This document shows, in pieces, positions 1-48,955 of a DNA stretch of 48,955 bases (the first letter of the stretch is position 1; every line of letters starts with the position of its first letter). Location of the stretch: contig CALWUY010000028.1 in the NCBI GenBank assembly GCA_944384855.1, forward strand, positions 1-48,955. The letters run 5' to 3'. Made by a program: the position numbers and the translations under genes. The DNA is from an uncultured Clostridia bacterium. Lineage in GTDB: Bacteria; Bacillota; Clostridia; Oscillospirales; Acutalibacteraceae. The notes under the pieces were generated by a model. That model worked only from the letters and a program-made list of their open reading frames with translations. It was not told the origin of the DNA and made no database searches.

Positions 1-753
<753 letters not shown>

Positions 754-760
754 TTATTAT

Positions 761-789
761 AGTATATCATATAATTTTGATTGTGACAA
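761..789 (-). promoter_or_regulatory. Promoter of the trpS T-box transcript
   Basis: On the minus strand TTGTCA (784-789) and TATACT (761-766) are separated by 17 bases, which places the transcription start near 753, just before the T-box leader. Confidence 0.6.
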
Positions 790-940
790 TAGTTTTTTGA
801 AAACTCAACAATTAAAGTATAGTTTTTAAGTTGTCCCTATTGTAGCACAAGCATATCATACTACATCTCTCAGGTCAACTAAAAAGGGCGACAGCATAAC
901 CATCTGTTCGTATTATTCTTATTTAATCCCTCATGTATAT
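790..940. other. Unassigned intergenic stretch between trpS and pit
   Basis: About 150 bases between two divergent promoters. I see no convincing open reading frame, tRNA or clear hairpin with a T-run. A GC-richer island at about 820-900 stands out from AT-rich flanks and may belong to an RNA or an old insertion boundary, but nothing in it is recognisable. Confidence 0.4.
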
Positions 941-985
941 TTTACATAGATTTAACTTTACACAGATTTTACGTTATGCTATACT
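941..985 (+). promoter_or_regulatory. pit promoter with PhoP-box-like direct repeats
   Basis: TTTACA (957-962), 17 bases, then TATACT (980-985) preceded by TG in the extended -10 position. Around the -35 are two pairs of TTNAC-type hexamers with an 11-base period: TTTACA at 941 with TTAACT at 952, and TTTACA at 957 with TTTACG at 968. Gram-positive PhoP sites are TTAACA-like repeats with 11-base period, so phosphate-starvation control of the transporter is plausible. The site assignment is inference. Confidence 0.5.
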
Positions 986-1061
986 GAAAACGCTGACAAA
1001 TTGCTAATAATTTGCATTTTCGATTTTTTTTGCTATAACATTTCGGGAAAGTCGGTGTAAA

Positions 1062-2114
1062 ATGTCGATAATTGAATTTTTGAACCAAATGCTTGAAAGC
1101 CCCATGTTGTTTATATCTACTGTTTTGACACTTGGAGTGGTACTTGTAAACGGATGGACCGATGCTCCTAACGCCATAGCAACATGCGTATCAACCAGAG
1201 CCATCAGAGTCAAGCCCGCAATTATTATGGCAGCCGTCTTTAATTTTTTCGGAGTCTTGATTATGACCATGATCAACGCTTCGGTCGCTACAACTATTTA
1301 TAATATGGTAGACTTCGGAAACGACTCTCAGGCAGCTCTGATAGCTTTATGCGCTGCTATGGCTGCCATAGTAATATGGGCGACAGCCGCATGGTATTTC
1401 GGTATTCCGACTAGTGAAAGCCACGCGCTTATAGCCGGGATTTCAGGCGCTGCAATAGCCGTCCAAAACGGTTTCAGCGGTCTGCGCTCAGCTGAATGGA
1501 TTAAAGTGTTGATAGGAATTGTTTTTTCCACTGTCTTAGGTTTTATTCTTGGCTATATCACCTCTAAAATCACTGTTTTAGTATTCAGAAATAAAAACCG
1601 TATGAAATGCGAGCATTTTTTCACAAAAAGTCAGGTTGCCGGCGGTGCCGCCATGGCATTTATGCACGGAGCGCAAGACGGTCAAAAATTTATGGCTATT
1701 TTCCTTTTGGGAGCGGCCTTGGTTCAAGGTACTTCCACCGGCTCTTTTGAAGGAACACCGCCGTTCTGGCTTATGGTTTTGGTATCGCTTGTAATGGGTC
1801 TCGGGACTTCAATAGGCGGTTACCGTATAATAAAATCAGTTGGTATGGATATGGTTAAACTGAAACCGTATCAGGGCTTTTCTGCCGATTTTGCTGCAAC
1901 GTTATGCTTACTTCTGTCTTCGGTCACCGGTACCCCTGTCAGTACAACCCACACAAAAACTACAGCTATCATGGGAGTCGGCGCCGCACGTCGCATAAGC
2001 AATGTTAATTGGAGCGTTGTAAAAGATTTGGTTTTAACTTGGGTATTTACTTTCCCAGGATGCGGTCTTTTAGGTTACTTAATGGCTGAACTTTTCTTAC
2101 TTTTATTCAGATAA
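1062..2114 (+). CDS. pit: Pit-family inorganic phosphate transporter
   Basis: Integral membrane protein of 350 residues importing inorganic phosphate with a cation. Residues about 29-46 (NGWTDAPNAIATCVSTRA) match the conserved GANDxxNA-type signature of the Pit family. The second family repeat is seen near residue 195-210 (GGAAMAFMHGAQDGQKFM) and a third conserved stretch (TGTPVSTTHTKTTAIMGVG) near 290-310. Multiple hydrophobic helices separate these. Length is in the normal range for short bacterial Pit proteins. The start is ATG 1062 with only a weak upstream ribosome site. A PhoU-like gene follows after 12 bases, the usual Pit partner arrangement. Confidence 0.93.
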   Translation: MSIIEFLNQMLESPMLFISTVLTLGVVLVNGWTDAPNAIATCVSTRAIRVKPAIIMAAVFNFFGVLIMTMINASVATTIYNMVDFGNDSQAALIALCAAMAAIVIWATAAWYFGIPTSESHALIAGISGAAIAVQNGFSGLRSAEWIKVLIGIVFSTVLGFILGYITSKITVLVFRNKNRMKCEHFFTKSQVAGGAAMAFMHGAQDGQKFMAIFLLGAALVQGTSTGSFEGTPPFWLMVLVSLVMGLGTSIGGYRIIKSVGMDMVKLKPYQGFSADFAATLCLLLSSVTGTPVSTTHTKTTAIMGVGAARRISNVNWSVVKDLVLTWVFTFPGCGLLGYLMAELFLLLFR

Positions 2115-2126
2115 GGAGATTTTAAG

Positions 2127-2747
2127 ATGGCAAGAAACAAAAATGATTACTTTCAGCTTATGGAACAGCAGGTTGAATACTGTGTCGAAGCTTCAGATTT
2201 ATTAGAAAAAATTATGAGCGATTATGAAAAATCCGATATTCTAGTGATGAAGGAAAAAATGCACGAGATTGAAAATGCCGGAGATATGCTTTACCACGAT
2301 ATTCACAGCAAATTAGCAGTTGAATTTATCACTCCTATAGACCAGGAAGATATTCTGCATTTGGTACAGATTATTGACGACATTACCGATGCCATAGATG
2401 AAGTTGTTTTATATTTCTATATGTATGAAACGGACGAGCTTCCCCGAGACGCAAAAAAATTGGCTAATATTGTAAGCCGCTGTGTTGCTGCCCTTTCGAA
2501 CGCCGTAAAAGAGCTTAAAAATTTCAAAAAACCGGCAGAACTCAGAAAATATCTTGTAACGGTAAATGATATAGAAGGCGAGTCGGACATCGAATATGCC
2601 AATGCGATACATAATCTATTTCACAATTGCGACGACATAAAGAAACTGATAGGCACAAAAGAAATTTACGAAAGCCTTGAAAGCTGCTGTGATTTGTGCG
2701 AACACGCAGCCGACATAATTGAACAGGTAATTATCAAAAATACATAA
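2127..2747 (+). CDS. PhoU-like Pit accessory protein (DUF47 family)
   Basis: Soluble, largely helical protein of 206 residues, rich in heptad-like patterns, of the PhoU-related DUF47 family whose genes lie next to Pit transporters. Motifs include EFITPIDQEDILHLVQIIDD at about 69-88, the acidic ExxD-type metal-binding region of PhoU domains, and a second half-repeat ending LCEHAADIIEQVIIK. It begins 12 bases after pit with AAGGAGAT before the ATG, so the two are cotranscribed. Known family members are thought to modulate phosphate uptake through the neighbouring carrier; the mechanism here is inferred. Confidence 0.9.
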   Translation: MARNKNDYFQLMEQQVEYCVEASDLLEKIMSDYEKSDILVMKEKMHEIENAGDMLYHDIHSKLAVEFITPIDQEDILHLVQIIDDITDAIDEVVLYFYMYETDELPRDAKKLANIVSRCVAALSNAVKELKNFKKPAELRKYLVTVNDIEGESDIEYANAIHNLFHNCDDIKKLIGTKEIYESLESCCDLCEHAADIIEQVIIKNT

Positions 2748-2770
2748 TATTTATATTAACATAAATATTA

Positions 2771-2816
2771 ACCCCCATTGGAAATTTAAGGTTTACACCG
2801 TTTCCAATGGGGTTAT
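2771..2816. terminator. Bidirectional terminator between the pit operon and the rhamnosidase gene
   Basis: Inverted repeat CCCCATTGGAAA (2773-2784) and TTTCCAATGGGG (2801-2812) with a 16-base loop, lying between two convergent genes. T-rich tracts flank both sides, so it can end transcription in both directions. Confidence 0.7.
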
Positions 2817-2851
2817 TTATTAAATACAAAAATAATGTATGATTGAAAATA

Positions 2852-5113
2852 TCACTTTTTTACAGCATAATATTTTCCTGAAATAAGCGGCTTTTCCGTC
2901 TCAAAGTCTTCAAAAACATATCCTTCAGGAAGAATAATTTTACCATGCAGGGCGTCAGCCGCCTCGATACTTATTATAACTGACTTTTCTTCCCTGCTCC
3001 ATTCCACTGAAACTCTGCCGTGAGGAGTGTCATGAAAAGCCGACACTTTATAAAGTTCATTAACAAAATACGGTTTTATGTTAACCTCGGCAGTGTCTTT
3101 GCAAGTCGGGTTAACGCGTATACCGGCAAGATAAATATAAAACCATGCTGAAACGTCTCCCCAGAAATGATGGTTAAGCGAATTAATACTCCCGCCTTCA
3201 GGAGAAAAAACTTCCCACAAAGTCGTGGCTCCTCTGACAAACCAGTTGCCGTATGACGGATAATCCGGCCTGGTAATCATTTTATATGCAAGCTCTGTAT
3301 ACCCGTATTCCGAAAGCAGACGAAAGATTACCCTTCCTCCTAATACTCCGGTGTCAAAATGATCATCTGCCGCATGAATGTATCCCAGCAGCACCTCAAA
3401 AGCACGCGGAGCCTCTTCTGAAGTAAACATTCCGTAATATATGGCCATCGCCTGCGCTGTCTGTGTTGCTCCTTCTACCGTGAAATTATTCATATCTATC
3501 AGGTTCTTCCTGAATGCACTGCGGGTTTTTTCAGCCAAACAGGCAGCAAATTCCCGCTGCTCCTCCTGCCCGAGCTCACCGTATATAAATGCTGCCTTTT
3601 CGGCTATATCACAGGTCAGCACAGTATCTGTGACAACAAGCGGAGTTTTGTATTTATTACAGTCAAGCCCCACCTGACACCAGTCTCCCAGTCCTATCGC
3701 AATCAGTCCGTTTTCATCAAGCCGGGAATAAAGGTAATTGAGATATCGCATAAGCGGCGCTGAAAGCTCCTGTAAAACGCTTATATCTCCCGTATACTTA
3801 TATGTATAATACGGAATTGTTACTATAACCCCGTCCCACGCAGGACCGTTTCCCCATTCGTATCCCCAGCCGCCTGTAGGCACAATTCCGGGAAGCTGCC
3901 CCTTATCATTGATAGCCTTATAAATATTCCGCAGCCATTCCATGTAGCTTTTCTCAGGGGAAAAATTAAGCAGCATCTGCTCTGCCGAAAGCGCGGCGTC
4001 GGCCGTCCATCCATTCTTTTCACGCTGGGGACAGTCGGTCGGAAAATAAAAGAAATTTGATGCGTCAGAACGCACTGTTGCTTCCTGTATCTTATTTACC
4101 ATGTCATCGCTGCATGTAAAACTTCCGCGTTTCTTTATATCAGAACCCATTTCTATGTATGTAAGAAGATCATCTGTGGCCTGTTCTTCTGTTATTCCGC
4201 TTACAAGCACATACCTGAAACCATGATATGTGAAATGCGGAGTATACTCTTCTGTCCCGTTTCCCGAGCAGTAATATTCGTCCTCCTGGTATCTTTTTCC
4301 GCGGTCATCTCCGAAGTCAAACCGATTGTTTTTAAAATATGGCTCTGAATTTACCAATACTTCGAAAAACCGCAAAAGTACCTTTTGACCTCTGAAACCT
4401 CTGATTTTAAGCCTGCATAAACCCGCCGAATTTACGCCGAAATCATATATGTATGAACCCTCTTCATACTTTGTTACCGAAACCGGAGATAATATGTTTC
4501 TGACTGCAATAGGCTCTGCCTCACACAGTTTGGTCTCTCCTCTCGGAGCCTCTGCGGTAATCGCTCGGCTCCAGCCACTGTCATCAAAATCAGGCATGTT
4601 CCAATCAGGTATTTCAAGCCGGGCATCATAATATTCTCCGTAGTGTAAATCGTCAAAAATAATAGGTGACCTGGCGGTCAATGTTTCAGTATCTGAAAAA
4701 ACGGTCTCTTCAGTACCGTCCTCATATTCAATCTTAAGCGAAAATGCGGTTATGGGCGCTCCCCTGAAGCGCGCCTTGTCAAAATCCCACACATATCCGC
4801 CCGGAGCATTTCTCATACCGTTTCCCAGAAGTACCCCGATTACATTTTTACCTATTGTGATTTTATCTGACAGATCATATCGGTCATAATATATATAATC
4901 ATCAATATTGCTCCTGTACGGCGCCAATTTTCCCTTCGTTATATTTTCGCCGTTAAAATATGCTTCGTAAAATCCCAATCCCGTAATTAACAGCTCCGCA
5001 AAAACCACCGGCTTGTCTGTTGAAAAATTCCGCCGGAAATACGGTGCGGGAATATGCTTTATATAAGTAGAATATTCGTCGCCTGCTTTGATAAAACTTA
5101 TAGGAAATTCCAT
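2852..5113 (-). CDS. Alpha-L-rhamnosidase, GH78 family
   Basis: Glycoside hydrolase that removes terminal alpha-L-rhamnose from plant glycans or glycosides by inversion. With the ATG at 5113 (AGGAGG nine bases upstream) it has 753 residues; a GTG nine bases earlier is possible but too close to that site. An N-terminal beta-rich region is followed by the catalytic (alpha/alpha)6 barrel with DCPQREKNGWTAD, giving D360, E365 (likely general acid) and D372, and by TTLWEVF with E634 as likely base. There is no signal peptide, so it acts in the cytoplasm on imported oligosaccharides. It stands alone between convergent and codirectional terminators, with no transporter beside it. Confidence 0.92.
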   Translation of the reverse strand: MEFPISFIKAGDEYSTYIKHIPAPYFRRNFSTDKPVVFAELLITGLGFYEAYFNGENITKGKLAPYRSNIDDYIYYDRYDLSDKITIGKNVIGVLLGNGMRNAPGGYVWDFDKARFRGAPITAFSLKIEYEDGTEETVFSDTETLTARSPIIFDDLHYGEYYDARLEIPDWNMPDFDDSGWSRAITAEAPRGETKLCEAEPIAVRNILSPVSVTKYEEGSYIYDFGVNSAGLCRLKIRGFRGQKVLLRFFEVLVNSEPYFKNNRFDFGDDRGKRYQEDEYYCSGNGTEEYTPHFTYHGFRYVLVSGITEEQATDDLLTYIEMGSDIKKRGSFTCSDDMVNKIQEATVRSDASNFFYFPTDCPQREKNGWTADAALSAEQMLLNFSPEKSYMEWLRNIYKAINDKGQLPGIVPTGGWGYEWGNGPAWDGVIVTIPYYTYKYTGDISVLQELSAPLMRYLNYLYSRLDENGLIAIGLGDWCQVGLDCNKYKTPLVVTDTVLTCDIAEKAAFIYGELGQEEQREFAACLAEKTRSAFRKNLIDMNNFTVEGATQTAQAMAIYYGMFTSEEAPRAFEVLLGYIHAADDHFDTGVLGGRVIFRLLSEYGYTELAYKMITRPDYPSYGNWFVRGATTLWEVFSPEGGSINSLNHHFWGDVSAWFYIYLAGIRVNPTCKDTAEVNIKPYFVNELYKVSAFHDTPHGRVSVEWSREEKSVIISIEAADALHGKIILPEGYVFEDFETEKPLISGKYYAVKK

Positions 5114-5182
5114 ATCGGTCACCCTCCTGTTTTATATGTTTTCACCGCAAATCTATTGCTGAAATCACTTTTATTTAATGTC

Positions 5183-5210
5183 ATTATATCATATTTTGAT
5201 GCAAATTCAA
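5183..5210 (-). promoter_or_regulatory. Candidate promoter of the rhamnosidase gene
   Basis: On the minus strand TTGAAT (205-210 of the 5000 block) and TATAAT (5183-5188) are 16 bases apart, about 70 bases before the start codon. No obvious operator was recognised. Confidence 0.5.
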
Positions 5211-5230
5211 TTTTTTTATTACAAGCACAT

Positions 5231-5278
5231 AAAAAAATATCCTCAAATGTCTGAAAATAACATTCGAGGATATTTGTA
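5231..5278 (-). terminator. Terminator after groEL
   Basis: On the minus strand AAATATCCTCGAATGTTA pairs with the downstream ACATTTGAGGATATTT, followed by a run of T. It lies 26 bases beyond the groEL stop. Confidence 0.85.
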
Positions 5279-5303
5279 TTTTTATTTACACATAACCAGA
5301 ATA

Positions 5304-7242
<1,939 letters not shown>

Positions 7243-7316
7243 TTCTACTCCTCCAAAAAAAAATTTGCGTGTACAAAGGGTATGGATTTTACCCGTATTC
7301 CACATTGCAAATAATA

Positions 7317-7347
7317 TATTATACCAAAAGTCAGGAAAAGTCAAGAG
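7317..7347 (-). promoter_or_regulatory. groESL promoter with CtsR-like heptad repeat
   Basis: On the minus strand TTGACT and TATAAT stand 15 bases apart (or TTGACT and TAATAT at 17). Read on the plus strand, AGTCAGG (7329-7335), three A, and AGTCAAG (7339-7345) form two heptads spaced by three bases, close to the CtsR operator GGTCAAA-NAN-GGTCAAA. They overlap the promoter. No CIRCE inverted repeat (TTAGCACTC-N9-GAGTGCTAA) is visible. Confidence 0.5.
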
Positions 7348-7389
7348 TGTTTATAAAAATTCATTTTTTGTTAATAATATGGCTTTAAT

Positions 7390-7659
7390 TCACACTATTC
7401 TTTCCAGTGATTTAGCCAATATTGCACCCTTACCGGTCACCGCGTATGAATCTCCGTTTTTTTCGGCAAATCCGAAATTTACTAATTCTTTTATATACTC
7501 TTCCCGCACAATGAATGATAAATCAACCCCGCAGTTGAGCGCCGAAAGCACTATAAGCGCCTGCGGCGATATTCTGTTTTTAGCAGCTGTGTTTTTTAAA
7601 GATTCATTTAGCCGGCTTAATGCCTTAAAACTATCCTTGTACAGATTAAAATCAGTCAT
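7390..7659 (-). CDS. Small protein with a winged-helix-like C-terminal half
   Basis: An 89-residue protein I do not recognise as a named family. Residues about 1-28 look like an amphipathic helix (LYKDSFKALSRLNESLKN). Residues about 30-85 resemble a compact helix-turn-helix with wing (SPQALIVLSALNCGVDL, then EYIKELVNFGFAEKNGDSYAVTGKGAILA), as in MarR-like or other small regulators. The ATG at 7659 follows GGGTGG; an in-frame GTG at 7668 overlaps that site and is less likely. It is monocistronic, with its own promoter, between groES and the divergent purine operon. A regulator role is only inferred. Confidence 0.65.
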   Translation of the reverse strand: MTDFNLYKDSFKALSRLNESLKNTAAKNRISPQALIVLSALNCGVDLSFIVREEYIKELVNFGFAEKNGDSYAVTGKGAILAKSLERIV

Positions 7660-7680
7660 AATTTCCACCCTTTCAATTAA

Positions 7681-7709
7681 ATTTTACCGTTTCAGATTAT
7701 CAAAATCAA
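7681..7709 (-). promoter_or_regulatory. Promoter of the small winged-helix-like gene
   Basis: On the minus strand TTGATT (704-709 of the 7000 block) and TAAAAT (7681-7686) are separated by 17 bases, 22 bases before the start codon. Confidence 0.5.
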
Positions 7710-7768
7710 CAAAAAAATTTATATTGGCATTCTAATTATGAAATATTTCGAAAAAAATATTTGACTCG

Positions 7769-7797
7769 TTGACAAAAAATGACGTATATGTTAATAT
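7769..7797 (+). promoter_or_regulatory. Promoter of the purine operon
   Basis: Consensus TTGACA (7769-7774), 17 bases, TAATAT (7792-7797). Transcription would start near 7804, immediately before the ZTP riboswitch. Confidence 0.75.
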
Positions 7798-7814
7798 ATA
7801 GATGATATAAATAT

Positions 7815-7896
7815 AGCTTTTGGTTCTTTGTGACTGACGGATAAGCGGATGACCGCGTGGAGCAAAGAACATTATGCCGACCGTCTGGGCACACTG
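7815..7896 (+). ncRNA. ZTP (pfl) riboswitch
   Basis: The leader contains the conserved pfl pattern: GTGACTGACGG near 7830, a small hairpin, GCGTGGAGC, a closing stem (GGTTCTTTG with CAAAGAAC), then the downstream CCGACCGTCTGGGCA (7878-7891) that forms the pseudoknot side. This class binds ZMP/ZTP, the purine intermediate AICAR ribotide and its triphosphate, and turns genes on when 10-formyl-THF is short. It precedes purE and the whole purine and one-carbon operon, the classic location. Confidence 0.9.
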
Positions 7897-7927
7897 TATT
7901 CATTTTATGGATTAGTGCGCCTTTTTT
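7886..7927 (+). terminator. Riboswitch-controlled intrinsic terminator
   Basis: GGGCAC at the end of the riboswitch can pair with GTGCGCC (7915-7921), followed by CTTTTTT. The 5' arm overlaps the conserved pseudoknot bases, so ligand binding and termination exclude each other, giving an ON switch by ZTP. Confidence 0.75.
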
Positions 7928-7952
7928 AATATATTTTTTTCGGAGGTATCTT

Positions 7953-8447
7953 ATGAAAAAGATCGGAATTATTATGGGAAGCGACAGCGATCTGCCTACT
8001 GTTTCAAAAGCAGCCGATACACTCAGAAGTTTCGGCGTCCCGTATGAAGTACATGTTTTTTCCGCACACAGAACACCTGCGGAAGCAAAAGAATTCAGCG
8101 CAAACGCGCGCAAAAGCGGTTTCGGAGCAATCATAGCCGCAGCAGGTATGGCGGCGCATTTAGCCGGAGCCATAGCCGCTAATACTACCCTGCCTGTAAT
8201 AGGCATACCGATAAAATCAGGAAATCTGAACGGTATTGACGCCCTTCTATCAACTGTGCAGATGCCATCGGGTATCCCCGTAGCAACAGTCGCAATTGAC
8301 GGTGCCGTTAATGCCGCTTTATTATGCGTGCAGATACTTGCGGTTACTGACTGCGAACTTGCTCAGAAGCTTGATGAAAAACGCCGCGCAGATTCGCAGA
8401 AGGTACTCGATAAAAATTCCGCAATAGAAGCGCAGTTTAATATTTAA
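7953..8447 (+). CDS. purE: 5-(carboxyamino)imidazole ribonucleotide mutase PurE
   Basis: Makes CAIR in de novo purine synthesis (from N5-CAIR in class I enzymes). 164 residues, starting MKKIGIIMGSDSDLP, with the GSDSD phosphate-binding motif at about 9-13 and SAHRTP at about 42-47 carrying the conserved histidine. AAAGMAAHLAGA is the second active-site loop. The start is ATG 7953 after GGAGG. It is the first gene behind the ZTP riboswitch. No purK is present in the window, so whether it acts on N5-CAIR or directly on AIR and CO2 cannot be decided here. Confidence 0.96.
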   Translation: MKKIGIIMGSDSDLPTVSKAADTLRSFGVPYEVHVFSAHRTPAEAKEFSANARKSGFGAIIAAAGMAAHLAGAIAANTTLPVIGIPIKSGNLNGIDALLSTVQMPSGIPVATVAIDGAVNAALLCVQILAVTDCELAQKLDEKRRADSQKVLDKNSAIEAQFNI

Positions 8448-8464
8448 CCCACGGGAGGATCATT

Positions 8465-9889
8465 ATGGGAGGCTATTTTGGAGCTGTCTGCAAATCAGAC
8501 GCGATATATGATGTTTTTTTCGGTACGGATTACCATTCACACCTCGGTACACGCCGCGCAGGCATTGCCGCTTACGACAGCGAAATAGGTTTGCAGCGGG
8601 AAATCCACAATATTGAAAACTCGCCTTTCAGGACAAAATTTGAAGATGTTTTCGATGAAATGAAAGGTTTTGCCGCAATCGGCTGTATAAGCGACTACTA
8701 TCCGCAGCCGCTGCTTATCCGCTCTGATATAGGCACATACGCTATATGCGTAATAGGAATGGTAAACAATTCCGAAGAGCTTATAAACAGATACCTCTCG
8801 TCCGGAGGAGGTCATTTTGAAGCTATGACCGGCGGTAAAGTAAATACCACTGAGGTTGTAGCGGCACTTATCAATCAGAAAAGCAATTTTAACGAAGGTA
8901 TTAAATTTGCACAGGATTCAATTGACGGCTCGGCTTCCATACTGATTCTTACGGATTACGGTTCAATTATCGCCGCCAGAGACAAATTCGGAAGACTTCC
9001 GATACTTATAGGAAAAAACGATGAAGGATACTGTGTTTCCTTCGAGTCGTTCGCATATTTGAAATTAGGTTATCAGGATGAAAAAGAACTTGGTCCGGGA
9101 GAAATTGTCGAACTTACGGCTGACCGGATGACACAATTGTCTGCACCGGGAAACAAAAAGCGTATCTGCGCTTTTCTGTGGAGTTATTACGGATATCCCA
9201 CCTCTTGCTATGAGGGTAAAAATGTTGAAGTCATGCGGTACAGAAACGGCAAAATAATGGCGCAGCACGATAAAGAAGCGGGACTGGCTCAAAGCATTGA
9301 TTACGTCGGCGGGGTTCCCGATTCCGGAACACCGCACGCAATCGGATACGCCAACGAAAGCGGCAAGGATTTTGCCCGCGCTTTTATCAAATACACTCCC
9401 ACATGGTCGAGAAGCTTTATGCCCACAAAACAGAAAGAACGCAACAAAATCGCTAAAATGAAGCAGATACCGGTCCATGACCTAATAACCGATAAAAACC
9501 TGCTTTTTGTTGACGACTCTATAGTACGCGGCACACAGCTTAAGGAAACGGTTGATTTTCTTTATTCAAACGGAGCTAAAAAAGTACACATGCGTTCTGC
9601 CTGTCCGCCTATTATGTACGGATGCAAATATCTCAACTTTTCACGCGCCACTAACGATATGGAGCTGATTGCCCGCAGGACTATTATGGAACTTGAGGGC
9701 GAGGAAGGTTTTAATCACATCGAAGAATACAGTGACTCTTCTACCGAACGCGGCCAAAATCTCAGAAAAGCGATATGCCGGAAATTCAATTTTGCCACAC
9801 TGGAATTTCAGTCGCTCGAAGGTATTGTAGAGGCCATAGGTCTCGATAAGTCAGAACTGTGCACTTACTGCTGGGACGGTAAAGAATAA
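8465..9889 (+). CDS. purF: PurF-like amidophosphoribosyltransferase without a glutaminase nucleophile
   Basis: Homologue of the first committed purine enzyme (PRPP to phosphoribosylamine), 474 residues. The phosphoribosyltransferase domain is intact: LLFVDDSIVRGTQL puts the PRPP loop at residues 349-356. Four cysteines match the Fe4S4 ligand pattern of Bacillus-type PurF (C235, C387, C466, C469). The N-terminal Ntn-glutaminase domain is altered: the protein starts MGGYFGAV where active enzymes have Met-Cys-Gly; GHxRYxT is replaced by GCISDYY, and the oxyanion HNGNLVN by VIGMVNN. The start is firm (GGGAGG before ATG 8465). It may use free ammonia or a partner; no second purF is in the window. 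Confidence 0.9.
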   Translation: MGGYFGAVCKSDAIYDVFFGTDYHSHLGTRRAGIAAYDSEIGLQREIHNIENSPFRTKFEDVFDEMKGFAAIGCISDYYPQPLLIRSDIGTYAICVIGMVNNSEELINRYLSSGGGHFEAMTGGKVNTTEVVAALINQKSNFNEGIKFAQDSIDGSASILILTDYGSIIAARDKFGRLPILIGKNDEGYCVSFESFAYLKLGYQDEKELGPGEIVELTADRMTQLSAPGNKKRICAFLWSYYGYPTSCYEGKNVEVMRYRNGKIMAQHDKEAGLAQSIDYVGGVPDSGTPHAIGYANESGKDFARAFIKYTPTWSRSFMPTKQKERNKIAKMKQIPVHDLITDKNLLFVDDSIVRGTQLKETVDFLYSNGAKKVHMRSACPPIMYGCKYLNFSRATNDMELIARRTIMELEGEEGFNHIEEYSDSSTERGQNLRKAICRKFNFATLEFQSLEGIVEAIGLDKSELCTYCWDGKE

Positions 9890-9903
9890 CAGGAGGTAAA
9901 GAT

Positions 9904-10941
9904 ATGAACAATTCTCAGTCAAAATCATACGCGGATGCCGGAGTTGACATTACCGCCGGCTACAAGGCAGTAGAACTTATGAAACAGCACATCAAAAGAA
10001 CCAGAAACGAAGGCTGTATAGATGACATCGGAGGTTTCGGAGGCTGTTACAGTATCCCTAAAGGCATGGAAGAACCGGTACTTGTAAGCGGCACCGACGG
10101 ATGCGGTACAAAGGTCAAATTGGCAATACTGCTTGATAAGCACGATACTATTGGGGTAGACGCGGTCGCGATGTGCGTTAATGACATTATATGTTCGGGC
10201 GCGAAACCGATGTTTTTTCTTGATTATATAGCATGCGGTAAAAATGTTCCCGAAAAGATTGCAGAAATAGTCAGCGGAGTCGCCGAAGGCTGCGTTCAGT
10301 CTGGTGCGGCGCTGATAGGCGGCGAAACCGCAGAGCATCCTGGCATGATGCCGGAAGAAGACTACGACCTTGCCGGCTTTGCGGTCGGAATAGTAGATAA
10401 AAAGAAAATACTCGACAATTCCCAAATGCAGGAAGGCGATGCTGTTATCGCGCTTGCTTCGTCGGGTGTTCATTCCAACGGTTTTTCGCTTGTAAGAAAA
10501 GTGTTTGACGTTGAGAATTGCGACCTTAATAAAACCTATGATGAATTAGGCGGAAAAACGCTTGGAGAGACACTGCTTACACCCACTAAAATTTACGTCA
10601 AACCCGTGCTTGACCTGATTGATAAAGTAAAGGTACACGCAATATCACATATAACAGGCGGAGGCTTTTATGAAAATATCCCGCGGAGCATACCTGACGG
10701 TTTTGCGGCGGAAATAGACAAAAAGAGCATTAAGGTTCTTCCGATATTCGACCTGATTGCAAAAGCGGGAAACATACCCGAAAGAGATATGTATAACACA
10801 TTCAATATGGGCGTAGGTATGAGTATTGTGGTTGCAAAAAACGACGCCGAAAAAGCGCTTGAAATCTTAAAATCGGACGGCGAAGACGCATATATTATCG
10901 GAAAAATCATAAAATCAGACAGTAAAATTTCTATTATATAG
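9904..10941 (+). CDS. purM: Phosphoribosylformylglycinamidine cyclo-ligase (AIR synthetase)
   Basis: Closes the imidazole ring: FGAM + ATP to AIR. 345 residues, the normal length. It shows SYADAGVDI at the N-terminus, GGFGGCYSIP, the ATP-binding VSGTDGCGTKVKLA, the signature VDAVAMCVNDIICSGAKP and ALIGGETAEHPGMM. The C-terminal domain carries HITGGGFYENIPRSIPDG. AGGAGG lies just before ATG 9904, and the gap after purF is 14 bases, so it is in the same operon. Confidence 0.98.
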   Translation: MNNSQSKSYADAGVDITAGYKAVELMKQHIKRTRNEGCIDDIGGFGGCYSIPKGMEEPVLVSGTDGCGTKVKLAILLDKHDTIGVDAVAMCVNDIICSGAKPMFFLDYIACGKNVPEKIAEIVSGVAEGCVQSGAALIGGETAEHPGMMPEEDYDLAGFAVGIVDKKKILDNSQMQEGDAVIALASSGVHSNGFSLVRKVFDVENCDLNKTYDELGGKTLGETLLTPTKIYVKPVLDLIDKVKVHAISHITGGGFYENIPRSIPDGFAAEIDKKSIKVLPIFDLIAKAGNIPERDMYNTFNMGVGMSIVVAKNDAEKALEILKSDGEDAYIIGKIIKSDSKISII

Positions 10942-10951
10942 GGTGATTTTA

Positions 10952-11539
10952 ATGAAAAATATTGCCGTATTGGTATCCGGCGGCGGAACTAACCTTCAGG
11001 CCCTGATAGACGCGCAGCAAAACGGAATTTTAAAATCCGGTAAAATAAATCTGGTTATTTCGAATAATCCCGACGCTTACGCGCTTGAGCGCGCTGAAAA
11101 AGCCGGTATAAAAGCCGTTGTATGCAGCAAAAAGGACGAAGGATCGAATTTTGAGGACAAGCTTATTGAAATTCTGCATTCCGAAAAAACCGACGTAATA
11201 GTTCTTGCCGGTTTTATGTGCATACTGAGTGAAAAATTCACGTCAGAATTCACGGACCGCATAATAAACGTACATCCGTCACTTATACCGTCGTTCTGCG
11301 GAAAAGGATTTTACGGACTGAAGGTACATAAGGCCGCATTGGATTACGGAGTCAAGGTTACGGGAGCGACAGTTCATTTTGTGAATGAAGTTCCGGACGG
11401 CGGTAAAATCATAATGCAGAAAGCCGTAGAGGTAAAAGACGGCGACACTCCCGAAATTTTACAAAAACGGGTGATGGAAGAAGCTGAATGGAAAATACTT
11501 CCCCTATCTCTTGAAAAGGTTTGTTCGCAGCTTAAATAA
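10952..11539 (+). CDS. purN: Phosphoribosylglycinamide formyltransferase (GART)
   Basis: Transfers the formyl group of 10-formyl-THF to GAR. 195 residues starting MKNIAVLVSGGGTNLQALID. The catalytic set is visible: the Asn of the VISNN segment, the His of INVHPSLIPSF, and the Asp of VTGATVHFVNEVPDGG in family alignment. The ATG at 10952 follows AGGGTGA; a GTG nine bases upstream lies within that site and is rejected. It follows purM by 10 bases. Its folate substrate can be supplied by fhs and glyA downstream. Confidence 0.97.
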   Translation: MKNIAVLVSGGGTNLQALIDAQQNGILKSGKINLVISNNPDAYALERAEKAGIKAVVCSKKDEGSNFEDKLIEILHSEKTDVIVLAGFMCILSEKFTSEFTDRIINVHPSLIPSFCGKGFYGLKVHKAALDYGVKVTGATVHFVNEVPDGGKIIMQKAVEVKDGDTPEILQKRVMEEAEWKILPLSLEKVCSQLK

Positions 11540-11563
11540 TATTTTAATTAAGGTGGTAAAAAT

Positions 11564-12292
11564 ATGGCGTTATATGATTTGAAAACTTTACTCAGTGAGA
11601 ATACATACCCCGGAAGAGGTATTGTAATCGGTAAATCGGCAGACGGCAAAAAAGCAATGACCGCTTATTTCATAATGGGCAGAAGTGAAAACAGCCGCAA
11701 CCGCATTTTTGAAAAATTCGAAGGCGGAATGCGTACAAAGGCATTTGACGAAAGCAAGCTGTCAGATCCATCACTTATAATTTACAATCCTTATCTGAAG
11801 CTCGGACAAATTGATATTATTACCAATGGTGACCAAACCGATACAATATATGACCATATAAGAGAACATGGCGATGACGGGTTTGCATTTGAAGAAGCTT
11901 TATCTATGCGTGAATTTGAACCTGACGCGCCTAACTATACCCCCCGCATTTCCGGTATACTGTATTACTGTTTTCCTAGAAATGTATTTACATACAAACT
12001 TTCGATTATAAAAAGCTCAAACGGCAGACCGGAAGCTTGCAACCGTTATTTCTATCACTATACACCGGAAAACGGTATAGGTCACTTTATACACACTTAT
12101 AAATGTGACGGCAATCCGATCCCCTCTTTCAGCGGCGAACCCGAAGAGGTTGCGCTTCCAAACACTGCCGAAGAACTGGCTGATTTGATATGGGAAAATC
12201 TGAATGCCGACAATAAGGTTTCCTTATTTGTCAGAACAGTAGAGCTTGACAGCGGTAAGGCGAAAGAAATAATAATAAACAAAAATAAATAA
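11564..12292 (+). CDS. purO: IMP cyclohydrolase, PurO-type
   Basis: Closes the second purine ring (FAICAR to IMP). The 242-residue protein resembles the IMP_cyclohyd (PurO) fold first known from archaea and present in some Firmicutes, and not the N-terminal domain of PurH. Features: an N-terminal NTYPGRGIVIGKSADGKKA, AYFIMGRSENSRNR, an RISGILYY segment and the YFYHYTPENGIGHFIHTY stretch. The position right before a stand-alone AICAR transformylase fits this job: together the two genes replace bifunctional PurH. The family call rests on recognised pattern, not on a search. Confidence 0.85.
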   Translation: MALYDLKTLLSENTYPGRGIVIGKSADGKKAMTAYFIMGRSENSRNRIFEKFEGGMRTKAFDESKLSDPSLIIYNPYLKLGQIDIITNGDQTDTIYDHIREHGDDGFAFEEALSMREFEPDAPNYTPRISGILYYCFPRNVFTYKLSIIKSSNGRPEACNRYFYHYTPENGIGHFIHTYKCDGNPIPSFSGEPEEVALPNTAEELADLIWENLNADNKVSLFVRTVELDSGKAKEIIINKNK

Positions 12293-12303
12293 GGAGAATG
12301 AGT

Positions 12304-13488
12304 ATGAAAGAATTTGAACTTAAATACGGCTGCAATCCAAACCAAAAACCATCAAAAATATTTATGGATGACGGCAGTGATCTTCCGATTGAAATTCTTT
12401 GCGGAAAGCCCGGATATATTAATTTTCTTGACGCTTTCAACTCTTGGCAGTTAGTAAAAGAACTCAAAGAAGCATTGGGACTTCCGGCAGTAACCTCTTT
12501 CAAGCATGTAAGCCCTACCAGCGCGGCTGTAGGGACGGTACTTCCGGAAAAGCTTAAAAAAGCCTGCTTTGTTGACGATATAGAAGGATTAGACGATTCT
12601 CCTTTAGCCTGTGCATACGCCCGGGCACGCGGCACTGACCGTATGTGCTCTTTCGGCGACTGGGTAGCTTTATCGGACGTATGTGATGTAACAACCGCAA
12701 AGCTTATTAAGCGTGAGGTATCCGACGGTATTATAGCTCCCGGCTATGAGCCTGAAGCGCTTGAAATTCTGAAATCAAAAAGAAAAGGCAGTTACAATAT
12801 AGTAAAAATCGATCCTGATTATACTCCCGCTCCTATTGAGCATAAACAGGTTTACGGCATAACCTTTGAGCAGGGCAGAAATAACTTTAAAATAGATGAG
12901 GCACTGCTTTCAAACCTGGTGACAGAAAATAAAAATCTGCCTGATTCCGCAAAACGCGACCTTATAATTTCCCTTATAACTTTGAAATATACACAGTCAA
13001 ACTCAGTATGCTTTGCGGTCGACGGTCAGGCTATCGGAGTGGGCGCGGGTCAGCAGTCAAGAATACACTGCACAAGACTTGCAGGCTCTAAAGCGGATAC
13101 ATGGTTTTTGCGCCAGCATGAAAAGGTATTAAATCTTCCCTTCCTTGATGAAATTGCACGTCCCACAAGAGATAATGTAATAGATGGTTATATCAACCGC
13201 AACGAAGAAGACGTCTGTGCAGACGGCAACTGGCAGAAATATTTTAAAACCCAGCCTTCTCCCCTTACAGATGAAGAGATAAAGGAATATTTATCGGGCA
13301 TCACCGGAGTATCGTTGGGTTCCGACGCTTTCTTCCCGTTTGACGACAATATTGAGCGCGCTTTCAGAAGCGGAGTGTCTTACATAGCCGAGCCCGGAGG
13401 TAGCATACGCGATGACGCCGTTATTGACTGCTGCAATAAATACGGCATTGCTATGGCATTTACAGGTATGAGATTATTCCATCATTAA
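12304..13488 (+). CDS. AICAR transformylase (PurH C-terminal-type, monofunctional)
   Basis: Formylates AICAR with 10-formyl-THF to FAICAR, the penultimate step to IMP. 394 residues, matching the transformylase half of PurH without its cyclohydrolase half. SFKHVSPTSAAVG near residues 65-77 holds the catalytic Lys-His pair, and NSVCFAVDGQAIGVGAGQQSR is the conserved folate/AICAR site. FRSGVSYIAEPGGSIRDDAV is the C-terminal signature. AAGGAG lies seven bases before ATG 12304; the ATG at 12298 is only one base from it and is rejected. It follows purO by 11 bases. Confidence 0.95.
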   Translation: MKEFELKYGCNPNQKPSKIFMDDGSDLPIEILCGKPGYINFLDAFNSWQLVKELKEALGLPAVTSFKHVSPTSAAVGTVLPEKLKKACFVDDIEGLDDSPLACAYARARGTDRMCSFGDWVALSDVCDVTTAKLIKREVSDGIIAPGYEPEALEILKSKRKGSYNIVKIDPDYTPAPIEHKQVYGITFEQGRNNFKIDEALLSNLVTENKNLPDSAKRDLIISLITLKYTQSNSVCFAVDGQAIGVGAGQQSRIHCTRLAGSKADTWFLRQHEKVLNLPFLDEIARPTRDNVIDGYINRNEEDVCADGNWQKYFKTQPSPLTDEEIKEYLSGITGVSLGSDAFFPFDDNIERAFRSGVSYIAEPGGSIRDDAVIDCCNKYGIAMAFTGMRLFHH

Positions 13489-13508
13489 AATAAAAGGAGC
13501 ACAAAACA

Positions 13509-14747
13509 ATGAATTTTTTTGAAGAACTTAAAAATTATGACCCGGAAGTTGCAAAAGCATGTGATATGGAGCTTGAACGCCAGCAGCATAATATTGAGCT
13601 TATAGCGTCTGAAAATATTGTTTCAAAAGCAGTTTTGCTGGCGGCAGGCGGAGTGCTTACAAACAAATATGCCGAAGGATACCCGTCGAAGCGTTATTAC
13701 GGCGGCTGCCAATGCGTTGACATTGTAGAGGAAATCGCCAGAGAGCGTGCCAAAAAGCTCTTCGGCTGCAATTTTGCAAATGTTCAGCCGCACAGCGGCG
13801 CCAATGCCAACCTTGCCGCATTTTTCGCGCTGATTCAGCCGGGCGACACAGTTATGGGCATGAATTTGCAGCAGGGAGGTCACCTGTCGCACGGATCACC
13901 GGTAAATATTTCCGGTAAATATTTCCATATTGTACCTTACGGCGTAAACAGTGAAACCGAGACAATAGATTACGACGAAATGCGCAGAATTGCCCTTGAA
14001 TGCAAACCAAAACTTATTGTTGCGGGCGCTTCCGCCTATTCAAGAATAATCGATTTCCCCCGCTGCCGTGAGATTGCCGATGAGGTCGGAGCTTATTTAA
14101 TGGTGGATATGGCGCATATTGCCGGTCTTATAGCGGCAGGATTGCATCCGTCGCCGATACCATACGCGCATGTCGTAACCACAACTACACACAAAACACT
14201 CCGCGGACCCAGGGGCGGTATGATCCTTTGCAACGACGAGGAGATATATACAAAAATCAACAAAGCAGTCTTCCCCGGCACACAGGGCGGTCCTTTAATG
14301 CATATAATCGCCGCTAAAGCCGTTGCTTTAGGCGAAGCGCTTACTCCTGAGTTTAAGGCTTATCAGGAGCAGGTAATCAAAAACGCCGCTGCGCTTTGTC
14401 AGGGTCTTATAGACGAAGGCCTCAAAATTGTTTCAGGCGGTACCGACAACCATCTCATGCTCTTAAATCTTGCAGACAGCGGTATAACCGGCAAAGAACT
14501 TGAGCACAGGCTGGACGAAGTTCATATTACTGCCAACAAAAACACTGTTCCCAATGATCCGCAAAGTCCGTTCGTTACAAGCGGAGTGCGCTTAGGTACT
14601 CCGGCGGTTACCACGCGCGGTTTCAAAGAAACCGAAATGAAAACCATAGCTCAGTGGATAGGCGCGATAGTAAACGATTATGAACCGCATAAGGAATATG
14701 TATCCGCAGCTGTTCAGGAGCTTTGTTCCAGATTCCCGATTTATTAA
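13509..14747 (+). CDS. glyA: Serine hydroxymethyltransferase
   Basis: PLP enzyme converting serine + THF to glycine + 5,10-methylene-THF, the main one-carbon entry. 412 residues, standard length. The PLP lysine is K229 in [28 protein letters not shown] and [11 protein letters not shown] are N-terminal signatures. In this operon it supplies glycine for PurD and one-carbon units for the folate pool used by PurN and the transformylase. Spacing to the preceding gene is 20 bases with a good AAAGGAG. Confidence 0.98.
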
Positions 14748-14821
14748 TCTTTCCGTTTACCTCCCTTTAATTCAGGGAGGTATCTGTGCTGTTTATACAA
14801 AATCCCCTAAGGAGCATTATT

Positions 14822-16102
14822 ATGAAAGTAATGGTAGTTGGCGGCGGCGGCCGTGAACACGCAATAATTAAAAAATTGAAACAAAGTCCCGAAATCACCA
14901 AACTTTATGCCCTGCCCGGCAACGGCGGCATGAAAGACGATGCTGAATGCATTGATATAGGTGCAAAAGATATTGCTAATATCGTAAAATTCGCTGTAGA
15001 TAATAAAATCGACTATGCAGTCGTAGCTCCGGACGATCCGCTGGTATTAGGCGCAGTGGACGCTCTGAATGAAGCCGGTATCGACTGTTTCGGGCCAAAA
15101 AAGAATGCCGCAATAATTGAAGGCAGCAAAGTTTTTTCAAAAAATCTTATGAAAAAATACGGCATTCCTACGGCAGAATACGAAGTTTTTGACAGCGCAG
15201 AGGCTGCGCTTAAATACCTTGAAACCGCCCCGATACCCACAGTTATAAAGGCTGACGGACTTGCGCTCGGCAAAGGAGTAATTATAGCAGAAACCCGTGA
15301 AGACGCCAAAGCGGCAGTCGTTTCCATCATGGAAGACAAGATGTTCGGAGAAAGCGGTAATAAAATAGTAATAGAAGAATTTTTGACCGGTCCGGAAGTA
15401 TCGGTACTGTCATTTACCGACGGCAAAACGATAGTTCCGATGGTTTCTTCAATGGATCATAAACGTGCACTTGACGGCGATCAGGGACTTAATACCGGAG
15501 GTATGGGTACCATTGCCCCGAATCCGTTTTATACTCAGGAAATAGCGGATACATGCATGAAAACTATTTTTCTTCCTACGGTTGAAGCTATGAACAAAGA
15601 AGGCAGAACATTTAAGGGATGTCTTTATTTCGGACTTATGATAACAGAAAAAGGGCCCAAGGTTATAGAATACAACTGCCGCTTCGGTGACCCGGAAACG
15701 CAGGTGGTTCTTCCGTTGCTTGAAAGCGACCTGTTTACTGTTATGAAATCTGTAACCGACGGTACACTTGCAGATACCGAAGTCAGATTCAGCAGCGGTG
15801 CCGCCGCCTGTGTGGTTATGGCTTCAAAAGGATATCCGCAGAAATACGAAAGCGGATTTGACCTTAATATAGCTAACTGTGTTGCCGATAACGTATATGT
15901 AGCCGGAGCAAAGCTTGTTGACGGCGTTTTAAAGACCGCGGGCGGCAGGGTACTCGGCGTGACAGGCAAAGGCGCGACCCTTTCAGAAGCGATTGACAAA
16001 GCATACGAAAATGTAGGATACGTAAGTTTCAAAAATGCTTTTTACCGCAAGGACATAGGACAGAAAGCGCTCGGCAAAGCCGGTGCTTCCAAAGGAGAAT
16101 AA
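14822..16102 (+). CDS. purD: Phosphoribosylamine--glycine ligase (GAR synthetase)
   Basis: ATP-grasp ligase joining phosphoribosylamine to glycine. 426 residues starting MKVMVVGGGGREHAI; AAGGAG precedes ATG 14822, so an upstream in-frame ATG at 14786 is not used. ATP-grasp features include VIKADGLALGKGVIIAET and the signature RFGDPETQVVLPLL. It consumes the product of the PurF-like enzyme and the glycine made by GlyA, two genes of the same operon. A short GC hairpin at 14759-14781 precedes it without a T-run. Confidence 0.98.
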   Translation: MKVMVVGGGGREHAIIKKLKQSPEITKLYALPGNGGMKDDAECIDIGAKDIANIVKFAVDNKIDYAVVAPDDPLVLGAVDALNEAGIDCFGPKKNAAIIEGSKVFSKNLMKKYGIPTAEYEVFDSAEAALKYLETAPIPTVIKADGLALGKGVIIAETREDAKAAVVSIMEDKMFGESGNKIVIEEFLTGPEVSVLSFTDGKTIVPMVSSMDHKRALDGDQGLNTGGMGTIAPNPFYTQEIADTCMKTIFLPTVEAMNKEGRTFKGCLYFGLMITEKGPKVIEYNCRFGDPETQVVLPLLESDLFTVMKSVTDGTLADTEVRFSSGAAACVVMASKGYPQKYESGFDLNIANCVADNVYVAGAKLVDGVLKTAGGRVLGVTGKGATLSEAIDKAYENVGYVSFKNAFYRKDIGQKALGKAGASKGE

Positions 16103-16104
16103 TA

Positions 16105-19100
16105 ATGGTATACCGTATATTTGTAGAAAAGAAAAAGGAATTGGCCCACGAAGCAAAATCACTTTTTAAAGACATAACCGACCTGTTACAGATTTCTTCG
16201 GTAACTGATGTAAGAATCATTAACAGATATGATGTTGACCGTATAGAAAAAGCACTTTTTGATTATGCAGTAGGTACTGTTTTTTCGGAGCCACAGCTTG
16301 ATATCGTGTCTGACAGCATCGATACAGGATCTGCAGCAGTGTTTGCCGTAGAATATCTTCCGGGACAGTTTGACCAGCGCGCAGATTCTGCCGCGCAGTG
16401 TATACAGATAATATCTCAGGGTGAACGTCCGAGGGTACGCACAGCTAAGGTTTATCTGTTATACGGTAATATAAGCGACAGCGAACTTGCCGCCGTTAAA
16501 AAATACGTTATAAACCCGGTCGAAGCAAGAGAAGCGTCTTTGGATAAACCCGAAACGCTTGAAACCAAATACGACATACCGACCGAAGTGGAGACTCTCG
16601 TCGGTTTTATAAACTTAAACAGACAGCAGCTTGAGGAGTTTGTAAATAAATATTCTCTTGCAATGGACGCTGATGATATTGCCTTTTGTCAGCAATATTT
16701 TATATCAGAACACCGTGACCCCACAATCACCGAAATCAGAATGATTGACACCTATTGGTCGGACCACTGCCGTCATACTACGTTTCTGACTAATATTGAT
16801 GATGTTATATTTGATGATGAACTATTGCAGTCGGCTTATGACGAATACATAAATACCCGCAAAGCTCTCGGCAGGACCAAGCCGGTTTGTCTGATGGATA
16901 TTGCAACTCTTGCGGTCCGTCAGCTTAAAAAAGACGGTAAACTTGATAAGCTGGATGAATCAGAAGAAATCAACGCCTGCACAGTTAAAATCAATGTAGA
17001 TGTTGACGGTAAAACGGAGCCTTGGCTGCTGCTCTTTAAAAACGAAACCCATAACCATCCGACTGAAATCGAGCCTTTCGGAGGAGCTGCCACCTGCATA
17101 GGCGGAGCGATCCGCGATCCGCTTTCAGGCAGAAGCTACGTATACGGCGCAATGCGTGTAACCGGCGCCGCAAATCCTTTGAAAAGCGTAAAAGAAACAA
17201 TGCCAGGCAAACTTCCGCAAAGGAAAATTGTCACTACAGCGGCAGACGGATATTCATCATACGGAAATCAAATCGGACTTGCCACAGGTATAGTTGATGA
17301 AATCTATCACGAAGGATATGCCGCAAAACGCATGGAAATAGGCGCCGTAATTGCCGCGACACCCGCAGAAAACGTGCGCCGGGAAGTTCCCGCACCGGGA
17401 GATGCGGTTATACTTTTGGGAGGTTCTACCGGTCGTGACGGCTGCGGAGGAGCTACGGGTTCTTCCAAATCGCATACAGTTCAATCTCTTGAATCCTGCG
17501 GTGCGGAGGTTCAAAAAGGCAACGCGCCGGAAGAAAGAAAGCTGCAGAGACTTTTCAGAAATCCTGAGGCCTGCAGAATGATCAAACGCTGCAACGATTT
17601 CGGTGCCGGTGGCGTTTCGGTTGCTATAGGAGAATTAGCCGACGGGCTTGAGATCGACCTTAACGCCGTTCCGAAAAAATACGACGGTCTTGACGGAACA
17701 GAGCTTGCAATAAGTGAGTCACAGGAAAGAATGGCTGTCGTTATCGAGAAGGAAAACATCGACCGTTTCCTCGAAATAGCAAAATCCGAAAACCTTCAGG
17801 CTGTAAAGGTAGCCGAAGTGAAATCCGAACCGAGACTTGTTATGAACTGGAACGGAAATACCATAGTCAATATCAGCCGTGAATTCTTAAATTCCAACGG
17901 CGCCGAAAAGCATATTACGGTAACTCCTGAAAAACCTGAGAGATATACAAAGACTGTCAGCGGCGGATTTGCCGAAAATATGAAAGCTTTGGCAGATGAC
18001 CTTAACATTTGTTCAAAGCGCGGACTTTCAGAGCAATTTGACTCGACAATAGGCGCCGGTACGGTTCTAATGCCTTTCGGCGGAAAAAATCAGCTTACTC
18101 CCATACAGGCTATGGTACAGAAAATTTCTGTCGAGAAAAGACATACCGACGACTGCTCTTTAATGGCGTGGGGCTATAATCCGTTTATAGCCGATAAAAG
18201 TCCTTATCACAGCGCATATCTGGCAGTGGTGGAATCGGTTTCCAAACTTATATCATGCGGCGCCGAATTCAAAGATGTATATCTTACTTTCCAGGAATAT
18301 TTTGAGCGTCCCGGAAAAGACAGAAAACGCTGGGGCAAACCGCTTTCGGCATTACTTGGCGCTTTCAAGGCTCAGCTTGAATACGGTATCGGCGCAATAG
18401 GCGGAAAAGACTCCATGAGCGGTACTTTTGAAAATCTTGACGTACCCCCTACCCTTGTCTCGTTTGCGGTCACAACAGATAAAACATACAATATAATTTC
18501 ACCCGAATTCAAAAAGGCAGGAAATAAAGTATTCCTAATCTGCCCTATTTACGACAGGGAAACCAATCTCCCGAACACCGAATCTCAGATTAAGGTATTC
18601 AGAAGAGTGACTGAGCTTATCCGCAGCGGCAAAGCAGTATCGGCTTATACCCCCGGCCTCGGAGGTATAGGAGAAGCGATTATGAAAATGTGCTTCGGTA
18701 ACTCTTTGGGCTTCAAGTTTGACCAAAATATGTGCGTTCAGGGCGTATTTGATTACTGTTACGGAAGCTTTCTGCTTGAATCTGATGAAGATATTGAAGA
18801 CGCGCTTTATATCGGCACTGTCACAAATGACGGTGAAATCAGCCTGAAAGACGAAAAGGTTTCACTGATAAAGCTTCTTGATATATACGAAGGAAAGCTT
18901 GAAAGCGTTTATAAATGTAATATTAAGCAGACCGGTTCAATGACGGAACAATTTGCTTATACTTCTCAGTCCCGCGTTTCGCCCGCAGTCAAAACCGCAA
19001 AACCGAAAGTGCTTATACCGGTGTTCCCGGGTACAAACTGCGAATATGACTCGGCAAAAGCCATGCAGGACGCCGGCGCCGAACCCGAAATTTTTGTTAT

Positions 19101-19797
19101 CAACAATCTTACCGCCGACGGTATTGCCCGTTCTGTCGAAAATTTTGCAGAAAAGATAAAATCTTCACAAATCATCTTTATTCCGGGCGGATTTTCGGCC
19201 GGCGATGAGCCTGACGGAAGCGGCAAATTCATTACGGCATTCTTTCGCAACGCTGCGGTTAAGGAAGAGGTTACCGCTCTGCTTGAAAGCCGGGACGGTC
19301 TTATGTGCGGTATTTGCAACGGTTTTCAGGCACTTATCAAATTAGGACTTGTTCCGTACGGTAAAATTATTGATACCGATGAAACCTGCCCTACCCTAAC
19401 ATTCAACACCATAGGACGCCATCAGTCTAAAATAGTCCGTACAGTAATATCATCAAACAAGTCCCCGTGGCTCAGTCTGACTAATGTAGGTGAAATATAC
19501 AGTGTGCCTATTTCACACGGAGAAGGACGTTTCTTGGCAAACGAAAGCCTGATCAAAAAATTAGCCGAAAACGGCCAGATTGCGACGCAGTATGTTGATC
19601 TTGACGGAAAAGTCACAAGCGATGTCAGATATAATCCAAATGATTCAATGTACGCCATTGAAGGAATTACCTCACCGGACGGACGTGTATTCGGCAAAAT
19701 GGGACACAGCGAACGCTGGGGCAAAGGCCTTTATAAAAACGTTCCGGGTAACTATGATATCAGAATGTTCGAATCAGCGGTAAAATACTTTAAATAA
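16105..19797 (+). CDS. purL: Phosphoribosylformylglycinamidine synthase, single-chain
   Basis: Converts FGAR to FGAM using glutamine. The 1230-residue protein is the fused form (PurS-like N-terminus, two AIRS-like halves, C-terminal glutaminase), as in many Clostridia, not the split PurS-PurQ-PurL of Bacillus. [20 protein letters not shown] is the ATP-site signature near residue 315. The glutaminase nucleophile is C1071 in CGICNGFQ, with the SHGEGRF histidine region downstream, so this amidotransferase keeps its glutamine site, unlike the PurF of the same operon. The gap to purD is 2 bases. Confidence 0.97.
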
Positions 19798-19808
19798 GGA
19801 GTGTTTTT

Positions 19809-21485
19809 ATGGCATATTTATCAGATATTGAAATCGCTCAGCAGGCTGAAATGCGACCTATAACCGAAATTGCTGCAGCCGCCGGAATTGAAGAAAAGTA
19901 CCTTGAGCAATACGGGAAATACAAAGCGAAGATAGACCTCTCTCTCTTAAATGAATGCAGGAAAGAAAACGGCAAGCTGGTACTTGTAACCGCTATAACC
20001 CCCACTCCCGCAGGAGAAGGAAAAACCACAACTACTATAGGCCTCGCCGACGGTATGAAGCGCATAGGAAAAAATGTTTGTGTCGCTTTGCGGGAACCCT
20101 CATTAGGCCCTGTTTTCGGAATAAAAGGCGGAGCCGCAGGCGGCGGTTACGCTCAGGTAGTACCGATGGAAGATATCAACCTTCATTTCACCGGTGACTT
20201 TCACGCAATAGGTGCTGCAAATAACCTGCTTGCCGCCATGCTTGACAACCATATTCATCAGGGTAACGCTTTGGGCATTGATACCCGCAAAATCACCTGG
20301 AAACGCTGCGTAGATATGAATGATCGTCAGCTTCGCTTTATAACGGACGGTCTCGGTGGTAAAGCTAACGGCGTACCGCGCGAGGACGGGTTTGATATAA
20401 CAGTAGCGAGTGAGGTTATGGCGGTACTCTGTCTCGCTTCTGATATCGACGACCTTAAAGCGAGGCTTTCAAAAATAATTGTTGGTTATACATTCGATGA
20501 CGAACCTGTAACGGCCGGTCAGCTAAAAGCGGCAGGAGCTATGGCTGCACTGCTTAAGGATGCCATAAAACCGAATTTAGTCCAAACACTTGAAGCTACC
20601 CCTGCATTGGTACACGGAGGTCCGTTTGCCAATATCGCCCACGGGTGCAATTCGGTAACGGCTACAAAAATGGCTGTTAAACTCGCAGACTATGCCGTTA
20701 CGGAGGCCGGATTCGGCGCAGATTTGGGAGCCGAAAAATTTTTAGACATCAAATGCAGAATGGCCGGATTAAAACCTTCAGCAGTTGTAATAGTAGGCAC
20801 GATCCGCGCCCTTAAAATGCACAGCGGTCTTGACAAAAAGGAACTCGACCGAGAAAACCTCGAAGCCCTTGAAAAAGGTATACCGAATTTACTGCGACAT
20901 GTTTCGAATATCAAAAATGTATATAAGCTTCCCTGCGTGGTGGCAATAAACAGATTTCCCACTGACACTGTCAGCGAAATAGATTTTATTATTTCAAAAT
21001 GCAGAGAGCTTGGAGTCAATACTGTCTTATCAGAGGTATGGGCGAAAGGCGGAAAAGGCGGAGAAGAGCTTGCTAGAGAGGTTGTCCGCCTTTGCGAAGA
21101 AGATAACAGCAACTTCTCTTTCAGCTATGAGCTTAACTGTTCAATTGAAGAAAAAATAGATGCCATTGTCAAGAAAGTTTACGGCGGAAAAGGCGCGGTG
21201 CTCACTCCGAATGCAAAAAAACAAGCGCAGAAGCTTACGGATATGGGATTCGCGGGCTGCCCGGTATGTATGGCAAAAACACAGTACAGTTTTTCTGACG
21301 ATATGTCCAAATTAGGTGCACCCGATGATTTTACCGTCACGGTAAGAAATCTTAAAATATCCGCAGGCGCAGGTTTCATAGTGGCGCTCACAGGCGACAT
21401 TATGACTATGCCGGGACTGCCTAAGATTCCAGCTGCAGAAAACATAGATGTAGACAACAACGGAAAAATTACCGGACTGTTTTAA
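19809..21485 (+). CDS. fhs: Formate--tetrahydrofolate ligase
   Basis: Makes 10-formyl-THF from formate, THF and ATP. 558 residues, the usual length, with the nucleotide-binding [19 protein letters not shown] at residues about 64-82 and [20 protein letters not shown], both typical of FTHFS. Last gene of the purine operon, 11 bases after purL. It directly provides the folate cofactor for PurN and the AICAR transformylase, and ZTP signals lack of that cofactor. No other acetogenesis gene is present, so an ordinary one-carbon role is likely. Confidence 0.98.
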
Positions 21486-21497
21486 AAATAAACTCAA

Positions 21498-21532
21498 AAA
21501 AACCTGCGGTATTAAAGCCGCAGGTTTTAAAT
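21498..21532 (+). terminator. Terminator of the purine operon
   Basis: AAAACCTGCGG and CCGCAGGTTTT enclose an eight-base loop 13 bases after the fhs stop. A-rich on the left and T-rich on the right, so it may work from both sides. Confidence 0.85.
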
Positions 21533-21541
21533 TATATAAAG

Positions 21542-21576
21542 AACAGCGGATTGCTGTCGCAATCCGCTGTTTTATT
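21542..21576. terminator. Second hairpin between fhs and rpsT
   Basis: Perfect 13-bp stem AACAGCGGATTGC / GCAATCCGCTGTT with loop TGTC, followed on the plus strand by TTTTATTT and on the minus strand by TTCTTTATATAA. It lies just past the rpsT stop and should end that transcript; it also backs up the purine terminator. Confidence 0.8.
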
Positions 21577-21580
21577 TAAC

Positions 21581-21844
21581 TTACGCATTTGCTTTGTTGT
21601 AACGGGTAACTAAAGCAGATTTCTTTCTTGCTGCGTTATTCTTATGAATAATACCCTTTGAAGCTGCTTTATCGATATTTTTAACAGCAGCCTTTACAAC
21701 AACATCCATATCGGAAGACTTTGCTTCAATAGCGGCATCAGCCTTTTTAAGAGAAGTTCTTAAAGCTGAACGGTAAGCCTTATTATGTTCATAATTAGCT
21801 TTGCTTACAAGTACTCGTTTTTTAGCAGATTTAATATTCGGCAT
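21581..21844 (-). CDS. rpsT: 30S ribosomal protein bS20
   Basis: Primary 16S rRNA-binding protein of the small subunit. 87 residues, MPNIKSAKKRVLVSKANYE, lysine/alanine-rich and helical, ending RYNKANA. Two ATGs are adjacent; the second (21844) gives the conserved MPNIKSAKKR start and is seven bases from GGGAGG. It has its own promoter and a leader hairpin, so it is probably monocistronic. Confidence 0.97.
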   Translation of the reverse strand: MPNIKSAKKRVLVSKANYEHNKAYRSALRTSLKKADAAIEAKSSDMDVVVKAAVKNIDKAASKGIIHKNNAARKKSALVTRYNKANA

Positions 21845-21872
21845 CATGACACCTCCCGAAACATAATTCCTA

Positions 21873-21937
21873 AGAGCATAAACTCTTATAATTTATCACG
21901 TACAATTTATAATATCACAAACTCGCTTCAAATGCAA
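21873..21937 (-). promoter_or_regulatory. rpsT promoter and leader hairpin
   Basis: On the minus strand TTGCAT (21932-21937), 17 bases, TATTAT (21909-21914). The leader carries the short stem AAGAG-TTTATG-CTCTT (21873-21888) just before the ribosome site. Autogenous control of S20 is known in other bacteria; a role for this hairpin is not shown. Confidence 0.55.
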
Positions 21938-21945
21938 TAGTTTTT

Positions 21946-22629
21946 TTACAAAAGATTTATTAATTGCTCAATTTTTTCAATTTTATACGTATAACCGTAT
22001 TTACACTTTTTACCGTTTTCAGACAAAAAACATGTATCTATTTTTGCGTTTATACCGCCCAAGATGTCTGCGGTAGGCGCGTCCCCTATAATCAGTATCC
22101 GTGATCTCATACTTTCAGGTATATTGTCTGTAACATATTTAAAGAACATAGATGACGGTTTCTGATAACCTATTTCCTCGGAAATGAATATACCGTCAAA
22201 AAACTTCTGTATACGTGAAGATTTTATTCTTCTGTATTGAAATTCGGGATAACCGTTTGTGGTAATATACAATTTGTAATTTTGCTCTTTAAGATACCGA
22301 AGGGTTTTTAATGTACCTTTCTTTAATTTATGGCTTGCAGACATCAGTTCGAAAAACTCTTTTTTAAGGCAATATGCTGCATCTTCCTCTACCGACAGCA
22401 TTTTTAGCAGAATTGAAAATTTGCTTGTTACAACATCAAAAGCAGTAATTATTCTGCCAAGCTCAAAAGTATGCCAGCCATCGATTTCCGAAAATGCTTC
22501 AGCTACATCAGGAGTACAGGGAAGTTCGTGATTTTTCAGAACAGTCAATACGGAATTAAGTTCCTGACTTGAATATTCTAATAAAGTATCGTCTAAATCA
22601 AACAGCAAGGAATTATACTTTCTGTCCAC
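21946..22629 (-). CDS. HAD-family phosphatase (YjjG-like nucleotidase)
   Basis: Soluble hydrolase of 227 residues. The HAD motifs are present: DLDDTL (nucleophile D near residue 11), TTNG (motif II), the lysine of GYQKPS (motif III) and GDAPTADILGG (motif IV). The helical cap between motifs I and II and the spacing match YjjG/HAD-IA enzymes that hydrolyse nucleoside monophosphates. The exact substrate is not deducible. It starts with GTG at 22629 behind AAGGGG. It follows the epimerase/dehydratase gene by 44 bases and may be cotranscribed with it; no terminator is seen between. Confidence 0.88.
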   Translation of the reverse strand: MDRKYNSLLFDLDDTLLEYSSQELNSVLTVLKNHELPCTPDVAEAFSEIDGWHTFELGRIITAFDVVTSKFSILLKMLSVEEDAAYCLKKEFFELMSASHKLKKGTLKTLRYLKEQNYKLYITTNGYPEFQYRRIKSSRIQKFFDGIFISEEIGYQKPSSMFFKYVTDNIPESMRSRILIIGDAPTADILGGINAKIDTCFLSENGKKCKYGYTYKIEKIEQLINLL

Positions 22630-22673
22630 GCATGCATCCCCTTTCTGATTAATAATTAAATCGCCGTTGGGAA

Positions 22674-24521
22674 TTAATGTTCTGAGTTTACGTCCAAAGT
22701 GTAGTTCGGAACTATATTTTTTACTATCTGCCTTATATCCGCATTTTCATCATACATAACCGCTTTCATTTCTTCAAGTTTCTTATAAAACAGATCTTCG
22801 TCAATATCAATCGGCCTGCATATATGAATAAGCTTGTTTTCGGTAGCGGTAAGTCCCTCTTCACTCATCAGCAGTTCCTCATAAAGCTTCTCTCCGGGAC
22901 GCAAACCGGTAAAAACAATATCTATATCTTTGTACGGTGTAAATCCCGACAGTCTTATCAGATTTTCCGCAAGTTCAAGTATTTTTACAGGTTTACCCAT
23001 ATCCAGAACAAATATTTCTCCGCCTTTGGCATTTGCCCCGGCTTCAAGAACTAATGATACCGCTTCAGGAATTGTCATAAAGTACCTGATTATATTCGGA
23101 TCAGTAACAGTTACCGGACCCCCGTGTTTTATCTGTTTTTTAAATAGGGGTATTACGCTTCCGTTAGACCCAAGAACATTTCCGAACCTAACCGCAACAA
23201 AATCAGTTTTTGAGTGCTTGTTGCAGGTCTGTATTATCATTTCGCATATCCGCTTACTTGCTCCCATAATATTCGTGGGATTAACAGCCTTGTCCGAAGA
23301 AATCAAAACCATTTTTTCAGCGCCGTACCGGTCAGCGCACTGCGCGGTTTTCAAAGTCCCGAATATATTGTTTTTAACCGCTTCGTTAGGGCTGTCCTCC
23401 ATTAACGGTACATGCTTATGCGCTGCTGCATGATAAACCAACTGAGGTCTATAGGTAGAAAAAACATAATCCAATCGTTTAGAATCTCTTACAGACCCTA
23501 TAAGTGTTATAAGTTCTAAATTTGGAAAATTAAATTTGAGTTCATTTTGTATTGCATATGCATTATTTTCGTATATATCGAATATTATAAGCTGTTTCGG
23601 ATTATTCAGAGCTATCTGACGGCAAAGCTCCGAACCTATGGTTCCGCCGCCGCCTGTTACCAAAACTACTTTATCTTTTATATAATCAAGCAATGTATTG
23701 GAATTAACATCTATTACATCTCTACCCAGCAGATCTTCTATTTCCACATTTCTTATTATTGATGAAAGATTGGAAAATTCTTTTTGAGAATACAATTTGC
23801 ATACAGAAGGTAAAAGTTTAACATCGCAGCCGGTTTGCTGACAAATATTTAATATCTTGCTTCTCTCTTGATTGTTACAATTAGGAATAGCAAATATTAT
23901 GGTAGATATATCGTATTTCTTTGCCGCAGATACGATTTTTTCCCTGCCGCCTATAATTTTTACACCCGAAATATAATTGCCTTTAAGATATGGATTATCA
24001 TCTATGGCACATTTTATTTTGCACTCGGAATACTCAGGCCTTACCGAAAGTTCATTAATTACTATACTGCCTGCAGAACCTGCTCCTATAACCATAACAT
24101 TTCCTACAAGCGTATGCTCTGCCTGCGAGCTTTTCGAGTTGACCAGAGATGAATTTGATACTATTTGTTTATACATCATTCTGGAAATAAACGCGAATAC
24201 TGTTATAAGGCAAAAAAGCACAAAATAAGACTTGTATTCCATTTTCAACCTAAGGGATGCCTGTGCCAAAAACATTACACCTGTTGCTAACGCCGCCGCC
24301 GGAAATATATGCAGCATTTCGGCAATATTTGAAAACTCCCAAAGTATATTATAGATTTTTAAAATATAAAATGAAAATATAACTATAAAAGGCCAAACCA
24401 AATAAGAAAATTCCGTGTGCACGGAGTTTATGCCTATTGACTTTGCAATAAAAAGAGAAATTTCAGCAAAAATAACATCAATGCTTAAAAATAACAGCAA
24501 TGCTAAATATCTGGTTTTCAT
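22674..24521 (-). CDS. Membrane-anchored nucleotide-sugar 4,6-dehydratase/epimerase (CapD/PglF type)
   Basis: 615 residues. The first ~115 hold about four hydrophobic helices; then a CoA-binding-like Rossmann domain (VMVIGAGSAGSIVINEL, about 140-160) and a second Rossmann dehydratase domain with VVLVTGGGGTIGSELCRQIA near 285-305. YHAAAHKHVPLMEDSP and SSDKAVNPTNIMGASKR are signatures of the polysaccharide-biosynthesis subfamily, which has Met where classical SDRs have the Tyr of YxxxK. It acts on UDP-GlcNAc-type sugars for capsule or glycan synthesis. No other glycan genes are nearby; it follows asnA by 31 bases. Confidence 0.92.
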   Translation of the reverse strand: MKTRYLALLLFLSIDVIFAEISLFIAKSIGINSVHTEFSYLVWPFIVIFSFYILKIYNILWEFSNIAEMLHIFPAAALATGVMFLAQASLRLKMEYKSYFVLFCLITVFAFISRMMYKQIVSNSSLVNSKSSQAEHTLVGNVMVIGAGSAGSIVINELSVRPEYSECKIKCAIDDNPYLKGNYISGVKIIGGREKIVSAAKKYDISTIIFAIPNCNNQERSKILNICQQTGCDVKLLPSVCKLYSQKEFSNLSSIIRNVEIEDLLGRDVIDVNSNTLLDYIKDKVVLVTGGGGTIGSELCRQIALNNPKQLIIFDIYENNAYAIQNELKFNFPNLELITLIGSVRDSKRLDYVFSTYRPQLVYHAAAHKHVPLMEDSPNEAVKNNIFGTLKTAQCADRYGAEKMVLISSDKAVNPTNIMGASKRICEMIIQTCNKHSKTDFVAVRFGNVLGSNGSVIPLFKKQIKHGGPVTVTDPNIIRYFMTIPEAVSLVLEAGANAKGGEIFVLDMGKPVKILELAENLIRLSGFTPYKDIDIVFTGLRPGEKLYEELLMSEEGLTATENKLIHICRPIDIDEDLFYKKLEEMKAVMYDENADIRQIVKNIVPNYTLDVNSEH

Positions 24522-24552
24522 AATAACATCCTCTTTTTTTATAATCGTTTAA

Positions 24553-25542
24553 TTACAACAATGTAATACCTTTGGATTTGCATTTATCTATTTCTTTATC
24601 CGGCCATAAGGATACCTGCACCTCTCCTATATGTGCCTTTTGAAGAAGATACATACAAAGCCTTGACTGCCCTATTCCTCCGCCTACCGTAAGAGGAAGT
24701 GCACCTTCCGCCAACAGCCTGTGAAATTCAAACTGCAGTCTGTTTTCAGCATTTTCCTCTTTAAGCTGACGGAAAAGTGAGGCTCTGTCAACACGTATTC
24801 CCATTGATGACAACTCCAAAGCACTTTCAAGTACACGGTTATATACAAAAATATCACCGTTAAGCGTCCAGTCATCATAATCAGGTGCCCTGCCGTCGTG
24901 TTTCTGACCGCTTTTCAGCTTGCCCCCTATTTGCATAATAAATACTGCACCGTATTCCTGCGCAATAATATTTTCGCGTTCTTTCGGCGTAAAAGAAGGA
25001 TATTTGTCTTCAAGTTCCTGTGTGGTAATAAAACTTATATTTTGAGGCAAGTAGGGTTCAATTTGAGGATATTTCTCTTTTACAGCTCTGGAAGTGCTGA
25101 CAATTGCTCCGTATATGCTTCTGACCGTTGCTTTCAAATATTCCATATTTCTGTCGTCAGAAGAAATAACCTTTTCCCAATCCCATTGATCCACATATAT
25201 TGAATGAGTACTGTCGCAAATTTCATCTCTGCGGATAGCATTCATATCGGTATACAGACCGGTATGAATCGGGAAATTATATTTAAGCAGCGCCATTCGC
25301 TTCCATTTCGCCAGGCTGTGAACAACTTCTGCAACCTCACCCGTTTCCAGTATATCAAATGATACCGGGCGTTCCACTCCGTTCAGATCATCATTAATAC
25401 CACTCCCGCGCTTTACAAAAAGCGGTGCTGACACTCTTGATAAATCCAGCCTGTCACAAAGCTCAGACGAAAATTTATCCTTTACAAGCGCTATGGCGCT
25501 TTGCGTATCAAACTCGTTAAGCAGCGGCACATACTTTTCCAT
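24553..25542 (-). CDS. asnA: Aspartate--ammonia ligase (asparagine synthetase A)
   Basis: Makes asparagine from aspartate, free ammonia and ATP; class II synthetase-like fold. 329 residues with start ATG 25542 (MEKYVPLLNEFDTQSAI) behind AGGGGTG; a TTG upstream in frame is rejected. YVDQWDWEKVI near residues 117-127 and TVGGGIGQSRLCMYLLQ near the C-terminus are family signatures. It lies 14 bases after asnS, so the asparagine T-box leader controls both synthesis and charging. It does not use glutamine, unlike AsnB. Confidence 0.96.
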   Translation of the reverse strand: MEKYVPLLNEFDTQSAIALVKDKFSSELCDRLDLSRVSAPLFVKRGSGINDDLNGVERPVSFDILETGEVAEVVHSLAKWKRMALLKYNFPIHTGLYTDMNAIRRDEICDSTHSIYVDQWDWEKVISSDDRNMEYLKATVRSIYGAIVSTSRAVKEKYPQIEPYLPQNISFITTQELEDKYPSFTPKERENIIAQEYGAVFIMQIGGKLKSGQKHDGRAPDYDDWTLNGDIFVYNRVLESALELSSMGIRVDRASLFRQLKEENAENRLQFEFHRLLAEGALPLTVGGGIGQSRLCMYLLQKAHIGEVQVSLWPDKEIDKCKSKGITLL

Positions 25543-25556
25543 ATTAACACCCCTAA

Positions 25557-26933
25557 TCAATATATGTTACCCACAGTTCTCGGATACAAAATGACATCTC
25601 TGATATTCTGTACCCCTGTGACATACATTATTATTCTTTCGAGTCCCAAACCAAATCCGCTGTGCGGAACCGATCCGAAACGTCTCAGCGCTATATAATG
25701 CTCATAATCTTCAAGTGTCATATTCCTTGACTTCATAGCTGAAAGCAGCTTATCTAAATCCGCTTCACGCTCGCTGCATCCGATGATTTCGCCTACTCCG
25801 GGCACCAAAAGATCTGTGGCCGCTACCGTTTTCCCGTCAGGGTTTTGCTTCATATAAAATGACTTGATTTCTTTCGGATAATCCGTCAGGAATACCGGTT
25901 TTTTACAAATTACCTCAGAAATATACTTTTCATGTTCTGTCATTAAATCGCATCCCCACTCAACAGGATACTGGAATTTAACGTCTGCCTTTAACAATCT
26001 GTCTATTGCTTCGGTGTAAGTCATAACAGCAAAATCATTTTCCGCCACGTTTTTCAGTTTTTCAATAAGCCCTTTTTCAAAATGCGCATCAAAAAATTTC
26101 AGTTCTTCCGAACATTTTTCCAAAACTGTATTAATTATATATTTTATCATATCTTCGGCAATTTCAATAATATCCGGAAGCTCTGCAAATGCAACTTCCG
26201 GCTCTACATGCCAGAACTCCGCAACATGACGCGGAGTATTGCTCTTTTCGGCCCTGAACGAAGGTCCGAATGTGTAAATTTTACCAAACGCCATTGCCGC
26301 AACTTCTCCTTCAAGCTGCCCCGAAACACTGAGTGCTGCACGGCGTCCGAAGAAGTCATCTGCATTATATTCCTCTTCAGTTTTGTAGTTGTTAGAAAAA
26401 CCGATAGTTGTTACCTTGAACATCTCACCCGCGCCTTCACAGTCACTGGCAGTAATCAACGGCGTATGCACATATACAAAATGGCGGTTCTGAAAAAATT
26501 CGTGTATAGCGGCAGAAACAACCGAACGCACCCTGAATACAGCGTTGAATGTATTTGTACGTACTCTAAGATGCGGAATAGTTCTTAAATATTCAAGAGT
26601 GTGCCGCTTTTTCTGTAACGGATAATCAGCAGGACACTCTCCCAAAACCTCAATTTCCTCCGCGTTTATTTCAACGGAATCCGCCGCTACCGCCGATTTC
26701 ACAACCGTACCCGAAACCTTTAATGAGGTTCCGAGTTTCATATAATCTGAAATATCTGTGAGTACTGATTTATCTATTACTATCTGCAAATGTTTAAGCG
26801 TCGTGCCGTCATTCAGCTCAATAAATGCCATATTTTTCGAATCACGCGATGTTCTTACCCAACCGCAGACTGTGACCCTTGTCCCTATCAGTTCCTCTTT
26901 GCCGAAAATATCAATTATATCCGTATGCTTCAT
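25557..26933 (-). CDS. asnS: Asparagine--tRNA ligase
   Basis: Class IIb synthetase that charges tRNA-Asn, so the organism need not rely only on the transamidation route. 458 residues: an N-terminal OB fold (VTVCGWVRTSRDSKNMAFI, about 20-40), motif 2 in FGPSFRAEKSNTPRHVAEF, and motif 3 in GFGLGLERIIMYVTGV at the end. The ATG at 26933 follows GGAGAT; a TTG six bases upstream is less likely. It is first gene of asnS-asnA, behind a T-box whose bases fit tRNA-Asn. Confidence 0.97.
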   Translation of the reverse strand: MKHTDIIDIFGKEELIGTRVTVCGWVRTSRDSKNMAFIELNDGTTLKHLQIVIDKSVLTDISDYMKLGTSLKVSGTVVKSAVAADSVEINAEEIEVLGECPADYPLQKKRHTLEYLRTIPHLRVRTNTFNAVFRVRSVVSAAIHEFFQNRHFVYVHTPLITASDCEGAGEMFKVTTIGFSNNYKTEEEYNADDFFGRRAALSVSGQLEGEVAAMAFGKIYTFGPSFRAEKSNTPRHVAEFWHVEPEVAFAELPDIIEIAEDMIKYIINTVLEKCSEELKFFDAHFEKGLIEKLKNVAENDFAVMTYTEAIDRLLKADVKFQYPVEWGCDLMTEHEKYISEVICKKPVFLTDYPKEIKSFYMKQNPDGKTVAATDLLVPGVGEIIGCSEREADLDKLLSAMKSRNMTLEDYEHYIALRRFGSVPHSGFGLGLERIIMYVTGVQNIRDVILYPRTVGNIY

Positions 26934-26967
26934 AAACAAATCTCCGTCCGTTTATTATTTAAACTAA

Positions 26968-27233
26968 TTAAAAAAGCGTCTGTTCATCCTAAATACATCA
27001 GGACGAATAGACGCATCTTTCGCGGTGCCACCTAATTTACCGTGTTTTAAAACACAGTCACTCAAAACGGATTTAACGCATCCCTACGACGCCCCTACTA
27101 ACTGAAAATTTTCGGTTTGCAGCTCCAAAGTGTTATTCATATTGCACGATGATCGTGTTTCCACCGCCGCACGACTCTCTCTCCACCGCTTACAATACTA
27201 CTTCTCTTTATCATAGCCTATTTTATGTTATTA
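26968..27233 (-). promoter_or_regulatory. T-box leader (asparagine type) of asnS-asnA
   Basis: On the minus strand the T-box core is AGGTGGCACCGCG (RC of 27021-27033), a near-consensus; UGGC fits a tRNA with discriminator G, as tRNA-Asn has. An AAC codon (GAATAACACTTTGG) in the Stem I region is the likely specifier. AGGGGCGTCGTAGGGATGCG lies between Stem I and the antiterminator. The leader ends in a strong terminator. Uncharged tRNA-Asn should turn on asparagine synthesis and charging together. Confidence 0.88.
26969..27014 (-). terminator. T-box attenuator hairpin before asnS
   Basis: On the minus strand GCGTCTATTCGTCCT pairs with AGGATGAACAGACGC, loop of about 15 bases, followed by six T. 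It lies between the T-box core and the asnS ribosome site. Confidence 0.9.
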
Positions 27234-27238
27234 GAATA

Positions 27239-27267
27239 ATTATACCACCAATCAGCATTATTGTCAA
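27239..27267 (-). promoter_or_regulatory. Promoter of the asnS-asnA T-box transcript
   Basis: On the minus strand consensus TTGACA (27262-27267), 17 bases and consensus TATAAT (27239-27244), preceded by GG. It lies just beyond the engB stop codon. Confidence 0.85.
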
Positions 27268-27271
27268 CTTA

Positions 27272-27856
27272 TCAAATAGCTGATTTTTCTATTATTTTCC
27301 TTACGATTTCTATTGAATCTGCGCTTTGCACCGAAAAAGGAATTATTTCGGTATTCAACGCATATTCGCCCAATTCATCTTTTATAAGCGAAAGTCTTTT
27401 ATCTCTTTCAGACTTATTTAATTTATCTGACTTTGTAAGTATAACCGTGTAGTTTATACCGTTTTGTTTCATGAAATCAAGCATGGACAAATCAAAATCC
27501 GTAGCCGGATGTCTCATATCAATAAGCTGAAAAACGCGTATTATTCTCCGTCCTGATCCGAAATATGCTTCCATAAGCTCCGACCAGCGTTCCTTATGGC
27601 TGCCCGCAACTTTAGCATAACCGTATCCCGGAAGATCAACAAGTCTTAAGTTTTCTAACCTATAGAAATTAATGGTGACTGTTTTTCCCGGTTTTGAACT
27701 CACTCTTGCAATAGACTTTCTGCCGAGAACCTTATTGATAAGGGATGACTTTCCTACATTTGATCTGCCTGAAAAACAAATTTCAGGCAGATCGGATTCA
27801 CACAGCTGTGAAGCAAGTCCGAAAGATTTCTCAAATTCTGCACTGTTAAAATTCAT
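27272..27856 (-). CDS. engB: Ribosome biogenesis GTPase YsxC/EngB
   Basis: Essential GTPase in 50S subunit assembly, 194 residues. G1 is GRSNVGKSS (about 31-39), G3 is DLPGYG, G4 is TKSDK, and the C-terminal G5 region follows. It comes right after lon with a 10-base gap, the same lon-engB order as in Bacillus, so probably a shared transcript. Start ATG 27856 has GGAGG upstream. Confidence 0.96.
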   Translation of the reverse strand: MNFNSAEFEKSFGLASQLCESDLPEICFSGRSNVGKSSLINKVLGRKSIARVSSKPGKTVTINFYRLENLRLVDLPGYGYAKVAGSHKERWSELMEAYFGSGRRIIRVFQLIDMRHPATDFDLSMLDFMKQNGINYTVILTKSDKLNKSERDKRLSLIKDELGEYALNTEIIPFSVQSADSIEIVRKIIEKSAI

Positions 27857-27866
27857 AAATCCTCCG

Positions 27867-30278
27867 CTATTGCCTGACTGTTTCCGCCTGAGGAGACTTA
27901 ACGAGCAAAGCCGTGCTGTTCATACTCCATTCTTTCGTTTCCTCATTATCTTTTGCAAAAACTATCGCCTTATTAATTATTTCATCAACATATGATACAG
28001 GAACAAAAGTTACATGCTCCTTTACCGCTGCGTCAACCTCGTCAAGATCAGGTTCGTTCTCCTTAGGAATAAATACTGTCTTTACTCCTCCTGTGTATGC
28101 CGCCATCGACTTTTCTTTAAGCCCGCCGATAGCCAGCACTCTGCCGCGTATCGTGACCTCTCCTGTCATGGCTATATCCCGCAGAACCGGCTTGTTTGCA
28201 AGTGCAGACACAAGCGCCGTAACAATTGTCACACCGGCAGACGGACCGTCTTTAGGCACTGCGGCTTCGGTTGCATGAATATGTATATCACAGTTTTTAT
28301 AAAAATCAGGATCAATTCCGTATTTTTCGGCATTGGCGCGAACATAACTGACCGCTGCCCTTGCAGATTCCTTCATTACATCTCCTAAAGAACCGGTAAG
28401 CTCGATTTTGCCCGTACCCTTCATAGCAGAAACTTCAAGCTGCATTATCGCTCCTCCGACTGATGTCCATGCAAGACCGTTTATAATTCCGACTTCATCT
28501 CTGTCTAATATCACCTCTGGCCTGTACTTGTGCTTGCCTAACATCTTTACCACATCAGTATCTCTGAGCGTTACCTTATCCGCCTCTCCGCCCGCTATAA
28601 TCTTAGCGCACTTGCGGCATAAAGAAGCTATACTGCGCTCCAGCTTTCTAACGCCCGATTCCCGTGTGTAAAAATCAATAAGCGCATAAATCGCGCTGTC
28701 TGTAAACTTTACCTGATTTTTCCTTAACCCGTGCCGCTCTGTCTGCTTTGCAATAAGATGCTTTTTCGCAATATTGAATTTTTCTTCTCTTGAGTAGGTG
28801 GAAAGTTCGATAATTTCCATACGGTCACGCAAAGGCGCCGGTATTGTTTCAATATTGTTAGCCGTGGCTATAAACACCGTACGGCTTAAATCAAAAGGAA
28901 TTTCTATAAAATTGTCAACAAACGCAAAGTTCTGTTCCGGATCGAGCACTTCTAACAGTGCGGAAGAAGGATCACCTTTATAGTCATTTCCAAGTTTATC
29001 GATTTCATCCAGTAAAATCAACGGATTTCCGCTCTTTGCCTGCTTCACTGCACTTATTATTTTCCCCGGCATTGCTCCGATATATGTTTTGCGGTGTCCC
29101 CTTATCTCTGCCTCGTCATGAATGCCGCCTAATGAAATGCGGGCAAATTTTCTGCCCATGCATTCGGCAATAGTTTTACCTATAGATGTTTTTCCCACTC
29201 CGGGAGGACCCGCAAGACATATAATCTGTCCCTTGATATCGGGTGATAATGTATACACCGAAAGCAGTTCCAGAATGCGTTCCTTTACCTTGTCCATACC
29301 GTAAATGTCACGGTTTAAAATCTTTTCGGCTTTCTTTATGTCAGTGCAGACATTAGTATAATCACTCCACGGCAGTTCCAGACATGTATCAAGGTATCCG
29401 CGTTCTACAGTGCCTTCGTGCGAACCGTTCGGCATTTTTGAAAGCTTGGTCACATGGCTGCGCAGCTTCTCCTTAACAGTTTCATCCGCTTTAAGTTTAT
29501 CTATTCTTGCGTAATAATTATCGATTTCGTCTGCCGTGTCGTCTCCGTAAAGTTCGTTGCTTATTACCCTCATCTGCTCGCGAAGATAATACTCGCGCTG
29601 ATTATCATCTATAACTGTGCGTGTTTTTTCATTTATCTTACGGTCTATTTCCCCTATTTCCCGCTCTTTATCAAGAAGCTCTATCAGTATTTTTGCCCTC
29701 TTTACCGGATTCAGCTGTTCGAGTATAAACTGTTTGTCATCAAACGGGGCGGGAATGTTGAAGGCTATAAAATCACAGACGAAACTTAAATCCGTAACAC
29801 TGTCAACCGTCATTATAACGTCCGGTGCTATTCCGGGAAGCACCGCAATATATTTATGAAACTGCGCGCGTATGCGCCGTATAAGCGTTTCGACATAAAC
29901 TTCACGGTTTTTTACCGGCTTTTCTTCCGACTTTATTACGTCTGCAGTATAGAACTTGTCTCCGCTGCTGAAGTTTGTGTATTCTGCCCGGTAAAGCCCT
30001 TCTACGAGTACCTTAACCAGAGAATCAGACACCTTTAAAACCTGTTTTACACGGACAACACAGCCCATGCTGTACAGATCATCCCTTTCGGGAGCCTCTG
30101 CATAAAAATTCTTTTGCGTAACCACAAAAAGCTTTCTGTCTGCCTCCATGGCAGCTGCCAAAGCATTTGCAGATTTTTTACGCGCTACATCAAATGAGGT
30201 TACCGTTTTTGGTAAAACCACTAATCCTCTTAAAGCTAACAGCGGCATACTTACCGCGTTTTCCTGTGTAATTAACAT
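27867..30278 (-). CDS. lon: ATP-dependent protease Lon
   Basis: Cytosolic AAA+ serine protease degrading damaged and regulatory proteins. 803 residues: N-terminal LON domain (MPLLALRGLVVLPKTVTSFD at about 11-30), coiled region, AAA+ module with Walker A GPPGVGKTS and Walker B LILLDEIDK, and C-terminal peptidase domain. The Ser-Lys dyad is S680 in KDGPSAGVT and K723 in GGLKEKS. Length is typical. Start ATG 30278 follows GGAGAAG. It is followed by engB and preceded by a lipoprotein gene on the same strand. Confidence 0.98.
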   Translation of the reverse strand: MLITQENAVSMPLLALRGLVVLPKTVTSFDVARKKSANALAAAMEADRKLFVVTQKNFYAEAPERDDLYSMGCVVRVKQVLKVSDSLVKVLVEGLYRAEYTNFSSGDKFYTADVIKSEEKPVKNREVYVETLIRRIRAQFHKYIAVLPGIAPDVIMTVDSVTDLSFVCDFIAFNIPAPFDDKQFILEQLNPVKRAKILIELLDKEREIGEIDRKINEKTRTVIDDNQREYYLREQMRVISNELYGDDTADEIDNYYARIDKLKADETVKEKLRSHVTKLSKMPNGSHEGTVERGYLDTCLELPWSDYTNVCTDIKKAEKILNRDIYGMDKVKERILELLSVYTLSPDIKGQIICLAGPPGVGKTSIGKTIAECMGRKFARISLGGIHDEAEIRGHRKTYIGAMPGKIISAVKQAKSGNPLILLDEIDKLGNDYKGDPSSALLEVLDPEQNFAFVDNFIEIPFDLSRTVFIATANNIETIPAPLRDRMEIIELSTYSREEKFNIAKKHLIAKQTERHGLRKNQVKFTDSAIYALIDFYTRESGVRKLERSIASLCRKCAKIIAGGEADKVTLRDTDVVKMLGKHKYRPEVILDRDEVGIINGLAWTSVGGAIMQLEVSAMKGTGKIELTGSLGDVMKESARAAVSYVRANAEKYGIDPDFYKNCDIHIHATEAAVPKDGPSAGVTIVTALVSALANKPVLRDIAMTGEVTIRGRVLAIGGLKEKSMAAYTGGVKTVFIPKENEPDLDEVDAAVKEHVTFVPVSYVDEIINKAIVFAKDNEETKEWSMNSTALLVKSPQAETVRQ

Positions 30279-30303
30279 TTCTTCTCCTGCTTATATAATT
30301 ATT

Positions 30304-30852
30304 CTAAGTGTTACTGTATATAGCTGTTGCGCACAGCGCGTTATTTTCAAATACAAACATTATTGTATTATTTTCGAATTCACACTTCAGCACACTGCCT
30401 TCCACCGGAGCAAAAAGGAAAAACGCATTTTCATCGTTTATTTCCTCCTCGGTATACTTTGTGCTGCCGATGGCATCCTTGACAGACACAATTACTTCTC
30501 CGATATTAAAACTGTATGCCTTTTCAAAACTTACAATATAATTGATGCCTTCTTCTTTGCTGTCCTTATCATAATAAAAATTATATATACCGTTGGTTAT
30601 GCAGACGGTTTCCTCCCCTTCGGTAACATCATAAAGGCTTTCTGCACCCTCTTCACTTTCGGCATATTCAGACAGCTCCTGCGTTAATGTTTCAACATCT
30701 GTTCCTAACAAATATTTACATTCCGGTATCTGACCTAAATTAGCATAATATTCCAAGTCAACCGAGCTTTCTGATGTTGTATCCTCTTCATTGCAGGCTG
30801 AAAATGCCATCAGCATTAATAAAGAAATTATAATACAAAACGCTCTCTTCAT
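30304..30852 (-). CDS. Predicted lipoprotein of unknown function
   Basis: 182 residues. Residues 1-20 form a lipoprotein signal peptide with lipobox LMAFSAC; Cys20 would be lipidated and the protein anchored outside the membrane. The mature part is acidic (EEDTTSESS, EYAESEEGAES) and looks like two repeats of small alpha/beta type, with a VSVKDAIGSTKYTEEEIND stretch. I do not recognise the family. GGAGCAAG precedes ATG 30852. It lies between pncB (10-base gap) and lon, so it is in that run of genes. Confidence 0.8.
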   Translation of the reverse strand: MKRAFCIIISLLMLMAFSACNEEDTTSESSVDLEYYANLGQIPECKYLLGTDVETLTQELSEYAESEEGAESLYDVTEGEETVCITNGIYNFYYDKDSKEEGINYIVSFEKAYSFNIGEVIVSVKDAIGSTKYTEEEINDENAFFLFAPVEGSVLKCEFENNTIMFVFENNALCATAIYSNT

Positions 30853-30862
30853 TTTCTTGCTC

Positions 30863-32314
30863 CTACTCCTTAATTCTTAATTTGTTTAAGAGACTGTGAC
30901 GCAAATCCCATAGTTTTTCAGATAAATCCACATAATATGTGTGCGGGTTTTCAAAACGGGTCACTTCATCCCAAAGAGAATCAACCTGTTCAGCGCAATA
31001 CTTCGCAATCTCGCTGACATGCGGTGACTTATATATCTGTTTTCCTTTTTCGAATATTTTAACCTGAAGTTTCCTTGCAACAAAATCTGTTACTATCTTG
31101 CGTTTCCATGTGTGATCAGGATCGAATATTTCATACGGCTCATCGTTTGCAATTTTCTCATCACCTAAGGTAATAACATCTGCTATTGCTTTACCTGTAG
31201 CCCTGTCATACAATCTCCACGGTATTTTCACACCCGGCAGAGTGATTTTAGCGGCATTTTCACTGATTTTAATCTTAGGAATGATTTCGCCGCCTTTTTC
31301 TATTGCCGAAAGCTTATATACTCCTCCGAAAACAGCCTCGCTCGATGCGGTTATCAGACGCTCGCCAACTCCGTAACTGTCAACACAGGCGCCCTGGAAA
31401 ATCATATCCCGTATCAGATATTCATCAAGCGAGTTTGATACGCAGATTTTACAGTCGCTGTATCCCGCGTCGTCCAACATTTTTCTTGCTTTTTTAGTAA
31501 TATATGTTATATCTCCGCTGTCTATTCTAATGCCCATAGGTCTTTTGCCGAGCGGCTTCAAAACATCGTCAAATACCTTTATCGCGTTTGGTATTCCGGA
31601 TTTCAATACATTATATGTGTCAACCAGCAGCATGCAGCTGTCCGGATACTTCTCCGCATAAGTTTTAAAAGCTGTGTATTCATCGTCAAATAGCTGCACC
31701 CAGCTGTGTGCCATAGTGCCTGACGCTTTTACCCCAAAATCTTTTGCGGTAAGCATACATGAAGTTCCCGAGCATCCCCCTATAATTGCTGCTCTTGCTC
31801 CGTAATATGCAGCACCGTAACCATGCGCCCTGCGCGCGCCGAACTCCATAACCGGTCGTCCCTGCGCCGCGCGGCAGATACGGTTTGACTTTGTTGCTAT
31901 AAGCGACTGATGATTTATTGTAAGCAAAAGCATAGTCTCCAGCATTAGCGCCTGAATAATAGGTCCGCGTACGGTAACTATCGGCTCATGCGGGAATATA
32001 ACCGTTCCCTCAGGAACCGACCATACATCACAGCTGAATTTGAAATTGCGCAAATACTCAATAAAATCGTTGCTGAAAAGATTAAGGCTTTTTATATAAT
32101 CGAGATCTTCCTCTGTGAAACTGAGATTGTTCATATACTCTATGAGCTGTTCAAGCCCTGCCATAACGGCATATCCGCCGTTATCAGGAACCCTGCGGAA
32201 AAACATATCGAAATAAGCTGCTGTTTCGCACATATCACTGTCGAAGATTCCGTTAGCCATAGTCAGCTCATAAAGATCCATTATCATTGTAAGATTAAGT
32301 TTCTTGTTTTCCAT
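30863..32314 (-). CDS. pncB: Nicotinate phosphoribosyltransferase
   Basis: NAD salvage: nicotinate + PRPP + ATP to nicotinate mononucleotide. 483 residues, the length of the Gram-positive form. MIMDLYELTMANGIF is the N-terminal signature; FGARRAHGYGAAYYGARAAIIGG near residues 154-176 forms part of the active site, and GIRIDSGDITYITKKAR near 266-282 is the PRPP/phosphate-binding stretch. ATG 32314 is behind GAGGT. It follows argS by 9 bases. Confidence 0.95.
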   Translation of the reverse strand: MENKKLNLTMIMDLYELTMANGIFDSDMCETAAYFDMFFRRVPDNGGYAVMAGLEQLIEYMNNLSFTEEDLDYIKSLNLFSNDFIEYLRNFKFSCDVWSVPEGTVIFPHEPIVTVRGPIIQALMLETMLLLTINHQSLIATKSNRICRAAQGRPVMEFGARRAHGYGAAYYGARAAIIGGCSGTSCMLTAKDFGVKASGTMAHSWVQLFDDEYTAFKTYAEKYPDSCMLLVDTYNVLKSGIPNAIKVFDDVLKPLGKRPMGIRIDSGDITYITKKARKMLDDAGYSDCKICVSNSLDEYLIRDMIFQGACVDSYGVGERLITASSEAVFGGVYKLSAIEKGGEIIPKIKISENAAKITLPGVKIPWRLYDRATGKAIADVITLGDEKIANDEPYEIFDPDHTWKRKIVTDFVARKLQVKIFEKGKQIYKSPHVSEIAKYCAEQVDSLWDEVTRFENPHTYYVDLSEKLWDLRHSLLNKLRIKE

Positions 32315-32323
32315 TTTATTACC

Positions 32324-34012
32324 TCACATCTTTTCGGGAGCATTGATTTTCATAAGCGTCAATACGTTTTTAATAACGGTTGCGCAGGCTTTGCAAAGCG
32401 CGAGTCTTGCCTGCATAAGACTCTCGGATTCGCCTTTTACCCTGCATGCAGAGTAAAACTTGTGAAACTTAGTTGCCAGCTCCTGCACATAGTGAGTTAT
32501 CTTTGCCGGATCATACGCTTTTGCCGAAGCGACTATTTCATCTGTTAATGTACCTATATAATAAATAAGTTCTCTTTCTTCCGCAGCTGTGAGCGCCGAA
32601 AGTTCGCTTCTGCTGCAAGAACGCATGACAACTCCTTCGGCTTGAAGATTTCTTATTATACTGCATATACGCGCGTATGCATACTGTACATAATATACGG
32701 GGTTGCTGTTCGACTCATTTACTGCCAAATCCAAATCAAAATCAAAATGAGTGTTAGGTTCTCTTAAGTTAAAGAAAAACCTCGCAGCATCAATAGGTAC
32801 TTCGTCAAGCAAAGTGACAAGGGTTATTGCTTTTCCGGAACGTTTAGATGCCTTTATAACCTCGCCGTCCCTCACAAGCCTTACCATCTGCATAAGCACA
32901 ACATCAAGCCTGTCCGCGTCAATTCCCAAGGCTGTAAGCGCTCCTTTTAGCCTTGGTACATATCCGTGATGGTCAGCGCCCAGAACATCTATCGCTTTAT
33001 CAAATTTCCGGGTTACAAGTTTATTGTAGTGATATGCAATATCCGGAACTATATATGTGGGCACCCCATTGGCTCTGACAAGCACAAAATCTTTGTCGCA
33101 TCCGAATTCGGTAGCTTTGAACCACAGCGCCCCGTCCTGAGTATAGGTATATCCGCTTTCCTTTAAAAGCCCTATTATTCTGTCGGTTTCACCGTTTTTA
33201 TGAAGAGTGCTCTCCTTAAACCATGTATCATATTTAATACGATATTTGCCTAAATCTCTTTTAAGCCCTTCTATATTCTTAGGCAGCGCAAATTCTACTA
33301 AGGCGGCTCTGCGCTCGGACTCATCCTTTTCAACATAACTGTCACCGTAGATTTCGGCAAAAGCCTTAGCGTGTTCTATAATATCTTCACCGTGATATGA
33401 ATCTTCCGGCATTTCAATTCCGCTTTTATAAAGCTGCAGATATCTTAAATCCAACGATAAACCAAATTTGTTTATTTGATTTCCGGCGTCATTTATATAG
33501 AATTCCCGTTCGGTATAATAACCCGCCGCCTGCAGAACTGACGCCAGACAATCGCCCAAAGCGCCTCCTCTGGCATTGCCTATATGCATAGGTCCAGTAG
33601 GATTTGCGGATACGAATTCAACCAATACTCGCTGTCCCTTACCGTAATCGCTTCTGCCGTAATCTGCTCCCTTTTCAAGCACATCCGATACTATATCCGC
33701 ATAGTATTCATCGCTTAAACAAAAATTTATAAATCCCGGACCGGCAATTTCACATGATTTTATATATGTGCCGTTCAAATCAAATCCGCCTGTAAGAATT
33801 TCTGCGATCTGACGAGGTGACTTATGAAAAACCCTCGCCCACACCATTGCAGCATTTACCGCATAATCTCCGTGCTCCCTGTTAGCCGGTGTTTCTATAG
33901 TAAATTCCGTAAGTTCCGCTTGCTGCAAAAGACCGCTTTCCATCGCGGATTTTGCCGAACTGATTACGGCATTATTTATTTGTTCCTTTGCTTTCGACAC
34001 TAATATTGACAT
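32324..34012 (-). CDS. argS: Arginine--tRNA ligase
   Basis: Class I synthetase charging tRNA-Arg. 562 residues, starting MSILVSKAKEQINNAV; GAGAGG lies before ATG 34012, one base after the stop of the ywiB-like gene, so a longer frame upstream is rejected. SANPTGPMHIGNARGGALGD near residues 117-136 contains the HIGH signature (HIGN). MVRLVRDGEVIKASKRSGKAI is the KMSKS-region equivalent of ArgRS. The C-terminal DALR domain ends the protein. The order ywiB-argS is conserved in Firmicutes. Confidence 0.97.
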   Translation of the reverse strand: MSILVSKAKEQINNAVISSAKSAMESGLLQQAELTEFTIETPANREHGDYAVNAAMVWARVFHKSPRQIAEILTGGFDLNGTYIKSCEIAGPGFINFCLSDEYYADIVSDVLEKGADYGRSDYGKGQRVLVEFVSANPTGPMHIGNARGGALGDCLASVLQAAGYYTEREFYINDAGNQINKFGLSLDLRYLQLYKSGIEMPEDSYHGEDIIEHAKAFAEIYGDSYVEKDESERRAALVEFALPKNIEGLKRDLGKYRIKYDTWFKESTLHKNGETDRIIGLLKESGYTYTQDGALWFKATEFGCDKDFVLVRANGVPTYIVPDIAYHYNKLVTRKFDKAIDVLGADHHGYVPRLKGALTALGIDADRLDVVLMQMVRLVRDGEVIKASKRSGKAITLVTLLDEVPIDAARFFFNLREPNTHFDFDLDLAVNESNSNPVYYVQYAYARICSIIRNLQAEGVVMRSCSRSELSALTAAEERELIYYIGTLTDEIVASAKAYDPAKITHYVQELATKFHKFYSACRVKGESESLMQARLALCKACATVIKNVLTLMKINAPEKM

Positions 34013-34013
34013 A

Positions 34014-34442
34014 TTATTTAACCTCTCTGATAGAAATATTAACTTCATTGCGGCTTATTAAACGCAAATCCGAATCAATAGTATACCTGAGTCTTATCTC
34101 GCCGCCGCTGTCTGTCAGATTGTGTTCTATTAACTCTCCGTATATTCCGATGCTAAGGCTTCCGTGAGGCGTGCTGTAAAAACAGTTGTTACGGCTGCCC
34201 TTCTCTATAAGAATTTTACTTTTAATGGTACCTGTGCGCTGCAGTACCACTGAATCTTCTGATTTTATATATATATGAGTCTTTACCTCGTCTCCGGTGT
34301 CCAGCATACCGCTTTCATCGTACGAAATATAAAAATTTCCGTCCTTTATACCGAAACGCCCGTCTGTATTAAACTCAATGGTATCCGTTTCACCGTCAAT
34401 ACCCTGAGTGCCTTTTATATTGATTATTGCATCCTTAATCAT
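34014..34442 (-). CDS. DUF1934 (YwiB-like) beta-barrel protein
   Basis: 142-residue small beta-rich protein of unknown function, resembling the YwiB family (lipocalin-like barrel). Alternating hydrophobic strands (AIINIKGTQG, FYISYDESGM, HIYIKSEDSVVLQRTG, SLSIGIYGELIEHNL, GEIRLRYTIDSDLR) fill the length. It overlaps the end of murI by four bases (ATGA) and is directly followed by argS. The family is usually found next to argS, which supports the assignment. Confidence 0.85.
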   Translation of the reverse strand: MIKDAIINIKGTQGIDGETDTIEFNTDGRFGIKDGNFYISYDESGMLDTGDEVKTHIYIKSEDSVVLQRTGTIKSKILIEKGSRNNCFYSTPHGSLSIGIYGELIEHNLTDSGGEIRLRYTIDSDLRLISRNEVNISIREVK

Positions 34443-35257
34443 AAATTACTTAAATCCACCTGTTTAATATCCTCATCATTTACTTTTTTCCCAAGCAGTC
34501 TTGTAGCTGTACTGCAGAAAGAATACGGTTTATCGCTTACAAAAAATTTATGGTGCGGTCTACTCTTGCTGTCTGCAGCCAAAGCGTTGTCGTTTAAATA
34601 TTTTTTGATTGCATTCGCAGTCGCTGTTCCTGCGTCAACAAGCGTGACGTCTGTGCCGACTATATTCTTAATGGCTCCTTTAAGCACCGGAAAATGAGTA
34701 CATCCCAATATCACAGTGTCTGCCCCGGCATCGACAATAGGCTTTAAATACCGCTTTGCAGTCTCGATTACTACCGGGTCATCGTCCGCTATCCAGCCTT
34801 CCTCAACCAGCGAAACAAACAGCGAACACGCGCATGCGGTGACCTCTGCCTCCGGCAAAATCTCTTTTATAAACTTTTCGTGTTTTCCGCTTTTAACTGT
34901 CGCTGCCGTGCCCAAAACGCCTATTCTGCCGTTTTTTGTGGTTTTTGCCGCGCTGTATGCCGCATGTGAAACAACCTCAAAATACGGTACAGGAAGCTGT
35001 TTAGATGTATCCGAAGCTACCGACGATACCGTACCGCATGCCGCTATTATCAGTTTAACATCATTTTTAAGCAAAAACGCTTCGTCTTCAGATGCGTATT
35101 TCTTTATAGTTTCTCTGCTTCGTGTTCCGTACGGAACACGCCCGGTATCACCGAAATATACAATTGATTCCTCCGGCATTTCACGCATCAGCTCACTTAC
35201 AACCGTAAGGCCTCCGAGCCCTGAATCAAAAACGCCTATAGCACGGTTATCCGCCAC
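34439..35257 (-). CDS. murI: Glutamate racemase
   Basis: Converts L-glutamate to D-glutamate for peptidoglycan. 272 residues. The catalytic cysteines are seen in IIAACGTVSS (first) and ILGCTHFPVL (second), and the GVFDSGLGGLTV N-terminus carries the acidic residue. A GTG start at 35257 is eight bases after AAGGAG. It opens a run of seven minus-strand genes (to engB), beginning with its own promoter, between ftsZ and argS. Confidence 0.97.
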   Translation of the reverse strand: MADNRAIGVFDSGLGGLTVVSELMREMPEESIVYFGDTGRVPYGTRSRETIKKYASEDEAFLLKNDVKLIIAACGTVSSVASDTSKQLPVPYFEVVSHAAYSAAKTTKNGRIGVLGTAATVKSGKHEKFIKEILPEAEVTACACSLFVSLVEEGWIADDDPVVIETAKRYLKPIVDAGADTVILGCTHFPVLKGAIKNIVGTDVTLVDAGTATANAIKKYLNDNALAADSKSRPHHKFFVSDKPYSFCSTATRLLGKKVNDEDIKQVDLSNL

Positions 35258-35307
35258 AAAAACATCTCCTTAAATCAAAAACCATATTCCACCCATTATT
35301 ACCTTTT

Positions 35308-35336
35308 ATAATATCATATCTTACTTCTTTTCGCAA
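35308..35336 (-). promoter_or_regulatory. Promoter of the murI operon
   Basis: On the minus strand TTGCGA (35331-35336), 17 bases, TATTAT (35308-35313), about 45 bases before the murI start and just after the ftsZ terminator. Confidence 0.55.
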
Positions 35337-35360
35337 CAATTAAATAACAAAAAACCATAA

Positions 35361-35402
35361 AAAAATCAGCCTGAAATCGATAAAATTCCAAGCTGATTTA
35401 TT
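35361..35402 (-). terminator. Terminator after ftsZ
   Basis: On the minus strand AAATCAGC pairs with GCTGATTT around a loop of about 21 bases, followed by a T-run (TTTTTTATGG). It ends the dcw transcript. Confidence 0.8.
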
Positions 35403-35428
35403 ATTCTTTGTCTGATTATATTTTATTA

Positions 35429-36484
35429 TCAGTCTTTCTTGAAAAAGCTGAGCGCGTCAATATAAGATTCATCGTCGTCTGCACTGCTGTTCAGGAAAGA
35501 AGCTAAATCTCCGGTCTCATCCTTTTTGTCATCGCCGAGTCCGGTGGCTACGACAGTTACGCGGATTGTATCCTCAAGAGTATCGTCAAGCTGTGCGCCC
35601 CAGATTATAGTCGCATCCGGATGAGCCATATCCGAAATAATCGAAGATGCCAGTTCTACCTCTTCAAGACCGATATCGTCCGAACCGGTAATGCTTATGA
35701 TAACTCCGCGCGCATTTTCCATTGAAGTCTCAATAAGCGGGCTGTTTATCGCCGCGCGCGCCGCCTGCTCAGCCTTGTCGCGTCCTGTAGCAACGCCGAC
35801 ACCCATATGAGCATAACCTGCGTTCGCCATTATCGCCTTAACATCGGCAAAGTCAAGATTGACAAGCGCTGTAACATTGATAAGCTCAGAAATGCTCTGT
35901 ACACCCTGACGCAAAACATCGTCAGCAATATCAAACGCATTTTTGAATGTGATCTTCTGCTCGGAAACAAATTTTAAACGCTCATTCGGGATTACAACCA
36001 AGCTGTCAACATGCTCCCTTAATGCGGCAATACCTGATTCGGCCTGTGTCATGCGTTTTTTGCCTTCAAACGCAAAGGGTTTTGTAACTATTCCGACAGT
36101 CAATACCCCTAAGTCTCTTGCTATCGCAGCTACAACAGGAGCGGCACCTGTTCCGGTTCCGCCGCCCATACCTGCGGTTATAAATATCATATCTGCATCG
36201 CGTATTGCCGCGGCTATTTCATCACGTGATTCCTCGGCTGCGGCGCGTCCGTTGTCAGGATTTCCGCCTGCGCCCATACCTGCCGTTGTTTTATCTCCAA
36301 TCTGGATTTTCTGGTTAGCCTTTGACTTTATAAGAGCAGCTTTATCAGTGTTTATCGCGACAAACTCAACTCCGCGAACACCTGCATCTACCATGCGGTT
36401 AATGGCGTTTCCTCCGCCTCCGCCTACACCTACAACTTTTATCTGTACCACATTTACCTGATCTTCTGCTACTTCGAATGGCAT
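35429..36484 (-). CDS. ftsZ: Cell division protein FtsZ, short C-terminus
   Basis: Tubulin-like GTPase that builds the Z ring. 351 residues. GGGTGTG (about 105-111) is the tubulin signature, [13 protein letters not shown] the first nucleotide loop, and [11 protein letters not shown] the T7 region. After residue about 325 the protein ends with an acidic tail ([34 protein letters not shown] split into short parts). DLASFLNSS resembles the DIPxFLR contact peptide but lacks its basic end and has almost no linker; the last 17 residues are extra. GGAGG precedes ATG 36484, and it has its own promoter. Confidence 0.97.
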
Positions 36485-36538
36485 TTTAAATTCCTCCGTA
36501 TTTATGTAAAATTCATATTACTTCTCAAATATAATAAG

Positions 36539-36567
36539 ATAATAACATATCTTTTTTGAAATTTCAA
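36539..36567 (-). promoter_or_regulatory. ftsZ-proximal promoter
   Basis: On the minus strand TTGAAA (36562-36567), 17 bases, TATTAT (36539-36544), in the 114-base gap before ftsZ. It would give ftsZ expression beyond that from the dcw operon. Confidence 0.6.
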
Positions 36568-36598
36568 TACTTTTTGTTACAAAATTGTAATTTTTTAA

Positions 36599-37390
36599 TT
36601 ACTTGTCATTTTTGGCGACAAAAGTAGCGGATGTATTGTCTACTGTCCACATACTCAGGTCGATTTTTCCCTGCTTTTCAGGAGATATTTTTTCTATCAT
36701 TCCTCCTAAATGTTTGATTTTTTCCTCGATATTATTCGAAGAACCTATTATTACGGTAAACCGTCCTTCAACTCCCATAGTTAAATTCAAACTGTCGGTT
36801 AAATCCACATAATCTATGCTTATTTTATTGGTTTTAAGCGCATCGGTTATTCGCTGAAGCAAAATCTGATGCTGTTCGTCCTCATATATTAGCTGAGTTC
36901 CGACCTTACATTCCACTGCCGCTCCGCGAATTTCAAAAATGCCGCCCTCAGCCTCGTCGCCCGATTCGAGAACCCAACCGCTTTTGCTCACAGTATAATA
37001 TTTTCCGTCTTTAAAAAAGCATGCATACTCATCCGCGTCTTTTACTACTATATTAATACTTGACGGCAGGCTGCGCTCAAATTCGACCGACTCTATATAA
37101 GGTAATTTTGCTTTTAGACTGTTTAAAACCTCTGTCTTGCTCAGAGTAAATAAATTATCTCCCTTTTTTATGCCGGATGCGCTGATTATATCTTCGCTTT
37201 TGTATACAGCGCTTCCCTCCGCAGTTATATTTTCAACCGGGAAAAAGACCGTAAGTGAAAGTATTACCGCTATTGCCAAAAGAAAAATTATCAAAAAAGA
37301 GAACAGTATTTTTATGCGCCTTCTCCGTATTTTTCTCTGCCGTGCCGCTCTTTTGCGTATAAATTCATCTCTGTCACGTTCTCTTTTCAA
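36599..37390 (-). CDS. ftsQ: Cell division protein FtsQ/DivIB
   Basis: Bitopic membrane protein of the divisome. 263 residues: a basic cytoplasmic N-terminus (KRERDRDEFIRKRAARQRK), one transmembrane helix at about 27-50 (IKILFSFLIIFLLAIAVILS), then a POTRA-like domain (FPVENITAEGSAVYKSEDII) and a beta domain. It starts with TTG at 37390 behind AAGGA. It lies between murA and ftsZ where the dcw cluster of Clostridia has it. No ftsA follows. Confidence 0.9.
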   Translation of the reverse strand: MKRERDRDEFIRKRAARQRKIRRRRIKILFSFLIIFLLAIAVILSLTVFFPVENITAEGSAVYKSEDIISASGIKKGDNLFTLSKTEVLNSLKAKLPYIESVEFERSLPSSINIVVKDADEYACFFKDGKYYTVSKSGWVLESGDEAEGGIFEIRGAAVECKVGTQLIYEDEQHQILLQRITDALKTNKISIDYVDLTDSLNLTMGVEGRFTVIIGSSNNIEEKIKHLGGMIEKISPEKQGKIDLSMWTVDNTSATFVAKNDK

Positions 37391-37402
37391 AATATCATTC
37401 CT

Positions 37403-38662
37403 TTAGGTATTTGTATATTCTATATCCGCGCCCAATTTTTTCAGAGTACCTACAATATCGTCATATCCGCGCTCTATGTGATGTATTTCACCGATTGTTG
37501 TCGTTCCGCCCGCCGCAAGTCCGGCACAGACAAGCGCCGCTCCTCCCCTGAGATCCGTTGCTTTACAGCCGGCTCCCGAAAGTGAGGACACCCCCTCTAT
37601 GACGGCGATTTTTCCTTCGGTTTTAATCTTTGCTCCCAAACGGATTAATTCGTCGGCGTAACGGAAACGGTTTTCAAAAATATTCTCAACGAATACAGAT
37701 GTCCCGTCGGCCACGCAAAGCATCGCGATTATTAACGGGCCTGCATCTGTGGGAAATCCGGGATGTACCATACTTCTGACTGTAGGAACCCGCTGCAGCC
37801 GTTTCGGAGCAGTTATAATTAACGATTTTCCTGAAATCTCAATGCTGCATCCGCTTTCCCTGAACACAGATAATACCGATACCATGTGTGAAGGCATTAC
37901 AGAATTAATTTTGATTTTGCCTCCGGTTACTGCCGCACAGGCCATATAAGTGGCTGCAACTATACGGTCGGGTATAATTGTATGCTCCGTACCGCTTAAA
38001 CGCTCGGCGCCGTGTATATACACCGTATCCGATCCGCAGCCGTATATCCTGGCGCCTGCACTGTTTAAAAAATCCGCCAAATCACTTATTTCCGGTTCTT
38101 TTGCGGCATTATGTATTACCGTAAGACCTTTAGCGGTAGCGGCCGCCAAAATAATATTTTCCGTTGCGCCGACACTCGGAAAACTCAAATGTATTTCCGC
38201 ACCTTTTAAACCTTCAGGCGCTTCACAGTATAAAAATCCGTGTTCCTCAGATATTGTAACACCCATGCGCCTCAGTGACGAAAGATGTAAATCTATCGGT
38301 CTCGGTCCAAGTTCGCATCCTCCCGGACTGCTGATTACCGCCTTTCCCGTTCTGCCGATTATCGCTCCCAAAAATACAACGGAAGATCGCATTTCCCTCA
38401 TTAGGTTTTCAGGTATTTTGTATCCGCTGATATGTACGCCGTTTACAGTAACCGTATTATCCTGACGCTCGCATCTAAGTCCTAACTGGGTTAAAATTTT
38501 CAGTGATGTTTCCACATCCGATAAATGCGGGCAGTTATGTACAACGCATTCGCCCGGACAAAGTATTGTGGCGGCAAGCACCGGCAAAACGCTGTTTTTC
38601 GCTCCCTGTATATCTATTTCACCAAATAATTTTTTGGCACCGTTAATCAATATTTCTGACAT
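37403..38662 (-). CDS. murA: UDP-N-acetylglucosamine 1-carboxyvinyltransferase
   Basis: First committed peptidoglycan step: transfers enolpyruvyl from PEP to UDP-GlcNAc. 419 residues. The catalytic loop SSPGGCELGPRPIDLHL puts the fosfomycin-targeted cysteine at C116. AKNSVLPVLAAT at the N-terminus binds substrate. The ATG at 38662 follows AAGGTG; an upstream TTG-led frame gives three extra residues and is not needed. The gene sits between murG and ftsQ. Confidence 0.97.
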   Translation of the reverse strand: MSEILINGAKKLFGEIDIQGAKNSVLPVLAATILCPGECVVHNCPHLSDVETSLKILTQLGLRCERQDNTVTVNGVHISGYKIPENLMREMRSSVVFLGAIIGRTGKAVISSPGGCELGPRPIDLHLSSLRRMGVTISEEHGFLYCEAPEGLKGAEIHLSFPSVGATENIILAAATAKGLTVIHNAAKEPEISDLADFLNSAGARIYGCGSDTVYIHGAERLSGTEHTIIPDRIVAATYMACAAVTGGKIKINSVMPSHMVSVLSVFRESGCSIEISGKSLIITAPKRLQRVPTVRSMVHPGFPTDAGPLIIAMLCVADGTSVFVENIFENRFRYADELIRLGAKIKTEGKIAVIEGVSSLSGAGCKATDLRGGAALVCAGLAAGGTTTIGEIHHIERGYDDIVGTLKKLGADIEYTNT

Positions 38663-38725
38663 TTGCCGCACCTTCTCATAGCATTCTGTTCACACAGTCT
38701 ATACTATGCAAAAATGCGTTTTTGG

Positions 38726-39838
38726 TCACGATTTTGTATATAACCGCATCAAACTCTGATAAATTCTTTCATTTGCATCGGTTATAGCAGATTTGCGTGC
38801 CGCCGCGCTCATTTTTTCAAGCTTCGGTTTATTCTCTATGAGTCCGCTTACGGTACTTATCAAGAGTTCGCCTGTGAGGTCTTTTTCCTCTATAATCTCT
38901 GCGGCACCTACACGCTTTAAAGTCATTGCGTTATGAAACTGATGATTTTCCGCGACATAAGGTGATGGTATCAGAACGGAGGGCTTTCCGCAGGCCTGAA
39001 GTTCTCCCAGAGTTATCGCGCCCGCGCGGCATATTACCAAATCCGCCGCTGCCATACATACATCCATATCGTCTATATATTCCCTGACACTTATTTCACC
39101 TGATAATTTTATATCCGAAAGGGCATCTTTCATAGCATTATACCCAGATTTTCCTGTACCGTGAATATGATAAAATTTGCCTGTTCCGTTATGCCATTTT
39201 ATAAGTTCGGTAACCGCTTCGTTTATATGTCTTGCGCCTAACGATCCCCCGAATGACAGTATAAACGGCCTGTTATCAAATCCTAACCGCGTCCTCGCCT
39301 CTTCGCGTGTGATTTTAAGCAATTCGCTTCTTATTGGATTTCCGGTAATAACCGGCTTTTTATCAAGCTTTAAATATCTTTCTGCTTCCGGCATTGCAAG
39401 CATCACGACATCAGCACCGCGTGCAAGCATTTTAGTGGTTATGCCGGGGAAAGCGTTCTGTTCGTGTATAGCTGTCTTTATTCCCAGCTTCTGTGCCTGT
39501 TTGAGCACCGGACCGCTTACATAGCCGCCCGTACCCACAACTATGTCAGGATTTATTTGCTTCAGCAGTCTTTTTGATTCCGCCGACGCCGAAAACGCTT
39601 TTTTTACCGCTTCAATATTATAAACAATATTTCCCGGAGTAATTTTTCTTCTGAAACCCGATACTTCTATTGTATGAAAGTCATACCCTTTTTCCGGGAC
39701 TAATTTTGCCTCTAACTTATCGGCAGTACCTATATAACTGATTTCAGCATCGGGATGACGTTCCTTTATATAGCCGGCTACCGCAAGCGCTGGATTGATA
39801 TGCCCGGCTGTTCCGCCCCCTGCAAAAAGTATACGCAT
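38726..39838 (-). CDS. murG: UDP-GlcNAc:lipid I N-acetylglucosaminyltransferase MurG
   Basis: Adds GlcNAc to lipid I to give lipid II on the inner face of the membrane. 370 residues, GT28 family. GGGTAGHINPALAVA near residues 6-20 and VGTGGYVSGP are donor/acceptor signatures; RAGAITLGELQACGKPSVLIPSP is the C-terminal nucleotide-sugar motif. AGAGGG precedes ATG 39838. Gap to ftsW is 14 bases. Confidence 0.97.
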   Translation of the reverse strand: MRILFAGGGTAGHINPALAVAGYIKERHPDAEISYIGTADKLEAKLVPEKGYDFHTIEVSGFRRKITPGNIVYNIEAVKKAFSASAESKRLLKQINPDIVVGTGGYVSGPVLKQAQKLGIKTAIHEQNAFPGITTKMLARGADVVMLAMPEAERYLKLDKKPVITGNPIRSELLKITREEARTRLGFDNRPFILSFGGSLGARHINEAVTELIKWHNGTGKFYHIHGTGKSGYNAMKDALSDIKLSGEISVREYIDDMDVCMAAADLVICRAGAITLGELQACGKPSVLIPSPYVAENHQFHNAMTLKRVGAAEIIEEKDLTGELLISTVSGLIENKPKLEKMSAAARKSAITDANERIYQSLMRLYTKS

Positions 39839-39852
39839 AAAATCCCTCTTTT

Positions 39853-40992
39853 TTATGTTTTTTCAATATTGGATTGCCTGGAAACCGACAGCACAACTCC
39901 CATTTCCGCAAGCAAAATCAGCAGAGAAGTTCCTCCGTAACTGAAAAACGGAAGACTTATACCTGTATTCGGTATAGTATTGGTAACTACCCAGATATTA
40001 AGCATTGCCTGAAGTCCTACCTGAAACGTAAGGCCGATTGCCAATAATGACCCGAATTTATCGGGAGCATGCATAGCAATTGTAAAGCCCCGCCATACCA
40101 ACAGACAAAACAGCAGAATAATTATACAGGCGCCTATTAAACCCAGTTCCTCGCAAACAATCGAAAAAATAAAATCATTATGAGGTTCCGGAACCCATAA
40201 ATATTTCTGTCTTGACTGCCCTATTCCTCTTCCGAGTATTCCTCCCGAACCGATTGCCAGCAAAGACTGTATAGTCTGAAATCCCTTACCTGTAGGATCT
40301 GCCCAAGGATCAAGCCAGTATTTGATACGGTCCGACCCGTAGCTTACCGCGCCCGAAAGAATTAAAGCTGCTACTCCTAATACTCCGGCTGCCAAACCGC
40401 CGATTATATACTTTTTAGGAAGTCCTCCCACAATCAGAAGCACTACTCCTATACAAAACACCAGCACCGTTGCAGACAAATGCGGTTCCAACACTATCAG
40501 ACCGCAGGTTGCTGCCAGAATAACGAGTAAAAAAGCTATAAATCCGAAATTCTTTATATTTTTATAGTTTGCCGCTATCAGCGATGAAAAAAGTAAAATT
40601 ACCGCAAGCTTTGCAAGCTCCGAAGGCTGAAAATTTATCGGTCCTATCACCAGCCACCGTTTTACATCCATTCCCTCGACCATAGGCGGAAGTATCAGCA
40701 ATACTACAAGCATTGCCGCTACAAGAAAGAAAAACGGCCATGCAAATTTTCGCCATACATGATAGTCGATCCTCGCAGCTACCAGCATTGCTATCACTCC
40801 TACGCCTCCAAGCAGTGCCTGACGAGTTATAAATTTATAGCTGTTACCGTAGTATTCAAGTGAATAAGCATAACTGGCGGAAAACAGCATTACCAGTCCG
40901 ACTGTTAAAAGGATAAGAACAAACGAAAGAAAGGTTATATCCATTTTACCGCGGCTGATTTGCCTTTCACGCTTTATTGCTTTTGAACTCAC
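39853..40992 (-). CDS. ftsW: SEDS peptidoglycan polymerase FtsW/SpoVE
   Basis: Polytopic membrane glycosyltransferase that polymerises lipid II with a class B PBP. 379 residues with about ten hydrophobic helices. MLFSASYAYSLEYYGNSYKF, the lipid II-related PHLSATVLVF, and GLLGIGRG-like and NTGISLPFFSYGGTS segments are SEDS signatures. A GTG start (40992) lies behind GGAGGT. The partner PBP is in the same cluster. FtsW versus SpoVE cannot be separated by sequence alone. Confidence 0.93.
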   Translation of the reverse strand: MSSKAIKRERQISRGKMDITFLSFVLILLTVGLVMLFSASYAYSLEYYGNSYKFITRQALLGGVGVIAMLVAARIDYHVWRKFAWPFFFLVAAMLVVLLILPPMVEGMDVKRWLVIGPINFQPSELAKLAVILLFSSLIAANYKNIKNFGFIAFLLVILAATCGLIVLEPHLSATVLVFCIGVVLLIVGGLPKKYIIGGLAAGVLGVAALILSGAVSYGSDRIKYWLDPWADPTGKGFQTIQSLLAIGSGGILGRGIGQSRQKYLWVPEPHNDFIFSIVCEELGLIGACIIILLFCLLVWRGFTIAMHAPDKFGSLLAIGLTFQVGLQAMLNIWVVTNTIPNTGISLPFFSYGGTSLLILLAEMGVVLSVSRQSNIEKT

Positions 40993-41007
40993 TTGGATTA
41001 CCTCCGT

Positions 41008-42036
41008 TTATAATTTGAAAATTACGGGCAGCAGCGCTATTATACATCCGACCAGTGTCACTGCCGAAAAAACAAATACTATTTTCTGCTCAGACCAGCC
41101 GCACATCTCAAAATGATGATGCAGCGGCGCCATTTTGAAAATCCTTTTTTTTGTTTTCTTGTAATATGCAACCTGGATTATATCCGAAAGCGCCTCAAGC
41201 AAATAAGTACATCCTGCAAATATCAGTAAAACCGGTCTTCCGATACCGAACGAAAGCGCTACTACCATTCCGCCCAAAAACATCGAACCGGTATCGCCCA
41301 TAAATACCTTGGCCGGTTTCGCGTTCCAGCATATAAAACCGGCGCATGACCCGGCCAGAGCGGCAGACAGCATATTAAAGGGCAGCGTCATACTGTAAAT
41401 TATGACTGAAGCCATCATAAAGGCGCACGAAACCACAAGCGTAACACTTGCTGCCAGACCGTCTATTCCGTCAGTCAGATTGACCGCGTTTGTAAATCCG
41501 TATATAAACATCAATGCAATCGGCCAGAAAATCAAGCCGATTCCATGTGTTATGTCAATATCTCCTAAAAACGGTATGTTTGTATAAGTGAGTCCTCCTA
41601 ATCTGAGCGTCAAGAGATATGCCGCCGAAACCAGTAGCTGCAAAAAAGTTTTTTGTCTTGCGGAAAGTCCTAAATTCCGCTTTTTTACTACCTTGATATA
41701 GTCGTCAATAAAACCTATAGCGCCCATAAACAATGCCAGAAATATACCTCCTATAAAGGTTGTAAAGCATTGTCTGTTGCTTAACTGAAGCACCGTATCG
41801 CTTCCTGACATCGCCGCGTATCCGAATCCGGCACATACCCCCACTACAAGTCCCGCAACAATCATTATCCCGCCCATAGTAGGCGTACCCTGTTTGTCTT
41901 TATGCCAATTCGGTCCTATATCAAGTATAGTTTGCCCAAATTTCAGCCTTTTTAAATAAGGAATTAAAATATAACCTAATCCGGCTGTTACCGCAAAAGC
42001 AACGACAGCTGATATTATTGCAGTTAAATCTTTCAT
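41008..42036 (-). CDS. mraY: Phospho-N-acetylmuramoyl-pentapeptide transferase
   Basis: Integral membrane enzyme making lipid I from UDP-MurNAc-pentapeptide and undecaprenyl phosphate. 342 residues from ATG 42036; a TTG overlapping the murE stop would add three residues. GTPTMGGIMI near residue 50, IGFIDDYIKVVKKRN with the catalytic aspartates, NAVNLTDGIDGLA, and MAPLHHHFEMCGWSE are family signatures. About ten membrane helices. It directly follows murE. Confidence 0.97.
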   Translation of the reverse strand: MKDLTAIISAVVAFAVTAGLGYILIPYLKRLKFGQTILDIGPNWHKDKQGTPTMGGIMIVAGLVVGVCAGFGYAAMSGSDTVLQLSNRQCFTTFIGGIFLALFMGAIGFIDDYIKVVKKRNLGLSARQKTFLQLLVSAAYLLTLRLGGLTYTNIPFLGDIDITHGIGLIFWPIALMFIYGFTNAVNLTDGIDGLAASVTLVVSCAFMMASVIIYSMTLPFNMLSAALAGSCAGFICWNAKPAKVFMGDTGSMFLGGMVVALSFGIGRPVLLIFAGCTYLLEALSDIIQVAYYKKTKKRIFKMAPLHHHFEMCGWSEQKIVFVFSAVTLVGCIIALLPVIFKL

Positions 42037-42041
42037 TTTAC

Positions 42042-43475
42042 TCAATCCCTCTTATTTTTTTGAGACAGCGCCTCAGCTATTACCTCGCGCTCGTCAAGAT
42101 GTATTTTACCGCCGGCCAAAATCTGGTAGGTTTCATGTCCTTTTCCGGCTAATACTATTATATCATCTTTTGCCGCAGTTTCAATCGCGTATTTTATAGC
42201 CTCTATTCTGTTTTCTATTACTTTATAAGGCGTAGGCGTACCGTCCATGCCCACAAGTATGTCTTTTATTATTTCAGAGGGATCTTCACTCCTCGGATTA
42301 TCACTTGTAACTATAACAAAATCCGCGTATCGCGCCGCAATACTTCCCATTATAGGTCTCTTGGTTTTATCTCGGTCGCCGCCGCAGCCGAATAAAACTG
42401 TCAAACGGTTATGCTCACATTCCTTAAAAGTCGTGAGTATGTTCTTCAAACCGTCCGGAGTATGCGCGTAATCAATTATCACTGTGAAATCAGTATCGCA
42501 CGGAACTACCTCCGCTCTGCCCTTTACACCCTTCAATTCTGCAAGCGCGCTGACGGCTTCGTTAAGCGGCAGACCGAGTTCGGCCGCACAGCACACCGCC
42601 GCCAGGGAATTGTACACAGTGAATTTTCCCCCTGTATTCACCTTCACATGTATCAGCTGACTGCCGCTCATAAATTCATATTCCACACCGTCTGGCTTAT
42701 ATTTTACCGCCTTTGCGCTGTAGGTTGAGTTATTGCCTGTGGAATATGTCACAACTTTACAATCAAGTCCTTCGGCAATTTTGTCCGCATATTCGTCATC
42801 ACTGTTAATGATTGCGGTTTTGCACATTCTGAACAGTCTCTTTTTTGCGTTCAGATAATTTTCCATTGTAATATGATAATCAAGATGATCTTGAGTGAGA
42901 TTGGTAAATATGGCGGCTTCGAATACAAGATTATATACCCTGCGCTGTTGGAGCGCATGGGATGAAACCTCCATAACAGCATATTCACATCCCGCGCTGA
43001 CCATCTGTGAAAACAGCGAGTTCAGCTCGTATGCATCGGGCGTGGTGTTTTGAGCAGAAATAACAGTGCCGCCTATCATGTTCTGAATGGTTCCGATGAG
43101 GCCCACCTTATGCCCTGTACTCTCAAGAATTTTTTTAATCATATAGGTAACAGATGTTTTTCCGTTAGTACCTGTAACTCCGATCAGCTTGAGTTTATCG
43201 GCAGGACTGCCGAACCATTTTGCGCATATATCTGCGTATGCAGCGTGAGTGTCCGGAACCAATATCTGATCATGGCATCCGGTATCACGCTCAGCTATAA
43301 TCACCGACGCTCCGTTTTCCGCCGCTTTAGCTGCATAATCATGACCGTCGTGACTGGTACCGGTTATACAGACAAATACATATCCGGGCTTAACGGCACG
43401 CGAATCGCTCGTCACGCCGGTAATTACCGTTTCAGATAAATTTCTGTCAGTTAATATCAGATCTTTAAGTTTCAT
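42042..43475 (-). CDS. murE: UDP-MurNAc-tripeptide ligase MurE (meso-DAP-adding)
   Basis: Adds the third residue of the stem peptide. 477 residues: N-terminal UDP-binding domain, ATP-binding GVTGTNGKTSVTYMI near 107-121, and C-terminal domain. DNPR at residues 392-395 is the meso-diaminopimelate signature (lysine-adding enzymes lack the Arg), so this points to DAP-type wall. GGAGAG precedes ATG 43475. It is followed by mraY, with no murF in between. Confidence 0.97.
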   Translation of the reverse strand: MKLKDLILTDRNLSETVITGVTSDSRAVKPGYVFVCITGTSHDGHDYAAKAAENGASVIIAERDTGCHDQILVPDTHAAYADICAKWFGSPADKLKLIGVTGTNGKTSVTYMIKKILESTGHKVGLIGTIQNMIGGTVISAQNTTPDAYELNSLFSQMVSAGCEYAVMEVSSHALQQRRVYNLVFEAAIFTNLTQDHLDYHITMENYLNAKKRLFRMCKTAIINSDDEYADKIAEGLDCKVVTYSTGNNSTYSAKAVKYKPDGVEYEFMSGSQLIHVKVNTGGKFTVYNSLAAVCCAAELGLPLNEAVSALAELKGVKGRAEVVPCDTDFTVIIDYAHTPDGLKNILTTFKECEHNRLTVLFGCGGDRDKTKRPIMGSIAARYADFVIVTSDNPRSEDPSEIIKDILVGMDGTPTPYKVIENRIEAIKYAIETAAKDDIIVLAGKGHETYQILAGGKIHLDEREVIAEALSQKNKRD

Positions 43476-43507
43476 GTTTTCTCTCCTATAATCAGGTATA
43501 ATCCGTA

Positions 43508-45757
43508 TTATCCGTCTACCGCGCTGTCATCTATAAAATAAACTGTTACAATCGTTCCTGCCTCTACCGACTGTCCCGCTTCTATACTTTGCTTATAAGC
43601 CTTAAGTCCTGCCGATGATGTATTGCCGGAAAATTCAATATTTATTCCCGCTTTTGCCGCCGCTGTATTTGCCTCAGTAGCGGTAAGCCCCACCATATTA
43701 GGCACAGTAACATTTTTACTCTCGGTTCCGTCTGTATACAGTATTACAAGACCGCCGTTAAGCACTTTGTTTCCTGCCGCAGGCAGCTGTCTGACAACTG
43801 TGTCGCCGTCACCTACTATTTCATATTCAAGCTTGGCTGCTTCTACCTTTTTCTTTGCCTCTTCAAGCGTGATATCTGTAACCTCCGGAACTCCGACTGT
43901 AAGCTTTTCATACTCATCCTCAGTATAACTCGCCTCATATCCGAGATACGGCAGTACATCTGTCATAATCTTTGAGTTGACCGGCGCGGAAATTACTCCT
44001 CCGTAATATTTATCGCCCTTCGGCTCGTCAAGCATTACCAGAACTGCAATTTCCGGATCCTCAATAGGTGCTACGCTTATGCAGGAACCTATATACAGAT
44101 AGGTGTCTCCCGTTGCCTGTATTTTGGAAACCTTTTGCGATGTACCGGTTTTTGCTCCTACATTATACCCCGCCACCAGTGAGTTTTTAGCGCCGTTTTC
44201 CGCCACATACTGCATTAAAGAGCACATGGTATCTGACGTCTCCTGCGATATTACCTGACGCTTATACCCTGTGGCTCCTGTACTTACGACCTTTCCGTTT
44301 TCATCAAGCATTTTATCCAGCAAATGCGGCTGTACCAGATATCCGCCGTTAACACAGGCGGCAACTGCGGCCAATAGCTGAACAGGAGTAATATTGAAAG
44401 TCTGACCAAACGAACTTGACGCCAGTTCTACCGGTCCCATTTTCGACTCACTGTGATAGGTTGACATCGCCTCACCGGGAAGATCTATTCCTGTTTTTTC
44501 GGCAAACCCGAACGCTTTGAAATACTTTGAAAAGGAGCTTACTCCTACCAGTTGACCGATAGTGATAAAAGCCGGGTTGCAGGAATTGGATATAGCCTGC
44601 TGCAAATTCTGAGTGCCGTGTCCTCCGGCTTTATGACAGTGATAGTTTTGTCCCGCGACGGTAGTCGAGCCGTTGCAGAAAAACGTACTGTTATTGTTGA
44701 TAAGATTTTCTTCAATAGCCGCCGCAGCGGTTATAAGCTTAAATACCGAACCCGGTTCATATGTGTCGGATACAGCCTTGTTCCTCCACTGGCGGTTCAG
44801 AAGTTCTGTACGCAGTTTATCTTTTTCCTCATCCGTTGCCGCAGCGTCAACAGCTTTCTGATCCGCTTCCGACAGCGTGAAAGGATCGTTGGGGTTAAAA
44901 TCGCCTTTTACCGCCATCGCAAGTATTGCTCCGGTTTTTACGTTCATTACCACCGCCGCTCCGCGCTCGGCAATTTCAAATTCTTCTATCGCGGATTCAA
45001 GATATTTTTCGGCTGTATACTGTATATAGGTATCTAAAGTGAGTACCAGTGATTTTCCCTTGATCGCACTTTCGACTCTTTCATAAGTCATCGCCATATC
45101 TGTACCGGCGGCATTTTTTGCCGCCACGACTCTGCCCGCAATACCGGTAAGCTCATTGTCATAATAACTTTCTATACCGCTGAGTCCCTGATCATCGGAA
45201 CCTACAAATCCTAAAACTACAGAAGCCAGACTGTCATTCGGATAATATCTTTTTGTTGTTTCATCTAAGCCTATATATTTTACAAGCTCAAGATCCTCAT
45301 ATTTTTCATCTGACAGAAATTCTCTGACTTTATCGGCAACTGTTTTTTCAATTTTCTTCTTAACTATCACATAATATGAATTTTCTCCCGTATAATCATA
45401 AACGGTATCATATTCCATATCAAGAATTTCAGATAGATTTTCTGCTATGGTTTTACGTACATTTTCCTTTTTATCTTCATCCTTAAGCTTTCGGATGCCG
45501 TTCGGAGTTATGTAAACTGTCCATGCCGTTGTACTGCGTGCCAAAGTTTGCATATTACGGTCATATATATCCCCTCTCGGAGCTGTAATCAGACTGTCAT
45601 ACAACTGCTGCTCAGAAGCATCATTCTGATATTTTTCACCGTTAATTATCATTATGTTAACCAACCTGTATCCGGAAACCAATGATAAAGAGAGGGTAAG
45701 TATGAGCATTACCGATACCATCCGTATTATCATCTGCTTACCTGGTTTAAATGCCAT
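43508..45757 (-). CDS. Class B penicillin-binding protein with two PASTA domains
   Basis: Divisome or sporulation transpeptidase (FtsI/PBP2B or SpoVD type). 749 residues from ATG 45757 behind GAGAGGG; a longer frame to 45811 lacks a site. One N-terminal membrane helix (MIIRMVSVMLILTLSLSLVS), dimerisation domain, then the transpeptidase with SVFK (S337 to K340), SNSCN and KTGT motifs. Two PASTA domains occupy the last ~125 residues. SpoVD usually has one PASTA, so division PBP is slightly favoured, but not certain. It pairs with FtsW in the same cluster. Confidence 0.92.
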   Translation of the reverse strand: MAFKPGKQMIIRMVSVMLILTLSLSLVSGYRLVNIMIINGEKYQNDASEQQLYDSLITAPRGDIYDRNMQTLARSTTAWTVYITPNGIRKLKDEDKKENVRKTIAENLSEILDMEYDTVYDYTGENSYYVIVKKKIEKTVADKVREFLSDEKYEDLELVKYIGLDETTKRYYPNDSLASVVLGFVGSDDQGLSGIESYYDNELTGIAGRVVAAKNAAGTDMAMTYERVESAIKGKSLVLTLDTYIQYTAEKYLESAIEEFEIAERGAAVVMNVKTGAILAMAVKGDFNPNDPFTLSEADQKAVDAAATDEEKDKLRTELLNRQWRNKAVSDTYEPGSVFKLITAAAAIEENLINNNSTFFCNGSTTVAGQNYHCHKAGGHGTQNLQQAISNSCNPAFITIGQLVGVSSFSKYFKAFGFAEKTGIDLPGEAMSTYHSESKMGPVELASSSFGQTFNITPVQLLAAVAACVNGGYLVQPHLLDKMLDENGKVVSTGATGYKRQVISQETSDTMCSLMQYVAENGAKNSLVAGYNVGAKTGTSQKVSKIQATGDTYLYIGSCISVAPIEDPEIAVLVMLDEPKGDKYYGGVISAPVNSKIMTDVLPYLGYEASYTEDEYEKLTVGVPEVTDITLEEAKKKVEAAKLEYEIVGDGDTVVRQLPAAGNKVLNGGLVILYTDGTESKNVTVPNMVGLTATEANTAAAKAGINIEFSGNTSSAGLKAYKQSIEAGQSVEAGTIVTVYFIDDSAVDG

Positions 45758-45849
45758 ATTATACCCTCTCTTTCCAACATTAACCCGAATACGAGAGTCG
45801 AAAAAAATCAACTCTCGTAAACTATTATATATATTCTTATTCAGATTTA

Positions 45850-46320
45850 TTACTCTTCACTTACGAATTCTCCGTCAGAAGTAATCGCCGCGTTCTCGTC
45901 GTTTACACGTATATATGTAACATTTTCTTTTTCCGGTTTCTGCATTCCGAGCTGCATTGCTTCAAGTTCGAGATTTGCGTATGATATTCTCCTTTGCATT
46001 TCCACTTCAAGGCTTGTCTTTTCACTGTCAAGCTCCGCAATTGCAGACTTTATTTCATTTATTTCCGAATTTACTTCGTTTATTTCAAGCCTTAACGCAA
46101 TATTTCCGCACAGTCCTGCCAATATAAAAACTGCGCACATTATCAATGTTACCGGAGCAGACAATCTTTTTGCAGCCGCCGCATTGCGCTTTTTTTGTCT
46201 TTCAGCACGCTTTGGCATTACAACTATATTTTCACGACGGTCGGATTTTTCTGCTGTTTTCGGCATAAACATATCAAAATCATACGCAAGGCTGTCGTTG
46301 TAATATTTTATATTATTCAT
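45850..46320 (-). CDS. ftsL: FtsL/DivIC-like septum protein
   Basis: Small bitopic divisome protein of 156 residues. A basic, disordered N-terminal region of about 65 residues precedes one transmembrane helix (LIMCAVFILAGLCGNIAL), then a coiled coil of EINEVNSEINEIKSAIAELD type and an FtsB/FtsL-like end. ATG 46320 follows AAGGAG; an ATG 15 bases upstream contains that site and is rejected. The place between rsmH and the PBP is the usual position of ftsL, which supports the name more than sequence does. Confidence 0.82.
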   Translation of the reverse strand: MNNIKYYNDSLAYDFDMFMPKTAEKSDRRENIVVMPKRAERQKKRNAAAAKRLSAPVTLIMCAVFILAGLCGNIALRLEINEVNSEINEIKSAIAELDSEKTSLEVEMQRRISYANLELEAMQLGMQKPEKENVTYIRVNDENAAITSDGEFVSEE

Positions 46321-46338
46321 TGTATACTCCTTCATATT

Positions 46339-47259
46339 TTAATTCTTTATTATGACCCTGAGCTTCGCACTCCGGCTCCTTTGATTATTTTCAAGTTCTT
46401 CAGCAGAAGGCTCAATCGGTTTCCTTGTATACAGATGACCTCTCGGTGTCCTGCCGCATACACAAACCGGAAGATCCGGAGGACAAACACATCCGGTACA
46501 GTATTCTCTGAATTTTTGCTTTACCATTCTGTCCTCTAACGAATGAAAAGTTATTATTGCCAGTACACCGTCTTTTTTTAACAAATCAAAGCAATCGTCA
46601 AGAGCCTGTCCGAGCGCTTCCAACTCTCCGTTGACCGCAATCCGCAAAGCCTGAAAACATCTTCTTGCAGGATGTGCTTCCCTTCTTGCTGCGGCAGGAA
46701 CGGCAGCAGATATAATTTCGGCCAATTCCAGCGTGGTTTCTATACTTTTAATTTTTCTCTGCCGTACTATTTTTTCGGCTATTCGCGGCGCAAATTTTTC
46801 TTCTCCGTACCTCCTGAATATATCAGTAAGTTCGTTTTTGCCGTATTCATTGACAATATCCCTTGCCGATATTCCGCTTTTGCTCATGCGCATATCCAGC
46901 GGAGCATCCTTATGGTACGAAAAGCCGCGTTCTGCAGTATCAAGCTGGTATGACGATACGCCTAAATCCAGCAGTATTCCGTCTGCGCCGGTGACACCTT
47001 TACCGGTCAATACGGTTTTCATATCGCTGAAATTGCGGTTTATTACTTCGGCAGGATACTCTTTCAGCCTTTCGGCCGCCACAGCAGCCGCATCAGGATC
47101 TCTGTCAAATGCGTAAAGTCTTCCGCTTTTCAGCCTCTTTGCTATTTCCGACGAATGTCCGGCACCTCCGACAGTGCCGTCAACATAAATTCCGTCCGGT
47201 TTAATTTTCAAAGCTTTGACAGTCTCGTCAAGCAGCACCGGTATATGTCTGAATTCCAT
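46339..47259 (-). CDS. rsmH: 16S rRNA (cytosine1402-N4)-methyltransferase
   Basis: SAM-dependent methyltransferase modifying the 16S rRNA P-site (MraW). 306 residues. FRHIPVLLDETVKAL at the N-terminus, YVDGTVGGAGHSSEI as SAM-binding motif, DGILLDLGVSSYQLD, RDIVNEYG and ITFHSLEDRMVK are family signatures. It begins two bases after the mraZ stop, translationally coupled with a weak ribosome site. Confidence 0.97.
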   Translation of the reverse strand: MEFRHIPVLLDETVKALKIKPDGIYVDGTVGGAGHSSEIAKRLKSGRLYAFDRDPDAAAVAAERLKEYPAEVINRNFSDMKTVLTGKGVTGADGILLDLGVSSYQLDTAERGFSYHKDAPLDMRMSKSGISARDIVNEYGKNELTDIFRRYGEEKFAPRIAEKIVRQRKIKSIETTLELAEIISAAVPAAARREAHPARRCFQALRIAVNGELEALGQALDDCFDLLKKDGVLAIITFHSLEDRMVKQKFREYCTGCVCPPDLPVCVCGRTPRGHLYTRKPIEPSAEELENNQRSRSAKLRVIIKN

Positions 47260-47261
47260 AG

Positions 47262-47687
47262 TTAAAAGTTAAGCTCTTCCATAACTGCCGAGATTGATTC
47301 GAGCGTATTGTTTTTACTCTCATCTTTCCAAATGTCAGAATCCCATATCTCAAGGTTAGTGTCCATTCCTATGATATGTACTTCCGCATCAAAACCGGCG
47401 TATTCCCTCAATACCGGAGGAACAAGTATTCTTCCCTGTGTGTCAAACTCGACATTGAACGCTCCGTCGTATAAAAAACGTTTTACCGTACTTGACTTTG
47501 CACTCGGAAGTGTGCCTATCTTTTCAACAAGCACGTTCCATTCCTGTTTTGAATATACACAAAGACATCTTTTACCGTATATTCCGCGGCAGATTATGAA
47601 GCTTTCTCCTAATTCCTCTCTGAAAGCTGAAGGTATGAAAACCCTGCCTTTTTTATCGATTTTATGATCAAAGCCTCCGAAAAGCAT
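47262..47687 (-). CDS. mraZ: Transcriptional regulator MraZ
   Basis: 141-residue protein with two SpoVT/AbrB-like DNA-binding halves (DHKIDKKGRVFIPSAFRE and FDTQGRILVPPVLREYAG). Known MraZ proteins bind repeats upstream of their own gene and repress the dcw cluster. GGAGGTG precedes ATG 47687, and GTGG repeats lie in the promoter. It is the first gene of the cluster. Confidence 0.97.
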   Translation of the reverse strand: MLFGGFDHKIDKKGRVFIPSAFREELGESFIICRGIYGKRCLCVYSKQEWNVLVEKIGTLPSAKSSTVKRFLYDGAFNVEFDTQGRILVPPVLREYAGFDAEVHIIGMDTNLEIWDSDIWKDESKNNTLESISAVMEELNF

Positions 47688-47706
47688 GGATTTTCACCTC
47701 CAATTT

Positions 47707-47754
47707 CACCACTTTAAAACATTTTAATGTTTTTTTACTACACTTTCCACCACT
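47707..47754 (-). promoter_or_regulatory. Candidate MraZ-binding repeats
   Basis: On the minus strand the leader reads AAGTGGTGGAAAGTG (RC of 741-755 in the 47000 block) and again AAAGTGGTGAAATTGG (near 47701-47716). GTGG/GTGA units at about 10-base phasing resemble MraZ boxes of other Firmicutes. They lie between the promoter and mraZ. Confidence 0.6.
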
Positions 47755-47762
47755 TAATTAGT

Positions 47763-47791
47763 ATTATACAGCCACTTTTAAGAAAAATCAA
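47763..47791 (-). promoter_or_regulatory. Promoter of the dcw cluster
   Basis: On the minus strand TTGATT (47786-47791), 17 bases, consensus TATAAT (47763-47768), about 75 bases before mraZ. Confidence 0.8.
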
Positions 47792-47878
47792 GAGGTTTTT
47801 TAGAATTAATAAAATTTTCCATATAAAAAATAAAAATCAGAAAAATATTTTTTCCGATTTTAAAAACGCTAATATAAA

Positions 47879-47902
47879 AGTTTAAAAACATGTTTTTTAA
47901 AC
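47879..47902. repeat. Near-perfect palindrome centred on ACATGT
   Basis: GTTTAAAAACATG and its mirror CATGTTTTTTAAAC form an AT-rich inverted repeat in the divergent region between mraZ and the tRNA locus. There is no T-run after it except weakly, so an operator site is as likely as a terminator. Confidence 0.45.
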
Positions 47903-47908
47903 TAATTA

Positions 47909-47937
47909 TTGACTTTAACAGCTGATTATTGTAATAT
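47909..47937 (+). promoter_or_regulatory. Promoter facing the tRNA-Arg locus
   Basis: TTGACT (47909-47914), 17 bases, TAATAT (47932-47937). Transcription would start near 47944 and run through the truncated tRNA and on to the intact tRNA-Arg. Confidence 0.65.
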
Positions 47938-48014
47938 ATATTAGTCATCACTTATGATTTCAGTATACAAAAACGTCAAAACGCTTTTAATTTTGTTGCT
48001 GAGTTCTTACAAAT

Positions 48015-48054
48015 GTCGCTATAGCTCAGCTGGATAGAGCGACCGCCTCCTAAG
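48015..48054 (+). pseudogene. 5' half of a tRNA-Arg(CCT) gene, broken after the anticodon
   Basis: GTCGCTA then a D arm and anticodon arm through CTCCTAAG, followed by unrelated AT-rich DNA with no T arm or 3' acceptor. Bases 48022-48054 are identical over 33 bases to the intact tRNA 123 bases downstream, but the seven-base acceptor strand differs (GTCGCTA against GTTTCCG). It is either an attachment-site remnant or a decayed tRNA copy. Confidence 0.8.
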
Positions 48055-48137
48055 AATATGTTATAACGACCGCCTTTTGAGGAAAAGTGATTGACAATGA
48101 GTTAATCTAAGCCTAAAATTGAATAGATTTCAAAGAT

Positions 48138-48214
48138 GTTTCCGTAGCTCAGCTGGATAGAGCGACCGCCTCCTAAGCGGTAGGTCGGGTGTTCGAATCA
48201 CCTCGGGAACGCCA
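48138..48214 (+). tRNA. tRNA-Arg (anticodon CCT)
   Basis: 77 bases with encoded CCA. Acceptor GTTTCCG/CGGGAAC (one G-U pair), D arm GCTC-AGCTGGATA-GAGC, anticodon stem ACCGC/GCGGT with loop CTCCTAA (anticodon CCT, reads AGG), T loop GTTCGAATC in a GGGTG/CACCT-type stem. Cloverleaf is complete. A terminator follows at once. Confidence 0.95.
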
Positions 48215-48221
48215 AAAACTC

Positions 48222-48263
48222 CGCCGGAAACGTGAGTAAAATCAAGGGTTTCCGGCGTTTTTT
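48222..48263 (+). terminator. Terminator after tRNA-Arg
   Basis: CGCCGGAAAC (48222-48231) and GTTTCCGGCG (48248-48257), 16-base loop, then TTTTTT. Confidence 0.9.
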
Positions 48264-48302
48264 CATTTTTATCGAAAAAGAGTAAAATCGTAAATTTCAT
48301 AG

Positions 48303-48440
48303 ATTTTCATTAGCAAATTCTCCGTCAGCTAATGGAAATTAGGAATAATGTCGTCCGCCTTTCAGGTATACGACTTGCTAATAAAAATTAGCAGGATTTT
48401 CGCTATTTTGCTAATGAAAATGCCCTCTCTGCTAATGGGA
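48303..48440. repeat. Cluster of five TTGCTAATGAAAAT-like repeats
   Basis: Copies at 48303-48317 (minus), 48328-48341, 48375-48390, 48407-48421 and 48429-48440. The third reads into GCTAATAAAAATTAGC, itself a palindrome. The core GCTAAT is invariant, and steps between the last three copies are 33 and 21 bases, near whole helical turns. Such a field beside a tRNA is what arm-type sites of a tyrosine integrase look like, but no integrase is in view. The rest of 48264-48580 holds nothing I recognise beyond a TATAAT at 48555. Confidence 0.6.
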
Positions 48441-48583
48441 CAAAAAAACGAGCAAAATTCTTGCTAAGAACCGGGGCGGTTGTTACCCTGTTAATTCGTT
48501 CATTCAGGGGTGTCAAGCTGCAATCGCACACTACCTCTATGTTCTTTCATATTATATAATTGCGGTAACAGGAGGTGGTTGTT

Positions 48584-48763
48584 TTGAAAGAACAGAAATA
48601 TCATTTATACCTTTCTAATGACGAATACAGCAGAGTGATACAATCACTTATCCGTTTGAAGAACAGCCTGATAGCACAAGGCAGATACACCGATGGTGCC
48701 CGCGATGTTCTCTGTATGGTAATTTCAGCCAAGAAAAGAAAGCTCAAAATCAAATATATCTGA
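48584..48763 (+). CDS. Small conserved protein of a type associated with conjugative elements
   Basis: 59 residues from TTG 48584, with AGGAGG eight bases upstream; a GTG at 48575 sits inside that site and is rejected. The pattern KYHLYLSNDEYSRVIQSL, then LKNSLIAQGRYTD, then a basic C-terminus (SAKKRKLKIKYI) resembles short uncharacterised proteins that I associate with integrative conjugative elements of Firmicutes. That association is memory-based and not verified. A terminator follows. Function is unknown. Confidence 0.7.
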   Translation: MKEQKYHLYLSNDEYSRVIQSLIRLKNSLIAQGRYTDGARDVLCMVISAKKRKLKIKYI

Positions 48764-48770
48764 ACATGAA

Positions 48771-48800
48771 AAGAGACCGCCTACATTGTAAGCGGTCTTT
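48771..48800 (+). terminator. Terminator after the small protein
   Basis: AGACCGC (48772-48778 region) and GCGGTCT with an 11-base loop, followed by TTTGATT. Confidence 0.8.
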
Positions 48801-48835
48801 GATTATTGTAAGTTTATCCGACAAACTGGAATTGT

Positions 48836-48955
48836 CTAAAATAGTAAAGCCGTACCGCTTACTATTTTTTCTTTTACTGCTGAAACAGTATCTTTGATTG
48901 AATGCGTAGTTGTATCTATAACATTTAATTCATAGATTCCTAAATTGGAAAATTG
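48836..48955 (-). CDS. C-terminal end of an unidentified protein (runs off the window)
   Basis: The last 39 residues of a minus-strand frame that is open to the window end and stops with TAG at 48836-48838. The visible part reads YELNVIDTTTHSIKDTVSAV near its middle and ends IVSGTALLF. The IDTTT followed by an amphipathic helix recalls the end of small P-loop kinase-like proteins, but too little is present to say. It converges with the small protein gene. Confidence 0.55.
   Translation of the reverse strand, partial: QFSNLGIYELNVIDTTTHSIKDTVSAVKEKIVSGTALLF

Follow-up and report, generated by a model that had tools for sequence, protein, structure and literature searches.

PurF homologues without the catalytic cysteine form a conserved family in Clostridia and may start purine synthesis from free ammonia

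The window analysed here is a stretch of 48,955 nucleotides, contig CALWUY010000028.1 of an uncultured Clostridia bacterium of the Acutalibacteraceae (assembly GCA_944384855.1). It contains a purine operon headed by a ZTP riboswitch, in the order riboswitch, purE, Cys-less purF, purM, purN, purO, part of purH, glyA, purD, purL and fhs. The purF slot is thus occupied by a gene for a PurF homologue that has no catalytic cysteine, here called the variant. The features are as follows.

7820..7897, + strand: ZMP/ZTP riboswitch aptamer, leader of the pur operon (Rfam RF01750, 60.9 bits, gathering score 39)
7953..8447, + strand: purE (PF00731, 210.4 bits; ATG start)
8465..9889, + strand: variant, Cys-less PurF homologue of 474 amino acids (ATG start, N terminus MGGYFG)
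8468..8470, + strand: codon for Gly2, in the place of the catalytic N-terminal Cys of PurF (from the sequence, aligned to the canonical Cys)
9167..9169, + strand: Cys235, Fe-S ligand position 1 (kept in 94/94 variants)
9389..9406, + strand: KYTPTW, a family mark in the PRPP flexible loop, where canonical PurF has K-N-R-Y (61/66 homology-picked variants)
9509..9532, + strand: PRPP loop VDDSIVRG (DDS[IV]VRGT in 94/94, DDS[IV]VRGTQ in 65/66)
9623..9625, + strand: Cys387, Fe-S ligand position 2 (kept in 94/94 variants)
9860..9871, + strand: Cys466 and Cys469, Fe-S ligand positions 3 and 4 (kept in 94/94 variants)
9904..10941, + strand: purM (PF00586 and PF02769)
10943..11539, + strand: purN (PF00551, 163.1 bits; named by eye and place)
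11564..12292, + strand: PurO-type IMP cyclohydrolase (PF07826, 200.7 bits)
12298..13488, + strand: PurH, AICAR transformylase part only (PF01808, profile positions 75-311 of 311; "transformylase only" by eye)
13509..14747, + strand: glyA (PF00464, 581.6 bits)
14822..16102, + strand: purD (TIGR00877, 522.2 bits)
16105..19797, + strand: purL, long form, with its own glutaminase Cys (GICNGFQ, Cys 1071; from the ORF and motif, named by eye)
19809..21485, + strand: fhs, formate-tetrahydrofolate ligase (PF01268, 909.4 bits)

The riboswitch precedes purE, and the variant is therefore likely to be expressed with a folate-purine signal. IMP formation is split in this operon between the archaeal-type PurO cyclohydrolase (11564-12292) and the transformylase-only PurH (12298-13488). 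Elsewhere in the window there is a T-box leader at 26996-27223 on the minus strand (RF00230, 118.7 bits).

The variant begins 17 bases after the end of purE. Its start was originally predicted to be fixed by a ribosome site, and this is borne out by GGGAGG six bases 5' of the ATG. The in-frame sequence upstream reads stop-YLTHGRII. Brown et al. found missed starts in three archaeal genes (excerpts of PMC3261824); here that explanation is ruled out, since the upstream frame contains a stop and no Cys, and a missed start cannot restore the nucleophile.

Motifs and a fold match of 422–428 residues to PurF indicate that the variant retains the type I phosphoribosyltransferase domain with its PRPP loop, and also the Ntn domain, which is strongly conserved. 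In order to follow the active sites through the family, an alignment was made of 94 variants and 28 canonical PurF proteins (those recovered from 31 canonical rows, two of them with a mis-trimmed N terminus). In this alignment, where the N termini of the variants were located by a pattern permitting G, S or A, the canonical Cys column is occupied by Gly in 89 variants and Ser in 4, and is cut off in 1; the window protein has Gly2. GHxRYxT, HNGN and the Asp of TSDTE, which we take to be the glutamine-binding residues of PurF, are lost as well. The original prediction described the first two motifs as replaced. This describes HNGN correctly, its H and both N being substituted in the 94 variants; GHxRYxT is instead deleted, with gaps at R, Y, T and G of GHxRYxTxG in 94/94, and in the window protein GCISD joins the chain where the loop is missing. 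The T-D-T-E region has lost its Asp.

The synthase side of the protein is intact, as had been predicted. All 94 variants conserve the motif DDSIVRGT (with I or V) together with C235, C387, C466 and C469; by the retention of these four cysteine positions the protein would be expected to bind an Fe-S cluster. Because 78 of the 94 had been selected by the KYTPTW pattern, the motif counts were repeated on a set picked by homology only. Here position 2 is Gly or Ser at 61 of 63 loci (the match begins later in the other two), and of 66 proteins 65 contain DDS[IV]VRGTQ and all 66 contain PDSG. The flexible loop reads KYTPTW in 61 of the 66, KYNPTW in 2, KYTPAW in 1 and KYTPSW in 1, with no match in 1, and the Thr-Thr that follows the PRPP loop in canonical PurF is Thr-Gln. 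A pseudogene is ruled out by this conservation in both sets. Loss of the glutaminase site and retention of the PRPP and Fe-S sites are constant across the family, and the alignments thus argue that this is a conserved family state, neither chance nor decay.

The window protein scores 168 bits against TIGR01134, for which the cut-off is 350. By three defining features (no Cys, no glutamine loops, and a score under the family cut-off) its sequence classes it as PurF-like and outside the glutamine-dependent family (EC 2.4.2.14, TIGR01134).

The original prediction had raised the case that this is the only PurF of the organism, and proposed a search of the rest of the genome. That search found a canonical PurF on contig C37 (C37:20285-21622; 503.7 bits to TIGR01134), so that the premise is wrong for the window genome. 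If the nearest ATG is the start, six residues precede its Cys; GHVRYGTTG, HNGN and all the other glutamine motifs are present. The two proteins are only 30% identical, and their genes occupy different clusters. By family match, the neighbours of the C37 purF are carA, pyrG, glmS, guaA, purB, gdhA, amtB, a GOGAT domain and an ANTAR-domain protein (PF03861); further neighbours named by eye are carB, gltD-like genes, purA, purC, asnB and two glutamine synthetases, one of type III and one scoring below the NCBIfam GlnA cut-off. The surroundings are therefore a nitrogen-assimilation and amidotransferase cluster.

The variants form a separate clade with 100/100 support, which lies on a long branch relative to canonical PurF and which the tree indicates to be old. 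In a sample across the phylum, the variant occurs in 17 of 299 genomes, all with a further, weaker PurF match, as is the case for 12 of 12 carriers outside the window organism's own class. The class was sampled with 393 genomes, each at least 90% complete, and 116 of these carry the variant. TIGR01134 was used to test 80 of the 116 carriers for a PurF over cut-off: 47 have one (dual genomes) and 33 do not (variant-only genomes). The 33 are every carrier in the class sample with a single PurF match, and the 47 were hand-picked from the other 83 carriers. In the remaining 36 a canonical PurF is presumed from the homology matches of the class sample; one of them, G599, has two variant fragments and no canonical match. 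For comparison, 44 canonical-only genomes were hand-picked across families from the 233 that have a PurF match and no variant.

Most of these genomes are draft MAGs, in which absence can reflect an assembly gap. The variant-only genomes include G500, which is a single contig and 99% complete, and G675, which is in two contigs, and genus g267 is variant-only in all four genomes sampled. In the tree of 64 variant proteins, strongly supported branches require at least 12 changes of the variant-only state. The variants of G500 and G675 (L168, L181), whose genus has no canonical PurF, have unusually long branches (0.59-0.64), perhaps through faster evolution after loss of the partner.

A pattern scan of a contig database, with F[IV]KYTPTW as one of two patterns, gave at least 582 confirmed stretches with the variant. 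The 80 matches listed from these are Clostridia or Bacillota by title, and many are named after cecum, colon, rectum or rumen. The variant is also present in the named strains Criibacterium bergeronii CCRI-22567 (L108) and Flavonifractor sp. An112 (L114), and Bacteroidales records contain homologues at 48% identity. Two annotated variant records, of Bacteroides finegoldii and Peptoclostridium acidaminophilum, are both named amidophosphoribosyltransferase.

The operon in relatives has the order purE-(purC)-variant-purM-purN-purO-purH-purD-purL. At 24 of 63 variant loci purM lies within the retrieved stretch; these loci are pur operons in which the variant is preceded by purE or purC and followed by purM. 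In three of the 24 (G270, G455 and G637) a canonical PurF lies between or beside these genes. The two PurF genes are together in G464 as well, and in these four genomes this speaks against separate regulation. In the draft genome G412, which is 6% contaminated, there are two purine operons, one with the variant and the other with a canonical PurF (L183, L190).

The adjacency in G270, G455 and G637, and the presence of both genes in the window genome, would suit a regulatory partner that has no catalytic activity and assembles with canonical PurF into mixed oligomers. We regard this as very improbable, since 33 genomes have the variant without a canonical PurF over cut-off, the PRPP loop, the Fe-S ligands and PDSG (66/66) are conserved, and the two PurF proteins of the window genome share only 30% identity.

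Neighbouring genes were clustered using six ORFs on each side, at 58 of 65 variant loci (the other seven have no ORF passing the overlap rule). The recurrent neighbours are purC (11 loci) and carB (7 loci); purC in relatives rests on an ORF cluster of which one representative was identified by eye. At 39 of the 63 loci there is no purE or purM nearby. These are mostly more distant members of the family, with some close ones, and among the 30 largest neighbour clusters at the 58 loci no partner gene is conserved beside variants that lie outside the pur operon. In B. finegoldii (L229) and P. acidaminophilum (L230) pepT lies directly 3' of the variant, with gcvT too in the first; pepT has no match at the other variant loci compared, though the linkage is common to these distant phyla.

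The 39 loci away from purine genes, together with the altered flexible loop (KYTPTW in 61/66) and the Thr-Gln after the PRPP loop, could be taken to mean that the variant transfers another amine or uses PRPP in a side reaction, with phosphoribosylamine formed by other enzymes or by a non-enzymatic reaction of ribose-5-phosphate with ammonia. This is doubtful in our opinion, and quite improbable. The variant fills the slot between purE and purM in genomes that have no other PurF (G311, G340, G362, G500, G556 and others); in full, the pur-operon place is seen in 11 variant-only genomes, which also include G404, G493, G539, G585, G600 and G675. Moreover, 31 of the 33 variant-only genomes have a purD over cut-off, whose product consumes phosphoribosylamine, and none of the 33 has a PurF over cut-off to supply it.

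If the variant uses free ammonia, then variant-only genomes should be without the genes needed at low ammonium. The ammonium transporter gene amtB (TIGR00836) was found in 3 of 33 variant-only genomes (G460, G493 and G585) versus 40 of 47 dual genomes (p = 4e-12). The contrast persists in a permutation test within families (p = 8e-5) and when whole families are compared (2/18 vs 17/20, p = 1e-5). Of the 36 further carriers, 33 have amtB, including the doubtful G599. The gene is found in 21 and absent from 23 of the 44 sampled canonical-only genomes, so that its absence is not special to the variant. GOGAT was found in 6 of 33 variant-only versus 42 of 47 dual genomes (p = 1e-10). It was called by PF01645 at E below 1e-50, a limit that we set because PF01645 also matches other proteins weakly, and a GOGAT fragment at a contig end in G570 was scored as absent. 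A control, the phosphate permease gene pstC, gave no clear contrast (14/33 vs 28/47, p = 0.17). AsnA, used as an ammonia marker, showed no difference between variant-only and canonical-only genomes (21/33 vs 27/44). The association with PurF state is correlative, at the level of lifestyle and gene repertoire.

A similar contrast is seen for carA, which encodes the glutaminase subunit of carbamoyl phosphate synthetase and is over cut-off in 14 of 33 variant-only versus 45 of 47 dual genomes (p = 9e-8; the dual set here comprises 44 of the 47 and three other dual genomes). This leaves 19 variant-only genomes without carA; in 11 of them carB was looked for, and all 11 have it. It lies near the variant in G339, G362, G421, G539, G568, G600 (where it is cut by the contig end) and G668, and in separate stretches in G312, G404, G429 and G556. 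In G421 it stops just 28 bases 5' of the variant (L161:5730-8972), and in G312, G339, G362, G404, G429 and G556 it adjoins pyrimidine genes named by eye. Full-length carB in a genome without carA over cut-off is seen at L161 (G421), L173, L179 and L231-L234, and is a possible ammonia-dependent bacterial carbamoyl phosphate synthetase. In E. coli, CarB forms carbamoyl phosphate from ammonia at a very high and likely unphysiological level of the latter, according to excerpts of PMC6245113; if general, this need would count against CarB acting alone. Glutamine use appears not to be abandoned as a whole, since PurL keeps its glutaminase Cys in 5/5 variant-only loci with the motif inside the retrieved stretch.

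These observations bear on the original proposal that a sole PurF of this kind must use free ammonia or borrow it from another glutaminase. Among the relatives, 33 of the 80 carriers tested are of this kind, with no PurF over cut-off. In the second case, the variant would make phosphoribosylamine with ammonia from a separate glutaminase that docks on it, as PurQ does for PurL. The conserved Ntn domain could be the docking surface, and the cell contains a PurL with a fused glutaminase in the same operon, as well as GuaA. We nevertheless consider docking unlikely, given that no free-standing glutaminase was seen by eye in the 30 largest neighbour clusters at 58 variant loci, and that variant-only genomes are often without carA, a free glutaminase subunit that is being lost, not gained. 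Free ammonia fits better, since no such glutaminase stood out among the recurrent neighbours.

We therefore favour free ammonia, and consider it likely that the variant is an ammonia-dependent PRPP aminotransferase, which would act alone where ammonia is always plentiful and elsewhere beside a glutamine-dependent PurF. This would account for the loss of the glutaminase site beside an intact synthase site, for genomes in which the variant is the sole PurF, and for the missing low-ammonium genes. The Ntn domain would no longer hydrolyse glutamine, and the phosphoribosyltransferase domain would make phosphoribosylamine from PRPP and free NH3. In the window genome, the glutamine-dependent PurF would carry purine synthesis when ammonium is scarce, and the variant would serve when it is plentiful, sparing glutamine. 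Relatives that apparently live at permanently high ammonia would have lost the glutamine-dependent PurF, and often CarA too, so that free ammonia would supply the committed steps of purine and pyrimidine synthesis alike. We infer both the catalysis with NH3 and the division of labour by nitrogen state from gene sequences and gene content.

More broadly, and here we lean towards the idea, there may be a guild of gut and rumen Clostridia with a glutaminase-free sole PurF and a CarB-only carbamoyl phosphate synthetase, mostly without AmtB and GOGAT, whose nucleotide metabolism is obligately tied to high ammonia, with dual-PurF species keeping the glutamine route for nitrogen shortage. In the open-licence literature we found no description of the bacterial family, which other papers may describe, and no published assay of its members. 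Expression support was sought for Prevotella ruminicola, whose purF genes are not named in the excerpts of PMC5552732.

Bacterial purine synthesis, in textbook form, begins with glutamine. A widespread PurF that starts from ammonia, alone in many genomes, would if true change models of nitrogen use in the gut and rumen, and the step should then be insensitive to glutamine analogues. The database name amidophosphoribosyltransferase can hide two enzymes.

With canonical PurF (B. subtilis 1gph/1ao0, Arabidopsis 6lbp, E. coli 1ecf) the family has in common the whole fold over 422–428 residues, the PRPP loop, the Bacillus-type positions of the four Fe-S cysteines, PDSG and the place in the pur operon. 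It differs in having no N-terminal Cys, a deleted glutamine loop, no HNGN, a different flexible loop, a separate long-branch clade and a TIGR01134 score under the cut-off. A parallel with an unrelated fold is CarB without CarA, compared here because carA was not found in 19 of 33 variant-only genomes: both would be synthetases working on ammonia without a working glutaminase, as is human CPS1 in urea synthesis. In E. coli PurF, changing the Cys to Ala or Ser abolishes the use of glutamine and keeps that of ammonia (Mei and Zalkin 1989, cited in PMC3261824). That is an engineered single change, whereas the bacterial family is natural and has the whole site remodelled. The nearest precedent, compared by description, is the crenarchaeal PurF', like the variant a Cys-less PurF paralogue near purine genes, for which an ammonia-dependent PRPP aminotransferase activity was proposed and, in the excerpts of the paper, left as a proposal (Brown et al. 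2011, PMC3261824). PurF' is archaeal and paired with PurF, each crenarchaeon in that study having one of each, while the bacterial family also occurs alone and offers a tractable counterpart to the archaeal proposal.
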